In this document: positions 1 through 57,291 of the stretch, one piece after another
How positions within the stretch are numbered: position 1 is the stretch's first letter
Layout of the letters: every line of letters starts with the position of its first letter
NCBI GenBank assembly: GCA_009839325.1
Contig: VXPW01000022.1
Span: 108,618-165,908, forward strand
DNA from: Rhodospirillales bacterium
GTDB lineage: Bacteria > Pseudomonadota > Alphaproteobacteria > TMED109
Reading direction: 5' to 3'
Length of the DNA: 57,291 nucleotides
Program-made: the position numbers and the translations under genes
The notes under the pieces: generated by a model
The model's input: only the letters and a program-made list of their open reading frames with translations
Databases searched by the model: none
What the model was told of the DNA's origin: nothing

Positions 1-305
1 GCGCTGCCTATGTCTGCTTGCCGCGGGACTCTCGCCGGGTTCATGGCCATGGCCAGCCCGATCAATCCCCGAAGGGCAGGCTTCCGTCGCGACAGTGATC
101 GGTACCGAGCCAAGCGTGACACTGTCTCCCAAGCGCGACGTATCGCACGGACTGGAACACGGCGAATACCAGATGCGGCCCAATTTCTTGTCCCGACGAC
201 CCACGGTCCGAAGGAGCCGTTGCGGCGACTTGACCTGATTTTGGTACGTCGGTGCAAAGCGTTACGATGACCTTTTTCACGATCTGCAACCGGTAAAGGT
301 TCGGC
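1..305. other. Left-edge non-coding stretch
   Basis: No convincing gene is seen. Open frames on both strands (10-270 plus, 62-364 minus) are Arg-rich and resemble no family I know, as expected for chance frames in GC-rich DNA. The last part carries a weak purine-rich ribosome binding site (aaagg, near 293) for the dioxygenase that starts at 306. Confidence 0.5.
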
Positions 306-1334
306 ATGGAAACTTGTGCACCGTGGCAGCCCGGCGATCCCTCGGCATCTCCTACTACGGACATTGATCAAGCCCGGAGCAACCTTCGGGAATTCGGTTA
401 CTGCATCGTGGAGGACGTCCTCGGCGGCAGCGAGCTCACCGCCCTTCGAACACGTCTGGTCGAGCAGGCGGAGGCGGAAATCGAGATCGGGATCGCGTTC
501 GAGGATCAGGGGCCCGGACAGGATTGGTCCAATCGTCACCGGCATTCCCTCGAGAACGTGTTCACGGCGGCCAATGGCGGCGTCAATCAGCGTCTCTGGA
601 TGCTGGTCAACAAGGGCGTAGTGTTCCGCAATCTGGTAACCGACCAGCGGCTCTCTCCTCTCGTGGAATCCCTGCTCGGACCTGAATTTGTCCTGTCCAG
701 CCTTACCGCCAATATCGCCAAACCCGGCGGTCGTCCCATGGGATTGCATACGGACCAATGGTGGTTGCCACGTCCCCTGCCCCGGCATGACGAGCCGCAC
801 GTGCCCGGAGCCATGGAGCGGGGCGAGTTCCACGGCGCCGATGACGGTGACTTGACGCGCCCGATCAACCCCCCCTGCGCCGCCAACGTGGTGTACTGCC
901 TGAATGACTTTACGGAAGCGAACGGCGCCACACGGCTCGTTCCGACCAGCCACCTGACGGGCCTGCAGCCACCGCCCGGCATCCCCTGTCCGGTGCCCAC
1001 GCTGCCCGCCGAAGCGCGCGCAGGTTCAGCCATCGTGTGGGACGGAAGAATCTGGCATGGAACCGGCGCGAACCAGTCGAGTGAGCACCGCCTTGCAGTG
1101 CTGGCCACCTTCTGCGGACCGCAGTTTCGACCGCAAGAGAACTACACGCTTGGTGTGGATCCGGACCTTCTCGAAGATGCCCCCAGAGAGCTCTTGGATC
1201 GGCTGGGATTTCGCATTTGGAACGCGTACGGGCGGGTCGGACACCCATACGTGCAGAACGCGGATCCGGAAGCCCAGCTTGTCGGTGAACTTGCCCCCAA
1301 GCGACTGCAGTTGAAGCAGGTTGCTGCCAGGTGA
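306..1334 (+). CDS. Phytanoyl-CoA dioxygenase (PhyH) family protein
   Basis: A 342-residue protein of the PhyH family, which are Fe(II)/2-oxoglutarate-dependent oxygenases that hydroxylate small acids, amino-acid derivatives or acyl-CoAs. The iron-binding facial triad is visible as H148-x-D150 (in GLHTDQWW) and H251 (in WDGRIWHGTG). R262, eleven residues later, is placed to bind 2-oxoglutarate. The length is typical. The gene ends in a GTGA overlap with the next gene, a FAH-family hydratase, so the two are probably translationally coupled and act in one pathway. The substrate cannot be read from the sequence. Confidence 0.85.
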   Translation: METCAPWQPGDPSASPTTDIDQARSNLREFGYCIVEDVLGGSELTALRTRLVEQAEAEIEIGIAFEDQGPGQDWSNRHRHSLENVFTAANGGVNQRLWMLVNKGVVFRNLVTDQRLSPLVESLLGPEFVLSSLTANIAKPGGRPMGLHTDQWWLPRPLPRHDEPHVPGAMERGEFHGADDGDLTRPINPPCAANVVYCLNDFTEANGATRLVPTSHLTGLQPPPGIPCPVPTLPAEARAGSAIVWDGRIWHGTGANQSSEHRLAVLATFCGPQFRPQENYTLGVDPDLLEDAPRELLDRLGFRIWNAYGRVGHPYVQNADPEAQLVGELAPKRLQLKQVAAR

Positions 1335-2140
1335 GCGCCCCGCCGGAGTCCCTGGTATCGACACTCGCCGAGTCACGGCGGGCTGGTCGTTTGATGGCCA
1401 AGTTCCCGACGACCGTTCCGCTTGAACCCGATTCCGCGTACGACTTGCAGATCCAGCTGAACGCTGCAGTCGGAGGCACCGTGGTCGGCTGGAAGATCGG
1501 ATGCACGAACGCCTGGGCCCAGCAGTTGACGGGTACCGACGAGCCGTTCTACGGCCGCATGCATGAAGAGACGACGTTCGACAGTCCGGCAGACCTCGCC
1601 GGTCTCGCATTTGCGTCGCCTATTGTCGAGCCGGAGATCGCCTTCCGGTTCCATCGAGACCTCACCCCTGCCGAGGCGCCGTTCACGCTTCGCCAGGTTC
1701 TGGATGCGACCGCCGCGCTGGCCCCCGCCATCGAGGTGGTTGACTGCCGGTTCGAAGGCGGCTGGTCGCCCACACTTGCGGAAACGATCGTCGACAACGG
1801 AGTGCACGCGTGCTTTGTCGCGGGATCCTGGCGTTCGGACTGGGCCGACATCGATCGGTTGGGGCTCACGGTGGCAGTTACAGTGAACGGGGATCCTGTC
1901 ACCGACGGAGTGGGAGCCAACGCGCTTGACGATCCCGCGAACGCACTGCTCTGGCTCGCCAACCGCGTTACCGGCAGGGGTGAAACGCTTCATGCCGGAG
2001 ACATCGTCACGACCGGAAACATCGCCAACGCGGCCGTCCACGCGAAGCCGGGTGACCATGCGGTCTGCGATTTCGGCCCGCTTGGGCGGGTCGAAGCCAC
2101 GTTCCGCCAGGGCGATGCTGACCCCGAGCGAACAGAATGA
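1331..2140 (+). CDS. FAH-family hydratase (2-keto-4-pentenoate hydratase-like)
   Basis: A 269-residue member of the fumarylacetoacetate hydrolase / 2-oxopent-4-enoate hydratase family, enzymes that hydrate or cleave beta- or enol-keto acids using a divalent metal. Family signs are GWKIGCTN near residue 55, the acidic metal-ligand motif VEPEIAF near residue 100, EVVD near 138, and GDIVTTGN near 225. It starts at GTG 1331, overlapping the dioxygenase stop by 4 bases. Two further relatives lie at 41609-43236. Its substrate is probably the product of the upstream oxygenase, but this is inference from gene order only. Confidence 0.85.
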   Translation: MSAPPESLVSTLAESRRAGRLMAKFPTTVPLEPDSAYDLQIQLNAAVGGTVVGWKIGCTNAWAQQLTGTDEPFYGRMHEETTFDSPADLAGLAFASPIVEPEIAFRFHRDLTPAEAPFTLRQVLDATAALAPAIEVVDCRFEGGWSPTLAETIVDNGVHACFVAGSWRSDWADIDRLGLTVAVTVNGDPVTDGVGANALDDPANALLWLANRVTGRGETLHAGDIVTTGNIANAAVHAKPGDHAVCDFGPLGRVEATFRQGDADPERTE

Positions 2141-2163
2141 GCCGGTTTCACAATTCCCATGAG

Positions 2164-2179
2164 ACACTGTATCTTGTGC
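2164..2179 (+). promoter_or_regulatory. NrdR-box-like site upstream of nrdB
   Basis: The 16-mer ACACTGTATCTTGTGC agrees with the NrdR consensus (ACACwATATaTwGTGT) at about 13 of 16 positions. It sits roughly 85 bases upstream of the preferred nrdB start. NrdR is the ATP-cone repressor of ribonucleotide reductase genes. NrdR sites usually occur in pairs; I did not find a clear second box nearby. Confidence 0.5.
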
Positions 2180-2264
2180 CGCATGGGCCGCACGAAACAT
2201 CATCTGGTAGCGAGCGATCTCTCCTGCTCGCTGCATGGGCCTTCGGCAAGGCTGGGTAGCTGAA

Positions 2265-3224
2265 GTGTCCCTGCTCAAGGCTAATCCGGTCTACAAGCCG
2301 TTCCACTACCCGTGGGCCTATGAAGCTTGGCTGCAGCAACAACGGATTCACTGGTTGCCGGAAGAGGTGCCTCTCGCTGAAGACGTCAAGGACTGGAGCG
2401 AGAAGCTCACCGACGAGGAGCGGAATTTGCTGACTCAGATTTTCCGCTTCTTCGTGCAGTCGGATGTCGAGGTCAACAACTGTTACATGCGGCATTACGC
2501 GCGCGTGTTCGAGCCAACCGAAGTTCAAATGATGTTGGCAGCGTTCTCCAACATGGAGACCGTGCATATCGCCGCGTACTCACATCTCCTCGACACGATC
2601 GGCATGCCGGAGGTCGAGTACGAGGCCTTTCTCAACATCAAGGAGATGCGCGACAAGTACGATTACATGCAGAGCTACAGTACCGATACCCGTGAGGACA
2701 TCGCCCGGACCCTGGCCATGTTCGGGGCCTTCACGGAGGGCATTCAGCTCTTTGCAAGCTTCGCCGTGTTGCTGAACTTCCCGAGGTTCAACAAGATGAA
2801 AGGGATGGGCCAGATCGTCACGTGGTCGGCCCGCGATGAAACCCTGCACACGAACTCGATTGTCCGCCTCTACCGAACCTTTCTGCAGGAAAATCCCGAC
2901 ATCGACACCGACGAGCTTGCCTATGACCTGCGCGAGGCCTGTCAGACAGTGGTCTGCCACGAGGACGCGTTTATCGACAGAGCCTTCGAATTGGGTGGTG
3001 TGGAGGGTCTGACCGGCGCGGAAGTGAAAGCCTACATTCGATACATCGCCAACCGTCGACTCAACCGTCTCGGGCAGCCGCCGCTCTTCACCGCCGACAC
3101 GAATCCGCTTCCCTGGATGGACGAGATGCTCAATGCGCTTGAGCACACCAACTTCTTCGAAAACCGGTCCACGGAATATTCGCGAGCTGCCACGCGGGGA
3201 ACGTGGGATGAGGCCTTCGCCTGA
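2265..3224 (+). CDS. nrdB: Class I ribonucleotide reductase small subunit (NrdB)
   Basis: This is the radical-generating beta subunit that works with NrdA to reduce ribonucleotides to deoxyribonucleotides in the cytoplasm. Counted from GTG 2265 (319 residues), all dinuclear-metal ligands are present with E. coli NrdB spacing: D67, E98, H101, E158, E192, H195. The radical tyrosine is Y105 (ETVHIAAY). The C-terminal tail keeps the Tyr-containing, acidic region that docks on NrdA. An ATG at 2235 is in frame, but the residues from GTG 2265 (VSLLKANPVYKPF) match the usual family N-terminus, so I prefer the GTG. No nrdA lies in the window; the small subunit stands alone behind an NrdR-like box. Confidence 0.93.
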   Translation: MSLLKANPVYKPFHYPWAYEAWLQQQRIHWLPEEVPLAEDVKDWSEKLTDEERNLLTQIFRFFVQSDVEVNNCYMRHYARVFEPTEVQMMLAAFSNMETVHIAAYSHLLDTIGMPEVEYEAFLNIKEMRDKYDYMQSYSTDTREDIARTLAMFGAFTEGIQLFASFAVLLNFPRFNKMKGMGQIVTWSARDETLHTNSIVRLYRTFLQENPDIDTDELAYDLREACQTVVCHEDAFIDRAFELGGVEGLTGAEVKAYIRYIANRRLNRLGQPPLFTADTNPLPWMDEMLNALEHTNFFENRSTEYSRAATRGTWDEAFA

Positions 3225-3238
3225 CCCGGACGCGTCGT

Positions 3239-4459
3239 TCAGCCGACGGCGCGTAGCGGTGCTTCCCGGGCCTGGTTAGTCCGGAGGCTTGCCAGGGCCG
3301 CTCCGACACCACCTGCCTCATGCGGAACTCCGGCTTCCCCCAGAGCAAGTTCGGTAATCCCCAACGAACCAAGAATCATCGCCTCGCTCAGGGCGCCTAA
3401 GTGGCCAATTCGAAATCCGTTTGTGGCCCAGCGCCCGATGGCCGCAGCCAGTGCAACCCCGTACTGCTCTCGGCACAGGGTCCGGAACGCATTCGGGTCG
3501 TTGCCCTCCGGAAGCAGGATTGCCGTTACCGTGTCGCTGTGTTCATCCGGAATGGTGCTGACAAGCTCGAGATTCCACGCAGCTACCGCCGCCCGCACGC
3601 TTCGGGCAAGGCGCCGGTGGCGGGCGAACACCTGCTCTGGCCCCTCTTCAAACAGCATCTCCAGAGCGGTCGCAAGCCCGTACCAGAGGGGAATCGCCGG
3701 GGTTGAGATGAAGCCCAGAGAGCCCTCCGGTCCGAGGTGCTCATTCCAGTCCCAGAAATAGCGGGGGCAGCCTCCTGATGTTCGGGCGGCTTCCAGTGCC
3801 CGGTCCGACAGTGCATTGAATGCGAGGCCCGGTGGCAACATGAGCCCTTTCTGACTCCCGCCGACACATACATCCACACGCCAAGCATCATGGTAGTAGG
3901 GACTTGAAGCAAATGATGAGATGACATCCGCGATCAAAAGTGCCGGGTGCCCCGCGGCGTCCATCGCCGCCCTGACCGCCGGAAGGTCACTCCGTACTCC
4001 CGTCGACGTCTCGTTATGGACGACGCAGACGGCCTTGATGCTTCCGGTCGCATCGGCGCGCAGACACTCCTCGACCCGGTTTGCATCGACCCCGGTACGC
4101 CAGTCACCTGGCAGATAGTTGACCTGAAGACCCAGCCGTTCCGCCATCTCCTTCCATCGTTGAGAGAAGAAACCGGTTTCCGACATGATGATGCGGTCGC
4201 CCGGAGCCAGCGGATTCACCAACGCCGCCTCCCAGGCACCGTGGCCCGGAGCACTCATCAGCACTACCGGCGACTTCGTGCCGAGCAACTCCTTGAGCCG
4301 GGCGTATGCGTGCCCAGCAATTGCCAGAAACTCAGGGCTCCGATGATCTGACTGGGGGGCCGCCATTGCGGACACAATCCGTCGGGGGATGTTCGTTGGC
4401 CCCGGCGTGTGCAGGAATTGCCAGCCGGGGCGCCCCGGCCGCTCAGTAGGATCAAACAA
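3239..4459 (-). CDS. Class V aminotransferase, serine/alanine-glyoxylate type
   Basis: A 406-residue PLP enzyme of the alanine-glyoxylate / serine-glyoxylate / serine-pyruvate aminotransferase family. The N-terminus carries HTPGPTNIP, the middle HNETSTG (149-155), and the PLP lysine is K204 in GGSQKGLMLPPG. The start is TTG 4459. It is the first possible start after the in-frame stop of the upstream gene 9 bases away, and only about 14 residues precede the family core. It follows the molybdenum hydroxylase large subunit on the same strand, so the two are probably one transcript. A role in glyoxylate or serine metabolism is likely; the amino donor is not determined. Confidence 0.88.
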   Translation of the reverse strand: MFDPTERPGRPGWQFLHTPGPTNIPRRIVSAMAAPQSDHRSPEFLAIAGHAYARLKELLGTKSPVVLMSAPGHGAWEAALVNPLAPGDRIIMSETGFFSQRWKEMAERLGLQVNYLPGDWRTGVDANRVEECLRADATGSIKAVCVVHNETSTGVRSDLPAVRAAMDAAGHPALLIADVISSFASSPYYHDAWRVDVCVGGSQKGLMLPPGLAFNALSDRALEAARTSGGCPRYFWDWNEHLGPEGSLGFISTPAIPLWYGLATALEMLFEEGPEQVFARHRRLARSVRAAVAAWNLELVSTIPDEHSDTVTAILLPEGNDPNAFRTLCREQYGVALAAAIGRWATNGFRIGHLGALSEAMILGSLGITELALGEAGVPHEAGGVGAALASLRTNQAREAPLRAVG

Positions 4460-4468
4460 GGATGTATC

Positions 4469-6778
4469 TCAAGCGGCTCGACGCGAGCCAGTATCGATGA
4501 GCGACCAGACGCGCTCCGGTGTGGCCGGCATGTCGACATGATCGACGCCGTAACCTTGGAGCGCGTTGACCAGTGCGTTGATGATGGCCGGTGGAGCACC
4601 GATGGCACCCGCTTCCCCGGCCCCTTTCATGCCCAACGCGTTGGTGGTCGACGGAACCACATTGTAGGTGAAATCGATGTGAGGCGCGTCGTCCGCGCGC
4701 GGCATCGCGTAATCCATGAAGGATGCGCTCAGCAACTGGCCCGATTCGGAATCGTACTGTGTGTGCTCGAGAAGTGCCTGGCCCAGGCCCTGCACAATCC
4801 CGCCGTGCACCTGACCTTCCAGGAGAAGCGGGTTGATGACCGTGCCGAAATCGTCCACGACCGTGTAGCGCACGATCTGCAGCGCCCCGGTTTCAGGAGC
4901 CACTTCCACCTCACAGACGTGGGTGCCGTTCGGGAACGTCGCGGCAGGAGGGGTCCATTGGGCAGCCTCCGCCAGTGGGTCGCCGGCATCGGCAGCACGC
5001 TGGGACGCCTCCCCGAGGGACACCTCGAGGTCCGTACCGGGTACCCTGAACCGGCCATCCTGGAAATCGATGTCCTCCAACGAGGCTTCCAGTTGATCGG
5101 CCGCGAGACTCCGGCCACGCTCGATCACCTGCATCGCTGCATCGGACAGGGCTGCGCCGCCCACCGGAACCGAACGCGATCCACCGGTCCCTCCTCCGTA
5201 GCCGATCGTCGCGGTATCGCCCTGAACGATATCGATCTGGTCGAACGAGAGCCCCAGACGTTCCGACACGATCTGTCGATAGGCCGTTTCATGGCCCTGC
5301 CCGTTGGACTGGGTACCGATCAACACGCGCGCGCGGCCGTCGGCGCCAATCTCGATGGTCGCCTCCTCGGGCGCGCCGCTCGAGCATGCTTCAATGTAGC
5401 TGGCCATCCCGATCCCACGAAGTCGGCCGCTGCGTTCCGACTCGGCTCGGCGCTGCTCGAAGCCGGCCCAGTCTGAGCGCGCAATCGCGTCATCCATGTT
5501 CTTGACGAAGTTCCCGGTGTCGTAGATCTCGCCCATGGGCGTGGTGTAGGGCATCTGGTCGGATCGAATGAAATTGCGCCGGCGAATCTCGTCGGGGGCC
5601 AGGCCCAGCTGGCGTGCGGCCTTGTCCACGATCCGTTCCACGACGAATGCAGCCTCGGGGCGCCCTGCTCCCCGGTAGGCATCCACCGGCGGGGTATTCG
5701 TATACACGCCCAGCACATTCGCGTGCACGGCGGGGGTCTGGTAGCAGCCGGTCAGCATCATGGTGCCGGCGAGTGTCGGCACGAAAATCCCGAAGTTGGA
5801 GCACTGGGCACCCAAGTTCGCGATCGTGTGCACCCGCAGCCCCAAGAAACGCGCGTCCGCATCCAACGCCAGCTCAGCGCGCGTGACGTGGTCACGCCCG
5901 TGGGTGTCGGAAAGAAACGCTTCGGTACGCTCGGAAATCCAGCGAACCGGCCGGCCCAGCGCTCTCGCGGCAAACAGCACGTGGATGTACTCGGGATACA
6001 GGAAAATCTTCATCCCGAAGCCGCCGCCGACATCGCCGGTTCGCACCTGGACCGTGTCCGCCTCGACCCCGAGGATGGACGCAAACTGCCCCTGGAGCAG
6101 ATGGACCCCCTGCGAACCGCAGGTAATCGAGAAGCCACTGCCTTCCTCGTAGCTGGCGACCGCCGCACGGCACTCCATCGGGTTCGGAACCAGCCGGTTG
6201 TTTACAAGCTCGAGGGAAACGACGTGGCTGGCCTTCTCGAACGCGGCGTCCGTCTTGGCTTCGTCACCGAGAGCCCAGTCGAAACAGAGATTGCCGGGGA
6301 TGCCCTCGTGGATCTGGGGAGCGTCCTCAGCTGCGGCACCAGCCGTGTCCGTGACCGCCGGACGCTCCTCGTAGTCGACCTCGACCAGTTCCGCCGCGTC
6401 GCGCGCAAGATTCGCCGTTTCTGCCACTACGATGGCAACGGGCTCACCCACGTAGTAAACCTGCTCACCAGCCAATGCCGGGCGCGGCGGGACCAGATTT
6501 TCAGATCCATCGCGGTTCTTGCCGACGTACAGACAGGCCAAGTTTCCCACGCCTGCCTCCGCGAAGTCCTTGGCGGTGAATACGCCCAGCACACCCTCGG
6601 CTTGCGATGCAACCTCAGTGCTGATGGAACGAATGTCGGCACTGGCCATCGGCGAACGGACCACGTGCAGCCAGGCTTGCTCGGGAAGCGAAAGGTCGGC
6701 GGTGTAGCGCCCCTTGCCGGTCAGGAGTCGGGGATCCTCCGCCCGTTCCACGGGCTGACCGATACCGAACTGGGCCAT
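4469..6778 (-). CDS. Molybdenum hydroxylase large subunit (CoxL form II-like / xanthine dehydrogenase family)
   Basis: A 769-residue molybdopterin-binding subunit of the xanthine oxidase family. Motifs: GVGQPV-like GIGQPVERAEDPRLLTG at the N-terminus, GDVGGGFGMK (248-257), AYRGAGRPEA (367-376), and GAGEAGAIG near the C-terminus with the catalytic Glu. AYRGAGR is the form II signature of CO-dehydrogenase-like proteins; true CO dehydrogenases carry AYRCSFR. It is therefore an aldehyde or heterocycle hydroxylase of unknown substrate rather than a proven CO dehydrogenase. The FAD subunit and the [2Fe-2S] subunit that normally accompany it are not next to it. It is first in a minus-strand pair with the aminotransferase. 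Confidence 0.9.
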   Translation of the reverse strand: MAQFGIGQPVERAEDPRLLTGKGRYTADLSLPEQAWLHVVRSPMASADIRSISTEVASQAEGVLGVFTAKDFAEAGVGNLACLYVGKNRDGSENLVPPRPALAGEQVYYVGEPVAIVVAETANLARDAAELVEVDYEERPAVTDTAGAAAEDAPQIHEGIPGNLCFDWALGDEAKTDAAFEKASHVVSLELVNNRLVPNPMECRAAVASYEEGSGFSITCGSQGVHLLQGQFASILGVEADTVQVRTGDVGGGFGMKIFLYPEYIHVLFAARALGRPVRWISERTEAFLSDTHGRDHVTRAELALDADARFLGLRVHTIANLGAQCSNFGIFVPTLAGTMMLTGCYQTPAVHANVLGVYTNTPPVDAYRGAGRPEAAFVVERIVDKAARQLGLAPDEIRRRNFIRSDQMPYTTPMGEIYDTGNFVKNMDDAIARSDWAGFEQRRAESERSGRLRGIGMASYIEACSSGAPEEATIEIGADGRARVLIGTQSNGQGHETAYRQIVSERLGLSFDQIDIVQGDTATIGYGGGTGGSRSVPVGGAALSDAAMQVIERGRSLAADQLEASLEDIDFQDGRFRVPGTDLEVSLGEASQRAADAGDPLAEAAQWTPPAATFPNGTHVCEVEVAPETGALQIVRYTVVDDFGTVINPLLLEGQVHGGIVQGLGQALLEHTQYDSESGQLLSASFMDYAMPRADDAPHIDFTYNVVPSTTNALGMKGAGEAGAIGAPPAIINALVNALQGYGVDHVDMPATPERVWSLIDTGSRRAA

Positions 6779-6905
6779 GGAAGCTCCTTTCAGGGGGCGT
6801 CCATTTGCGCCCGTTCAATGTTGCATGATAAGGGGCGGCAGGCTTTGGACAAGGTGTACGGAGCTGTGCGCCGCGAGCTTTCGCACTGCTCCGGGAGAAC
6901 GACTG

Positions 6906-7289
6906 ATGGAACGGATCGTGGTCCGGATCAACGCCACAGAACTCGGGATGACTACGCGGGACACGCCCACTGCCGAAGCGATTCTGAAGGAACTTCCGCT
7001 GCAGGCAGTCGCGCAAACGTGGGGCGAGGAAGTCTATTTCCGCGTCCCGGTATCAGCAGCCCTGGAGGACGATGCCCGCGACGTCGTCGAGAAAGGAGAG
7101 ATCGCGTTTTGGACCGGCGGGTCGGCAATCGCTATCGGGTACGGCCGGACACCAGCGTCGCGTGGAGACGAGATCCGTCTGGTGACCGCCGTGAACGTCT
7201 GGGCAGACGCTAACGGCGATCCCGCCGACCTGCGGGAGGTACGTGACGGAGATCCCGTCTGGATCGGTCTAGCGCGCGACGCGGACTAG
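6906..7289 (+). CDS. Cyclophilin-like (TM1367-type) domain protein
   Basis: A 127-residue protein matching the small TM1367-like cyclophilin-fold family in pattern: an N-terminal strand, QTWGEEVYFRVPV near residue 40, then GEIAFWTGGSAIAIGYGRTP and AVNVWA. The fold resembles cyclophilin, but peptidyl-prolyl isomerase activity is not established for the family and the role is unknown. The frame is open upstream to 6777, but ATG 6906 gives the family N-terminus and avoids overlap with the divergent hydroxylase gene. Its stop overlaps the convergent MmgE/PrpD gene by 4 bases. It is the only plus-strand gene between 3239 and 8566. Confidence 0.8.
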   Translation: MERIVVRINATELGMTTRDTPTAEAILKELPLQAVAQTWGEEVYFRVPVSAALEDDARDVVEKGEIAFWTGGSAIAIGYGRTPASRGDEIRLVTAVNVWADANGDPADLREVRDGDPVWIGLARDAD

Positions 7290-8566
7290 GCTACGAGGTC
7301 AGCGAGGCCGACTGGCGACCCGCCAGCACGAAGCGCATGCACCTGGCGGACCACCGGCTCCGGGTCTACTCCTCCGAGTACCAGAAGGTCGCGCGCCTTG
7401 GCCTCCAGGCGATGTGACGAGAGCGGGGCGTCCGGATCGCCGAGCGCATGCTCCCGTTCCGCCGCCAGCACGCGCCCGTCAGCCAATTCGACGCGGACCG
7501 ACGCCCCCCACGCGCGAGGGTATGCCTCGTCGTACGGAGGACCGGACGCCAGCACGACACGGTTCGCGAGATCGGCGTGTCGCTTGCGGGCGGCTGCCTC
7601 GAAGCTGGTGAACACGACCTCCTTGTCCACCAACGCCGCGGCGATGCAATGCTGCAGCGAAAACTTTGCTTCGTATTCGGTCTTCGGCTGAACATTATCG
7701 CAAACGTCAATGGCGGCCCGATAGGTCCACGCCTCGACTTTCCGGAACCGGTCCACGTGCGGTGCCAGTTCCAAGGCAGCATCGATGGCCGGATGAGTGT
7801 GTCGGCAAGACGGCCACGGTTTGATCGACGTCAGGTGCAGTTGCCAGGGTTCATCCGGGGCGCGAAGCACTGCCTCGGGGTCAGCGTCCGGGCAGGCGGC
7901 AGCAAAAAAGCCACGGGGCCCTTCCAGAATCGACGGGGCGCCGGTGAAGCCATGTGCGGCGAGCTCAGCTGCCACGACCCCTGCTTCCGCGGCCCGGCCG
8001 GCATGGAGGTGCTTGCTCATCGCACCAGACGCAATGAACTCCCACAGGCCGGCTGACTGCGTGCCTGCGTTCCCCAGTGCGTGAACCATCGCCCGCGGAT
8101 CAAGGCCCAGGAGGGTACCGGCCGCATAGGCGGAACCAAACGGCCCGCAGGTCGCGGTGTTGTGCCACGTGCGGTAGTGCGCCGGTCCGACTGCGGCGCC
8201 GATCCGACACATGGCTTCAAACCCCTTGAGGATGGCCGTCAGGAACGTTCGCCCATCTGCACCGGTGGAGCGGGCAAGCGCACACGCCGCCGGCACGACA
8301 ACACACCCGGGATGTGTGACCGATTTGCGGTGCAGATCGTCGGCTTCAAGGATGTGCGTCAGCGCACCGAGCTGAAACGCTTCGCGGCCGGGATCGCGAC
8401 CGGCCGCTTCGCCCCAAGCTTTGACGATCCGCCCCGGTTCCGTCGACTGGCCTGCCCGGGTGTTCGCCAGGGCATCGAGAACGTAGTCGGAGGCCTTCGC
8501 AAGGTCAGCGTCGGCAATCGGCTTGGCCTCGATGAATTGAACGAGTTGCTCGGTAAGGCTGGACAT
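7286..8566 (-). CDS. MmgE/PrpD family protein
   Basis: A 426-residue member of the MmgE/PrpD family, which includes 2-methylcitrate dehydratase, cis-aconitate decarboxylase and related lyases or isomerases of small polycarboxylates. Typical segments are ALTHILEADDLHRKSVTHPG (active-site region near residue 75), AMCRIGAAVGPAHYRTWHNTATCGPFG, and KPWPSCRHTHPAIDAA. I chose ATG 8566; the longer frame to 8659 would overlap the divergent gene at 8658 and adds non-family residues. The exact substrate is not readable. With the neighbouring hydroxylase and aminotransferase it may belong to a carboxylic-acid catabolic set, which is inference. Confidence 0.88.
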   Translation of the reverse strand: MSSLTEQLVQFIEAKPIADADLAKASDYVLDALANTRAGQSTEPGRIVKAWGEAAGRDPGREAFQLGALTHILEADDLHRKSVTHPGCVVVPAACALARSTGADGRTFLTAILKGFEAMCRIGAAVGPAHYRTWHNTATCGPFGSAYAAGTLLGLDPRAMVHALGNAGTQSAGLWEFIASGAMSKHLHAGRAAEAGVVAAELAAHGFTGAPSILEGPRGFFAAACPDADPEAVLRAPDEPWQLHLTSIKPWPSCRHTHPAIDAALELAPHVDRFRKVEAWTYRAAIDVCDNVQPKTEYEAKFSLQHCIAAALVDKEVVFTSFEAAARKRHADLANRVVLASGPPYDEAYPRAWGASVRVELADGRVLAAEREHALGDPDAPLSSHRLEAKARDLLVLGGVDPEPVVRQVHALRAGGSPVGLADLVA

Positions 8567-8657
8567 CGGTGCCGGTCCTGGAAGTAGATCTGATCGCCTG
8601 AGGCGAAAAGCGAGTATATGTTCGCCGACCGGCCCATCGACAACGGAGGATGCGTTC

Positions 8658-9245
8658 ATGACTAAACGGGTGGAGTTCTATTTCGACGTCGGGAGTCCGA
8701 GCGGCTACCTCGCATGGACACAGCTGCCGGCGATTGCCAGCGAAGCTGGAGCAGAAATCGACTACCGACCGATCCTCCTCGGCGGAATCTTCAAGGCAAC
8801 CGGAAACACTTCCCCCGCCGAGGTCCCGGCCAAGGGTCGGTACCTGTCCATGGATCTTGCCCGGTTTGCCCGCCGCTACGACGTCCCACTCGTCTACAAC
8901 AGCGCTTTCCCGATCAACACCATTGGTCTGATGCGTGGCGCAGTGGCCGCCCAGCAAGCCGGCCAGCTGGAGGCCTACCTCGATGTCATTTATCCCGCGT
9001 TCTGGGCGCAGGACGTCGATCTCGGTAGACCGGAAGAAGTCGTGCGTTGCCTGAGAGAGGGCGATCTGGATGCCGAGTTCCTGATGCGTCGCACGCAGGA
9101 GGACGACGTGAAGTTGGAATTGCGACAACAGTCGGACGCCGCCGTGGCACGCGGTCTATTCGGAATCCCCACGATGTTCGTCGGCGACGAGATGTTTTTT
9201 GGTCAGGACCGTCTCGAGTTCATCCGCGAGGCACTAGCCGGTTAG
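8658..9245 (+). CDS. 2-hydroxychromene-2-carboxylate isomerase-like protein (DsbA/GST-kappa fold)
   Basis: A 195-residue protein of the HCCA isomerase family, glutathione-dependent isomerases with a DsbA-like thioredoxin fold. The N-terminus FYFDVGSPSGYLAW has the conserved Ser-Pro in place of the CxxC of a thiol oxidoreductase. GLFGIPTMFVGDEMFFGQDRL is the C-terminal cis-Pro and motif region. A strong ribosome binding site (ggagga, 8645-8650) precedes ATG 8658. Family members serve in naphthalene-type aromatic catabolism, but many are in unrelated contexts, so the substrate is open. A relative lies at 56114-56716. Confidence 0.88.
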   Translation: MTKRVEFYFDVGSPSGYLAWTQLPAIASEAGAEIDYRPILLGGIFKATGNTSPAEVPAKGRYLSMDLARFARRYDVPLVYNSAFPINTIGLMRGAVAAQQAGQLEAYLDVIYPAFWAQDVDLGRPEEVVRCLREGDLDAEFLMRRTQEDDVKLELRQQSDAAVARGLFGIPTMFVGDEMFFGQDRLEFIREALAG

Positions 9246-9251
9246 GCCCAG

Positions 9252-9280
9252 CTTGAACATGTATGGGCCGGACCCCATCT
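9252..9280 (+). promoter_or_regulatory. Sigma-32 (RpoH)-type promoter of hspQ
   Basis: CTTGAAC (9252-9258) and CCCCATCT (9273-9280) are separated by 14 bases. This is close to the heat-shock sigma factor consensus CTTGAAA - 13 to 14 - CCCCATnT. It lies about 50 bases before hspQ, a known heat-shock gene in enterobacteria, which supports the assignment. Confidence 0.75.
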
Positions 9281-9332
9281 GGTAAACTACTGGTAGTTCG
9301 GTACCTGTCGGTGCAGGCGTAGGGACACGATC

Positions 9333-9671
9333 ATGCAGAAGCTGCTGCAAGTTCGGGCGGAATTCGGGCTTGGCCAGGTGGTCCGGCACCGAATCTACCC
9401 CTTTCGCGGCGTAGTCTTTGACGTAGATCCGGAATTCAACAACACCGAGGAGTGGTATCAGCAAATTCCGGAAGATCTCCGTCCCCGCAAGGACCAGCCC
9501 TTCTACCACTTGTTCGCGGAGAGCGAGGAAGGTCCTTACATTGCCTATGTCAGCCAGCAGAACCTGCTTCCGGATACAAGCAGCCAGCCGTGCCTGCATC
9601 CGCAGATTCCCAGACTGTTCGATGGCCCTGATAAAGGCCGTTACACGCTCAAGTCGGAAAACGTCAATTGA
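9333..9671 (+). CDS. hspQ: Heat shock protein HspQ (hemimethylated-DNA-binding family)
   Basis: A 112-residue protein of the HspQ/YccV family. Core motifs: FGLGQVVRHRIYPFRGVVFDVDPEF, then EEWYQQIP, QPFYHLFAE and YIAYVSQQNLLPD. In E. coli HspQ is a heat-induced protein that acts as a specificity factor for Lon protease and was first noted as binding hemimethylated DNA. Length and start agree with the family. A sigma-32-like promoter immediately upstream fits heat-shock control. Confidence 0.93.
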   Translation: MQKLLQVRAEFGLGQVVRHRIYPFRGVVFDVDPEFNNTEEWYQQIPEDLRPRKDQPFYHLFAESEEGPYIAYVSQQNLLPDTSSQPCLHPQIPRLFDGPDKGRYTLKSENVN

Positions 9672-10173
9672 ACGGGCGAACTTGAGCTAGGGAACTCGAA
9701 CGGCTCGGAACGCCGACCACAATTCTACAACCTGCCCCGTCGGCTGCTGATCGCAGCCAGCAAAATTCGGCTCGGGATCGGTGGCCGCTGGCCACGACCA
9801 GCGACGACGGAAACTTACCGCAGGTGGCCTGACAGCCGATTGATCGGCTCCAACCGCGCACGGTGCGGTGCGCCGTACCCCCGACCACCGAAGTCCTCTT
9901 TGACCCATTGGAGCCGTCCTGTCGTCCGCACGGGAAACCGAAGCATCATTTTGCCAAGCGACCTTCCGTGATGTGCAGCGATGGCCAGGTGGCCCGGGGG
10001 CGTGGACTTCGTCTGGCGAAATCGCTAAGTCGAACCTGACGGGCTAGGATTGCGGCCAAGACAGAAGAACCCTGCCGAGGGGCGTGGCTCCCGCCACAGG
10101 AGGTGGCTCCAACTGCATTTGCGCCGACTATTCCGAAGAATCTTTATCGAGTGAAGGACAGGAGGCGTCTTCA
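9672..10173. other. Intergenic stretch before the two-component genes
   Basis: About 500 bases without a supported gene. Frames on the minus strand (9664-9908) are Arg/Ser-rich and resemble nothing. A short direct repeat TGGCTCC (two copies 12 bases apart, near 10086-10111) is the only pattern noticed; I attach no function to it. The regulator promoter should be here, but I cannot place it. Confidence 0.45.
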
Positions 10174-10860
10174 ATGCACATTCTCATTGTGGAAGACGAC
10201 ACGGTTGCAGCGGAATTCCTGGTCAAAGGTCTTTCGGAACTCGGTCACGTCGTGGATCACGCAGCAGACGGGCTGACCGGCCTGGACCGGGCACTCGGCA
10301 CGCAGCCTGATGCGCTGATCGTCGACTGCATGTTGCCCGAACTTGACGGTATCGCGATGGTCCGGCAACTGCGCGCCAAGAAGATCGATACTCCGGTCCT
10401 TTTCCTATCAGCTTTGCGGGAAGTTGATCACCGTGTACGGGGCCTGGAGGCAGGAGGAGATGATTACGTCGTCAAGCCATACGCGTTCGCAGAAGTACGC
10501 GCTCGACTGGATGCCTTGGTACGGCGTCACTCTTCAGAAGTTACCGCCTCGACGCTGCGACTGTCGGATCTTGAGCTTGATCGCCTGAAACGAACCGTCA
10601 TGCGTGCCGGCAAGCCCATCGATTTGCAGCCGAGAGAGTTCCGCATGCTGGAGTTCCTGCTCGAAAACGCCGGCCAAGTCGTCACGCGCACCATGCTCCT
10701 TGAGAAGGTCTGGGGCTACCATTTTGAACCCAAGACGCGCGTAATCGATGTCCACATCAGTCGTCTGCGCGCGAAGATCGACCGCGGCTTCTCCGAGCCG
10801 CTCCTGCAGACCATCCGGGGAGCCGGTTACTCGTTGCGCAGTTCCGGTACGTCCGGCTGA
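10174..10860 (+). CDS. OmpR-family response regulator
   Basis: A 228-residue DNA-binding response regulator. The receiver domain has the acidic pocket E7-D8-D9, phospho-acceptor D51 (VDCMLPELDG) and the conserved Lys in DDYVVKPYAF near residue 101. The C-terminal winged-helix domain (about 125-225) has LQPREFRMLEFLLENAGQVV and TRVIDVHISRLRAKID. ATG 10174 follows a good ribosome binding site (aggaggcg); the frame is open upstream to 10084 but those residues are not family-like. It overlaps the histidine kinase by one base (TGATG). Its target genes are not evident from position. Confidence 0.93.
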   Translation: MHILIVEDDTVAAEFLVKGLSELGHVVDHAADGLTGLDRALGTQPDALIVDCMLPELDGIAMVRQLRAKKIDTPVLFLSALREVDHRVRGLEAGGDDYVVKPYAFAEVRARLDALVRRHSSEVTASTLRLSDLELDRLKRTVMRAGKPIDLQPREFRMLEFLLENAGQVVTRTMLLEKVWGYHFEPKTRVIDVHISRLRAKIDRGFSEPLLQTIRGAGYSLRSSGTSG

Positions 10861-12293
10861 TGGCGGGAACCGCGCGACCGGTCCCACGTTTCTCGCTGCT
10901 GCGAACTGCCGCGGTACAGCTTACGCTGCTCTACTTGGTGCTGGTGGCCATCACGGGCTCAGCCCTGCTGACCCTGGTGCACACCATGTCTGTCGGTTTG
11001 CTGAATCGTGAAACCGACGAGAGCATTCAGCGCGAACTCCAATTCCTTTCTGCCCAGCTTCGGCGCGGCGGGCCACGGACACTTCGTCACATCGTAGAGG
11101 ATCGAAGTTACGGGCAAACGACCAGTCTCTACCTGCTCTCGTTTGCAGGTCAGCCTGCCATGACAACCGGCAACCTGGATTCGTGGCCAACGGTCGACGC
11201 TGACCCCAATGGATGGGTCAACTTCAGCTACTCGCTTCCCGAGCGTGGCGGGCGGCTCGAAACCCGAGCAGCGCGGGCTCAGGTGGTGCTACTTCAACCT
11301 GACCTTCGGATCCTGGTGGGGCGGGACGTGCAGGGGCTCCAAATGATCGAAAGTCGCTACACGGAATCCTTCCTGTGGGCTGGCGGCATCGTCCTCGTCC
11401 TTGGCTTTGCAGGCGGCGCACTTGTCGCCCGACATAGCCTGGTGCGGGTGAACCGAATCAATTCGGCTGCTCGCAACGTGCTGGAAGGCGACCTGACCCA
11501 GCGCCTTCCAGAGCGGGGCTCCGGTGACGAACTCGACCGATTGGCCGGGACTTTCAACGTCATGATGGAGCGTATCGAGGGGCTGGTGAAGAATCTACGC
11601 GAGGTCACCGACAACATCGCGCACGATCTCCGTACCCCGCTGCATCGGCTACGCAGCGGGCTCGAAGCCGCCCTGCTCGATGCGAACGACGCCACAAAGC
11701 GGCAGCACGCCTTGGACCGGGCCATCGCCGAGGCGGATCAACTGATCGAAACCTTCAACGGACTGCTGGAGATCGCACAGCTGGAAAGCGGGGTCAAGCC
11801 CAAATTCGAACCCGTGGATGTCGCTCTGTTGGTGCGCGAGCTGGCCGAGATCTATGAACCCGTGGCCGACGACTCGGGCCTTGCGCTCTTCGTCCACGTG
11901 GAGGAAGCCCCGTGCGTGTGCTTCGGTCACCGCACGTTGCTCGCGCAAAGCCTGTCCAATCTTCTGGACAACGCTATCAAGTACAGTTCACCGGGCGGCA
12001 GCATCCGCATTGCAGTCCGCATCGCCCCGGCCGGCGATAGGGAACTTATCATTGCCGACGACGGGGCCGGCATTCCGGAGACGGAACGTCAGCGGGTCCT
12101 CGATCGGTTTGTCAGACTAAGTTCCAGCCGAGACCTACCCGGCAGTGGACTGGGGCTTTCGCTCGTAGCCGCGGTAGTCCGCCTCCACGATGGAACGCTG
12201 AGCCTGGAGGACAACATCCCGGGCCTGCGAATACGAATCCGGTTGCCGGGCAGCCAATCGCAGCGCCAGCCAGAACGCCTGCGATCCGATTGA
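10860..12293 (+). CDS. Two-component sensor histidine kinase
   Basis: A 477-residue membrane kinase paired with the regulator just upstream. Order: transmembrane helix about 18-40, periplasmic sensor region about 41-170, second helix about 171-191, HAMP linker to about 245, HisKA domain with phospho-acceptor H255 (IAHDLRTPLHRLR), then HATPase_c with LLDNAIKYS (N box), ADDGAGIP (G1) and GSGLGLSLV (G2). The periplasmic region is about 130 residues without a recognisable ligand motif. The signal sensed is unknown. Translationally coupled to the regulator. Confidence 0.93.
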   Translation: MAGTARPVPRFSLLRTAAVQLTLLYLVLVAITGSALLTLVHTMSVGLLNRETDESIQRELQFLSAQLRRGGPRTLRHIVEDRSYGQTTSLYLLSFAGQPAMTTGNLDSWPTVDADPNGWVNFSYSLPERGGRLETRAARAQVVLLQPDLRILVGRDVQGLQMIESRYTESFLWAGGIVLVLGFAGGALVARHSLVRVNRINSAARNVLEGDLTQRLPERGSGDELDRLAGTFNVMMERIEGLVKNLREVTDNIAHDLRTPLHRLRSGLEAALLDANDATKRQHALDRAIAEADQLIETFNGLLEIAQLESGVKPKFEPVDVALLVRELAEIYEPVADDSGLALFVHVEEAPCVCFGHRTLLAQSLSNLLDNAIKYSSPGGSIRIAVRIAPAGDRELIIADDGAGIPETERQRVLDRFVRLSSSRDLPGSGLGLSLVAAVVRLHDGTLSLEDNIPGLRIRIRLPGSQSQRQPERLRSD

Positions 12294-12352
12294 CCGCGTG
12301 CGGCAAGGCTGCAGGCCCAGACGTGCTAGGCTAGATTTCTTCACTGATCATT

Positions 12353-12425
12353 GCCGACGTAGCTCAGACGGTAGAGCAACGCATTCGTAATGCGTGGGTC
12401 GGGGGTTCAAGTCCCTCCGTCGGCA
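12353..12425 (+). tRNA. tRNA-Thr (anticodon CGT)
   Basis: The cloverleaf folds fully: acceptor GCCGACG (12353-12359) with CGTCGGC (12418-12424), D stem GCTC/GAGC, anticodon stem ACGCA/TGCGT around loop TTCGTAA with anticodon CGT (12386-12388), T stem GGGGG/CCCTC (one G-T pair) with TTCAAGT loop. The discriminator is A. CCA is not encoded (the next bases are CCG). No duplicated 3' end is seen nearby that would mark an integration site. Confidence 0.95.
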
Positions 12426-13120
12426 CCGGCTCGGACCTGGGCCCCTGCCAATCCGGCACTGGGATTGGACCGCTGCGCCGCCGGCAGACGAAGTCTCCGT
12501 GGACCGCCAGTTTGACGGCTGTCTAGCCTGACCGGAAGCGCCCCCGATTCCGGGAATCTGCCGATTCAGTGTGACGGCCAAGTCGCTCCCGTGAGTCACG
12601 CTCGTGAACTGCTGCGTGAGCACAGGATAGGCGACCGAGAAATCGCGCTTGCGCACTGGTTGAGGGTGGACCCCGGCCAGTTCGCGACTGACACCCGTAG
12701 TTGCCGGGATCAGACGGTACCGGGGAGAACATGCTGCAGTCCAGCGCATATGGCGCGAGGCCCTCTGCCATCGCGGCATTGCGGACCTGTTCGCCGGCCA
12801 CGCGTGTCTCCGCTCCATTGGGCCGGGAACGGTACCTGCGCGAAGCGCGGCCAACTCGACAAGTGATTCCCAAATCCGGGGAGCTCCCACAGGTCGTCGC
12901 GATATAGAGTTGGTCGCCTTGCTGTGGCTGGCCAGAGTTTCGAACAGAGCCCTTTCATTTTCGGTATCGCGTCAACCCCTGCCGCGATAACTTGTCCAAT
13001 TCCAATGAATTTCACGCGACTGTAGCTGCCCCAGATGTCTCGGATCGTGATACCACGTTCGATACATGATTCCTTCAGGCTTCATGCTAGGATGCCAAAT
13101 GGAACCGATGGAGCTTCGAT
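12426..13120. other. Gene-poor stretch after the tRNA
   Basis: About 700 bases with no supported gene. The long minus-strand frame here reads through the tRNA and is therefore artefactual. Plus-strand frames around 12591-12907 have no recognisable features. No integrase or repeat is seen. Confidence 0.45.
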
Positions 13121-13399
13121 ATGCAGGAATTTGAAATCAAGTATGTCGACGTTCACGCCTTTCCTGATGACCGGAGCGCGACGGCCAAGTTTGACGTCTT
13201 GGTTTCCGGGTCCACGAACTCAGGTGACGGAAGAAAATCCCCGGGCATCCTGGCAGCTACCGTCTATCTCCCGACCGGATCCGAGGAAGAACAGGTACAG
13301 CGCCAACTAGCCAACCTGCTGGAGGGGGTTGCCCGGCAACTGAAGACAGCTTCCCCTGGCACGAAAGGTCTCGAGGAAGTGGTGGGAGACGCCAAGTAG
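13121..13399 (+). CDS. Small hypothetical protein
   Basis: A 92-residue soluble acidic protein that I do not recognise. It has a plausible ribosome binding site (ggag, 7 bases before ATG 13121), balanced composition, two beta-like segments (VDVHAFPDDR and ATVYLP), and a C-terminal amphipathic helix (EEEQVQRQLANLLEGVARQL). These traits make it more gene-like than its Arg-rich neighbours. It stands alone between two gene-poor gaps. No function is proposed. Confidence 0.5.
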   Translation: MQEFEIKYVDVHAFPDDRSATAKFDVLVSGSTNSGDGRKSPGILAATVYLPTGSEEEQVQRQLANLLEGVARQLKTASPGTKGLEEVVGDAK

Positions 13400-14013
13400 C
13401 GTCGCTGGGAGCGGCGGCGAACCATTAACCCCCTTGCGAGGCAGTCGCTCGGACTTGGCCAGGTGGCGTCGTTGATCAGATAGGAACCGCACCGAGCGCG
13501 ACAAGCGTGCGGAATTCGGAGGTCCTTCGCCAGATCAGCGAACCGCAAACGTCGCAAAGGGGTACCTTTTTGTTTTGTGCCGGTCGACAGGCAGACAAGC
13601 GACGTCGAGTTCTTGATCGATCTTATCCCCGTGCCGCATGCAAACTAGTCGCCCAAGAAACGAGGGCCTTGAGATATCGAATACAGGTCTCCATACACCC
13701 TGTTCATTGGCCGCATCTTCCACACGGCTCGGTTCGCTTCGGCCAATGCCATGCGTTGCCTGACTGCTGGTTCAAGCAGCAAACGGCAGCGGTGGATAAA
13801 GCGCCAGCGATCATGCATTTCAATCGAATTTTCAGCGGCGCCACGACCTCACTCCACTGTGCTGAACGCTCTTAGGCAGCAGCCACATTGCTGGGATAGC
13901 TTCGCCACTAGCTACTTCCACCGAACAGGACCTGAGTGTCCACGCATCCAAGATCTAGCGCCGAGCGTCGAACTCCGATGGAATCGCCAAGGGAAACCCC
14001 GCATTCTTGACCG
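13400..14013. other. Gene-poor stretch before cysD
   Basis: About 600 bases with no supported gene; the frames present (13507-13875 plus, 13264-13557 minus) have no family features. The cysD promoter must lie here, but no clear regulator site was recognised. Confidence 0.4.
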
Positions 14014-14910
14014 ATGCTGAACCATCTGGACCGCCTAGAGTCGGAAAGCATTCACATCTTGCGGGAGGTGGCCGCCGAATTCCGCAACCCGGTGATGCTG
14101 TATTCGATCGGCAAGGATTCGAGCGTCATGCTTCGCTTGGCTCTCAAGGCCTTCACGCCCGGAAACCTCCCCTTTCCGCTGCTGCACGTCGACACGACGT
14201 GGAAGTTCCGCGACATGATCCGGTTTCGTGACGAGACCGCGGCCAGTCACGGGATCGATCTGATCGTCCACGTCAACCGGGACGGCTTGGAGCAGGGCGT
14301 CGGCCCTGTCACCCACGGGTCCAGAGTGCACACTGAGGTCATGAAGACCGAGGCACTCAAACAGGCCCTCGACCTGCATGGTTTTGACGCCGCGTTCGGC
14401 GGTGCGAGACGCGACGAGGAGAAATCGCGTGCCAAGGAACGGATATTCTCCTTTCGGAGCAGCACACATCGCTGGGACCCGAAGAGACAGCGGCCCGAAC
14501 TCTGGAACCTCTACAACACCCGCGTCTTGCCTGGCGAAAGCGTTAGGGTGTTCCCGCTGTCCAACTGGACCGAACTCGACGTCTGGCAATACATCCAACG
14601 GGAAAACATTCCCGTGGTACCGCTGTATTTCGCCGCCGTTCGTCCCATCGTGGAGCGCGGGGGCCTTCTGGTCATGGTTGACGACGAACGGTTGCCGCTC
14701 GAACCCCGGGAGACGCCGAGCGAGATGTTGGTCCGGTTCCGTACTTTGGGGTGCTACCCCCTTACGGGCGCGATCCCATCCAGCGCCGCCACGATCCCGG
14801 AAATCGTGGCTGAACTAAGGCAGAGCCGGACATCCGAAAGGGAGGGCAGAGTCATTGACCACGACCAACTTGGCTCGATGGAGAAAAAGAAGCTGGAAGG
14901 GTATTTCTGA
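14014..14910 (+). CDS. cysD: Sulfate adenylyltransferase subunit 2
   Basis: A 298-residue catalytic subunit of ATP sulfurylase, which makes adenosine 5'-phosphosulfate from sulfate and ATP. It belongs to the PP-loop ATP pyrophosphatase superfamily: [10 protein letters not shown] near residue 29, then [12 protein letters not shown], the [20 protein letters not shown] block, and [12 protein letters not shown]. The length matches CysD. It overlaps cysNC by one base (TGATG), the usual operon arrangement. Confidence 0.96.
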
Positions 14911-16808
14911 TGTCGGCGAGCGGGAATGCGCCGGCCGCGTCGAAGGACATCGATGCTGCCTTCTCAACGCAGAACGAGAAAGGACAACTCCGCTTCATCA
15001 TTTGCGGCTCCGTCGATGACGGCAAATCAACGCTTCTCGGGCGGCTGCTCTACGAATCCAGGACGGTCTTCGAAGATCAGCTTTCGGCAGCCGCGGCGGA
15101 GAGTCCAACCTACGGCACTCAAGGTGATGCGGTGGATCTCGCGTTACTGGTCGACGGGCTGCAGGCGGAACGCGAACAAGGCATCACCATCGACGTGGCG
15201 CATCGCTATTTCGAAACCGACAGCAGAAAATTCGTCGCAATCGATGCGCCCGGCCACGAGCAATACACGCGAAACATGGTCACGGGTGCCTCCACGGCTG
15301 ATCTTGCGATAGTTCTGATCGATGCCCGCAAGGGGATTCTGACCCAGACCCGCCGACACAGCTACATCGTGTCGCTCATGGGTATTCGGCAAGTGGTCCT
15401 CGCAGTCAACAAGATGGATCTGGTCGAATACGACCGCTCCACGTTCGGGTCCATCGTCGATGCATACGTAGCGTTTGCGAATGAACTGGGGATCGAATCC
15501 GTGACCGCAGTTCCGCTATCCGCGCTGACGGGTGTGAACGTCTTCGGGTCTGGCGAAGACACGCCCTGGTATCTCGGGCCGACGCTCATGGAGGTACTGC
15601 AGACCTGCACCATCTCCGGGAACGACATGACGAGCGGTTTTCGTTTACCGGTGCAGTGGGTCAATCGTCCCGATTCGGAATTCCGTGGCTTCAGCGGCAC
15701 CGTGGTCTCCGGTTCCGTCGAACGCAGGATGGCAGTTGCCGTCAGCCCGTCCGGTTCGCAATCGACCGTCGAGCGCATCCTCGGGCCGTCCGGCGATCTG
15801 GACCGGGCAGTCGAGGGCCAGGCGATCACGCTCGTGCTCGCCAACGAAATCGACATTAGCCGCGGCGACATGATCTCCGGCAACGGACAGCCTCCAGTGC
15901 TTGCCGACCAGTTTGCCGCTCATCTCATCTGGTTGGATACGGATGCCATGCTGCCGGAACGACCCTATCTGGCTCGTTTTGCCAGCGCCTCTGCCGTCGC
16001 CCAGATCACGGACCTTACCCATCGTATCGACATGGACACCCTGGGCCGATTAGCCGCCAAAACACTCCAACTGAACGAAGTCGGGTACTGCAAGATTTCG
16101 CTCGATCGCCCCGTCCCCTTCGATGCTTACGCAAAGAATCGCGGAACGGGCGCTTTTGTACTTATCGACAGGTTCACCAATGCCACGGTCGGCGCCGGCG
16201 TGATCAACTTCGCGCTCCGCCGCGCGACCAACATCGTTTGGCAGAAGATGAAGGTGGACAAGGCAGAGCGGGCGCGGGTCAACCAACAAAAACCCTGTGT
16301 CCTGTGGATGACTGGCCTCTCCGGGGCCGGCAAATCGACGATCGCCGATCTGCTGGAGCAGAAGCTCCAAGCGATGGGAAAACACACTTGCCTGCTCGAC
16401 GGAGACAACGTCCGCCATGGCCTGAACAGGGATCTCGGTTTTACCGACCGAGACCGGGTGGAGAATATTCGCCGCGTCGCCGAAGTTGCGAAGCTGATGG
16501 TGGACGCAGGGCTCATCGTCATCGTTTCCTTCATCTCGCCGTTTCGATCCGAACGGACAATGGCCCGGGCGTTGCTCCAGCAAGGAGAGTTTGTCGAGAT
16601 TTTTGTCGATACCCCGCTGGAGATCTGCGAGGCACGCGATCCCAAGGGGCTCTATGCGAAAGCCCGCAGCGGCAAGCTGGCAAATTTCACCGGCATCGAT
16701 TCGCCGTACGAGCCGCCACAGAGCCCCGAACTACGAATCGACACGACCTCGCTTTCCGCCGATGACGCGGCGGATGCGGTGATGCGATTGCTGCTGTCCC
16801 AGGAATAG
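14910..16808 (+). CDS. cysNC: Bifunctional sulfate adenylyltransferase subunit 1 / APS kinase
   Basis: A 632-residue fusion. The N-terminal CysN GTPase (about 1-430) drives APS synthesis and has [15 protein letters not shown] (G1), [17 protein letters not shown] (G3) and NKMDLV (G4), followed by beta-barrel domains. The C-terminal CysC domain (about 455-632) is APS kinase, making PAPS, with P-loop GLSGAGKST and [16 protein letters not shown]. The fused form is common in alphaproteobacteria and also known as NodQ. With cysD it completes sulfate activation; no PAPS reductase is in the window. Confidence 0.96.
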
Positions 16809-17325
16809 TGCGGCCAGCGCCAACGTATGCGCGGATCTAACCGTCGAATTCCGATTCGCGCTCGTTATCTTCAATTCAGGCATGACTGGCAGTTGGTCGT
16901 CAGTGAGTTGGAACCAGTGTCGGCGTGGGCCAGCGCGCTGTCGACGTAGCTGGGGTCGCGCATCGAACCGGAACCGTGATCGGCGGCCCTACGGAGGACC
17001 TGTAGTGTGTAGAAGGCGCTCCCGCCCGACGCCGCGCGCGGTTCGACCGCCCCACCATGCAGTTTGCGACGGATGATGGGCGGCTGGCTCTTATCCCGGC
17101 CAGGGTCTTTTTCCGATTCGGTAGGAGCGGAGAGCCCCGGTGCCGGCGATTGGCTGCGGAACATCCCTATAGTGCCCTCCCGGCGAATGGGCATGCAGCG
17201 TTGGGTCTCGTTGCTCCGCCGGTTCAATGATGGAATGCAACCGACACAGTTGATTTGTCGGAAAGGCTTCGCGACAACCAGGCAGCGTTCACGGCCGGCA
17301 CGCCGGCGAGACGAGGAATAAGACG
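16809..17325. other. Intergenic stretch between cysNC and the SDR operon
   Basis: About 517 bases with no supported gene. Short frames (17064-17321 plus, 16871-17227 minus) look like chance frames. No T-tailed hairpin was found after cysNC. The promoter of the following operon presumably lies near 17225-17300, where the sequence is less GC-rich. Confidence 0.4.
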
Positions 17326-18156
17326 ATGTACGAATTGAAGGGCAAAGTCGCGCTGGTAACGGGGGCGGGCGGTGAGCAGGGAATGGGACGCGCCATCGCC
17401 CGGCGCATGGCGCAAGCCGGCGCAGATGTCGGCATTAACGACATCGTCCCGCGGCGCGGGGGTTCGGAGGGCTGGGCGGGCCTGCCGGACGTCGAGCGTG
17501 AGATCGAAACCATCGGCCGGCGGGTGCTGAGCGTCGTCGGCGATGTATCAAGTGCGAATGATGTCGAGGTCATGGTGAGCCGGGTACTCGACCATTTCGG
17601 CCGTATCGACATCCTCGTCAACAATGCTGGAGCGATCGCCGGTCGCGATCGCGTGCCCGTGGTCGACCTCGACGAAGCCGAATGGGACCGGGTGCAGAAC
17701 GTCAACGCAAAGGGGACCTTCCTTTGCTCTCGTGCCGTGGCGCGGGCTCTCATTGCCCAGGGCACCGGCGGCCGAATCATCAACCTGTCTTCGGTTTCGG
17801 GCAAGCGCGGCGTGGCCCGGTTCGCCGCTTACTGCGCGTCCAAGTTCGCGGTTCGCGGCTTCACTCAGGCACTGGCACAGGAACTCGGACCTCACAACAT
17901 CACGGTGAATGCCATTTGCCCGGGCTACGTCGAGACTGAACGAGTCGCAGAAATCGCCGCAGCGCTGGCCCCCGAAGGAGTCACGGCCGAGGAACACCAC
18001 CTAGCCATGAAGACCCGAACCGAAGCGAACACCCCGCTCGGGCGCGTTGGCAACGCCGAGGACGTGGCCCGGGTCGCCACGTTTCTGGCGTCAGCCGACG
18101 CGGAATTCCTGACCGGCCTGTCGGTCACGGTCGCCGGCGGCGCGGTGATGGAATGA
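17326..18156 (+). CDS. Short-chain dehydrogenase/reductase (SDR)
   Basis: A 276-residue classical SDR, an NAD(P)H oxidoreductase of alcohols or ketones. Cofactor motif GAGGEQGMGRAIA near residue 11, structural NNAG near 100, catalytic Ser in NLSSVSG, and catalytic Y169-x-x-x-K173 (YCASK). The C-terminal GLSVTVAGG tail is typical. ATG 17326 has a GAGG ribosome binding site. It is first in a plus-strand run of five catabolic genes and overlaps the second SDR by 4 bases (ATGA). Substrate unknown. Confidence 0.92.
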   Translation: MYELKGKVALVTGAGGEQGMGRAIARRMAQAGADVGINDIVPRRGGSEGWAGLPDVEREIETIGRRVLSVVGDVSSANDVEVMVSRVLDHFGRIDILVNNAGAIAGRDRVPVVDLDEAEWDRVQNVNAKGTFLCSRAVARALIAQGTGGRIINLSSVSGKRGVARFAAYCASKFAVRGFTQALAQELGPHNITVNAICPGYVETERVAEIAAALAPEGVTAEEHHLAMKTRTEANTPLGRVGNAEDVARVATFLASADAEFLTGLSVTVAGGAVME

Positions 18157-18965
18157 TTCCGGACATGGCCGAGAAACGCCTCAACAACAAGGTGGCATTG
18201 GTTACCGGTGCCGGATCACGCGGGTCACTTACCGGCACCGGGGAGGCGACTGCGATTCTCTTTGCCCGTCACGGCGCCAAGGTCCTGCTCGCCGACCTGG
18301 ACCAGGGTCGTGCTCGCGCGACCGAACGTCAGATCGCCGACGAAGGCGGCAACGCATCGGTATTCGTAGCGAACGTTACTGACGAGCCAGCCTGCAGGGC
18401 CTTGGTCGACGCCTGCATTGACCGGTACGGCCGTATCGACATTCTCGTCAACAACGTGGGTGCGCTAGGGCCGGGCAAGGTCACGGATATCGAAGACGAG
18501 GTATGGTCCCGCGCCCTCGACGGCAATCTCAAGTCTGCCGCCCTGGTGTCAAAGTTCGCGGTCCCGCAGATGGCAGCCGACGGCGGCGGCTCCATCATCC
18601 ACGTTTCATCGATCGACGGTTTGCGCGCCGGTGCGTCGCACAATGTCCCCTACTCGGTTGCAAAAGGTGGTCTGGTCACGCTGACCAAGGCCATGGCGGT
18701 CCACCATGGCCGCGACAACATCCGTGTCAACTGCATCGCACCCGGGCACATCCACGCGCCGTTTGTGGCCTCCATGACAGAGGAGCAACTGGAATTGCGG
18801 CGGAGGGCTGGTCCGCTGGGGATCACGGGCGACGCCTGGGATGTCGCGTGGGCGGCAGTGTTTCTGGCAAGTGACGAGGCACGCTGGATTTCGGGTGTCA
18901 TCCTGCCCATTGATGCCGGGCTGTTGGCAGCAACGCCGTTGGCAGTAATCGACAACTTGATCTGA
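18153..18965 (+). CDS. Short-chain dehydrogenase/reductase (SDR)
   Basis: A 270-residue SDR, distinct from the one before it. The glycine motif is GAGSRGSLTGTGEA, with a small insertion between the first and later glycines; NNVGALG and the catalytic YSVAK are present. The start overlaps the previous stop (ATGA); a second ATG at 18165 is also possible. The end, WISGVILPIDAGLLA, is a typical SDR C-terminus. Two coupled SDRs suggest successive oxidations of one substrate, but this is inference from order. Confidence 0.9.
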   Translation: MIPDMAEKRLNNKVALVTGAGSRGSLTGTGEATAILFARHGAKVLLADLDQGRARATERQIADEGGNASVFVANVTDEPACRALVDACIDRYGRIDILVNNVGALGPGKVTDIEDEVWSRALDGNLKSAALVSKFAVPQMAADGGGSIIHVSSIDGLRAGASHNVPYSVAKGGLVTLTKAMAVHHGRDNIRVNCIAPGHIHAPFVASMTEEQLELRRRAGPLGITGDAWDVAWAAVFLASDEARWISGVILPIDAGLLAATPLAVIDNLI

Positions 18966-19121
18966 CACCGGGCGACCAATCCAACAGTACCTGCGCGAGG
19001 TCGCTGTTCCGCCGGATCGACCGCCGTCACTCCTATAAGTGCCCAGGTGCACGCGTTCCTACCGCTGGAACCCGTCTCGAGCACCAAGCCATCCAGCTGC
19101 GTTGAACCGGAGAATGTCATC

Positions 19122-20039
19122 ATGAACCTGCCAGATCCAGCGACCGTCAACCGCGTGGCATGCGTTGGCGCAGGAACCATCGGCGCCGGCTGGGCAGCCC
19201 TGTTCCTGAGCCGAGGGCTGGCCGTTACCGCAAGCGACCCAGCTGAGGGCGCGGAAGACCGCCTGCGGGCGCTGGTGGCACGGGCCTGGCCAAGTTTGAA
19301 GCAATTGGGGCTGGCCGCCGGCGCGGACCCGTCCCGCCTGATGTTTGATGCTGACCTCGGAACCGCGCTCGACGGGGCCCAGTTCGTCCAGGAGTCGGCG
19401 CCTGATCATCAGGATCTGAAAGTCGCGCTGATCGAACAGATCGACCGGAATCTGCCCGACGATGTGGTCATCGCAAGTTCGTCATCGACGTTCTTGCCGA
19501 GTGACTTGGCCAAGCAAAGCCGTGTGCCGGCGCGCGTCATCGTGGGGCATCCGTTCACGCCGTCCTACCTGATGCCGCTGGTTGAGGTCGTCGGCGGGGA
19601 AGCCACACCGGGAGCCGTGCTGGATTGGGCCATGGCCTTCTATCGCCGCATCGGGAAACGTCCGCTCCGGCTGCGGCGGGAAATCGAGCGCTACGTCTCC
19701 AACCGGTTGCAATACGTCGTGCGGCGGGAGATCGATTCGCTGGTCGAGGCCGGCATCTGCGACTATCACCAAGCAGACGAGGCGCTGGTCTACGGGCCGG
19801 GGATGCGCTGGGCGTTCATGGGGCCGATGCTCGGCATGCACTTCACCGGCGGCGAAGGCGGTATCAGGGGCAACATTGCCCATTTCGGTTGGTCGGGGCC
19901 GGCCGGACTGAAGGAGGTGGCAGTTGCAGCTGTCGACGAAATGACGGGCGAGCGTGACGCCGACACGCTCGAACGATGGCGCGATGAGAACCTGGTCGCG
20001 TTGCTGAAAGCACTGAAACCCCTCGACACCGGCGCGTAG
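19122..20039 (+). CDS. 3-hydroxyacyl-CoA dehydrogenase-like, carnitine dehydrogenase type
   Basis: A 305-residue NAD-dependent 2-hydroxyacid or 3-hydroxyacyl dehydrogenase. N-terminal Rossmann motif GAGTIGAGWAA, then QESAPDHQDLK, SSSSTFLPS, and the catalytic-His segment VGHPFTPSYLMPLVEVVGG. The C-terminal domain has YVSNRLQYVVRREIDSLVEAG and YGPGMRWAFMGP. These last features recall L-carnitine 3-dehydrogenase and lambda-crystallin relatives rather than fatty-acid HAD enzymes. I chose ATG 19122; the frame is open to 19047 but gives non-family residues. The true substrate is uncertain. Confidence 0.82.
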   Translation: MNLPDPATVNRVACVGAGTIGAGWAALFLSRGLAVTASDPAEGAEDRLRALVARAWPSLKQLGLAAGADPSRLMFDADLGTALDGAQFVQESAPDHQDLKVALIEQIDRNLPDDVVIASSSSTFLPSDLAKQSRVPARVIVGHPFTPSYLMPLVEVVGGEATPGAVLDWAMAFYRRIGKRPLRLRREIERYVSNRLQYVVRREIDSLVEAGICDYHQADEALVYGPGMRWAFMGPMLGMHFTGGEGGIRGNIAHFGWSGPAGLKEVAVAAVDEMTGERDADTLERWRDENLVALLKALKPLDTGA

Positions 20040-20401
20040 GTCCGGGCCAGCAGATCACGGGAGATCATCGGGTCCGCCGGCCTCCGGGTTGCGCTGCGGC
20101 TTCTTCGATGCAGGGGCCATGACCGGGTGCGTTGGAAGCGGTCGCGGCAGCGTGCCGGCCCGGCGGCGCCGTTTTGGCGAAGGCTGCCCGCAGCGATCGG
20201 CGGCACCGTCGGTGCCGGGCCAGCCACCCGACAATGTTCGCAGCACGCCGTGCACAGGCTCACAGGCCACACGGAGGCAACAACAGGAGGCGCGCCAGTT
20301 GCGTGGACGCGACGCCGCCGACCAGCCGGCAGCGGGGGCTGTTTGCAATCGTCAGAGGCATTCGGTCTGATACCGATCCGCACACGCCGGGGGGGCGCAC
20401 C
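20040..20401. other. Gap between dehydrogenase and ThDP enzyme
   Basis: About 360 bases. The frame of the following ThDP enzyme is open through much of it, but the residues are Arg/Pro-rich and outside the family, so I treat it as untranslated. No terminator or operator is clear; the gap could hold a second promoter within the operon. Confidence 0.4.
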
Positions 20402-22078
20402 ATGACAAGAATGACCGGCGGCCGGTTTGTCGCAGAAACCGTTCACGGCTACGGCATTACCCATGCCTTTTTCGTCCCGTACATTGCGCCGCGGGCGTTG
20501 ATGGAAATGGAGAAACTGGGCATCAAACGGGTCCAGACCCATGGCGAGAAGGCGGCCGCCTACATGGCTGACGCCTATGCACGGGCGCGGCGCGGTCCCA
20601 GCCTCTGCATGGCGCAGTCCGTGGGCGCGATGAATCTCGCGGCCGGGCTGCAGGATCCCTACCTGGCCTGTTCACCGGTCATCGCGATCACCGGCCGGGA
20701 GCGCCAGGTCAGCCAGCAGCGCCACGCCTACCAGGAGGTCGATCACAAGGGTCCATTCTCGGCGGTCACGAAGTACAGCGCCACGTTGTCAACGCCCGAC
20801 CAATTGCCGGTCTACCTGCCACAGGCGTTTCGCGCCGCCACTTCAGGCACTCCCGGGCCGGCGCACCTGGACCTGGAAGGCTTGGCCGGTCAGCTCGTGA
20901 TCGACGCCGAGGCCGAACTTGATGTCGTGATCGACGAGAGCTTCACACAGGTGCCGCCGTTCCGGCCGGAGGCGGACGTTGACGCGGTAACCGCGGCGCT
21001 CGAACTGCTGATGCAGGCGGAACGACCCGTGATCGTGGCGGGCGGCGGCGTAACCGCATCGGATGCGGGCGCGGAACTGCGCGCGCTGGCCGAGAAGCTG
21101 TCGATCCCGGTGGCAACTTCGCTCAATGCCAAGGTCATGTTCCCGAGCGATCACCCGCTCGCGGTGGGCGTGCCTGGATCCTATTCCCGCGCCTGCGCCA
21201 ACCAGGCCCTGTGCGAGGCAGACCTGGTGTTTTTCATCGGCAGCCACGCCGGCGGCCAGGTCACCAACGGCTACACTATTCCGCCCCGAGGCACACCGGC
21301 CATTCAACTGGACATCAATCCCGCCGAAATCGGCCGCAACTATCCGGTCAAGGTCGGGCTGCAGGGAGATGTGCGCGACACGATCCGTCGCATGCTTGCC
21401 CGGGCGGAGCCGGCTTCCCCGCGCCGGTCCTGGATCGGCCGCGTACAGGAACTGGTCGATACCTGGAAGCAGGGTGTCAGCGCGCTGGTGGCCTCCGACA
21501 ATGTGCCCATGCGTCCCGAGCGCTTGTGCGCGGAACTCTCCGAGCTGCTTCCCACCGACGCGATTCTGGTGTCGGACACCGGGCATTCCGGCGTCTGGAC
21601 CGGCACCATGCTCGACCTGAAGCATCCCAATCAGCGCTACCTGCGCTGCGCCGGGTCTCTGGGCTGGGGTCTGCCAGCAGCCATGGGTGCAAAATGCGCG
21701 CAACCGGATCGCCCGGTGGTGTGCTTCACCGGTGACGGTGGCATCTGGTACCACATCGGGGAGCTGGATACGGCGCGCAAGTCCGGGATCCACACGGTGA
21801 CCGTGGTCAACAACAACCATTCGCTCAACCAGGAGAAGAATGGCGTCGAGGGGATTTACGGCGGGCGAACCGTGGGCTCCGATGAACTCTGGCTGTTCCC
21901 CGAGACGGATTTCGCGGGAATTGCCGAGTCGATGGGCTGCTTCGGCATCACGGTGCACAAGCCAGGGGAGCTGCAAGGCGCACTCGAGCAGGCGTTCGCG
22001 GCCGGGAAACCGGCGTTGGTGGACGTAAAGACCGACATCGACGGAATCGCACCCCGGGCCTGGGTGCCGCCGGCCTAG
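20402..22078 (+). CDS. Thiamine diphosphate-dependent enzyme (acetolactate synthase-like)
   Basis: A 558-residue ThDP enzyme of the acetolactate synthase / sulfoacetaldehyde acetyltransferase / benzoylformate decarboxylase superfamily. The N-terminal domain has the catalytic-Glu segment THGEKAAAYMADAYAR. The C-terminal ThDP domain has GDGGIWYHIGEL followed by VVNNNHSLNQEK, the GDG-NN cofactor motif. ATG 20402 directly precedes the family N-terminus (TGGRFVAETVHGYGITHAFFVP); the frame runs open to 20132. No small regulatory subunit (IlvH) is adjacent and the operon is catabolic, so it is unlikely to be the biosynthetic IlvB. A C-C lyase or ligase role is inferred. Confidence 0.88.
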   Translation: MTRMTGGRFVAETVHGYGITHAFFVPYIAPRALMEMEKLGIKRVQTHGEKAAAYMADAYARARRGPSLCMAQSVGAMNLAAGLQDPYLACSPVIAITGRERQVSQQRHAYQEVDHKGPFSAVTKYSATLSTPDQLPVYLPQAFRAATSGTPGPAHLDLEGLAGQLVIDAEAELDVVIDESFTQVPPFRPEADVDAVTAALELLMQAERPVIVAGGGVTASDAGAELRALAEKLSIPVATSLNAKVMFPSDHPLAVGVPGSYSRACANQALCEADLVFFIGSHAGGQVTNGYTIPPRGTPAIQLDINPAEIGRNYPVKVGLQGDVRDTIRRMLARAEPASPRRSWIGRVQELVDTWKQGVSALVASDNVPMRPERLCAELSELLPTDAILVSDTGHSGVWTGTMLDLKHPNQRYLRCAGSLGWGLPAAMGAKCAQPDRPVVCFTGDGGIWYHIGELDTARKSGIHTVTVVNNNHSLNQEKNGVEGIYGGRTVGSDELWLFPETDFAGIAESMGCFGITVHKPGELQGALEQAFAAGKPALVDVKTDIDGIAPRAWVPPA

Positions 22079-22148
22079 GAGGCGTTGCTGCTACCGTCGT
22101 AGTTCGTCGATCGGCGACAGGCACATCTTCTGAAAGGAGTGCGCCACC

Positions 22149-23495
22149 ATGGCAGGACTTCCAGCTCTCAGCAGGCGTCGTTTTCTCGGAACGGGCTCAG
22201 CGGCAGCGGTCGCGATGGCCGCCCCCTACGTCAAGACCGCCCATTCGGCCGGACGACTGGAGCTTGGCGTCCAGGACCACTGGGTGCCTGGTGTCAACCC
22301 CGTGGTGGAACGAATCTGCACCGAATGGGGGCAGCAGAACAATGTCGACGTCAAGGTCGATTTCATCACGAGTGTCGGCAACAAGCTCGCGCTGACGGCG
22401 CAGGCAGAAGCCCGCGCCGGTACCGGCCACGACATCTTCCAGATGGGATTGTGGGGCCCGAGCATCCAGCGAACGAAGCTCGAACCGCTTGATGACGTGA
22501 TCGCCGACGTCGAGGCCGACGTCGGCCCGATGGACCCGGCTGCCAAGTACTGCTTCTTCATCGACGGGGCCTGGCGGTCGTCACCGGTGGCCGTCATGGG
22601 CCAGACCCACGCATTCAACAGCCGGATCGACCATTTTCGCGATATTGCCGGGATTGATCTGCCCGACATCTTTCCAGCTGGCCCGCGTGATCCCGCGAAG
22701 GTCGCTACCTGGACCTATGGCACCCTGCTGACCGCCGCGCAGAAACTGCATGCCGCAGGCTTCGGGTTCGGTGCCCCTTTGTCGCCGACACCGGACGGGA
22801 CGTTCTGGCTCGCACCGTTGTTCGCGGCTTTCGGCGCGGTCCTGGTGGACGCCGACCGTCAAATTACGGTCAACAGTGACGAAACCCGCGCAGTGCTCGA
22901 GTACATGAAGGAACTCAGTCAGTTCATGTCCGATTCGGTCTATGCATGGGACGACGCGAGCAACAATCGCTGGATGCTGTCCGGGCGCGGCTCCGCGGTG
23001 ATCAATCCGCCGAGCCCGTGGGCCGTCGCGAAACGCGACGCCCCCGAGCTCGCGCCGCTGATTTGGCACCATGATCTGCCCGTCGGCCCGCGCGGACGCT
23101 TTCGGCACCTGATCCCGAACGGCTGGGGCATCTGGCATTTTTCATCGAACAAGGAAGCCGCCAAGGACTTGCTACGGCACATGGCAACCCGCGAAGTGGC
23201 GGAGCAGTTGGTGACCGCGAGCAAGGGCTATGAAGCGATCATCTTCGCTTCCTTCCGTGACTTCGGCGTGGTCGAAGAGGCCGGCCCACCAGCGGGCACC
23301 CTGTACAACTACGCGCCGCGTGGCGACGAACAACTCATTCTGTGCGGCACGCCCGCTCCCAATGACGTTGCCGCCCAGATCTTCACTCAGGGCGTGTTCG
23401 GGAATCTGGTCGCGCGTGTGACTTCTCACAACGAGGCGCCCGATGACGCGATCGCCTGGGCCGAAAACGAACTCGAAGGGTTTCTGCGCGGGTAA
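22149..23495 (+). CDS. Extracellular solute-binding protein, family 1, Tat-exported
   Basis: A 448-residue periplasmic binding protein. The N-terminus has a Tat signal, SRRRFLGTGSAAAVAMAAP, with cleavage likely after AHSA near residue 35. The rest follows the family 1 (sugar/polyol or polyamine type) binding-protein pattern with GHDIFQMG and AVINPPSPWAVAK. It follows the ThDP enzyme by 70 bases with a ribosome binding site (aaaggag). Family 1 proteins normally work with MalFG-type permeases, and none is in the window. The adjacent Liv genes are convergent and belong to a different transporter class. Confidence 0.85.
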   Translation: MAGLPALSRRRFLGTGSAAAVAMAAPYVKTAHSAGRLELGVQDHWVPGVNPVVERICTEWGQQNNVDVKVDFITSVGNKLALTAQAEARAGTGHDIFQMGLWGPSIQRTKLEPLDDVIADVEADVGPMDPAAKYCFFIDGAWRSSPVAVMGQTHAFNSRIDHFRDIAGIDLPDIFPAGPRDPAKVATWTYGTLLTAAQKLHAAGFGFGAPLSPTPDGTFWLAPLFAAFGAVLVDADRQITVNSDETRAVLEYMKELSQFMSDSVYAWDDASNNRWMLSGRGSAVINPPSPWAVAKRDAPELAPLIWHHDLPVGPRGRFRHLIPNGWGIWHFSSNKEAAKDLLRHMATREVAEQLVTASKGYEAIIFASFRDFGVVEEAGPPAGTLYNYAPRGDEQLILCGTPAPNDVAAQIFTQGVFGNLVARVTSHNEAPDDAIAWAENELEGFLRG

Positions 23496-23543
23496 CTGGC
23501 GGCGGCCGTCCCCGGTCAGTGCCTCACGGGGGCGGCAGAAACT

Positions 23544-23568
23544 TCCGGGCCCTTCCAATGGGCCCGGA
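23544..23568. terminator. Hairpin between convergent operons
   Basis: A perfect 9-bp inverted repeat, TCCGGGCCC and GGGCCCGGA, around a 7-base loop, between the convergent binding-protein gene and livF. It lacks a T tract on either strand, so it is at best a weak or factor-dependent terminator. Confidence 0.35.
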
Positions 23569-23697
23569 GCCCCTGCTATCCGGCGAGCTCCGTGAACCGT
23601 ATTGGAGACAGGATGCGTTGACGGGTCGTCACCGGGGGACGCCTACAGTTCCCCGACCTTGGTCCCGAGATCGTTGGCGCGCCGGCCGCGAACTGGT

Positions 23698-24345
23698 TCA
23701 AGCGGAGCCCCACGGCTCCACAGCGCCCCGCTCGATCAGGTAGGTGCGCTCGAAGAGACTGCCGGCCCTGTCCATTTCTGATTCAGAGATCAGCACGGTC
23801 GTGCCTTCTTTCTGGAGGTTTGCCAGGACCTCCGACAGTCTCAGCGCGAGGGCCGGAGCCACTCCCTCAAAGGGTTCGTCGAGCAGCAATACCTGCTCGC
23901 CGGACACCAATGCGCGCGCCAGCGCCACCAGCTTCTGCTGCCCCCCTGACAGCTGCTCGACGCGGCGCGAGCGCATGTCGGCAACTTCCGAGACGTAGGC
24001 GAGTGCGCGTTCGCAGCGGTCTTGGCCGTCCGGACGCCGCGATCCCCATGCAGGCAGCAGCAGGTTTTCCTCCACGGTCAGGCCCGGGATTAGGCGCCGG
24101 TCCTCCGGCATGTACCCGACACCCGCACGCGTGCGCCGATGGGCGGGAACTGCGGTGATGTCCTGGCCGTTTAGGAGCACGTGTCCGGAGTGGGTGCGAA
24201 TCAGTCCCATCACGGCCCGCATCAACGTGGTCTTGCCGGCGCCGTTTCGCCCGACCAGTCCGGTGAACCCTTCGACCCGCAGGTCGACGTCATGCAGGAT
24301 CGTGCTGCCCCCGAACTTGACGGTCAGTTTCCGGGTCTCAAGCAT
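23698..24345 (-). CDS. livF: Branched-chain amino acid-type ABC transporter ATPase LivF
   Basis: A 215-residue ATPase of the HAAT (LivFGMH) transporter class. Walker A GRNGAGKTT near residue 32, signature LSGGQQKLVALARAL, Walker B VLLLDEPFEG. It is slightly short for LivF (usually about 235). ATG 24345 overlaps the livG end by 8 bases. It is the last gene of a four-gene minus-strand operon. Natural substrates of this class include branched-chain amino acids, amides, urea and aromatic acids; the actual one is unknown. Confidence 0.9.
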   Translation of the reverse strand: MLETRKLTVKFGGSTILHDVDLRVEGFTGLVGRNGAGKTTLMRAVMGLIRTHSGHVLLNGQDITAVPAHRRTRAGVGYMPEDRRLIPGLTVEENLLLPAWGSRRPDGQDRCERALAYVSEVADMRSRRVEQLSGGQQKLVALARALVSGEQVLLLDEPFEGVAPALALRLSEVLANLQKEGTTVLISESEMDRAGSLFERTYLIERGAVEPWGSA

Positions 24346-25108
24346 CGGAAGATCGTGGCGGGCGGCGGCCGACCACGTGCTCGATGACGGCCGGGTTCTC
24401 GAGCACCTCCTGCGGCGCGCCATCCGCCAACACCCGCCCCTCGCGGAACGCGATGACGCGGTCGGCGTAACGTCCCACCACGTCCATGTCGTGCTCGACG
24501 AACAGGACCGTTGCCCCTGACGAGCGAAGCGCATCGATCACGTTGCCCATCACGTCGAACTTCTCCTCGGTGCTGATCCCGCTGGTCGGTTCATCCAGCA
24601 AGATCATGGCAGGTCCGCCCACCATCGCCATGGCGATGTCGAGCAACTTCCGCACGCCCTGCGGCAGCCGGTCCACCCGCGTCTCGGCTGAGTCCGAAAT
24701 GCGATACTGCTCCATCACCCGGCGCGCTGCCTCTTGGATCTCCGGCCGGACGAGCGGCTTCCACCAGGGGGGCCGGCGGTGGCCGAACACCCCCACTGAC
24801 AGCAGCAGGTTCTCGTACACGGTGAGACCAGGAAACAGTTGCGGGATCTGGAACGAGCGGTGGATCCCGGCCGCCGTGGCCTCGCCGACGGTGCAACCGG
24901 TGATGTCCGTGCCGCGGAAAAGGATCCGTCCCCGGTCCGGCGTGAGGTAACCGGTCACCATGTTGCAGAACGTCGTTTTCCCGGCGCCGTTGGCTCCGAT
25001 CACGCCGACGATCTCGCCAGCTGCAACCGACACGCTGACGTCTTCAGCAGCGACCACTGCACCAAAGGTCTTTCCCAATCCGCGGGTCTCGAGCAGCGCT
25101 TCAGGCAT
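24338..25108 (-). CDS. livG: Branched-chain amino acid-type ABC transporter ATPase LivG
   Basis: A 256-residue ATPase. Walker A GANGAGKTT near residue 40, RSFQIPQLFPGLTVYENLL, and Walker B MILLDEPTSG. The usual LSGG signature is altered: the sequence before Walker B reads RVDRLPQGVRKLLDIAMAM, with LPQG where LSGG or LSYG is normal. LivG relatives tolerate variation here. ATG 25108 overlaps the livM end by 8 bases. It heterodimerises with LivF at the membrane. Confidence 0.9.
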   Translation of the reverse strand: MPEALLETRGLGKTFGAVVAAEDVSVSVAAGEIVGVIGANGAGKTTFCNMVTGYLTPDRGRILFRGTDITGCTVGEATAAGIHRSFQIPQLFPGLTVYENLLLSVGVFGHRRPPWWKPLVRPEIQEAARRVMEQYRISDSAETRVDRLPQGVRKLLDIAMAMVGGPAMILLDEPTSGISTEEKFDVMGNVIDALRSSGATVLFVEHDMDVVGRYADRVIAFREGRVLADGAPQEVLENPAVIEHVVGRRPPRSSDA

Positions 25109-26063
25109 TTCGTCCCCGCAGTCGGTCGACCAGCGACCACAGGCCGCCCGGCAGGAAGAGAATGACCAGGAGGAGGGTGATGCCGAGCAACATCTGCCAC
25201 GCTTCCGGGACGTATTGCAGGGCAAACGTGCGGACCAGCTCGAACACCGTCTGCGCGATGAACGGAGCCGCGACGTTGCCGGCCCCACCCAGGATCGCCA
25301 CGAACACGAACTCGCCCGACTTCGTCCAGTAGGCGGTGTCCTCGGGGGTCACATGACCGATGAGCAGCACCGTGAACACGCCGCCGAGCGCCGCAAGTTT
25401 CGCCGCCATGATGTAGGCCAGGTGGACGGCTCCACGGGCGGAGACACCGAGGTAGCGGAGCCGCAGCTCGTTCTCCCGCACGCCCTGGCCGGCATAGCCG
25501 ACCGGGCTGGCCAGGATCCGATCCACGATCCATGCAACGAGCGCGCTCGAAATCACGATGAAGCCGAACAGCACGAAGGTGAGCCGTCCAGCCTCCGGAC
25601 CCGGCGCGACCCCGAGCAATGTGGGCACGCCCACGCTGAATCCGTCGGTGCTTCCCAGCGCCACGGTCTTGGCCAGTATCCCGAACAGGATCATCGAGAA
25701 CGCCAGATTCAGCATCGCGAAAAAGATGCCCCGGTGCCCCCGGACGATATAACCGAGAGCCCATGCAATCGCGCCGGCCGCCGTGATCCCGGCCACGCTC
25801 AGGACCAGCATGTCGGTGATGCCGAGAAACTGATTGGCCAGGGCAGCGGCGTATCCGCCAATGGCGAAGAACAGGCCCTGTCCAAAGGACACGAGACCGA
25901 ATCGAATCAGGATCATCAGTCCGAGGGCGACCAGACCCCCGCCAAGTGATACGGCTGCGGTATGGGCCGCCCACGCAGGCAGCAGTGGCCAGAGGCCGAG
26001 CAGCACCGCTGCGGCCAGCGCGATGCCGGCCGTCGTCGGACGGATATTCCGAAGCGCCGTCAT
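25101..26063 (-). CDS. livM: Branched-chain amino acid-type ABC transporter permease LivM
   Basis: A 320-residue inner-membrane permease with about ten hydrophobic segments. LivM-type motifs: GLVSFGQGLFFAIGGYAAAL and ENELRLRYLGVSARG. The C-terminus is the usual hydrophobic segment ending in a short basic tail. It overlaps livH by 4 bases (ATGA) and livG by 8. It pairs with LivH to form the channel. Confidence 0.92.
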   Translation of the reverse strand: MTALRNIRPTTAGIALAAAVLLGLWPLLPAWAAHTAAVSLGGGLVALGLMILIRFGLVSFGQGLFFAIGGYAAALANQFLGITDMLVLSVAGITAAGAIAWALGYIVRGHRGIFFAMLNLAFSMILFGILAKTVALGSTDGFSVGVPTLLGVAPGPEAGRLTFVLFGFIVISSALVAWIVDRILASPVGYAGQGVRENELRLRYLGVSARGAVHLAYIMAAKLAALGGVFTVLLIGHVTPEDTAYWTKSGEFVFVAILGGAGNVAAPFIAQTVFELVRTFALQYVPEAWQMLLGITLLLVILFLPGGLWSLVDRLRGRNA

Positions 26064-26959
26064 ATGCGACGGGTTTGCGGTTTGCCGAACAGGCCTTCCG
26101 GTCGTACTGCCAGGACCACCGTCATGACCACGAACACGACGAACAATTCCAACTCGGGACGGAAAAACACCGCGGCCGTCCGACCCAGTCCCACCAGCAG
26201 CGCGCCAATCGCGGCTCCCTCCACGGAGCCCAGCCCACCGATCACCACCACGGCAAACGCCAGTACAATCAGCTCGACGCCGATCCCCGGGACGACCGAA
26301 ATCAACGGGGCACTGAGAGCGCCGCCCAACGCGCCCAGGACGGCCCCACAGAGGAAGGTCACCGTGAAGAACCGGGCCACGTTGATCCCGAGAGCAGACG
26401 CGATCTCTCGATCATGAATCACCGCGATCAAGAGCTTCCCGGGTCGCGTGCGGTGGATCGCCGCCCAGATCCCGACGCCGATCAGCGCTACCAATGGCAC
26501 GAGGAGCAGGTCGTACCCCACGTACGGTATTCCCGCGACCGATATCGTCCCGAACAGGAATCGGGGTTGAAATGCGATGTAGGATTCCGCCCCGAAGATC
26601 AGCTTCATGACGTCTTCGAGGACCAGGAAGACCGCGTAAGTTGCCAGAACGATTACGATTTCGTCTCGTCCGTAAACCCAACGCAGCACGCCGCGCTCAA
26701 TCAGGATGCCGACAAGAACCCCGACGACGATGGCGGCAACCAGCATGATGGCAAGCAGCACGAACCCGGCGTCCGGCGCCCCACCAACGTACATGCCCAC
26801 GCCCCAGGCGGCCGTGTACGCTCCAAGCGCGTACAGGCTTCCGTGGGCAACGTTCAGGACGTTCATCACCCCGAAAATCAGGGTGAGGCCGATCGAGACG
26901 ATGAACAGCCAGGACGCGTACACAAGACTGTCGACGACGATCGCGGCCAGCGCCATCAT
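26060..26959 (-). CDS. livH: Branched-chain amino acid-type ABC transporter permease LivH
   Basis: A 299-residue permease, first gene of the operon. LivH motifs: GLTLIFGVMNVLNVAHGSLYALGAYT near residue 25, and VIGGLGSVEGAAIGALLVGL near residue 240. ATG 26959 (or 26956) has a ggaga ribosome binding site; the frame is open further upstream but those residues are not membrane-like and would overlap divergent dusA. The operon lacks a family 4 binding protein (LivK type), so a distant gene must supply it or the family 1 protein at 22149 is co-opted. Confidence 0.92.
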   Translation of the reverse strand: MMALAAIVVDSLVYASWLFIVSIGLTLIFGVMNVLNVAHGSLYALGAYTAAWGVGMYVGGAPDAGFVLLAIMLVAAIVVGVLVGILIERGVLRWVYGRDEIVIVLATYAVFLVLEDVMKLIFGAESYIAFQPRFLFGTISVAGIPYVGYDLLLVPLVALIGVGIWAAIHRTRPGKLLIAVIHDREIASALGINVARFFTVTFLCGAVLGALGGALSAPLISVVPGIGVELIVLAFAVVVIGGLGSVEGAAIGALLVGLGRTAAVFFRPELELFVVFVVMTVVLAVRPEGLFGKPQTRRI

Positions 26960-27041
26960 TACGCGTCTCCGCGGCGTTGCGCACACAGCACGAGCCGCGC
27001 AGGTCCCGATCCGTGCAATCGCCGCACATTGCAGGAAGATG

Positions 27042-28028
27042 ATGGCTGAATCAACTGTGCGATCACCGGCGCTCGCGGCAGTGGATCGACGGCTGTCGGT
27101 CGCGCCCATGATGCAGCGCACCGACTCTCACTTCCGGCGTTTCATGCGTCTGCTGACCCGGCACACCCTGCTCTACACCGAAATGATTCCGCTCGGTGCC
27201 ATCCTGGAAGGACCGCGGGAGCGGAGCCTCCGGTTCGATCCGCGCGAACAGCCGGTCGCGCTGCAGGTGGGGGGCGCCGACCCCTCTGGCCTGGCAGAGG
27301 CTGCCGGTTACAGCGAAGCCTACGGTTACCGCGAGATCAACCTGAATTGCGGTTGCCCGAGCCATTCCGTCCAGCACGGAGGCTTTGGCATCGTCCTGAT
27401 GCGGACCCCGGCCCACACGGCCGAATGCGTTCGGGCGATGGTGGAAAACACGAGTCTTCCGGTCACGGTCAAGGCCCGAATCGGCCTCGATGCCCAGCGC
27501 AGCGACGCGTTTCTGGACGATTTCGTCGGCGCGGTTGCCGAAGCCGGGTGCAAGACCTTCATCATTCACGCTCGCTCAGCCTGGCTAAAGGGACTGAGCC
27601 CGAAGCAGAACCGTTCGGTCCCGCCGCTCGACTACGCCCGAGTCCATCGTCTGGCCCGAAAGCGGCCAGACCTCGACATCATCATCAACGGTGGAATCCG
27701 GTCGCTCGCCGAAGCCAACCAATTTCTCGCCCAGGGATTGGGCGGCGCCATGATCGGGCGGGCGGCCTGGGAGCATCCTTGGCAGTTCACCGAAGCCGAT
27801 CAGCGCGTATTCGGGGTTGATTCCTCCTTGCCCCCAACAAGGGAGGGCGCCCTCCGTGCCCACGCCCCGTATGTGGACCGCGTTCTGGCCGATGGAGAGC
27901 CCTTTCACCGGGTTGCCCGGCCGCTGGTGGGGCTATACCGAGACCAACCTAAGGCGCGACGGTGGCGCCGGGCGCTGGCGGAAACCAGGACGCTCGATGA
28001 CGCTCTGGGGCACATGACTGCCGCGTGA
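27042..28028 (+). CDS. dusA: tRNA-dihydrouridine(20/20a) synthase DusA
   Basis: A 328-residue FMN enzyme that reduces uridine 20/20a in the tRNA D loop. Motifs: RLSVAPMMQRTDSHFRRFMRLL at the N-terminus, YTEMI, the catalytic-Cys segment NLNCGCPSHSVQHGGFGIVLM, VKARIGLD, HARSAWLKGLSPKQNR and the phosphate-binding INGGIRS plus GAMIGRAAWEHPW. These match DusA rather than DusB or DusC. ATG 27042 is chosen over the adjacent ATG 27039 because it is better spaced from aggaag. It is divergent from livH. Confidence 0.92.
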   Translation: MAESTVRSPALAAVDRRLSVAPMMQRTDSHFRRFMRLLTRHTLLYTEMIPLGAILEGPRERSLRFDPREQPVALQVGGADPSGLAEAAGYSEAYGYREINLNCGCPSHSVQHGGFGIVLMRTPAHTAECVRAMVENTSLPVTVKARIGLDAQRSDAFLDDFVGAVAEAGCKTFIIHARSAWLKGLSPKQNRSVPPLDYARVHRLARKRPDLDIIINGGIRSLAEANQFLAQGLGGAMIGRAAWEHPWQFTEADQRVFGVDSSLPPTREGALRAHAPYVDRVLADGEPFHRVARPLVGLYRDQPKARRWRRALAETRTLDDALGHMTAA

Positions 28029-28205
28029 CGACACAGGCCGGTGGAAGAAGTTTTGTGATTGGGCGGGAAGCCGTCAGTTCGGCAGGCTCGCCGTTGCCCA
28101 TCGGAAACCAGCGGATGACGGTGAGACGCTGTTTCTGCCGCTGTGACCACCGCGGTTGAGGCACTGCCGGGGCCCGGGCTCCGGCCGGTCGCCGCCGCGC
28201 TGGCC

Positions 28206-31200
28206 TCAGCCCTCGTAAGCTGTCTGACCTGCGGAGAGCGCCTCCGCCTCCCGGCGCTCGGCTTCAAAGCTCCCGAACAATTGCATGATCAGCGGCAGGA
28301 CCAGCAGGTTCAGCAGCGTGGACGACGCCAGCCCGCCGATGATGATTGCCGCCATTGGCCCCATGATCTCGTGACCAGGATTGTCCGCATCGAACGCGAT
28401 TGGAAGCATCGCCAGCGCCGTCACAAGCGCCGTCATGAGAATTGACGGGAGACGTTCCGACGCGCCGCGAACCACGGTATCGATCGTCCAGGGGGCGCCC
28501 TCGACCACCACGAGATGCCGATAGTGCGAAACCAGCATGATCGAATTGCGCAACGTGATCCCGAACAACGTGACGAAACCCACCAGGGAGCCCAGCGACA
28601 CCACACCACCCGTGAGATAGGCCGCGACCACACCACCCACCAGCGCGAACGGCAGGTTGGCGAGGACCAACAGGAGCGCCCGCCCTCGTCCCAGCGCGAT
28701 TCTGGCCAGCACCATGATGCCGATTCCAGCCAGCAGCGCGGCAAACACCAGCTCAGATCGCGAGCGGCGCTGCTCCAGTGCCGTTCCTGCCAAATCGAAG
28801 TACACACCCCTGGGAAGAACGTCCGCCTCGACGAGCGCCGCCTCGACGCGCCGTACCGCCGTTTCCACGTCCGCGTCCGTCATGTGCGCGGTAACGACCT
28901 GCAACCGGCGGCCCCCGTCGCGGAGAATGGTGTAACGGCCCCGTCCCATGCGGACGTCTGAGAATGCGCTCAGCGGCTCCAGGATCCCGTCGAGGCGACG
29001 CACCATGAGGTCACCCAATGCGAACGGATTGGCACGGTCGGTCGCTTCGAAGACAAGCGTCACGGGTACCGGAATGCCGTCGCGGAACACTGTGCCGACC
29101 TGGAGCCCGCCGTAGGCCGCTTCGACGGCCTCCACCACTTCGGCCGGCGTGATTCCCGCCTGACCGAGGCGCTGCCAGTCAAGGTGCACCTCGGCTTGCG
29201 GGCGTCCGAGCGCTGCGCGCACGCGCACCTGTGTGAGGCCGGCGATGTCGTCGAGCAGGTTGGCCACCCGGGCGGCAGCGGCGTCAAGCACATCCAGGTC
29301 CGGGCCGAAGATGCGGACGACGAGGGGGGCCGCGTAACCGGAGACCGTTTCATCCACGCGTTCGATCAGGAAGGTGTTGAGTTCCGCAGCGATGCCGGGC
29401 GTGCCATCCAGGATCTCCCGAATCTGGTCGAATACGGCTTGTTGTTCAGCGCCGGACAGCGGATCCAGCTCGACCTCGTATTCCGCGTAGTGACTCCCGT
29501 ACGTGTCGGCACCTCGCTCCGCGCGCCCTGCCCACTGCGACATGGACCGTACACCCTCGACCTGCAGCACCTGCCGCGTAAGTCGGGTACCGGTGCGGAT
29601 GGTCTCCTCCAGCGAGGTCCCAGGCAGCCCCGATGTGTGAATCATGTAGTGACCCTCGCGCAACTCGGGCAGGAACGCGCTGCCGAGCCCGGGCAGAAGC
29701 GCCACGCCGAAGAGCGAGCCGCCAAGCGCTAGCACAACTGTCAGGCCCGGAGCCCTGCCCAGCAAGCGCAGGGTCCACGCGTAGACAGGCGTGATCCACC
29801 GAATGAGCGGGGGCACCCGATACGCGCCACGTGAAGCCAGCAGTACCCGGCAAAGTGCCGGGGTCAGTGTCAGCGCGACCACCAAGGAAGCAAAGATCGC
29901 GAGGATGTAGGCCAGACCCAGCGGGGCTAACATGCGGCCCGCCACGCCGGAGACCGCAAACAGCGGCACAAACACGAGCATGACGATGGCGCTTGCATGC
30001 ACCATCGAACTCCGGACTTCCATTGAAGCATCGAACACCACGTCGTCGGCCCGGGGCGGCGCTGGACGCGTCAGTGCCTGACGAAGGCGTCGCATGATGT
30101 TTTCGGTATCGATGATGGCGTCGTCGACCACTTCGCCCAAGGCGATGGCCAGCCCGCCGATGACCATGATGTTGAAGGTCGTGCCAGTCTCCAGCATCCC
30201 CAGCCCGGCGGCGATCAGGGACACCGGGATCGCGCTGGCGGTAATGATTGCGGCCCGTACGTCGAAGAGGAACACCAGCAACACCAGCACAACCAGCCCG
30301 GCACCGATCGCGAGATGGGCGGAAATGTTGGCAACCGAGCGTTCAACGTAACGGGCCGGGCGAAAGAGGTCGCGATGGATGAAGATTCCGATCGAGGCGA
30401 GGGCCGGTGTCAGGTCGTCGAGCGCCTGGTCCAGCCCGCGGGTCACGGCCACGGTGCTTGACTGGAACTGACCGATAATCATGAGCAGCACGGCGGGCTC
30501 GCCGCCGACAGTCGCCATGCTGATTGGGTGAGAGGCGCCGAACCCGATGTCGGCGATGTCGGCGAGAGGAATGCGCGTCCCGTCAGCCCGGGCGATGTTG
30601 AGCGAACGGAGGGCTGCCACCGACAGCGCGCCCTCCCCCACCACGACGGCAAGGGTCTGGTTGGGCGTGTCGACCCGTCCGCTGCCCCGATAGCCAGCGG
30701 CCCGTACTGCTTCCGTCAGTTCGCCAATCGTCACGCCCGCACGCCTGAGGCGCTCCGGGTCGGGCCGAATCTGGAGGGCTTCGATCTGGCCGCCGAAGAC
30801 ATTGACGTCGGCCACGCCGGGAATCTCCAGCAGGTGCGGCAGCACGACCCGCGCGACCGTGGACCGAAGGCGTTCGGGCGCCCGTTCGGCGGTAAATCCG
30901 ACGGTCATGACGGTGGCCGCGCTGGAGGAAAGCGGAACGATCGTTGGCGTGGCGGCCGAGCGGTGAAGCTGACCGGACGCGACCGCGAGCCGCGCGGCGA
31001 CGGCTGCCCGGTTGATCTCGTCCCGGGTACCGTCCTCGAACGTCAGGTTCACGATCGACAGGCCACTGATCGATTCGGAGAACGTCCCGACCAATCGCGG
31101 TAGCCCCCTGAGAACCTCCTCAAGCGGGCGAGTGACACCAGTTTCCACCTGTTCGGCCGTCAAGCCGGGTGCTTCGGTTTGAACGATGACTTGCCGAGGA

Positions 31201-31328
31201 GCAAACTCCGGAAATATGTCGAAGGCGCCCTCGGACAGGCGCCACAACCCCGCCGCAACCAACGCGGCAGCAAGCGTCACCACCACGCCCGGATGCCGGA
31301 TCGAGAACTTGACGATCAGAGCGAGCAC
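28206..31328 (-). CDS. RND efflux permease, heavy-metal (CzcA/CusA) type
   Basis: A 1040-residue resistance-nodulation-division proton antiporter that exports substrates from periplasm or cytoplasm through a trans-envelope complex. The N-terminus (IVKFSIRHPGVVVTLAAALVAAGLW) and EAPGLTAEQVETGVTRPLE are typical of the metal-efflux branch. TM4 has GEVVDDAIIDTENIMRRLR, where acidic residues relay protons, and the C-terminal half repeats the 6-TM plan. Start GTG 31328 lies 4 bases after the adaptor stop. The metal or drug cannot be told from sequence. Third in a TolC - adaptor - pump operon. Confidence 0.9.
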   Translation of the reverse strand: MLALIVKFSIRHPGVVVTLAAALVAAGLWRLSEGAFDIFPEFAPRQVIVQTEAPGLTAEQVETGVTRPLEEVLRGLPRLVGTFSESISGLSIVNLTFEDGTRDEINRAAVAARLAVASGQLHRSAATPTIVPLSSSAATVMTVGFTAERAPERLRSTVARVVLPHLLEIPGVADVNVFGGQIEALQIRPDPERLRRAGVTIGELTEAVRAAGYRGSGRVDTPNQTLAVVVGEGALSVAALRSLNIARADGTRIPLADIADIGFGASHPISMATVGGEPAVLLMIIGQFQSSTVAVTRGLDQALDDLTPALASIGIFIHRDLFRPARYVERSVANISAHLAIGAGLVVLVLLVFLFDVRAAIITASAIPVSLIAAGLGMLETGTTFNIMVIGGLAIALGEVVDDAIIDTENIMRRLRQALTRPAPPRADDVVFDASMEVRSSMVHASAIVMLVFVPLFAVSGVAGRMLAPLGLAYILAIFASLVVALTLTPALCRVLLASRGAYRVPPLIRWITPVYAWTLRLLGRAPGLTVVLALGGSLFGVALLPGLGSAFLPELREGHYMIHTSGLPGTSLEETIRTGTRLTRQVLQVEGVRSMSQWAGRAERGADTYGSHYAEYEVELDPLSGAEQQAVFDQIREILDGTPGIAAELNTFLIERVDETVSGYAAPLVVRIFGPDLDVLDAAAARVANLLDDIAGLTQVRVRAALGRPQAEVHLDWQRLGQAGITPAEVVEAVEAAYGGLQVGTVFRDGIPVPVTLVFEATDRANPFALGDLMVRRLDGILEPLSAFSDVRMGRGRYTILRDGGRRLQVVTAHMTDADVETAVRRVEAALVEADVLPRGVYFDLAGTALEQRRSRSELVFAALLAGIGIMVLARIALGRGRALLLVLANLPFALVGGVVAAYLTGGVVSLGSLVGFVTLFGITLRNSIMLVSHYRHLVVVEGAPWTIDTVVRGASERLPSILMTALVTALAMLPIAFDADNPGHEIMGPMAAIIIGGLASSTLLNLLVLPLIMQLFGSFEAERREAEALSAGQTAYEG

Positions 31329-31332
31329 GAAT

Positions 31333-32490
31333 TCAGTCGTCGTCCTCGCGCATGATCTCCGCCCGGAATTCCTCGGCCAAGAGCATCTGGCCACCCCGAA
31401 TCACGACGCGGGCGTCGAAAGCCAAAACCGACTTCGGGACGAACCAGCTGCGGTCAAGGCGGCGGAGCCCACTCAGTGGCAGGCGGTGGAAGCGTCCGTC
31501 GCCCAGGTCGCGATAAGCCCAGATGCCGTCGCCATGGAACAACACTGCCCCAGTCGGCAGCACGAATCCCGATTCGAAGCCTTCCGTCCCCTGGAACGTG
31601 ACCTCGACCCGGAGGCCTGGACGCAAGCCGGCACCTTCGGCCAACAGCACCACCGCATCCGGACCCATACCGGCGATCTCGGCGTATCCCGGCCCGATCG
31701 GCTCAGCCGGACGGACAGCATCGCCGGCTTGAATTTCGGCGTGGAAACCGCGCCCGCTGAGGGGCTCGGGCAGCGACACCTGCACCAGCGCCCGGCTTCG
31801 GTCCGCCAACGCTTCGAGGAGCGGCAAGCGTTCGGCCGCCGCCTCCGCGAAATAGGCACCCCATCCGTGCCGGATCTTCCGTAGGGTGTGCGCACGTGCG
31901 GCCGTGTGCTCCGCCAGGATCATTTGCTCGTCACGCAAGGTGCGTTCAGCCAGATCGACGTCGGCCAGCAGGACCAATCCGGTGTCGTACGCTTGCTGCA
32001 GGCGATGGAGTCGACTCCGCAGCGGCTCGAGCCTGGCCTCAGACTGGCCGAGCACCAGTTCCGTTCCACGCAGTGCAGCGACATCGCGGAGAAGGGACGC
32101 AACATCGAGGACGGTCCCAAGTTTCGTGTAGCGCTCCACCCAGTTCGCAGCCCGCACGGGCGCCGTCACGACGCCGTTCGCTTCAGCTACACCAGGTGGA
32201 AAAATCAGGACGCGTTCTTCGTCACGAAATTCCAGCAGCGCGACCGGTGCATCGTCGTCGTCATCGTCATCGTCGTCGTCATCGTCGCGCACCATGCCCA
32301 GGCCGTCGACATCGTAATCCGCGTGATCTTCAACCCGAGTGGTCGGCAGCAGTCCGAAGCTCACCGCAGCAAGAACCTCGTCCGGGGCGAAGCGCTGCAG
32401 CCCGTACACGGCTGCATACCCACCTGCGAATGCGGCGATCAGGGCAAGAACTATGCGCATCGATCCGGAGCGGCGGGTTTCATCGGTCAT
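31333..32490 (-). CDS. RND efflux periplasmic adaptor with poly-aspartate segment
   Basis: A 385-residue membrane-fusion-type protein between the TolC-like gene and the pump. It has an N-terminal membrane anchor (IVLALIAAFAGGYAAVYGLQRF), then an acidic stretch including DHADYDVDG and an unbroken run of 12 Asp. After it come the hairpin (two Leu/Arg/Glu-rich helices), the lipoyl/barrel region and a C-terminal domain (VLPTGAVLFHGDGIWAYRDLGDGRFHRLPL) like CusB/HlyD adaptors. ATG 32490 overlaps the upstream stop by 11 bases; ATG 32460 is an alternative. The C-terminus REDDD is also acidic. The Asp run may bind metal, which is inference. Confidence 0.82.
   Translation of the reverse strand: MTDETRRSGSMRIVLALIAAFAGGYAAVYGLQRFAPDEVLAAVSFGLLPTTRVEDHADYDVDGLGMVRDDDDDDDDDDDDAPVALLEFRDEERVLIFPPGVAEANGVVTAPVRAANWVERYTKLGTVLDVASLLRDVAALRGTELVLGQSEARLEPLRSRLHRLQQAYDTGLVLLADVDLAERTLRDEQMILAEHTAARAHTLRKIRHGWGAYFAEAAAERLPLLEALADRSRALVQVSLPEPLSGRGFHAEIQAGDAVRPAEPIGPGYAEIAGMGPDAVVLLAEGAGLRPGLRVEVTFQGTEGFESGFVLPTGAVLFHGDGIWAYRDLGDGRFHRLPLSGLRRLDRSWFVPKSVLAFDARVVIRGGQMLLAEEFRAEIMREDDD
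32251..32286 (-). repeat. Trinucleotide (GAC/GAT) run coding for 12 Asp
   Basis: Twelve consecutive Asp codons, a mix of GAC and GAT, inside the adaptor gene. The mixed codons suggest selection at the protein level; a pure slippage tract would be more uniform. Tract length could nevertheless vary between strains. Confidence 0.9.
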
Positions 32491-33850
32491 CCCGCGATGG
32501 GCGGTGCCAGGGGGCTCCGCGTGGAACCGAATCGTCGCTGAATATCCGTTCCATCGCAAATTCCAGATTGATCAAGGCCATTTGCCTGCGCAACTCCGCC
32601 GCTGCCGCCGCCCTGCGAGCCGCAAGCAACCGAAGATCCGCGTCAGGCTTGGCGGCAGCCGGCAACGTGCGCTGACGGATTGCAGTCGCGGTTTGCGCAG
32701 CGTACTGGCTGGCGGCGGTGATTTCGGCTTCCGCCGATGCGGATTCCCGGCCCGCCGTGGCCAACTGGGACCATGCCGATTCGGCCTCGGCGAGGACCTG
32801 TGCCTGCATCTCTTCGAAGGCCAGACGAGCCTCGTCCCGGTGTGCCAGCGCAATCGCGACCCGCGCATCCGTAATCTCGGGCACCGGAACGATGGCGCCG
32901 GCAAGACGCAGCACAAGGTCCTTCTGGTCCCAAAGGATGCCTGGCCCCATGGTGATATCGGGAGTCAGCTCGGCCAGCGTCACGCGGAGCCTCGCCTCGG
33001 CCGCACCATAGGCGGCGATCTTCACCAGTACATCGGAGCGGCGCACCAGGGCCCGGCGAAGCATCGCGTCGAACTGGGCGGGGTCGACTTGTGACGGCAG
33101 CAACTCACCGACCGGTGGCTGAATTCCGCGTCCCAGAACCGCCATTCGCGACACGCCAAGAGCAGCCGCAAGTGCGGTCTCGGCCTCCGCCGCCCGCGAG
33201 CGCGCCGCGTCGAGCGCGAGCCTGGCCTGCTGGGCAAGGGCGGCCGCTCGCTGGGCGTCAGCCAGGCGCGACACGCCGGCCTGAAGCCCCTGCCGCAGCA
33301 TCGTCTCCACCTGCGTCCGCAGTTCGACATCCTCCTCGGCAAAGGCGATTTCAAGGCGCGTGTGCTCGATGCGCACAAGAGCCTTCAGGATGTGGTCGCG
33401 TACTTCCCATCCCACGCGCTCGAGCGCCCATTGCGCCGCTACGCGTTCGGCGACAGCTGCGTCGGTTCGGGCCGTCCGCAGGGTTTCGCGGGTAAAGGGT
33501 CGTTCGACCGACAATCCCAAGGTCCACGGCGCCCCTTCCGTGTGGTACTCGACCTCCGGTGCATACAAAAACGGCTGGTTAACCTGCGTCAACTGGACGG
33601 ACGCCACCATGTGGGCCAAACGGGCCTCCGCCCGCCGGCGGGACGGTGCGTACTCGATTGCGGCCAACACCAGGGCTTCCGCCTCAATCGGCCCGTCTCC
33701 GCCAGGCAACGCCATCTGGAGTCGATCGAATGCGGCGACCTCGGGGTTTAGGGGCTTGGGCGGTACCTCGGGGCTGTGGCAAGCAGCTAGGGCCAGTGCG
33801 CAAGCGACCGCCTGCCCCAGCCTCCGGTAGACTCGAACGTGGCCCGGCAC
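32480..33850 (-). CDS. TolC-family outer-membrane efflux lipoprotein (CusC-like)
   Basis: A 456-residue outer-membrane channel protein. From GTG 33850 the N-terminus is a lipoprotein signal with lipobox ALAAC near residue 22. Two long Ala/Glu/Arg-rich helical repeats follow (about 90-250 and 290-440), the TolC fold. Adaptor and pump genes follow directly. The open frame extends to 34315, but upstream residues are non-family and the preceding small gene ends 2 bases before this GTG. It forms the exit duct of the RND system. Confidence 0.82.
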   Translation of the reverse strand: MPGHVRVYRRLGQAVACALALAACHSPEVPPKPLNPEVAAFDRLQMALPGGDGPIEAEALVLAAIEYAPSRRRAEARLAHMVASVQLTQVNQPFLYAPEVEYHTEGAPWTLGLSVERPFTRETLRTARTDAAVAERVAAQWALERVGWEVRDHILKALVRIEHTRLEIAFAEEDVELRTQVETMLRQGLQAGVSRLADAQRAAALAQQARLALDAARSRAAEAETALAAALGVSRMAVLGRGIQPPVGELLPSQVDPAQFDAMLRRALVRRSDVLVKIAAYGAAEARLRVTLAELTPDITMGPGILWDQKDLVLRLAGAIVPVPEITDARVAIALAHRDEARLAFEEMQAQVLAEAESAWSQLATAGRESASAEAEITAASQYAAQTATAIRQRTLPAAAKPDADLRLLAARRAAAAAELRRQMALINLEFAMERIFSDDSVPRGAPWHRPSRDDR

Positions 33851-33852
33851 GG

Positions 33853-34059
33853 TTAGTCGTCGCTCCGCACGGCCTCCGAAAGCCGCCGCTTCGCGCGGCC
33901 GGCAAGGCGTCCGAGTTTTCGGGCCGGCGACGGGTCTTTGACGATATCGCGCGCCTCGCGCACTGCCGAGGCAGCAGTCTCGGCGGCTGCCTTCCGAACA
34001 CGCGGATCCGCCGCCGCCCGGCGAAGCAGCAGACGCACAACTGGTCCAACAAATGACAT
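33853..34059 (-). CDS. Small basic helical protein upstream of the efflux operon
   Basis: A 68-residue protein from ATG 34059, ending 2 bases before the TolC-like gene. It has a short hydrophobic N-terminus (SFVGPVVRLLLRR) and then Ala/Glu/Arg-rich helical sequence. I do not recognise it. Tight spacing to the efflux genes suggests it is the first gene of that operon, perhaps a membrane-associated accessory peptide. No clear ribosome binding site is seen, so confidence is moderate. Confidence 0.5.
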   Translation of the reverse strand: MSFVGPVVRLLLRRAAADPRVRKAAAETAASAVREARDIVKDPSPARKLGRLAGRAKRRLSEAVRSDD

Positions 34060-34193
34060 AGAGGCAGAGCATACCACTGCCTACCGGCCGAACCGACCTG
34101 CACCGGTTGGCCGAGCGGGGTCGGGACACCATGCCCGCCACCTGCCTGCTTGCTAGTCTCACGCCATCTTGTCCCGGATCGGCCGAGCCTGCC

Positions 34194-34784
34194 ATGACGT
34201 ATCGAACCGCCACGCCCATCTTCCTGGCTGCCGTGCTGGCAGCCGTCCTCACCACAGGTCCCACCCATCCAGCGAGTGCAGCGGAATACACGGTCGACCC
34301 AAGCCACTCGTTCATTCAATTTCGGACCCAGCACCTGGGTTTCAGCTGGCTGGTCGGTCGCTTCAATCGCTTCGAGGGAAGCATGACCTACGATCCGCAA
34401 TCCGGGCCGGACGCACAGAGCATCCGGGTCACGATCGATGCCGCCAGTCTCGACACCAACCACGCGGAACGGGACAAGCACCTGCGCAACGAGGATTTCT
34501 TCAACGTGGATGAGTTCCCCGAGGTGACCTTCGTCAGCACCGGCTTCCAGGGCAACGCGGACGGAGGCGAACTGACCGGAGACCTGACCCTGCTCGGGGT
34601 AACGAAATCCATCTCGTTTCCCGTCCGCCTGATCGGTGAAGGGGGTGATCCCTGGGGCGGCTACCGCGCTGGCTTCGAAGGTACCTATGTCCTCAAGCGT
34701 CGGGACTTCGGCATGGACTACAACCTGGGTCCGGCGGCGGAGGAAGTCGAAATCCACCTCATGCTCGAGGCGATCCGACAGTAG
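34194..34784 (+). CDS. YceI family periplasmic protein
   Basis: A 196-residue secreted protein. Signal peptide about 1-27 (cleavage after PASAA), then the YceI lipocalin-like beta-barrel: YTVDPSHSFIQFRTQHLGFSWLVGRF, DAASLDTNH, LRNEDFFNV, FPEVTF and LTLLGVTKSI. YceI proteins bind isoprenoid lipids such as polyprenyl phosphates or quinones. ATG 34194 is chosen because it gives the signal peptide. A cytochrome b561 gene follows 21 bases later, a common pairing that suggests quinone-linked work in the envelope. Confidence 0.9.
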   Translation: MTYRTATPIFLAAVLAAVLTTGPTHPASAAEYTVDPSHSFIQFRTQHLGFSWLVGRFNRFEGSMTYDPQSGPDAQSIRVTIDAASLDTNHAERDKHLRNEDFFNVDEFPEVTFVSTGFQGNADGGELTGDLTLLGVTKSISFPVRLIGEGGDPWGGYRAGFEGTYVLKRRDFGMDYNLGPAAEEVEIHLMLEAIRQ

Positions 34785-34805
34785 CGCGACGCCAGCTACC
34801 GCGTC

Positions 34806-35342
34806 GTGCTGCACAACACCGATAGCGGCTACGGCCTGGCGAGCAAATTTCTTCACTGGCTCCTGGCGGCGGGGATCATCGGGCTGACCGCGCTGGGAGC
34901 CTGGATGGTGGACCTGAGCTACCTCGACAGCCGGTACAACCTGGCGTTGTCGCTGCATCGCTCACTGGGAATGGCTGTTCTTGGATTGGCCGTCCTGTTC
35001 GCAGTCTGGAAGTTCGTATCGCCCTCCCCACCGCTCCAGGCCGAACTCCGAGATTGGGAACGGCACGGGGCCCGCCTCACCCACGCACTGTTGCTTTGCG
35101 CCATCTTCGCCCTTCCGGTCTCGGGCTACATGATTTCGACCTCAGCCGGCGCCGGATTTCCGTTTCTCGATCTCTTCGTGATCCCGGCCATCTTCCCGCG
35201 GTCGGAAATCCTGCGTGATCTGGCCATCGGCGTGCACGCGGCCGTCGCCTACGGACTCCTCCCCGTCGTGGTCATCCACGCTGGCGCCGCTCTCAAGCAC
35301 CAATTTCTCGACAAGCACGGCACGCTCAAGCGGATGCTCTGA
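34806..35342 (+). CDS. Cytochrome b561 family membrane protein
   Basis: A 178-residue four-helix b-type cytochrome of the inner membrane that shuttles electrons with the quinone pool. Heme-ligand histidines are in KFLHWLLAAG, LSLHRSLGM, VHAAVAYGLL and VVIHAGAALKHQF. The start is GTG 34806, just after the YceI stop. Such b561 proteins next to YceI are frequent in proteobacteria; superoxide:quinone oxidoreductase activity is known for one E. coli member. Confidence 0.9.
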   Translation: MLHNTDSGYGLASKFLHWLLAAGIIGLTALGAWMVDLSYLDSRYNLALSLHRSLGMAVLGLAVLFAVWKFVSPSPPLQAELRDWERHGARLTHALLLCAIFALPVSGYMISTSAGAGFPFLDLFVIPAIFPRSEILRDLAIGVHAAVAYGLLPVVVIHAGAALKHQFLDKHGTLKRML

Positions 35343-35402
35343 TTCCGCAACGGCTTGCCCGGCCCCTGCGGGGCGCCGGATCCGGCCATCGCGCACCGGC
35401 GG

Positions 35403-36194
35403 CTAGCGGCCGCTGAACACAGGCTTTCGCTTCTCGACGAAGGCCTTGGAGGCCTCCAGGTGATCTTCGGTAAAGCCCGAACGCGTATGGTTGCGGGCCT
35501 CCATGTCCAGCGTCTCGGACAGGGAAGCCGTCCACGCGCCGTTGAGATTCTGCTTCATGTAACCCAGCGCGACGCGTGGCCCCGAGGCCAGCCCCTCTGC
35601 CAGCACCCGGGTTTCTGCTTCAAGGGCGTCACCTGCCACCACGCGATTGAGGATCCCCAGCGCAAGCGCCTCGGAAGCCGTGAGCCGGGCAGCCGTGAGA
35701 TAGAGTTCCTTGGCCTTGCCGGCACCAACCAGTCGGGACAAGAACCAGGATCCACCAAAGTCGCCGGACAACCCGACCTGTGCGAACGCAGTTGTCATCA
35801 GTGCGGTCTCGTCGGCAATTCGGAGGTCGCAGGCCAGGGCCACCGAAAGCCCGGCCCCGGCAGCGGGACCGCGAACCATGGCCACCACCGGCTTCGGCAT
35901 CTCGTAGATCACGCGGCTGACTTCCATCCTGCGCCGCAGCGCCTGCATCCGGCCCTCCAGGCTGGCTTCCCGAAGTGACCCCTGCGCCATGCCCTTGACG
36001 TCACCGCCGGCGCAAAAGCCGCGCCCCGCTCCGGTCAGCACGACACAGCCGACCTCCTCATCCGCAGCCAATCGAAGCATGCAGGCAAGGAGGCCATCCA
36101 GCATCTCGTTGCTCATCGCGTTCAGGCGGTCCGGGCGGTTCAGGGTGAGCCATGCCACGCCGTTGTCACGTGATTCCAATAGATGATCGGACAT
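35403..36194 (-). CDS. Enoyl-CoA hydratase/isomerase family protein
   Basis: A 263-residue crotonase-fold enzyme. Oxyanion-hole segments GAGRGFCAGGDVKGM near residue 60 and GPAAGAGLSVALACDLRIA near 110. The active-site stretch is VGLSGDFGGSWFLSRLVG. It has Asp near where isomerases of the PaaG type have one, and lacks the Glu pair of true hydratases, so an isomerase role is more likely. ATG 36194 gives a family N-terminus (DHLLESRDNGVAWLTLNRP). Last of a minus-strand set with a VOC protein and a class IV aminotransferase. Confidence 0.88.
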   Translation of the reverse strand: MSDHLLESRDNGVAWLTLNRPDRLNAMSNEMLDGLLACMLRLAADEEVGCVVLTGAGRGFCAGGDVKGMAQGSLREASLEGRMQALRRRMEVSRVIYEMPKPVVAMVRGPAAGAGLSVALACDLRIADETALMTTAFAQVGLSGDFGGSWFLSRLVGAGKAKELYLTAARLTASEALALGILNRVVAGDALEAETRVLAEGLASGPRVALGYMKQNLNGAWTASLSETLDMEARNHTRSGFTEDHLEASKAFVEKRKPVFSGR

Positions 36195-36287
36195 TGCCTG
36201 TAGCCTCCGGAGCCTTTGGCCTGAATTAGCGGGACCCATCAGGAATGCAGCCAGTGGGTGTCGCGGCGCACCACATTCGCCAATGCC

Positions 36288-37052
36288 CTACACGAGTGCA
36301 AATCGCATTCCCGCAACCCGGATCACGTTCCCCTCTTGAAGGAATCCCCGAGTCCGCGCGCTGGCGATTGCCGCGTCAGCATCCTCTGCAGCCAGATCCA
36401 GACCCGCCAAGCCCTCGCCCCGCCCGTCGGACGCGACGACAAATCGCAGATCCGCATTGGCAAGGGGCAGAGTCGCCATCCCCGCTGCGTCCCGGGTCAG
36501 CGGGATTTGCGCGATCTCGCTCCAGCGCGCCGCCAAGGCGTCAGGATCAGGGCTTTGAATTTCTGCCGCCGTGATCGCCGACACCACGCCCGTGCGGACG
36601 TACGGTCTCCAGTCGGGGCCCGCCGGATGCCACGCGCCGTCCCCAGAATCACCGTCCTCCTGACGATCGATTTCGAAGAACGTGCCGCCCGTATCCTTGG
36701 GATGAAGCTGCATGCCCTGAAACTGGCCGTAGGAAAGCCGATTGGCGACACGGACGCCGAGCTCATCGACCCGCCTCCGGCGGCGATCCAGATCGTCGCA
36801 CTGGGTAATGACCATGTAGCCGCCGTCCCCGCCGCGCCGTTCCAGATAGCGGCCCGCCGCGGTTCCCGGCCCGGTCGGCGCCACCACTTCCAGAAACTGG
36901 CTGCCGACCGGCATCAGGGCGTTCACGAGCCCGTACTCGGCCACAGCGTCGTCGACGTGGCAGACCGCGAGCCCAAAGACCCGGCATAACGCGTCCACGA
37001 CGGGATCCAGATTGCCGGCGACGAGGCAGATCTGCCGAAGTCTCAACTGCAT
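36288..37052 (-). CDS. VOC (glyoxalase-like) family protein
   Basis: A 254-residue protein with two betaalphabetabetabeta modules. The first begins RLRQICLVAGNLDPVVDALCRVFGL. Possible metal or ligand residues lie in EYGLVNALMPVGSQFLEVVAP and TGGTFFEIDRQ. VOC members include dioxygenases, isomerases and thiol transferases, and the substrate here is unknown. A purine-rich site (aagggga) precedes ATG 37052. It is between the aminotransferase and the enoyl-CoA isomerase on the minus strand. Confidence 0.82.
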   Translation of the reverse strand: MQLRLRQICLVAGNLDPVVDALCRVFGLAVCHVDDAVAEYGLVNALMPVGSQFLEVVAPTGPGTAAGRYLERRGGDGGYMVITQCDDLDRRRRRVDELGVRVANRLSYGQFQGMQLHPKDTGGTFFEIDRQEDGDSGDGAWHPAGPDWRPYVRTGVVSAITAAEIQSPDPDALAARWSEIAQIPLTRDAAGMATLPLANADLRFVVASDGRGEGLAGLDLAAEDADAAIASARTRGFLQEGNVIRVAGMRFALV

Positions 37053-37197
37053 CGCGAAATCCCCTTGAAGCTCGGCATTCTGGCGTGCCGGCGCCGGCCC
37101 GCAAGTTCACCGATCTGTCCCTGGCGAACGGTACCGGGCGACGGACGCCACGACCCTCTGGGAACGGGCACTGCCAGGACTACCGAGGTGTCTCGTC

Positions 37198-38040
37198 CTA
37201 CAGCGGCTCCGTCTCGGCATACGCCCAGTACGCCTCTCTGGCCGCACGATACAGGGGGCCCACGGCAAACTCGTGATCGTCGACGCGGGTAATCGGCAGC
37301 ACCTTGCCCCAGTTCCCGGTGCTGAACACCTCATCTGCCCCCATCACGTCGTCCAGCGAAACCGTCTGCTCGACGACATCGATTCCGAGCTCGCCCAGGA
37401 GAGCAGATACCCGCAACTTGGTGATTCCGTTGAGAAACGTCCGGTTCCAAACCGGCGTGATCGCGACTCCGTTGCGACCCAGCCAGATGTTGGCCGACGC
37501 AAGCTCCGCCACATTGCCGTCGCCGTCCAGCATCAGCGCGTTGTCGAAGCCGCGCCGCTCGGCGTCCTGCAGGGCCCGCGATCCGTTGGGGTAGAGACAC
37601 GAAGCCTTGGCTTCGGTCGGGGCCATGTCCGGTCCGGGGCGACGAAACGGGCTCACGGTGATCGATCGCCCGTGCGCAGCCGGCATCGCCATCCGCATGA
37701 GTGACAGCAGGAAACGGGTGCTCCCCGGCTCCGGCGTGAGGAATCCGCGGGCCGCATACAGGGACGGACGAATGTAGAGTTCAGCACCCGTCTCGAATCG
37801 ACGCGCGCCCTCGCGCGCGAGGCTCTCGACCGTCGCTGCATCGACGGGCTGGTCCAATCCCATCACCGCGGCTGACCGAAGAAGACGCTCGCAATGGCGG
37901 CCGAGATCCGGGACACAATCGTTGAACAGCCGCGCGCCGTCGAATACGGCCGTGCCGTGCATGTAGCTCTGGCTGAGGGCGCCGATGAGCGGCGGATCAC
38001 CCTCGTGCCAGGTTCCGTCCGCATAGACGAGACTGTCCAT
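37198..38040 (-). CDS. Class IV aminotransferase (branched-chain/D-amino acid type)
   Basis: A 280-residue PLP enzyme of fold type IV, the family of IlvE, D-amino acid aminotransferase and aminodeoxychorismate lyase. [15 protein letters not shown] near residue 25, PLP lysine K145 in [12 protein letters not shown], and the cofactor-phosphate region [14 protein letters not shown] and [11 protein letters not shown] 38040 (second of two adjacent ATGs) is 5 bases from aggagg. Without the full IlvE signature the amino acid used is not determined. Confidence 0.88.
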
Positions 38041-38243
38041 CATTCCCTCCTGGCGCGACCTCAGGCCCCGCCACTTTGGAGCCGCGACCGTACGAATTGC
38101 CCCGATTTGGACTTGCGCGCCTTGCAAAGTACCATGGGGGAGCTGTCGACGTAGCGGCGGCTCCCAGTTGGAGGGGTTGCTACGCCGACCACCAGTTCCG
38201 GGTTCGCGGCCGCGGGTCCGGATACAACGAGGAGGAAGTTGAC

Positions 38244-38693
38244 ATGAATTTGACTGTCAACGGCAATCCGCAGGAATTCGGCGGCGACCCGAACATGCCC
38301 CTGCTGTGGTACGTCCGAGATGTGCTCGGCCTTACCGGGAGCAAGTTCGCGTGCGGCACCGGTCTCTGCGGGTCTTGCACCGTCCACGTGGACGGTGAAG
38401 CGGTGCGGGCGTGTGTCACGCCTGTGTCGGCCGCTGAGGGCATGGAAGTGACCACGATCGAAGGGCTGGACGCGGAGGGCAACCACCCCGTACAGCGGGC
38501 CTGGCGTGCTCACAACGTTCCCCAGTGCGGCTACTGTCAGTCTGGCCAGATCATGCAAGCGGCGGCCCTGCTTTCCCAGAACCCGGATCCGTCGGATCGG
38601 GAGATTCTGGACGGCATGAGCGGCAACATCTGCCGCTGCGGCACGTACCAGCGCATTTTCGCTGCCGTGAAAACGGCCGCGAAGGAGGTCTGA
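38244..38693 (+). CDS. iorA: [2Fe-2S] subunit of a molybdenum hydroxylase (IorA-like)
   Basis: A 149-residue electron-transfer subunit. The plant-type cluster is bound by Cys in [18 protein letters not shown] near residue 40, and the second cluster by [11 protein letters not shown] and [11 protein letters not shown]. This two-cluster layout is typical of isoquinoline 1-oxidoreductase alpha and related aldehyde dehydrogenases. ATG 38244 follows a strong gaggagg site. The large subunit starts 2 bases after the stop. Cytoplasmic folding with Tat export of the complex is likely. Confidence 0.92.
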
Positions 38694-38695
38694 CC

Positions 38696-40984
38696 ATGAC
38701 CATGCTTACTAATCTGAGCCGACGCACGGTTCTGAAGGGCATCGCCGGTACCACTGGATTCGTTCTGGGTGCCCGGCTTGGTTCCGATCAGTTGCTGGGC
38801 CTTCCCGCAAACGCGGCGGAAGGGAAACTCGAAGCCAACCTCTTCGTTGCGGTTGACGGTGACGGGTCCGTAACGATCACCTGCGCCCGGTCCGAAATGG
38901 GTCAGGGTGTCCGCACCTCGCTGCCGATGATCATCGCTGACGAGATGGAAGCCGACTGGGCTCGCTGCTCGGTCGTCCAGGCGGACGCCGAACAGAAGTG
39001 GAACGACTTCGGCCAAGAGCTCGACACGGACGGCTCCCGTTCGGTCCGTCGGGACATCAATCACCTGCGGGCCGCCGGTGCGGGCGCGCGCAAGATGCTT
39101 GAGATGGCTGCCGCCGAAATGTGGGGCGTGCCAGCTGAAGAGTGCGTTGCGCAGAACCACCGCGTGAGCCACGCTACAAGCGGCCGTTCCGCCGACTTCG
39201 GCGAGCTCGTCGCCACGGCTGCCGGCCTCGAGGCTCCGGACCCGGCTACGGTCCAGGTCAAGGACCGCAGCGACTGGAAGTACATCGCCAACGAATCCGC
39301 CTTCACGCCGGACGCGTACGTCGACCTGGTCGACATGACCACCGGCAAGGGCATGTTCGGTGCGGACACGATGCTGGACGGCATGAAGACCGCTGTGGTC
39401 GCGCGTTCGCCGGTGTACCGCGGCAAGGTCGAGAGCTACGACGACTCCGCCGCCATGGCGATCACGGGCGTCCGCGGCACGATCGAGCTGCCGATGCCGG
39501 ACCTGCCGATCGCGTTCAAGCAGCTGGGCGGTGTCGCCGTTATCGCCGACAACACGTGGGCTGCCCTGGAAGGCCGCAAGGCGCTCAACGTCCAATGGTC
39601 CGAATCGGAGAACAGTGCCCTCGACAGCCCGTCGTACGACGCTGCGCTCCGCAAGGCGGCAGCCGAACCGGGTACCACGATCCGTGAACGCGGCAGCTAC
39701 GAGCTGGCCCGTGACAAGGCGTCGGCGAAGGAGTTCACGCGCGAATACTTCGTGCCGTACTTCATCCACATGCCAATGGAGCCGCCGGCAGCGGTCGCAA
39801 ACTACCAGGACGGCAAGGTCGAGATCTGGGCAGCCTCCCAGCATCCGATGGCGGTTCGGGACACGATCGCCGAGGTACTCGGCATCGAGAAGGAAAATGT
39901 GCTGGTGCACATCACCCTGCTCGGTGGCGGGTTCGGCCGGAAGTCGAAGGCGGACTACGCCGTGGAAGCGGCTTACCTCTCACGCGAGGTAGGCGCCCCG
40001 GTGCGCCTGGTCTGGACCCGTGAAGACGAAATCCAGAACGGCTACTACCACGCCGCGAGTGCCCAGAGCGTCAGCGCGGTCATCGACGCCGGCCGGGTGT
40101 CCGGATGGCGGCACGGTGTGGCGTTCCCGTCCATCCTGGGTCTGTGGGTCCCGGAACAGAAGATCGGGTTCAACATTGAGCACGGTCTTGGCCTGATCGA
40201 CATGCCCTACAACTCGATCGAGAACATTCGGATCGAGAACGGGGATGCGAACTTGCACACCCGGATCGGCTGGTACCGCTCCGTGAACAACATCCAGCAC
40301 GCCTTCGCGATCAACAGCTTCGCGAACGAGTTGGCGCACGAGATCGGCCGCGACCCGGTCGAGTTCCAGCTTGAGCTCATCGGTGAGCCGGCAATCATCG
40401 ACCTGACGAAAGAGAAGGTCGAGGATTACTGGAACTACGGTGACCCGATCGAGGACTACCCGATCGACACCGGCCGTCTGGCCGGCGTGCTGCGGAAAGC
40501 CCGTGATGTCTCCGGATACGGGAAACCGCTTCCGAAGGGGCACGGTCTTGGTCTCGCGGTGCACCGCTCGTTCCTGTCGTACATCGCCCAGGCGGTGCGC
40601 GTGCAGGTCGCGGACGATGGAAACTACTCCATCACGCGGGTCGACACGGTGCTGGATTGCGGTCTGGGCGCGAACCCGGAACGGATCCGGGCCCAGTGTG
40701 AAGGCGCTGCCGTTTACGGCAACACCATCGCACGCCAGGGTATCATCAGCTATGCCCAGGGTGCTGTGGAGCAGAGCAACTTCCACGACTACCCGGTGAC
40801 GCGGATCGACGACGCTCCGCTCAACGTCCACCTCCACCGGATCGAGAACGATCACATTCCGAGTGGTGTTGGCGAGCCGATGGTCCCGCCGTTTGCCCCG
40901 GCGCTGGCCAACGCGATCTTCGACGCGACCGGCAAGCGGGTTCGCAACCTGCCGATCCGTCCGGAGGACATCACGGCAGCCTGA
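38696..40984 (+). CDS. iorB: Molybdopterin-binding subunit, isoquinoline 1-oxidoreductase beta type (IorB-like)
   Basis: A 762-residue molybdenum hydroxylase subunit with a Tat signal (LSRRTVLKGIAG), so the enzyme should act in the periplasm. Family motifs: ARSEMGQGVRTSLPMIIADE, LLGGGFGRKSKADY, GWYRSVNNIQHAFAINSF, and the catalytic Glu in GVGEPMVPPFAPALANAI. Two-subunit Ior-type enzymes lack the FAD subunit and pass electrons to cytochromes; substrates include isoquinolines and aldehydes. The exact one here is unknown. A very strong terminator follows. Confidence 0.92.
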   Translation: MTMLTNLSRRTVLKGIAGTTGFVLGARLGSDQLLGLPANAAEGKLEANLFVAVDGDGSVTITCARSEMGQGVRTSLPMIIADEMEADWARCSVVQADAEQKWNDFGQELDTDGSRSVRRDINHLRAAGAGARKMLEMAAAEMWGVPAEECVAQNHRVSHATSGRSADFGELVATAAGLEAPDPATVQVKDRSDWKYIANESAFTPDAYVDLVDMTTGKGMFGADTMLDGMKTAVVARSPVYRGKVESYDDSAAMAITGVRGTIELPMPDLPIAFKQLGGVAVIADNTWAALEGRKALNVQWSESENSALDSPSYDAALRKAAAEPGTTIRERGSYELARDKASAKEFTREYFVPYFIHMPMEPPAAVANYQDGKVEIWAASQHPMAVRDTIAEVLGIEKENVLVHITLLGGGFGRKSKADYAVEAAYLSREVGAPVRLVWTREDEIQNGYYHAASAQSVSAVIDAGRVSGWRHGVAFPSILGLWVPEQKIGFNIEHGLGLIDMPYNSIENIRIENGDANLHTRIGWYRSVNNIQHAFAINSFANELAHEIGRDPVEFQLELIGEPAIIDLTKEKVEDYWNYGDPIEDYPIDTGRLAGVLRKARDVSGYGKPLPKGHGLGLAVHRSFLSYIAQAVRVQVADDGNYSITRVDTVLDCGLGANPERIRAQCEGAAVYGNTIARQGIISYAQGAVEQSNFHDYPVTRIDDAPLNVHLHRIENDHIPSGVGEPMVPPFAPALANAIFDATGKRVRNLPIRPEDITAA

Positions 40985-41288
40985 CCTGGAACCGGAACCT
41001 GGGCGCGGTCCATCCGCGTCCAGGCATTCCAGTCAGCTATTCGAGGCCGGACGGGCGATGCCCGTCCGGCCTTTTTTTCGTGTGCGCAGCTTGAACGGGG
41101 GCTGCCCGCGTTCATCGGCGCCACGCCGAACTGACGGTGGTGTTCGCCAGTTCCTTTCGAGCTTCGGTCAACGGCAGAACACCCAAGTGCGCTGCAGGCG
41201 ATCCCGGATGACTGCACGCGGAGCGGCGGTTGTCGCAAGCACGGCACAGGCACTTGGCAAGTTAGGCGCTTCGGTGCACCATGTGCCC
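40985..41288. other. Intergenic stretch after iorB
   Basis: It holds the iorAB terminator at 41045-41078 and then about 200 bases with no recognised site before the small secreted protein at 41289. Confidence 0.5.
41045..41078 (+). terminator. Strong intrinsic terminator after iorAB
   Basis: A perfect 12-bp GC-rich stem (arms 41045-41056 and 41060-41071) with a 3-base loop, followed by seven T. It is the clearest rho-independent terminator in the window and closes the iorAB transcript. Confidence 0.95.
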
Positions 41289-41603
41289 ATGCAGACCGCA
41301 TTTCGAATCGCAGTTGCCTGGGTCGCATTCGGCTGGCTGGCCGGGATCGCCCACGCAGGCGAAGAAGTCCCGGTTGACGGCTTCGAAATGCTTCGGGTCT
41401 GCGCGTGCGACTGCGTCAACCAGTACGAGGTGCGGGTGCACCGGCCCGAGGACGCGGACCTGGCGTGCCGTGGACTTCGGGATGACGGCCAGTGGACCGA
41501 CGTCAAGCAATCGCCTTACACGCCGGTCGAGACGTCCACGTTGCTGTTCCACAGCCGGGACCGTTTCAGTCAATTCCTCTGCGAGCGCCGCCCCAGCCTC
41601 TGA
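41289..41603 (+). CDS. Small secreted cysteine-containing protein
   Basis: A 104-residue protein, not recognised. The N-terminus is a clear signal peptide (FRIAVAWVAFGWLAGIAHAG, cleavage after AHA). The mature part is about 80 residues with a CACDC cluster near its start and two later Cys, so disulfide bonding or metal binding in the periplasm is possible. No good ribosome binding site precedes ATG 41289, and the frame is open from 40863, but the signal peptide supports this start. It is convergent with the hydratase pair. Confidence 0.6.
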   Translation: MQTAFRIAVAWVAFGWLAGIAHAGEEVPVDGFEMLRVCACDCVNQYEVRVHRPEDADLACRGLRDDGQWTDVKQSPYTPVETSTLLFHSRDRFSQFLCERRPSL

Positions 41604-41608
41604 ACGGG

Positions 41609-42433
41609 TCAAGCGGCTCCAGGTTGAGCCTCAAGGGCCAACTCCGCAACGCCAAGGGCATCGTTGGCGACCGCGATGCGATCGCCAGGGCCAAGTGGAA
41701 ACGGCTCACCCGGGGATCCCAGCAGCACGACATCGCCCGGCTCAAGTTGTCGACGGCGGACATTGAGATGAGTCGCGACCCAGGACACGATTTCGTACGG
41801 ATGGGCAAGATAGGTCGACGTGCTGGCCACGCCCACATCACGTCTGTCCAGGGTGGTGTGGAGTTCGAGGCCATCTAGTTCCAGCGCGTCGAGGTCAGCA
41901 GTTTCCGGGCCGAGAATGCCCACGGCTGAGCCGGCCAGATCCGCGATACCCAGACCGATCGTGTACGCAGCCAAGCCGGAAATGTTGCGATCGTCGTAAA
42001 TCACAACGGCCAACGCCGCCGCATCGATGGCGGCGGCGGCCGATTCACGGTTCCAGGGACCATCCTCAGCCGCCATCGGCTGCTTGATTCGCAGTGCAAG
42101 TTCGGCAGCCGCCAGCGGGTTATGAGTGTCGCCAACAGGCAATCCGAACGGGGAAGCGTGCAGGTCCCGATCCCAGACAGGCCCGACCACCGGATGCACG
42201 ACGCCGTGTTGCTTCTGCTGGGCATCCGTGGTCAGCGCAATCCGCCAGCCGCCGGGTTCGGTCCCCCGATGGCGCATGCGCCGGACAATCGTATCCTGAA
42301 CGCGATAGGCCTCCGCCATCGTTTGCGGCGTCAGGCTGTCGTCCCATGTCCCGTCAAACGCGGTGCCGTCGGCGCGACCAGCCAGGAGATGTTCCACGAG
42401 TCGGTGGACCCGGACCTCTTCCACCATCCCCAT
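41609..42433 (-). CDS. FAH-family hydratase (2-keto-4-pentenoate hydratase-like)
   Basis: A 274-residue protein of the same family as the gene at 1331 and the one just upstream. GGWRIALTTDAQQKQHG near residue 60 and AAAELALRIKQ near residue 108 correspond to the substrate and metal regions; the acidic motif is AELAL, which lacks one Glu of the usual E-x-E, so metal binding may be altered. It starts 2 bases after the upstream stop (ATG 42433), so the two are coupled. It may be a decarboxylase or hydratase partner; 2-oxo-3-hexenedioate decarboxylase and hydratase are known to pair this way. Confidence 0.82.
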   Translation of the reverse strand: MGMVEEVRVHRLVEHLLAGRADGTAFDGTWDDSLTPQTMAEAYRVQDTIVRRMRHRGTEPGGWRIALTTDAQQKQHGVVHPVVGPVWDRDLHASPFGLPVGDTHNPLAAAELALRIKQPMAAEDGPWNRESAAAAIDAAALAVVIYDDRNISGLAAYTIGLGIADLAGSAVGILGPETADLDALELDGLELHTTLDRRDVGVASTSTYLAHPYEIVSWVATHLNVRRRQLEPGDVVLLGSPGEPFPLGPGDRIAVANDALGVAELALEAQPGAA

Positions 42434-42435
42434 GG

Positions 42436-43236
42436 TTACGTCGTCCCGTCGGGGGCAAGCGAGAATTCAACGGGATCAAGCCCATCAACCTCCCACCGAA
42501 TCGTCTCACCCGGTTGCGGCCAGACGGTCACCGCCAGGCTTCCCGTCATGACAATGTCACCCGCCTGCAGGCTCCGGCCGCGTCTCGCCAGCGAGTTCCC
42601 CAGCAACGCCAGGACGTGCAGCGGACCACCCAGCACGTTCTCGCCGACGCCCTCCCCCGCCGGCTGACCGTCGATCGTCAACCGCCCGGAAACACGCGCG
42701 AGATCGATCGTCGGTGTGTACGCCGATTCGCGCCCGAGCGCGCAGCCGTAGTTCATCGCGTTGTCGGCCACGAGGAGCCCGATGGTCGCGTCCGCGCCCG
42801 CATCCCGATCGTCGACGATCTCGATTCCGGCCATGTACCCGCCGACGGCCTCGGACACCGATTCTGCGGTAAACGGAGCCTGGTCCGGCGTGAGCGACTC
42901 GCGCATGCGGAGGACGATTTCGCCCTCCGCACCCAGATGACGATACTTTCCGGGATCCAGTCGTTTCCCCGATGCATGCACGAGGGGCCCGAAGATGGCG
43001 CCTTCGGCCGGCTCGTCCACACCAAACATTGCCTGCATGGCCGGATTGGTGAGCGCGACCTTCCACCCCGCCACCGGGCCGTCTCCCGCATCAAGGTGAA
43101 GCTGGATCAGTGCATCCTGCACGCGGTACGCCGCATCCCGGTCCGCAGGTACCGCTCTCGATGGGAGTTCGTGCTGGGGTCGAAGCTTGCGCCGGTGTTC
43201 CAGCAGCACCGCCGCCGATTGCTCAGTCGTCCACAT
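42436..43236 (-). CDS. FAH-family hydratase (2-keto-4-pentenoate hydratase-like)
   Basis: A 266-residue family member with GWKVALTNPAMQAMFGVDEP near residue 58, GAEGEIVLRM near residue 105 (acidic metal ligands), IEIVDDRD and GDIVMTGSL near the C-terminus. I take ATG 43236; the codon two triplets earlier is TTG and less likely. It starts 2 bases after the CDGSH stop and ends 2 bases before the next hydratase, so all three are one operon on the minus strand. The substrate is probably a 2-oxo-enoate acid. Confidence 0.86.
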   Translation of the reverse strand: MWTTEQSAAVLLEHRRKLRPQHELPSRAVPADRDAAYRVQDALIQLHLDAGDGPVAGWKVALTNPAMQAMFGVDEPAEGAIFGPLVHASGKRLDPGKYRHLGAEGEIVLRMRESLTPDQAPFTAESVSEAVGGYMAGIEIVDDRDAGADATIGLLVADNAMNYGCALGRESAYTPTIDLARVSGRLTIDGQPAGEGVGENVLGGPLHVLALLGNSLARRGRSLQAGDIVMTGSLAVTVWPQPGETIRWEVDGLDPVEFSLAPDGTT

Positions 43237-43238
43237 GG

Positions 43239-43478
43239 TCAAAGCATGTTGTGGGTGCCATCACAGTACGGCTTGTCGCCGGTCGACTTGCACCCGCACA
43301 GGAACACCGTTTCTGATTTCTCTGCCTTCCATACGACCGGCGAGAACCCTGTGTCCCGGTGAGAGCCATCGCACCAGGGTTGTTTCTCGCTTCTGCCACA
43401 GGCACACCAGGCGTAGTTTTTTCCAGCCTCAACTTCGACGCAGAAGGGCTCCTCTTGGGCAACGATTGGGGAACTCAT
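43239..43478 (-). CDS. Double CDGSH iron-sulfur domain protein
   Basis: A 79-residue protein with two CDGSH-type [2Fe-2S] sites, each three Cys and one His: CACGRSEKQPWCDGSH and CGCKSTGDKPYCDGTH. Bacterial tandem CDGSH proteins are small cytoplasmic redox or cluster-transfer proteins. ATG 43478 has aggagg 7 bases upstream, better than the ATG at 43484. It is the first gene of the operon with the two FAH hydratases, which is an unusual partner set. Confidence 0.92.
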   Translation of the reverse strand: MSSPIVAQEEPFCVEVEAGKNYAWCACGRSEKQPWCDGSHRDTGFSPVVWKAEKSETVFLCGCKSTGDKPYCDGTHNML

Positions 43479-43792
43479 TCGCAATCCTCCTCGTCAAGCC
43501 AGTGTACTTGGCCGACCACCGTCCGCAACGCTGGAGTACTGTCGTCCGCCGACAGCAAGCACGATTGAAATCACGGAATCTATGTGGCTTCCTGCTTGCG
43601 TGGATTCGAAGCCAAGTGTGCGCAGGACGTACACGTCGCATCGGTAGATCGAGCATCGGGCGGGTCGGAACACGAACCACCGCTCTGCTTGCAGGCCCGG
43701 CGCGGCCGTCAGGAAACAGGCTTGCCGGAGCGACTCGCTCCTTGACGTCAACACGCAAATTAGGGGTTGGACAGGTCATGTAGTCTGCCGGA
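43479..43792. other. Divergent intergenic region, CDGSH operon / His-rich peptide
   Basis: About 310 bases that must carry promoters in both directions. No Zur-like or other known operator was recognised in it. Frames here are Arg/Ser-rich and unlike real proteins. Confidence 0.4.
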
Positions 43793-44107
43793 ATGGCTCG
43801 CTACGCTGGTCGCAGAACCACGTCTCTGACCCGAAGCTGCCTCTGCGTCCCGCTCGCTGTCGGTCTACTGGTTGCGCAAGTCGCCGCCAGCCACCATGCG
43901 GTGGAGTTCGGCCACGACGAGCATTCGCACGATCAGCAAGGGCTATGCGAGTTCCCGCTTGTTTCTGCAGAGATTTCCCTTCTCCCTATCACCCTGCAGG
44001 ATCGCGCACCCAGCTTTCTCGAGCCGTCAACCACGACCACCTCGCTTCCGGTCGCGACTCGCACACTGCGAGCAAACCGCATCCGCGCTCCTCCGATGTC
44101 CGCCTGA
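43793..44107 (+). CDS. Small secreted His-containing protein of the zinc locus
   Basis: A 104-residue protein. A hydrophobic signal (CVPLAVGLLVAQVAASHH) is followed by a His/Asp-rich segment (HHAVEFGHDEHSHDQQGLCEF) and ends in RANRIRAPPMSA. This plan (signal, His motif, Cys, C-terminal R-x-PP) resembles the small DUF2946-like proteins found beside metal transport genes. I cannot confirm the family. It lies upstream of the Zur-like site, so its own control is uncertain. A role in periplasmic metal binding is inferred. Confidence 0.55.
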   Translation: MARYAGRRTTSLTRSCLCVPLAVGLLVAQVAASHHAVEFGHDEHSHDQQGLCEFPLVSAEISLLPITLQDRAPSFLEPSTTTTSLPVATRTLRANRIRAPPMSA

Positions 44108-44236
44108 CCTGAGACCTGCGAGCCGGGCAACTGGTGCTCGCACCGACCGCGAGCACGATACGTGCGGCGCAGGTGAGTGTGATTCGGCGCGCGGCCGGCA
44201 AGGGTTACCTTCTGGCACTCTTGGTCGGGCAATGGT

Positions 44237-44261
44237 TGTTACTTTATAACAAATGTTATAA
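44237..44261 (+). promoter_or_regulatory. Zur-like operator of the zinc-acquisition operon
   Basis: An AT-rich island in GC-rich DNA. TGTTACT-T-TATAACA (44237-44251) matches the Zur palindrome TGTTATA-N-TATAACA at 12 of 14 arm positions. A third half-site, TGTTATA, follows at 44254-44260, so TTATAAC-N4-GTTATAA (44244-44261) is also a perfect inverted repeat. It lies about 115 bases before the outer-membrane protein gene. Repression by zinc-loaded Zur is the expected control; no zur gene is in the window. Confidence 0.75.
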
Positions 44262-44373
44262 GGTTTCGTTCTCTCCGGGAGTCCGCCCGGAATCCTTTCA
44301 AACAGCAAATCTGTCGTGCGGGATGAGGAAACCAATTCCCAACTCTCGCTCGGATCAGGAAAAGGCTTTCGAC

Positions 44374-45987
44374 ATGCGCACCATCGTCCAGGCTCTGTGG
44401 GCAGCAGGCCTCTCGTCCATCATGGTCTGCATCGCGCTTCAGGCGCACGCCCAGGATTCGGCACCCACGGCAGAGGAACTCGCTGCCGAGATCCAGGCCA
44501 TCAAACAGGAATACGAGGCCCGCATCCAGGCCCTGGAAGGGCAGCTCGAGGCCATGACGACTACCCCGGCCCAGCCCGCACAGCCAGCGGTCTCCCCGAT
44601 GGGGCGCAAGGCATTCACCACGGACAATGTCTTCAATCCCGCGATCGGCATGGTCCTGGATCCCCGGTACTCGACCCAATCTGAGGCCTTCGCGCCTGCC
44701 GGATTCCAGGTGGGACACGGGGCCGAACGTCCTGTCGAAGGTTTCTCGCTGGGCCACCCCGAATTTACGCTTACCGGGAATGTGGACGACAAGTTCTTCG
44801 GGGCCGCGACGATCGCGTTGGAAGTCCCTCCGGGCGAGTCGGTCGAACTGGAGGTGGAGGAGTTCTACATCCAGACGTTGCCGGGCGCCGGTCTGCCGGA
44901 CGGGGCACGGATCAAGGCCGGGCGGGCGCTGTGGACCTTCGGGTACCTCAACGAGATCCATTTGCACGCCGACGATTTCTCCGACCGTCCCATCCCCTAC
45001 CGGGCCTTCCTTGACCACTCGTTCAACGACGACGGCCTTGAGCTCTCCTACGTCCTGCCGACCGACATCTACGCCGAGGTCGGCGGCGGGTTGTTCCGCG
45101 GCGACGACGTTCCCTTCGCAGGTTCGGCGAACGGCCGCAATGCCTGGTCTGTCTTTGGGCGGATGGGCGGTGACTTCGGCCGCAACGGTGCGTGGCGCAT
45201 CGGCGCCTACATGATGGCAGGCGAAGCTCACAACCGCGCCGGCGGCCACGACCACGCGCATGGCGGGGAGGAAGACGAGCACGGCCACGAAGGCGAACAC
45301 GCGCACGAAGACGAGCACGGCCACGAAGACGAACACGCGCACGAAGACGAACACGCGGACGAAGACCACAATGGCGAAATGCATGACGATGATCACGACG
45401 ACCACGCTGAAGACGAAGGTCTCGCGGCATGGGCAAATATCGACGCGTTCACCGACGGCGAGTTCTCGGGCGACGCAACCATGTATGCCGTCGACGCCCG
45501 TGTGACCTGGGCGCCCACGGGCAATCCCCGCGAACAGGAGGTGATCCTTCAGGGCGAGGTGTTCTGGCGGGTAGAGGACGGCTACTACAGCCTTCCTGGC
45601 GAGTACGACACCCCGACATTCACCGATTCGACCGCCATGGGGTTCTATGTGCAGGGCATCTACAAACTCAATCGCAACTTCAGGATTGGTGCCCGCTACG
45701 CGCGGCTGACCCCGCCGGACATCCCTGAGTGCGTGCTGCACGACGGCCATTGCGATGCTGTCACTCCTGCACTCGACGACTCCGTTGGCTACGCGGTCAT
45801 GGCGGACTGGACCAACAGCGAGTTCAGCCGCATTCGGCTGCAGTACAACCGCGAGGAAGTCCAGAATTTCGTCCATGGCAGGTTGGACGCACACGGCGAA
45901 GATGCCCCAGTATTCGTCGAGCAGGATGACCAGATCCTGCTGCAGTACATCATGAGCCTCGGCGCCCACGCGGCCCACACGTTCTGA
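44374..45987 (+). CDS. Zinc-locus outer-membrane barrel protein with His-rich loop
   Basis: A 537-residue exported protein. Signal peptide about 1-26 (ALQAHAQ), a short coiled coil (AEEIQAIKQEYEARIQALEGQLEAM-like, about residues 31-60), then alternating beta-strand sequence to the C-terminus, ending in Phe as outer-membrane barrels do. A loop at about 290-349 has some sixteen His mixed with Asp/Glu and built from 6-residue repeats, suited to capturing zinc. It is not a TonB receptor: no plug domain or TonB box is seen. ATG 44374 follows aggaaaagg; ATG 44323 is in frame. ZnuA-like gene follows after 11 bases. Zinc passage is inferred from context. Confidence 0.8.
   Translation: MRTIVQALWAAGLSSIMVCIALQAHAQDSAPTAEELAAEIQAIKQEYEARIQALEGQLEAMTTTPAQPAQPAVSPMGRKAFTTDNVFNPAIGMVLDPRYSTQSEAFAPAGFQVGHGAERPVEGFSLGHPEFTLTGNVDDKFFGAATIALEVPPGESVELEVEEFYIQTLPGAGLPDGARIKAGRALWTFGYLNEIHLHADDFSDRPIPYRAFLDHSFNDDGLELSYVLPTDIYAEVGGGLFRGDDVPFAGSANGRNAWSVFGRMGGDFGRNGAWRIGAYMMAGEAHNRAGGHDHAHGGEEDEHGHEGEHAHEDEHGHEDEHAHEDEHADEDHNGEMHDDDHDDHAEDEGLAAWANIDAFTDGEFSGDATMYAVDARVTWAPTGNPREQEVILQGEVFWRVEDGYYSLPGEYDTPTFTDSTAMGFYVQGIYKLNRNFRIGARYARLTPPDIPECVLHDGHCDAVTPALDDSVGYAVMADWTNSEFSRIRLQYNREEVQNFVHGRLDAHGEDAPVFVEQDDQILLQYIMSLGAHAAHTF
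45268..45369 (+). repeat. 18-bp tandem repeats coding HEDEHA units
   Basis: Four clear 18-bp units at 45286-45303, 45304-45321, 45322-45339 and 45340-45357, with a degenerate unit before (45268-45285) and a partial one after. They encode variants of HEDEHA/G. Units three and four are identical at the DNA level, so recent expansion is likely and copy number may vary. Confidence 0.9.
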
Positions 45988-45998
45988 CGGAGGGCGCG

Positions 45999-46919
45999 AT
46001 GTATCGTTTCCTGACACTCGCCCTGGCGGCGGGCTGCCTGGCGGCAGCGGCAGCCCTGTCCGCGCTCCCGGCCTCGGCGGAGGTGCGGGTATTCGCCTGC
46101 GAACCCGAGTGGGCTTCCCTTGCCCAGGAAGTGGGCGGCAGTGACGTCACGGCGTACTCGGCGACGCACGGCGGGCAGGATCCCCATCACATCCGCGCCC
46201 GGCCGAGCCTGATCGCCCAGATCCGCCGGGCGGACCTCCTGTTCTGTTCCGGGGCCGAGCTTGAGGTCGGTTGGCTCCCGGTCCTGATGCAACGCGGGGC
46301 ACGGCTCGGCATCCAGCCGGGACAGCCAGGCCACCTGATGGCGGCCGAACACGTGGAGGTCCTGGAACGTCCCGCGGTCATCGACCGCAGCTTGGGCGAC
46401 GTCCACGCAAGCGGCAATCCGCATGTCCACGCTGACCCCCACAACATCAGAGTGCTTGCCAGCGAGGTCGCCGCACGCCTGGGCGCAATCGATCCGGATC
46501 GCGCCGATGCCTACCAGTCCCGGCTGGCGGACTTCCATGCGCGCTGGGACAGCGCAATGGCGCAGTGGGAGCCCCGTGCGGCAGCGCTCCGTGGCACCCC
46601 GCTGATCGTTCAGCACGCCTTCTGGGCCTATCTCTTCAACTGGCTGGGCCTGGAAAAGGTCACCTCCATGGAGCGCGTGCCCGGCATTCCGCCGTCCGCT
46701 CCGTACCTTCAGGAAGTGCTCGAACATTCCCGTTCGACGGAAGTCAAGGCCATCGTTCGGGCCAACTACGAGCCCACCGACGCCGCGGAATGGCTGTCGG
46801 AGCGAAGTGGCCTCCCGCTCGTGGAACTGCCCTCCACGGTGGGTTCCTTCCCCGAGGTCACGGACCTCTTTTCGTACTTCTCCGAGATCCTGACCCGGCT
46901 GGAGGCCATTCCCGACTAG
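45999..46919 (+). CDS. Zinc ABC transporter binding protein, ZnuA-like (copy 1)
   Basis: A 306-residue periplasmic cluster A-I metal-binding protein. Signal peptide about 1-27 (LPASAEV). Likely metal histidines: in ATHGGQDPHHIRARPS (H57, H63/H64), GNPHVHADPHN near residue 142, and QHAFWAYLFNWLG near residue 207. The His/Asp-rich loop of classical ZnuA is absent; that function seems to be carried by the outer-membrane protein. It starts 11 bases after the barrel gene. Copy 2 lies at 47714. Confidence 0.88.
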   Translation: MYRFLTLALAAGCLAAAAALSALPASAEVRVFACEPEWASLAQEVGGSDVTAYSATHGGQDPHHIRARPSLIAQIRRADLLFCSGAELEVGWLPVLMQRGARLGIQPGQPGHLMAAEHVEVLERPAVIDRSLGDVHASGNPHVHADPHNIRVLASEVAARLGAIDPDRADAYQSRLADFHARWDSAMAQWEPRAAALRGTPLIVQHAFWAYLFNWLGLEKVTSMERVPGIPPSAPYLQEVLEHSRSTEVKAIVRANYEPTDAAEWLSERSGLPLVELPSTVGSFPEVTDLFSYFSEILTRLEAIPD

Positions 46920-46920
46920 T

Positions 46921-47700
46921 CTGCTTCGGTACCGGGGCTTCGGCGACAAACCCGATAGCGACACCAGACTCGAGTTTGCGTCCGCGTTTCCGATCGATCC
47001 GTGCGCGGAAGCCGGAGTGGGGCTTTTCCGGGACGACGTTCCCTTCCCCACTTCCGGCAACGTTGTTGGCGCGTTCTCGGCAACGTCGGCCTTGCGGGTG
47101 AATTCAGCCGCAACCCGTCGGTTCCGATCAGTGCGTATGGATCGAGCGGATCACTGCCGGGCGCAGGAGTGGCGACGACCACGGGATGACCATGCCGATG
47201 ACGACGAGCATGAGCATCATGATCGGCTCGCAGAAGGCCCATTTTCCGCAGACACGCCCTCCCACGACTTTAATGTCCACGGCGCATTTGCGCCCACCGG
47301 CATTCTCCGCAAACAGGAGCTCACCCTGCCGGGTGACGTTTTCTGACGAATCGGAAACGACTACTGCGCAGTCGAAGAAGAACTGGACATACACGAAGTC
47401 GAGGGCGCAGGGGCCGGCTGACACGTTGCCACACACCTACGCGTTCGACCACGCTCGGCGGATTGGTGCCCGTCGCACACGCCTTAGTCCGGTCAGTTCG
47501 GCCGCCGACGCGATGCGCGACGAGTACAAGGTCGAACACTATCCTTCCACCATCACGCCGACGGCCGAGCGGGCCAACAGTGGCTTCGGACGGACGCCGT
47601 TGAAGCTCGGCCGGGGATCCCTGACCCACGTTGAGACTGACGCCCAAGTGTACCTGCAGCCCATCATGAGTTTGGGAACGTATGCGGCCACGCGTAACAA
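46921..47700 (+). pseudogene. Decayed second copy of the zinc-locus outer-membrane protein
   Basis: Translation right after the copy 1 stop resumes similarity to the barrel protein from its YRAF segment onward. Frame 1: YRGFGDKPDSDTRLEF and GLFRDDVPF (intact copy: GLFRGDDVPF). Frame 3: GEFSRNPSVPISAY (intact: GDFGRNGAWRIGAY). Frame 1 again: a His-rich remnant, FAPTGILRKQELTLPGDVF, then TGA at 47344 exactly where the intact copy has Trp (GEVFWRV). Frame 2: RIGARRTRLSP (intact: RIGARYARLTP) and VYLQPIMSLGTYAA (intact: LLQYIMSLGAHAA). The first ~210 codons are missing and there are several frameshifts, so it cannot make the protein. It ends 13 bases before znuA copy 2, like the intact gene before copy 1. 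Confidence 0.85.
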
Positions 47701-47713
47701 TTGGGGCCGAGCA

Positions 47714-48643
47714 ATGTTGCTGAAACCACTTGCGTGGGCGATCTGGGGCGCCCCGTTGGCCGTGCTGGTGATGGTCGAACCATCCCCGGCCGTCGCCGAG
47801 GTGCGGATTTTTGCCTGCGAACCCGAGTGGGCGGCCCTGGCCTCGGAAATCGGGGGCGATGCGGTCAGCGTCTACGCGGGAACGCATGGCCGTCAAGACC
47901 CACACTACATCCGGATGCGCCCCAGTCTCATCGAACACGTGCGCCGGGCGGATGTGCTGTTCTGCACCGGGGCAGGCCTGGAGGACGGTTGGCTCCCGGT
48001 TCTCCTGCAGCTTGGCGCGAGTGCGTCCCTCCAGCATGGTCAGCCCGGACACCTGATCGCCAGCGAGCATGTCCGATTGCTGGATCCTCCGAGCGTCGTC
48101 GACCGCAGACCCAGGCACGTGCACGCGGAGGGGAATCCGCACGTGCAACTCCTGCCGGAGAACATTGGCTACATGGCCTCGGAGCTGGCCCGCCGGCTGG
48201 TCGTGATCGATCCGGAGAACACCGAGACCTATCGCCAGCAGCTGTCGGCATTCCAGGAGCGTTGGCGGGGCGCCTCGGCAGGATGGATGGAACGGTCGTC
48301 GCGCCTGGCGGGCATGCCCGTTGTCGCGTACCACGAATCGTGGGCCTACCTGTACGAGTGGACCGGTATCAGGCAGGCCGCAGCGATCGAACGCCTCCCC
48401 GGTGTCCCGCCGACCGTCAGCCATCTGCAAGAGGTCCTGGAACTGGCCCGGAGTGCCGGAGCCCGGGCTATTCTCCGCGCCCCGTATGAACCGACCAAGG
48501 GGATGGAGTGGCTTTCCGACAGGGCTGGAATCCCGATTGTCGAGCTACCTTTCACCGTCGGCGGCTTGGAGGGGGTCGATAACCTGTTTGACCTTTTTGA
48601 CGTCACGCTCGCGCTGTTGGAAGAAGTACATGATCAATACTGA
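47714..48643 (+). CDS. Zinc ABC transporter binding protein, ZnuA-like (copy 2)
   Basis: A 309-residue paralogue of copy 1, similar along its whole length (FACEPEWA, THGRQDPHYIRMRPSLIEHVRRAD, GWLPVL, GQPGHLIASEHV, GNPHVQLLPENI, YHESWAYLYEW). Signal peptide about 1-33 (PAVAEV). Copy 2 has Tyr for His in DPHY and Gln for His in PHVQ, so its metal site may differ. The frame runs open to 47186, but that part is the pseudogene read in one frame; ATG 47714 gives the signal peptide. It overlaps the permease start by 14 bases. Confidence 0.87.
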   Translation: MLLKPLAWAIWGAPLAVLVMVEPSPAVAEVRIFACEPEWAALASEIGGDAVSVYAGTHGRQDPHYIRMRPSLIEHVRRADVLFCTGAGLEDGWLPVLLQLGASASLQHGQPGHLIASEHVRLLDPPSVVDRRPRHVHAEGNPHVQLLPENIGYMASELARRLVVIDPENTETYRQQLSAFQERWRGASAGWMERSSRLAGMPVVAYHESWAYLYEWTGIRQAAAIERLPGVPPTVSHLQEVLELARSAGARAILRAPYEPTKGMEWLSDRAGIPIVELPFTVGGLEGVDNLFDLFDVTLALLEEVHDQY

Positions 48644-49418
48644 GATTCTTGAGATCATCATGCCGGCGTTCGTGACCGGTCTCCTGTGTACGGCGCTGCA
48701 CGTGCCGCTTGGCATTGAGGTCCTGAAGCGGGGAATCGTCTTTATCGATCTTGCCACCGCACAGGTGGCCGGCGTCGCGATCGTCGCGCTGAACGTCTGG
48801 GTAATGGAGCCGTCGTGGGCCGGAATCCAGGTCGCGGCATTCGGATCGGCGGCGACGTTTGCGTTTTTTTTCCGGTGGGTGGAAAAGATCATGCCCGCCG
48901 AGCAGGAGGCGGTCATCGGCAGCTGCTTCATCGTTGCGGCGTCGGTGACACTGCTGCTGCTCGCCAACAGCCCGCATGGAGGGGAAGAGCTCGAGCACGT
49001 GCTCTCAGGCCAGATCCTGTTCACGTCATGGTCAGATTTGGCCGCATTCCTGCCGGTGTATCTGCTGGTCGCGGGACTGTGGCTCGGGTACCCGAATCTC
49101 CGGAGCGGACAAGGGTTCTTTCTTCTGTTTGCACTTGCGATCACCGCATCCGTTCAATTGTTGGGCGTGTACGTCGTCTTCGCAAGCTTGATTCTGCCGG
49201 CGCTGGCCGGGCGACGGGCGGATGGTTCGTACAATTTGTTGCGTGCCTTGTTGAGCGGCGGCGTGGCGGTCATTGCAGGAATCCTGGCATCGGCTGCCGC
49301 CGATCTTCCAGCCGGGCCGTTCCTCGTACTCTGTTTTGCCGTGGCCGCCATCGTGGTCCGCGTCGTGTCCTACTGGACGTCCCGCTCGACTTCACAGCCA
49401 GATCCACGCCAAGCGTGA
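48630..49418 (+). CDS. Zinc ABC transporter permease, ZnuB-like (ABC-3 family)
   Basis: A 262-residue inner-membrane protein with about eight hydrophobic segments. LCTALHVPLGIEVLKRGIVFIDLATAQVAGVAI and SVQLLGVYVVFASLILPALAG match ABC-3 metal permeases. ATG 48630 overlaps the copy 2 gene by 14 bases. An ATPase (ZnuC) normally accompanies this protein, but no ATP-binding gene is in the locus. It must use an ATPase from elsewhere or be a different kind of transporter. Confidence 0.88.
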   Translation: MINTEILEIIMPAFVTGLLCTALHVPLGIEVLKRGIVFIDLATAQVAGVAIVALNVWVMEPSWAGIQVAAFGSAATFAFFFRWVEKIMPAEQEAVIGSCFIVAASVTLLLLANSPHGGEELEHVLSGQILFTSWSDLAAFLPVYLLVAGLWLGYPNLRSGQGFFLLFALAITASVQLLGVYVVFASLILPALAGRRADGSYNLLRALLSGGVAVIAGILASAAADLPAGPFLVLCFAVAAIVVRVVSYWTSRSTSQPDPRQA

Positions 49419-49425
49419 CGCGGAA

Positions 49426-49599
49426 GTGGCCTGGCGAATCCTTCGGCTGCGAATGGCGGCGGGACACGGACGACTGCTCCCCACAGGGTCTTGGCTGCCG
49501 CTGAACATCCGGGCAGCCGGCGAGCGGGCCTTGCGGGCACAGACACTACGAGAAGAGCTGGACCAGGACCGGCTTCTGTATCGGACATCCAGTTCTTGA
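49426..49599 (+). CDS. Possible small peptide after the permease
   Basis: A 57-residue frame from GTG 49426 with a helical, charged C-terminus (ERALRAQTLREELDQDRLL). It is not recognised, its start is weak, and it may be chance. Reported only because it fills the gap between the permease and the SOS promoter. Confidence 0.2.
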   Translation: MAWRILRLRMAAGHGRLLPTGSWLPLNIRAAGERALRAQTLREELDQDRLLYRTSSS

Positions 49600-49627
49600 C
49601 ATACCGTTAAGAGAACATATAAAGAAC
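49596..49627 (+). promoter_or_regulatory. SOS promoter with alphaproteobacterial LexA box for imuA-imuB-dnaE2
   Basis: TTGACA (49596-49601) and TATAAA (49618-49623) with a 16-base spacer form a strong sigma-70 promoter. GAACATATAAAGAAC (49613-49627) is GAAC-N7-GAAC, the LexA box of alphaproteobacteria (GTTC-N7-GTTC on the other strand). It covers the -10 element, so LexA binding would block RNA polymerase. Confidence 0.88.
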
Positions 49628-49640
49628 ATTCTGGTCTCAA

Positions 49641-50465
49641 ATGAACGAAGCGGGCGGACACGGCGTGGATAACAGCTCCCGTTTCGTCGCACTGGCAACC
49701 TTACGGCAACGAATTACGGCGCTGGAAGGACCGCCGAAGAAGCACACATCTGTCGAGCCGGATTCCGCCTGGCTTCCGGGAATCAAGACGCTGGATGACG
49801 CACTCCCCCCTAACGGGCTGACGCTGGGCGCCTTGCACGAAGCATCCGGTGCCACCGGCACCGATGGAGCGTCGGCTGCAGCCTTCCTCGTTGCCCTCCT
49901 GCATCGACTGTCGCACCGGGCCGGACGCGACACCATCCTGGTCTGTGAAAGCGATGCAAGTCGATCCGGCCGTCTACATGGCTGGGGGTGGCGCGACCTC
50001 GGGGGGGATCCGGACGCACTGCTGATTGTCCGAACCCGGCATGACAAGGAGGTCCTATGGGCCATGGAGGAAGGATTGCGCTCCGGCGCCCTGGCAGCAG
50101 TTTTCGCCGAAATCAGGAGCATTGGTTTCACCATGACCCGACGGCTGTCGCTGGCCGCTCAGGAAAGCATGACGCCCGCCTTGCTGCTACGCGACGATGG
50201 ACTCGCTCCAACCAGTGCAGCGGCCACGCGATGGCTGGTCAGGACTCTCCCCTCCGCTCACGACTCGCTCGACATCCGCGCTCCAGGAGCGCCCCGGTGG
50301 CGCCTCGGACTCATCCGCTGCCGGGGCGGTCGCCCAGCCCGATGCAATGTGGAGTGGCGCCATGAAGCGGGTGCTTTCCGTGTGGCTGCCGCGATGGGCC
50401 ATCGACCGGCGACGGCTACCCACCAGCGGAACACAGTCCACCCCGCAGTCCTTCGAGCGAGTTAA
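49641..50465 (+). CDS. imuA: Mutasome accessory protein ImuA
   Basis: A 274-residue RecA-like protein of the ImuA (SulA-related) family, needed with ImuB and DnaE2 for damage-induced mutagenesis. N-terminal helix ATLRQRITALEG, a degenerate P-loop region (GALHEASGATGTDGASAAAFLVALLHRL), DTILVCESDASRSGRLHGWG and a C-terminal domain (PRWRLGLIRCRGGRPARCNVEWRHEAGAFRV). It starts 14 bases after the LexA box. The end overlaps imuB by 104 bases in a different frame, more than usual. Confidence 0.88.
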   Translation: MNEAGGHGVDNSSRFVALATLRQRITALEGPPKKHTSVEPDSAWLPGIKTLDDALPPNGLTLGALHEASGATGTDGASAAAFLVALLHRLSHRAGRDTILVCESDASRSGRLHGWGWRDLGGDPDALLIVRTRHDKEVLWAMEEGLRSGALAAVFAEIRSIGFTMTRRLSLAAQESMTPALLLRDDGLAPTSAAATRWLVRTLPSAHDSLDIRAPGAPRWRLGLIRCRGGRPARCNVEWRHEAGAFRVAAAMGHRPATATHQRNTVHPAVLRAS

Positions 50466-51903
50466 CTTCCCTCCACTGGTACTGGCGGCCCCCGGTCGAC
50501 GCGGAATGGTGCTGACGGCCGTCGATGAGCGGGCCGAACACACCGGTCTGATGCCGGGCATGCGTCTGGTGGATGCCCGTGCCCTGGTGGCCGGGATCAC
50601 CGTCGAAAAGGCGGATCCCGTCGCTGACCAGCAAGCCCTCGTGCAGTTGGGACTGTGGTGCGGCCGTTTCACGCCCCGCGTCGCATGCGACGGCGCCGAC
50701 GGTCTCTTGCTCGATGTCACGGGTTGCTCCCATCTGTTCGGTGGCGAGCAGGCAATGATGCAGACGGTTTCAAAACGGCTGACGAGGCTCGGGCTGGAGA
50801 CGCGCCTGGGGCTCGCCGATACCCCCGGCGCCGCCAGAGCCTTGGCTCGCTTTGCCCCTGAGCACCAACGCATCGTCAAACCCGGCAAGGTCCGGGCAGC
50901 CTTGAAGACCCTGCCCGTTGAGGCCCTCGGAGTGACGCGCAGCGACACCCTGACCCTGCGTCACCTGGGGCTAAGCACCATCGGCGCGATCACTCGATTG
51001 CCACGCGCAGCCCTGGAGCGCAGATTCCCACCCTGCAGCGCCGAAAACGGGCTGCTTCAGCGCCTCGACCAGGTGCTCGGCAACCGGAACGAACATCTCT
51101 CCCTCCTGGCCCCGCCACCGGTTTATCGGTGGCGTCTGGACTTCGCGGAACCGGTCATGCACCGAGAGGGATTGGAAACGGCGCTGGCCAACATGATGGC
51201 CCGGCTCACGGTTGCGCTGAAACGCGGCCAGCATGGCGCAAGACGGCTTGCGCTCTGGTGTTTCGGAATCGACGGAAGCATGGCCGAACGCACCGTGGCG
51301 GCCTCCCGGCCGACGCGGGACACGGATCATCTCCAGCGCCTGTTCGCAGGCGAACTCGAAACCGTGGATCCCGGGTTCGGGATCGATGCCATCGCGCTTC
51401 ACGCAACCTTGGTCGAACCGCTGGAAGCCAGGCAGCCTTTGCTCGACGGCAGCCAGCAGGACAACCTTGACCCGCTGATCGACCGGCTCGTGGCGCGCCT
51501 GGGAGCCGGTGCCGTCCTCCGGCCGGTTTTCACTGAACGCCGTTTCCCGGAACAAGCCGAGCGTTTTGCCGGACCCGGAGAAGCCGGGACATCCCCATTG
51601 CCGTACCCGGACCTCCCCCCGCGCCCGTTCCGTCTGTTTGAATGGCCGGAGCCCCTGCAGGTCATAGCCTTGGTTCCGGACGGCCCGCCGCGCTTGTTCA
51701 TCTGGCGGCGGGTGCGCCGTCGCATCACCCGAGCCGCGGGCCCTGAACGCATCGCGCCGGAATGGTGGACACCGGACACCGACCAGGCGACACGCGACTA
51801 CTGGCGTGTCGAAGACACGGACGGGCATCGCTACTGGCTCTATCGCACCGGCCTCCGCGGCAACGGTGCCCCCCGCTGGTTTCTCCACGGCCTGTACGGC
51901 TGA
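50362..51903 (+). CDS. imuB: Y-family polymerase-like mutasome protein ImuB
   Basis: A 513-residue member of the ImuB group, which has a Y-family polymerase fold but lacks the catalytic acidic residues and acts as a hub joining ImuA, DnaE2 and the beta clamp. N-terminus KRVLSVWLPRWAIDRRR, then LLLDVTGCSHLFGGEQAM, LGLADTPGAARALARFAP, and a long C-terminal tail. ATG 50362 has ggag 8 bases upstream; ATG 50347 is possible. The gene starts inside imuA. Confidence 0.92.
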   Translation: MKRVLSVWLPRWAIDRRRLPTSGTQSTPQSFERVNFPPLVLAAPGRRGMVLTAVDERAEHTGLMPGMRLVDARALVAGITVEKADPVADQQALVQLGLWCGRFTPRVACDGADGLLLDVTGCSHLFGGEQAMMQTVSKRLTRLGLETRLGLADTPGAARALARFAPEHQRIVKPGKVRAALKTLPVEALGVTRSDTLTLRHLGLSTIGAITRLPRAALERRFPPCSAENGLLQRLDQVLGNRNEHLSLLAPPPVYRWRLDFAEPVMHREGLETALANMMARLTVALKRGQHGARRLALWCFGIDGSMAERTVAASRPTRDTDHLQRLFAGELETVDPGFGIDAIALHATLVEPLEARQPLLDGSQQDNLDPLIDRLVARLGAGAVLRPVFTERRFPEQAERFAGPGEAGTSPLPYPDLPPRPFRLFEWPEPLQVIALVPDGPPRLFIWRRVRRRITRAAGPERIAPEWWTPDTDQATRDYWRVEDTDGHRYWLYRTGLRGNGAPRWFLHGLYG

Positions 51904-51910
51904 GGCGCCC

Positions 51911-54900
51911 TTGTACGCCGAACTGCAGACCACCACCAACTTCAGCTTCCTCCGGGGCGGTTCCCATCCCGGGGAACTGGTAGAACGGGCGGCGGCGCTG
52001 GGACTGACGGCAATCGGAATCACCGACCGAAACTCGCTGGCGGGCATCGTGCGGGCACATGTGGCCGCCAAGGACGCAGGGATCCGCCTGCTGGCCGGCG
52101 CCCGTCTTGATCTTGAAGACGGTCTCTCTCTGCTGTGCTACCCGCGCAACCGTGAAGCGTATGGCCGCCTTTGTCGCTTGCTGACGTTGGGGCAGCGGCG
52201 TGCGGGCAAGGGCAGGTGCCAACTCCATCTGGAGGATCTCTGGGTCCATGCCGAGGGCCAGGTCCTGATTGTCGTGCCCCCTCCCGGCCCGGACATGGGA
52301 ACCTTCGCAACAAGGCTCGCGGCGTTACGCAGCCGTCTCCCGGGGCCGCTCTATCTGGCGACTCACATGCTCTACCGGGGTGACGACCGCGCCCGTATCG
52401 CCCAGCTGGCCAGGCTCGCTGACCGCCACGAAATGCCGCTGGTCGCCACCAACGACGTGCTCTACCACCTCCCCGAACGTCGCCCGCTGCAGGACGTCCT
52501 CACGGCCATTCGCGAACATACGACCGTCCAGAGCGCCGGCTACCAGCTGAATGCCAATGCAGAACGCCACCTGAAGAGCCCGGCCGAGATGCTGCGTCTC
52601 TTTGCCGGATACGAAGCATTGACCGACCGTACCGCCGAAATTGTCGAATCGATCGGTTTCCGTCTCGACGAGCTGACGTACGAATATCCCGATGAACCCG
52701 TGCCCGCAGGCAGAACCGCGCAGCAGCATCTGGAGGAACTGACCTGGGAAGGAGCTGCCCGACACTTTCCCGACGGGCTTCCCGAGATGCTCCGCAGCAC
52801 GCTGGAACACGAACTTGGACTCATCGCACAGCTCGGCTATGCCTGTTATTTCCTCACGGTTTACGACATCGTCCAGTTCGCCAGGCAGCAGGACATCCTG
52901 TGCCAGGGACGTGGTTCGGCAGCCAATTCGGCGGTCTGCTACTGCCTGGGCATCACCGCCGTCGATCCGGCCGAGATCGACCTGCTGTTCGAGCGCTTCA
53001 TCTCTCCTGAGCGCAGAGAGCCGCCCGACATCGACATCGACTTCGAGCACGAACGGCGTGAGGAGGTCATCCAGTACATCTACGAGCGGTACGGTCGAGA
53101 CCGGGCGGCGTTGGCCGCGACCGTAATTACCTACCGTGCCCGTAGCGCTGCCCGTGAGGTCGGCAAGGCCATGGGCCTGTCCGAAGATACGGCGGCGGCC
53201 CTTGCCGATTCCCTCAGGACCGAGGGAGGATTCTCCGAGGAACGTGTCCGTGATGCCGGGTTTGACCCTGCCGATCCGGCTCTTCGCATGACCCTTGCCC
53301 TGGCTTCCCAGCTGATGGGGTTTCCCCGCCACCTTTCCCAGCATGTCGGCGGGTTTGTGCTGAGCCGCAGCCCCCTGTGCGACATGATCCCGATCGGCAA
53401 TGCGGCCATGAAGGATCGTACGTTCGTCGAATGGGACAAGGACGATCTGGAGGCTCTCGGATTCATGAAGGTCGATGTGCTCGCTCTCGGCATGTTGACA
53501 TGCATTCGCAAGGCGTTCGCATTGCTGAAACGCCACCGGGGCATCGACCTGGAACTCTCCGACGTACCGCGCAAGGACCAGGCGGTTTACGACATGCTTT
53601 GCCGCGCTGACTCCATCGGCGTGTTCCAGATCGAAAGCCGCGCACAAATGAACATGCTGCCGCGTCTCAAGCCGCGCTGCTTCTACGATCTGGTGATCGA
53701 AGTTGCGATCGTGCGCCCCGGTCCGATCCAGGGCGACATGGTGCATCCCTATCTGCGCCGGCGCGACGGCCTGGAGTTGGTGATCTACCCGAAGCCCAGT
53801 CCGGACCACGGCCCGCCGGACGAGTTGCAAAGAGTGCTGCAGAAAACCCTGGGCGTGCCGTTGTTCCAGGAGCAGGCGATGCGCATCGCCATCACGGCGG
53901 CCAGGTTCAGTCCCGACGAAGCCAATGCCTTGCGTCATTCGATGGCCACCTTCCGGAAGCGCGGAACCTTGCCCCTGCTCCGCGAGAAGATGGTCGGCCG
54001 CATGATCAGGCGCGGTTACGACCCCGAACTCGCGGCGCGCTGCTTTCGCCAGATTGAAGGCTTCGGCGAGTACGGGTTCCCGGAGTCCCATGCCGCCAGC
54101 TTCGCGCACCTGGCCTACGTGTCGTCGTGGCTCAAGTGCCACCATCCCGAAGTGTTCGCCTGCGCCTTGCTGAACGCGCAGCCCATGGGCTTCTACGCGC
54201 CGGCGCAAATCGTGCGCGACGCCCGTGAGCACGGCGTCGAGGTGCGGTCCGTCGACGTCAACATGAGCCATTGGGACAATTCGCTGGAACCGACGTCCGG
54301 CGAGCATGGGGCACTCAGGCTCGGCATGCGCCAGATCGGAGGGCTTCGCGAAGACGACGCCAATCTCGTGGTAGAGAAACGTGACCAGGGGTACGCCAGT
54401 GTCGCCGATGTACGCCGACGCACCGGCATTCCAGACGCCGCTCTCAAGTGCCTCGCCGAGGCGGACGCCTTCCGTTCCATCGGTTCCGACCGGCGCGAGG
54501 CACTATGGGAGGTCCTTGAGGACACGCCCGAGATGCCCCTGTTCGACACCCATTCCGAATCGAACAGCACCACAAGAATCCCGCTTCCGCCGTTGCGGCT
54601 GAGCGAGCATGTCCTTGCCGACTACCGGTCTCTGCGCCTGTCCTTGAAGGCACACCCCGTCGCATTCCTGCGCAAGAGACTTGCGCGCTCGGGAACCCTG
54701 CCGGCTGAAAGAATCAACCAAGGTGCCCGCGACGGTCAGTCAGCTGTCGCCGCCGGCGTGGTCCTGGCGAGACAGCGCCCCGGCAGCGCCAAGGGGGTCA
54801 TCTTCATGACCCTGGAAGACGAAACCGGTGTCGTGAACGTGGTGGTTTGGCCCAGAACAACGGAAGCGTTCCGCCGGGTCGTGATGACCAGCCGACTGGC

Positions 54901-55105
54901 CTGGGTCAGGGGACGGATTCAGCGCACCGGAAAAATCGTCCACCTGGTCGCCGATCGCCTCGAGGACATCACGGGCTGGCTTTCCCAGCTGTCCGAAAAC
55001 GGCGATGCCGTCCACCAGAAGCACGGGCCCTACGCCGCCTCGCCCCCGCTTGCGCGCCATCCGAGGAACCAGCGTGTCATCCCGCGGTCGAGGGACTTCC
55101 ATTGA
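51911..55105 (+). CDS. dnaE2: Error-prone DNA polymerase III alpha subunit DnaE2
   Basis: A 1064-residue C-family polymerase for translesion synthesis. PHP domain about 1-270 (YAELQTTTNFSFLRGGSHP, GITDRNSLAGIVRAH), catalytic core with CQGRGSAANSAVCY and PDIDIDFEHERR (metal-binding Asp near 373-377), then GYASV-type helix-hairpin region, and an OB fold at about 950-1040 (VIFMTLEDETGVVNVVVWP). The start is TTG 51911, 7 bases after the imuB stop; the in-frame ATG 51806 lies inside imuB and adds non-family residues. Third gene of the LexA-controlled cassette. Confidence 0.95.
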   Translation: MYAELQTTTNFSFLRGGSHPGELVERAAALGLTAIGITDRNSLAGIVRAHVAAKDAGIRLLAGARLDLEDGLSLLCYPRNREAYGRLCRLLTLGQRRAGKGRCQLHLEDLWVHAEGQVLIVVPPPGPDMGTFATRLAALRSRLPGPLYLATHMLYRGDDRARIAQLARLADRHEMPLVATNDVLYHLPERRPLQDVLTAIREHTTVQSAGYQLNANAERHLKSPAEMLRLFAGYEALTDRTAEIVESIGFRLDELTYEYPDEPVPAGRTAQQHLEELTWEGAARHFPDGLPEMLRSTLEHELGLIAQLGYACYFLTVYDIVQFARQQDILCQGRGSAANSAVCYCLGITAVDPAEIDLLFERFISPERREPPDIDIDFEHERREEVIQYIYERYGRDRAALAATVITYRARSAAREVGKAMGLSEDTAAALADSLRTEGGFSEERVRDAGFDPADPALRMTLALASQLMGFPRHLSQHVGGFVLSRSPLCDMIPIGNAAMKDRTFVEWDKDDLEALGFMKVDVLALGMLTCIRKAFALLKRHRGIDLELSDVPRKDQAVYDMLCRADSIGVFQIESRAQMNMLPRLKPRCFYDLVIEVAIVRPGPIQGDMVHPYLRRRDGLELVIYPKPSPDHGPPDELQRVLQKTLGVPLFQEQAMRIAITAARFSPDEANALRHSMATFRKRGTLPLLREKMVGRMIRRGYDPELAARCFRQIEGFGEYGFPESHAASFAHLAYVSSWLKCHHPEVFACALLNAQPMGFYAPAQIVRDAREHGVEVRSVDVNMSHWDNSLEPTSGEHGALRLGMRQIGGLREDDANLVVEKRDQGYASVADVRRRTGIPDAALKCLAEADAFRSIGSDRREALWEVLEDTPEMPLFDTHSESNSTTRIPLPPLRLSEHVLADYRSLRLSLKAHPVAFLRKRLARSGTLPAERINQGARDGQSAVAAGVVLARQRPGSAKGVIFMTLEDETGVVNVVVWPRTTEAFRRVVMTSRLAWVRGRIQRTGKIVHLVADRLEDITGWLSQLSENGDAVHQKHGPYAASPPLARHPRNQRVIPRSRDFH

Positions 55106-55193
55106 GCGCCGGCACGGCGAAAGCGGGCCAGCCCCGCTTCAAGCGTCACTTCCGATCTCGTAGGTGAAAGCCCCTGCCCCCAGGGTAGGGACC

Positions 55194-56117
55194 TCAACCG
55201 CTGACCAGGATCAGGATCCCGGCGGTGACGAGGAAGATGCCCGTGACCTCCAGGCGGGAACTGCGTTCTTTGAAGATGAGGACGCCGGCGACGAAGGTGA
55301 ACAGAAGTTCGATCTGGCCGAGCGCTCGGACATAGGCAGCGTTCTGAATCGTCATGGCCGTGAACCAGCCGATGGACGACACCGCGCCGGCCAGCCCCGC
55401 GATGCTCGCCCAGCGCCACGACCTCAGCACGGCACGAAGCTGCCCGGGCTCGCGCCAGCCCATCCAGACCGCCATGGCCATCGACTGAGCCGGAATGACA
55501 CAGACGAGCGTGAAGCCCGCCCGCATCAGGAAGTCCGGCTCCTCCCCATCCGGGCCGGTATCGAGCGAGAGCGACGCCGCCCTGAACGTGACCGCCGCAA
55601 CCCCGAAGAGCGTGCCCGACAACACACCGATCAGCGCCGTCCGCTCGGTCCAGCCGAGCAGCAGCTTCCGCCATGCGAGCCCGGACTTCGCGGTCGAGAG
55701 CAGCATCACCCCGATCAGGCTGACGAAGATCCCGATGCTGCCGGCAAGGCCCACTCCGTCTCCGAGGATGACCAGTCCGAACAGCGCCGCCTGAACCGTC
55801 TCGGTCTTGGAATAGGTCGTGCCGACGGCAAAGTCGCGGAAAGAGAACAGCCAGACAAGGAGGAATGTCGCAGCGATCTGTGCCGCGCCGCCGATGAGGC
55901 CGTAGATGACAAAACGCAGGTTGGGCTCCGGCCACGCCAAGCCGGCGCCATAGTGCAGCGCCAGCACGTAGGCGAACACGACGGGGAAGCCGTAGCCGAA
56001 CCGGGAGAACGTCGCGCCCGTGTCCGAAAGCACTCCCTTGAGATGCTTCTGGACAGCGCTTCGGAGGTTCTGGCAAAAGGCGGCGAAGATCGTGATCGGA
56101 ATCCACAGTTCGATCAC
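55194..56117 (-). CDS. DMT/EamA family membrane transporter
   Basis: A 307-residue inner-membrane protein with about ten hydrophobic helices in two EamA-like halves (LWIPITIFAAFCQNLRSAVQK at the start; ALGQIELLFTFVAGVLIFKERSS near the end). Drug/metabolite transporters export amino acids, nucleosides or other small molecules. The start is GTG 56117, overlapping the upstream stop as GTGA, so it is coupled to the HCCA-isomerase-like gene. Substrate unknown. Convergent with dnaE2. Confidence 0.88.
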   Translation of the reverse strand: MIELWIPITIFAAFCQNLRSAVQKHLKGVLSDTGATFSRFGYGFPVVFAYVLALHYGAGLAWPEPNLRFVIYGLIGGAAQIAATFLLVWLFSFRDFAVGTTYSKTETVQAALFGLVILGDGVGLAGSIGIFVSLIGVMLLSTAKSGLAWRKLLLGWTERTALIGVLSGTLFGVAAVTFRAASLSLDTGPDGEEPDFLMRAGFTLVCVIPAQSMAMAVWMGWREPGQLRAVLRSWRWASIAGLAGAVSSIGWFTAMTIQNAAYVRALGQIELLFTFVAGVLIFKERSSRLEVTGIFLVTAGILILVSG

Positions 56118-56716
56118 CGGGCGAGCGTCTCCTCGATACGGTCACGCAACATCCCCAGCCGGTCGCCGCCCCAGAACAACTCGTCCCGGTAGAGGTAGCT
56201 CGGCACGCCGAACACGCCGAGGTCCTCGGCCTCGCGCTGAATTGCGTCGTGGCGTTGGCGTCCCTCGTCTTCCGCCCATCCCGCGAAGTCTGCGGCCGGT
56301 ACGCCCGCCTCCTCCAGCACCGAAGCGATCACGGTCGGATCCTCGATTTCGAGCTCGCGCTTCCAGAAGCGTTCGAACACGCGGTCGATGTAGGCCTGGA
56401 ACCGGCCCTGCTCCTGGGCCCGAAGCATGCCGATATGGGCGATCGAACTGTCGAATATCTTTTGCGGACCGCGGACCGTCAGCCCGACCTGGTTCGCAAG
56501 GCGCCGGGCATCCATGTAGCTGTAGCGCACTCTGCGCCACTGGTGCTCGTTGCGGGTCTCCACCGCGCCGAGGAAATCCGGGATCTCCAGCGTATAGGGT
56601 TTCCAGACCGGTGCGATGTCGAACTCGGCCGCCAGCGCCCGTGTGGGGGCGATGGCCAGATAGGCGTAGGGGCTCTTGACGTCGATATAGACGGTGAGTT
56701 CGGATGGGGAAGTCAT
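56114..56716 (-). CDS. 2-hydroxychromene-2-carboxylate isomerase-like protein (DsbA fold)
   Basis: A 200-residue protein of the HCCA-isomerase / DsbA-fold group. YIDVKSPYAYLAIAP carries Ser-Pro at the active site with no CxxC, so it is not a disulfide oxidoreductase. LGVFGVPSYLYRDELFWGGDRL holds the cis-Pro and C-terminal motif. It is a relative, not a close copy, of the gene at 8658. Coupled to the DMT transporter downstream. The substrate is unknown. Confidence 0.87.
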   Translation of the reverse strand: MTSPSELTVYIDVKSPYAYLAIAPTRALAAEFDIAPVWKPYTLEIPDFLGAVETRNEHQWRRVRYSYMDARRLANQVGLTVRGPQKIFDSSIAHIGMLRAQEQGRFQAYIDRVFERFWKRELEIEDPTVIASVLEEAGVPAADFAGWAEDEGRQRHDAIQREAEDLGVFGVPSYLYRDELFWGGDRLGMLRDRIEETLAR

Positions 56717-57291
56717 TGGGCCGCGTGATTCCTGAATGACACGTGCGGGATTGATCTCTCCCCCACACTAGATTCCGTGGACGGATTTGAGCAAGCTGAA
56801 ATTCCGGCAGTTCATTCCGTTTGCGTGACCCCGCCGATAGCAGCCATGTGATCGAATGCGGGTCGCGGCAGCTGCGAGGGGGCGTGACCCTGAACGCGGC
56901 CCGCAGAGCTCGGTCGAGGCCCGGCGTTCAGCCGGCAGCAAGCTCGCACGGTCGTCCGCATGCCTGGAGTTGAAGCGACCTTGGAACGCATGCGGGGAGG
57001 ATTTGGGTGGCAGGGGCGGATGCAGACTTCCCGTGTCCCTTGATGGCGATCTCGCCGGCAGGTCGGCCGGGAAGACCACTTGGTTGAACTGCAGCGCCCG
57101 ACAAGTTCCGGCCTGCCGAATTGTTGGTCGCCGAAACGAAGCCGGAATCGCTTTACGGCCTCGTTGGCCACCGGTCCCGCGACGGTTTGACCGGTCCGGT
57201 ATCGCAACTATTTCCATGCACGAAGGGATGATTGACGAAACGAGGATTGTTCGTGCTTGATCAGCCCGGCCGTTTGCTGGAACTGCGAGCG
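56717..57291. other. Right-edge stretch
   Basis: About 575 bases without a supported gene. Frames on both strands (56768-57217 minus, 56856-57260 plus) look like chance frames. The last 39 bases, from GTG 57253, form an open frame that runs off the window and could be the start of a gene, but they are too short to call. Confidence 0.4.

Follow-up and report, generated by a model that had tools for sequence, protein, structure and literature searches.

A gene set at positions 43793-49418 of a 57,291-nucleotide stretch of Rhodospirillales DNA (hereafter the window) may specify a zinc-uptake cassette that is repressed by Zur and contains an ABC-type permease independent of any ABC ATPase. We put the probability of this reading at roughly 0.57. 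The parts of the cassette are known families by sequence or fold; the permease fails two features that define its family, the ATPase-coupling segment and the Asp-His-Asp (D-H-D) metal triad, and the set as a whole fails a third, the ATPase itself.

Results

Organization of the locus

Open reading frames and Pfam matches agreed with the gene positions proposed in a first-pass annotation of this segment. All genes lie on the plus strand, in the order small His/Cys protein, porin, ZnuA-like protein 1, decayed porin copy, ZnuA-like protein 2 and permease. The lack of an ABC ATPase gene in the 5.6 kb was borne out on re-inspection, and Rfam matched only a tRNA. The same annotation had raised the prospect of a lone znuC elsewhere in the source genome (2.73 Mb in 111 contigs, 92% complete). 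A znuC gene is indeed present, on contig C67; it is not alone, being part of a full canonical znuABC made up of znuCB and a divergent znuA. Three further metal-type permeases adjoin ATPases in this genome.

The permease lacks the ATPase-coupling segment

The permease (262 aa, 48630-49418) matched the Pfam ABC-3 family (PF00950) with 55.8 bits against a cut-off of 20.1, and it is predicted to fold like a type II (ZnuB/PsaC) ABC importer. A break at about residues 154-159 marks the deletion of the cytoplasmic ATPase-coupling segment, a feature that had gone unnoticed in the first-pass annotation. The coupling region was 45 residues long in all 30 canonical permeases, 26-28 residues in 81 of 81 cassette permeases (motif-picked loci plus the window) and 25-28 residues in all 33 measurable permeases from 34 profile-picked loci, the remaining one (L238) being a fragment. 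Profile alignment likewise showed the segment to be missing, and the one-residue difference between comparisons arises because the alignment anchors differ. The canonical permeases had been collected by means of a profile built from four such proteins of the source genome; a limit on length was also applied, which biases the sample towards full-length proteins, and 13 of the 30 came from an ATPase search. A wrong-strand decoy (can_L002+) was left out of the segment counts. By homology, rather than from a solved complex, the deleted segment would be the coupling helix on which an ABC ATPase docks.

The metal triad of the canonical channel is Asp-His-Asp, according to the text available from PMC8487065. 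In the window permease D40, Q45 and E93 take the place of these residues. The first Asp sits one position earlier in cassette permeases, and the changes of His to Gln and of the second Asp to Glu were found in 81 of 81. Three membrane-embedded acidic residues, D40, E93 and D225, are likewise invariant in 81 of 81, although conservation of the motifs is partly built in because the 80 loci were picked with two short family motifs. Pairwise dN/dS values within the genus were 0.15-0.25, showing by computation that the permease is under purifying selection and ruling out a degenerate or spurious gene. The best family-level matches were to AztB and ZnuB permeases, the AztB model being matched by 62 of 62 proteins; the window protein falls far below both NCBIfam cut-offs (44.3 bits against 280 for AztB and 27.5 against 284 for ZnuB).

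An ATPase-less gene set in many genomes

Among 97 genomes, its own included, the permease was found in all seven genomes of the genus and, at 47-53% identity, in ten more. In each of those ten a porin and a binding protein adjoin it. A scan of GTDB species genomes yielded at least 557 tblastn-confirmed stretches, and the best 80 of these were fetched. The binding protein gene precedes the permease in 79 of these best 80 loci and is itself preceded by the porin gene in 77, counting as present porins broken by a contig end or a run of N. Inside the cassette no ABC ATPase was found in any of the 80, bar an antisense frame over the L074 permease. Together with eleven ORFs elsewhere in the fetched DNA, this frame brings to 12 of 80 the loci with an ABC-ATPase-like ORF outside or antisense to the set; the one most similar to the ZnuC of the source genome lies about 5 kb away and matches it at 36% over 148 residues.

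When 200 genomes, sampled evenly across the phylum, were searched with the profile, 30 of them, among these the window's own, matched with E 1e-30 or better. One family accounts for 24 of the matching genomes, and counted by genus the matches came to 11 of 110. The 29 other genomes contributed 34 loci, of which 33 have a binding protein, 26 a detected porin and none an ATPase inside the set. Seven of the 34 pair binding protein and permease with no detected porin, which may have escaped the profile. One set (L206) is convergent to a complete canonical operon, and another (L052) also has a canonical system nearby. No conserved flanking gene family was seen: no Pfam family occurred in more than 3 of the 97 neighbours scanned from 129 collected. 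Thus the porin-ZnuA-ZnuB set without znuC, which the first-pass annotation had singled out as a possible system in its own right, is conserved far beyond the source genome, and neither the best 80 of at least 557 loci nor the 34 profile-picked loci have znuC regularly beside it. Cultured carriers include Shewanella hanedai, Shewanella glacialipiscicola, Limnobacter humi, Limnobacter litoralis and Sulfurovum mangrovi.

Other zinc transporters and ATPases in the same genomes

The ABC-3 model was run on 47 cassette genomes, comprising all 17 carriers of the porin set from the 97-genome search and the genomes behind 30 of the 80 fetched loci. A canonical permease is present in 23 of the 47, including the source genome. 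None was seen in the other 24 among the matches listed, which were read by eye from the strong end with matches under about 36 bits mostly left out; many cassette genomes are incomplete metagenome-assembled genomes, and four of these 24 are 70-74% complete. The genomes of both Shewanella and both Limnobacter species belong with those in which no canonical ABC-3 permease was seen. Permease matches of 69 and 49 bits in Limnobacter were rejected as canonical since they fall into a second subfamily that likewise lacks an ATPase; the 5 kb inspected there contained no porin. An extra match in S. glacialipiscicola was judged by eye to be of the FecCD/BtuCD type.

The best score per genome on the ZnuC model was 89-131 bits in the 24 genomes, against 196-314 bits in four with canonical systems. 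The 131-bit ATPase (genome G118) was discarded as a candidate ZnuC: it adjoins a FecCD-type permease and is by eye of the FecCD/BtuCD type. An ATPase on contig C7 of the source genome, which does stand beside a canonical permease, scored only 97 bits on the same model. When a metal-type ATPase of the source genome served as query, matches reached 91-98 bits in three genomes with canonical permeases and at most 94 bits in the 24, one of which gave none. Scores thus failed to separate diverged metal ATPases from ordinary ABC ATPases, and the 24 could therefore still contain an unrecognized lone partner of the diverged kind.

No ZIP transporter over the cut-off was found in 16 of the 24 genomes, one of these having a sub-threshold match, and no NRAMP transporter in nine of the sixteen. 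Neither a canonical ABC-3 permease, nor an ATPase scoring within the range of the ZnuC controls, nor a ZIP over the cut-off, nor an NRAMP was thus seen in these nine genomes; one (G085) is 99% complete, another (G010) 96%, and three are 71-74% complete. The Limnobacter genomes also hold a ZIP transporter and S. hanedai an NRAMP transporter.

Putative Zur operator and ZnuA-like binding proteins

A Zur-type operator is predicted at positions 44237-44261, with no strand assigned. It consists of TGTTACTTTATAACA at 44237-44251, matching the palindrome at 12 of 14 positions, and of a further half-site; together these form TTATAACAAATGTTATAA at 44244-44261. In the 2.73-Mb genome, sequences within two mismatches of TGTTATANTATAACA occur at six places (seven matches), 44237-44251 among them, while the control pattern, the palindrome read backwards, has a single match. 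The operator noted in the first-pass annotation is thus more than a chance resemblance. Four of the other five places adjoin FUR-family and ZnuA/ABC-3 genes, and the remaining one, on contig C94, is located about 0.6 kb past a TonB-receptor barrel gene. The C94 site also precedes by about 370 bases a frame that by eye resembles the start of a TonB receptor, although its scanned part matched no Pfam family. The window operator has the same shape as Caulobacter Zur operators, as far as these are described in the text available from PMC4176598. In a set of 65 upstream regions, each of 500 bases and one of them the window's, nine reach 12/14, against 0.18 expected, and four reach 14/14; a strong operator was not seen in the other 56, nor at the canonical znu genes of C67. 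The cassette is probably under Zur control. A FUR-family gene stands directly before the porin gene in one relative, and the source genome has nine FUR-family matches.

The two ZnuA-like periplasmic proteins of the window (protein 1, 306 aa, 45999-46919; protein 2, 309 aa, 47714-48643, its end overlapping the permease start) matched Pfam ZnuA (PF01297) with 134.8 and 120.7 bits, respectively, against a cut-off of 29. The ligand histidines H63, H142 and H206 are kept in 81 of 81 such proteins (these two and 79 relatives), and pairwise dN/dS in the genus was 0.16-0.28. The cassette presumably handles zinc, in the inward direction.

Both binding proteins are present as the first-pass annotation had it. 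The pair is not part of the design, the second being specific to the genus: the main locus carries a single porin-ZnuA-ZnuB set in two of the seven genus genomes, and protein 2 is closest to the single copy of these relatives. One of the single-set genomes (L051) also holds broken extra copies. The 51% identity between the two window proteins, together with the decayed porin copy described below, points to an old duplication in the genus.

The porin, its decayed copy and the small protein

The outer-membrane protein (537 aa, 44374-45987) had been described as a non-TonB barrel with a His/Asp/Glu loop. The first part of this description stands: the predicted model is a porin with a signal-like N-terminal helix, a coiled coil at residues 33-62 and a barrel of about 16 strands, nearest to OprO/OprP and not to a TonB receptor. 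It lacks the plug and 22-stranded barrel of TonB-dependent receptors of the ZnuD type, and the TonB barrel model gave a weak match to one of 38 members of the porin family (best 0.0089). The loop does exist in the window porin, at residues about 285-345, and residues 292-345 are modelled with low confidence; it is not constant in the family, a His-rich loop (at least 7 His in 60 residues) being found in 10 of 38 porins. The "metal sponge" loop is consequently no longer regarded as what defines the system. Four histidines, H196, H198, H532 and H535, are on the other hand invariant among the 38 aligned porins, and they set the cassette proteins apart from the 16-stranded OprP/OprO and DcaP-type porins, with which identity is 12-14%. 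The window porin has no Pfam match, and a search by sequence for solved relatives returned nothing significant. The Porin_O_P profile matched one of the 38, and the NCBIfam model of the siderophore porin LbtU, which serves TonB-independent uptake, matched two (best 2.4e-7), the window porin not among them. Pairwise dN/dS for the porin in the genus was 0.19-0.38.

The interval between the two ZnuA-like genes is not the empty spacer for which it had been taken. It contains a decayed second porin gene copy (46920-47700, plus strand), recognized by a tblastn match to the porin (E 1.8e-13 over 46903-47388, with gaps and a stop) and a 59-nt blastn match at 78%, the part beyond 47388 being assigned by eye. 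A missed ATPase in this gap was ruled out, the gap being a porin relic. Porin fragments occupy the equivalent position in two genus relatives (L048 and L049).

The small His/Cys protein (104 aa by ORF translation, 43793-44107) has a signal-like N-terminus and no match in Pfam or NCBIfam. It follows the pattern HHAxE..EHxH..C with R[AG]PP at the C-terminus, and its gene recurs upstream of the porin: a loose filter found candidates in 40 of 65 relatives with enough upstream DNA, and the pattern was recognized by eye in 33. Alignment with 33 relatives showed C52 and P101 to be invariant and H35, R98 and P100 to be kept in at least 90%. Matches to DUF2946 below the cut-off were seen in three of nine scanned copies from relatives. 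Pairwise dN/dS in the genus was 0.31-0.49; in the comparison set one relative carries the gene with a stop, and in another no copy was found.

Discussion

The cassette shares its permease family (ABC-3) and binding-protein family (cluster A-I) with metal ABC importers of the ZnuABC/PsaBCA type. It differs from them in having no ATPase gene, no coupling segment and D-Q-E in place of D-H-D, and its operon adds a porin and the small His/Cys protein. The loss of the segment and the change of triad lead us to propose that the permease works without an ABC ATPase. Under zinc starvation, Zur would be lifted from its operator. Zinc would then cross the outer membrane through the dedicated, TonB-independent porin of about 16 strands with its invariant histidines and be bound by the ZnuA-type periplasmic protein, which would dock on the permease. 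The latter, presumably a homodimer, would have kept the importer fold and lost its grip on the ATPase, acting as a binding-protein-dependent secondary transporter or a gated channel. D40, E93 and D225 would fit the metal path. We infer an energy source other than an ABC ATPase: the membrane potential or ion coupling may drive uptake down an inward gradient of divalent cations, perhaps with protons, the binding protein serving as gate and selectivity filter. Binding-protein-dependent, ATP-independent uptake is known from TRAP and tripartite tricarboxylate transporters. The likeness is in the way of working only, since their membrane subunits are unrelated to that of the cassette, which has the ABC-permease fold.

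The first-pass annotation had left a choice between an ATPase shared from another operon and a permease that works differently. The latter is now favoured over the former because the coupling segment is missing from all cassette permeases that were measurable and 24 of 47 genomes show neither a canonical permease nor a control-range ATPase. We thus consider it unlikely that the permease has remained an ABC transporter that borrows an ATPase, whether the ZnuC of a canonical operon or some other, docked through another surface. Such sharing is possible in the source genome, with its complete znuABC on C67, and in the 22 others that have a canonical permease; it would suit the type II importer fold, and the scores cannot tell a diverged metal ATPase from an ordinary one. 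It has to contend with the loss of the segment from every measured cassette permease, with those 24 genomes and with the absence of an ATPase from the cassette in all 80 and 34 loci. With neither ATPase docking nor the canonical histidine retained, and with canonical permeases in 23 of the 47 genomes, the membrane protein could also be one that no longer transports at all. It would then leave transport to other importers and serve periplasmic zinc trafficking or storage as a receptor, sensor or docking site. We regard this as improbable given the nine genomes, G085 at 99% completeness among them, with no canonical ABC-3, control-range ATPase, ZIP over the cut-off or NRAMP, and given three acidic residues invariant in 81 of 81 permeases.

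The substrate raises a separate question. The same machinery might move another metal or a metal chelate (Mn, Ni, Cu or a metallophore complex): the LbtU model does match two of the 38 porins, a His-only site in the binding protein does not prove zinc, and the nine FUR-family matches in the source genome may respond to various metals. This too seems unlikely in view of operators shaped like the Caulobacter Zur sites in the available description, of their occurrence at ZnuA/ABC-3 loci in the source genome, of the three conserved ligand histidines and of the His-rich loops in part of the porin family. The reading that we prefer remains ATPase-independent import of zinc.

A broader proposal, which we hold at just short of evens, is that a whole clade of ABC-importer permeases dropped its ATPase and gave rise to ATP-independent, binding-protein-dependent zinc transporters, most with a dedicated porin, forming a new class of trans-envelope metal uptake. 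The chance that the cassette proves a new class is about even; no description of it was found in the open-licence PMC literature, subscription papers and preprints falling outside that scope. If the proposal is true, the clade would be an exception to the ATPase requirement that is the rule for ABC importer permeases and would illustrate an evolutionary route from primary pump to secondary transporter. Many environmental bacteria would then own a zinc importer misread by annotation. Since no canonical ABC-3 permease was seen in the four cultured Shewanella and Limnobacter genomes, the question is directly testable. The clade would also have been hidden in databases under names of the ABC transporter kind; one database record names the gene "metal ABC transporter permease".

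Arrangement of the ATPase-less cassettes and their relatives

A second permease subfamily without an ATPase was found alongside a ZnuA-like protein in Limnobacter and in the genome G041 (L198:1280-2871; L199:1763-3960; L063:7739-10224), with no porin seen near these loci. The coupling segment of its members, presumed to dock the ABC ATPase, spans 34-37 residues (45 in canonical and 25-28 in cassette permeases) and represents an intermediate state. The Limnobacter set adjoins a gene that, by eye, resembles acetamidase/formamidase.

In one relative's locus, the ATPase-less cassette adjoins a canonical binding protein-ATPase-permease operon, convergent to it (L206:150-5884). In G005, a relative from the same genus as the window, the binding protein and permease are also present as additional broken copies close to the intact cassette (L051:4747-7638), one of the broken permease copies carrying three in-frame TGA codons.

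Regulators and neighbouring genes

Nine FUR-family matches were obtained in the window's own genome. Four of them adjoin genes of the ZnuA or ABC-3 type, where a Zur-type site is also present; one more such site lies near TonB-receptor genes (contigs concerned: C7, C10, C86, C109 and C94). In a Pelagibacterales-labelled MAG, a FUR-family regulator gene immediately precedes the porin (L097:4215-4652).

Directly downstream of the putative zinc cassette, the window contains a mutagenesis cassette of imuA-like, imuB-like and dnaE2-like genes (49641-55105). The imuA-like gene matches the ImuA model with 60.7 bits, under the model's cut-off; the other two were named by eye from their sequences. Upstream, on the minus strand, lie a CDGSH iron-sulfur protein gene and two tandem FAA-hydrolase family genes (41609-43484).
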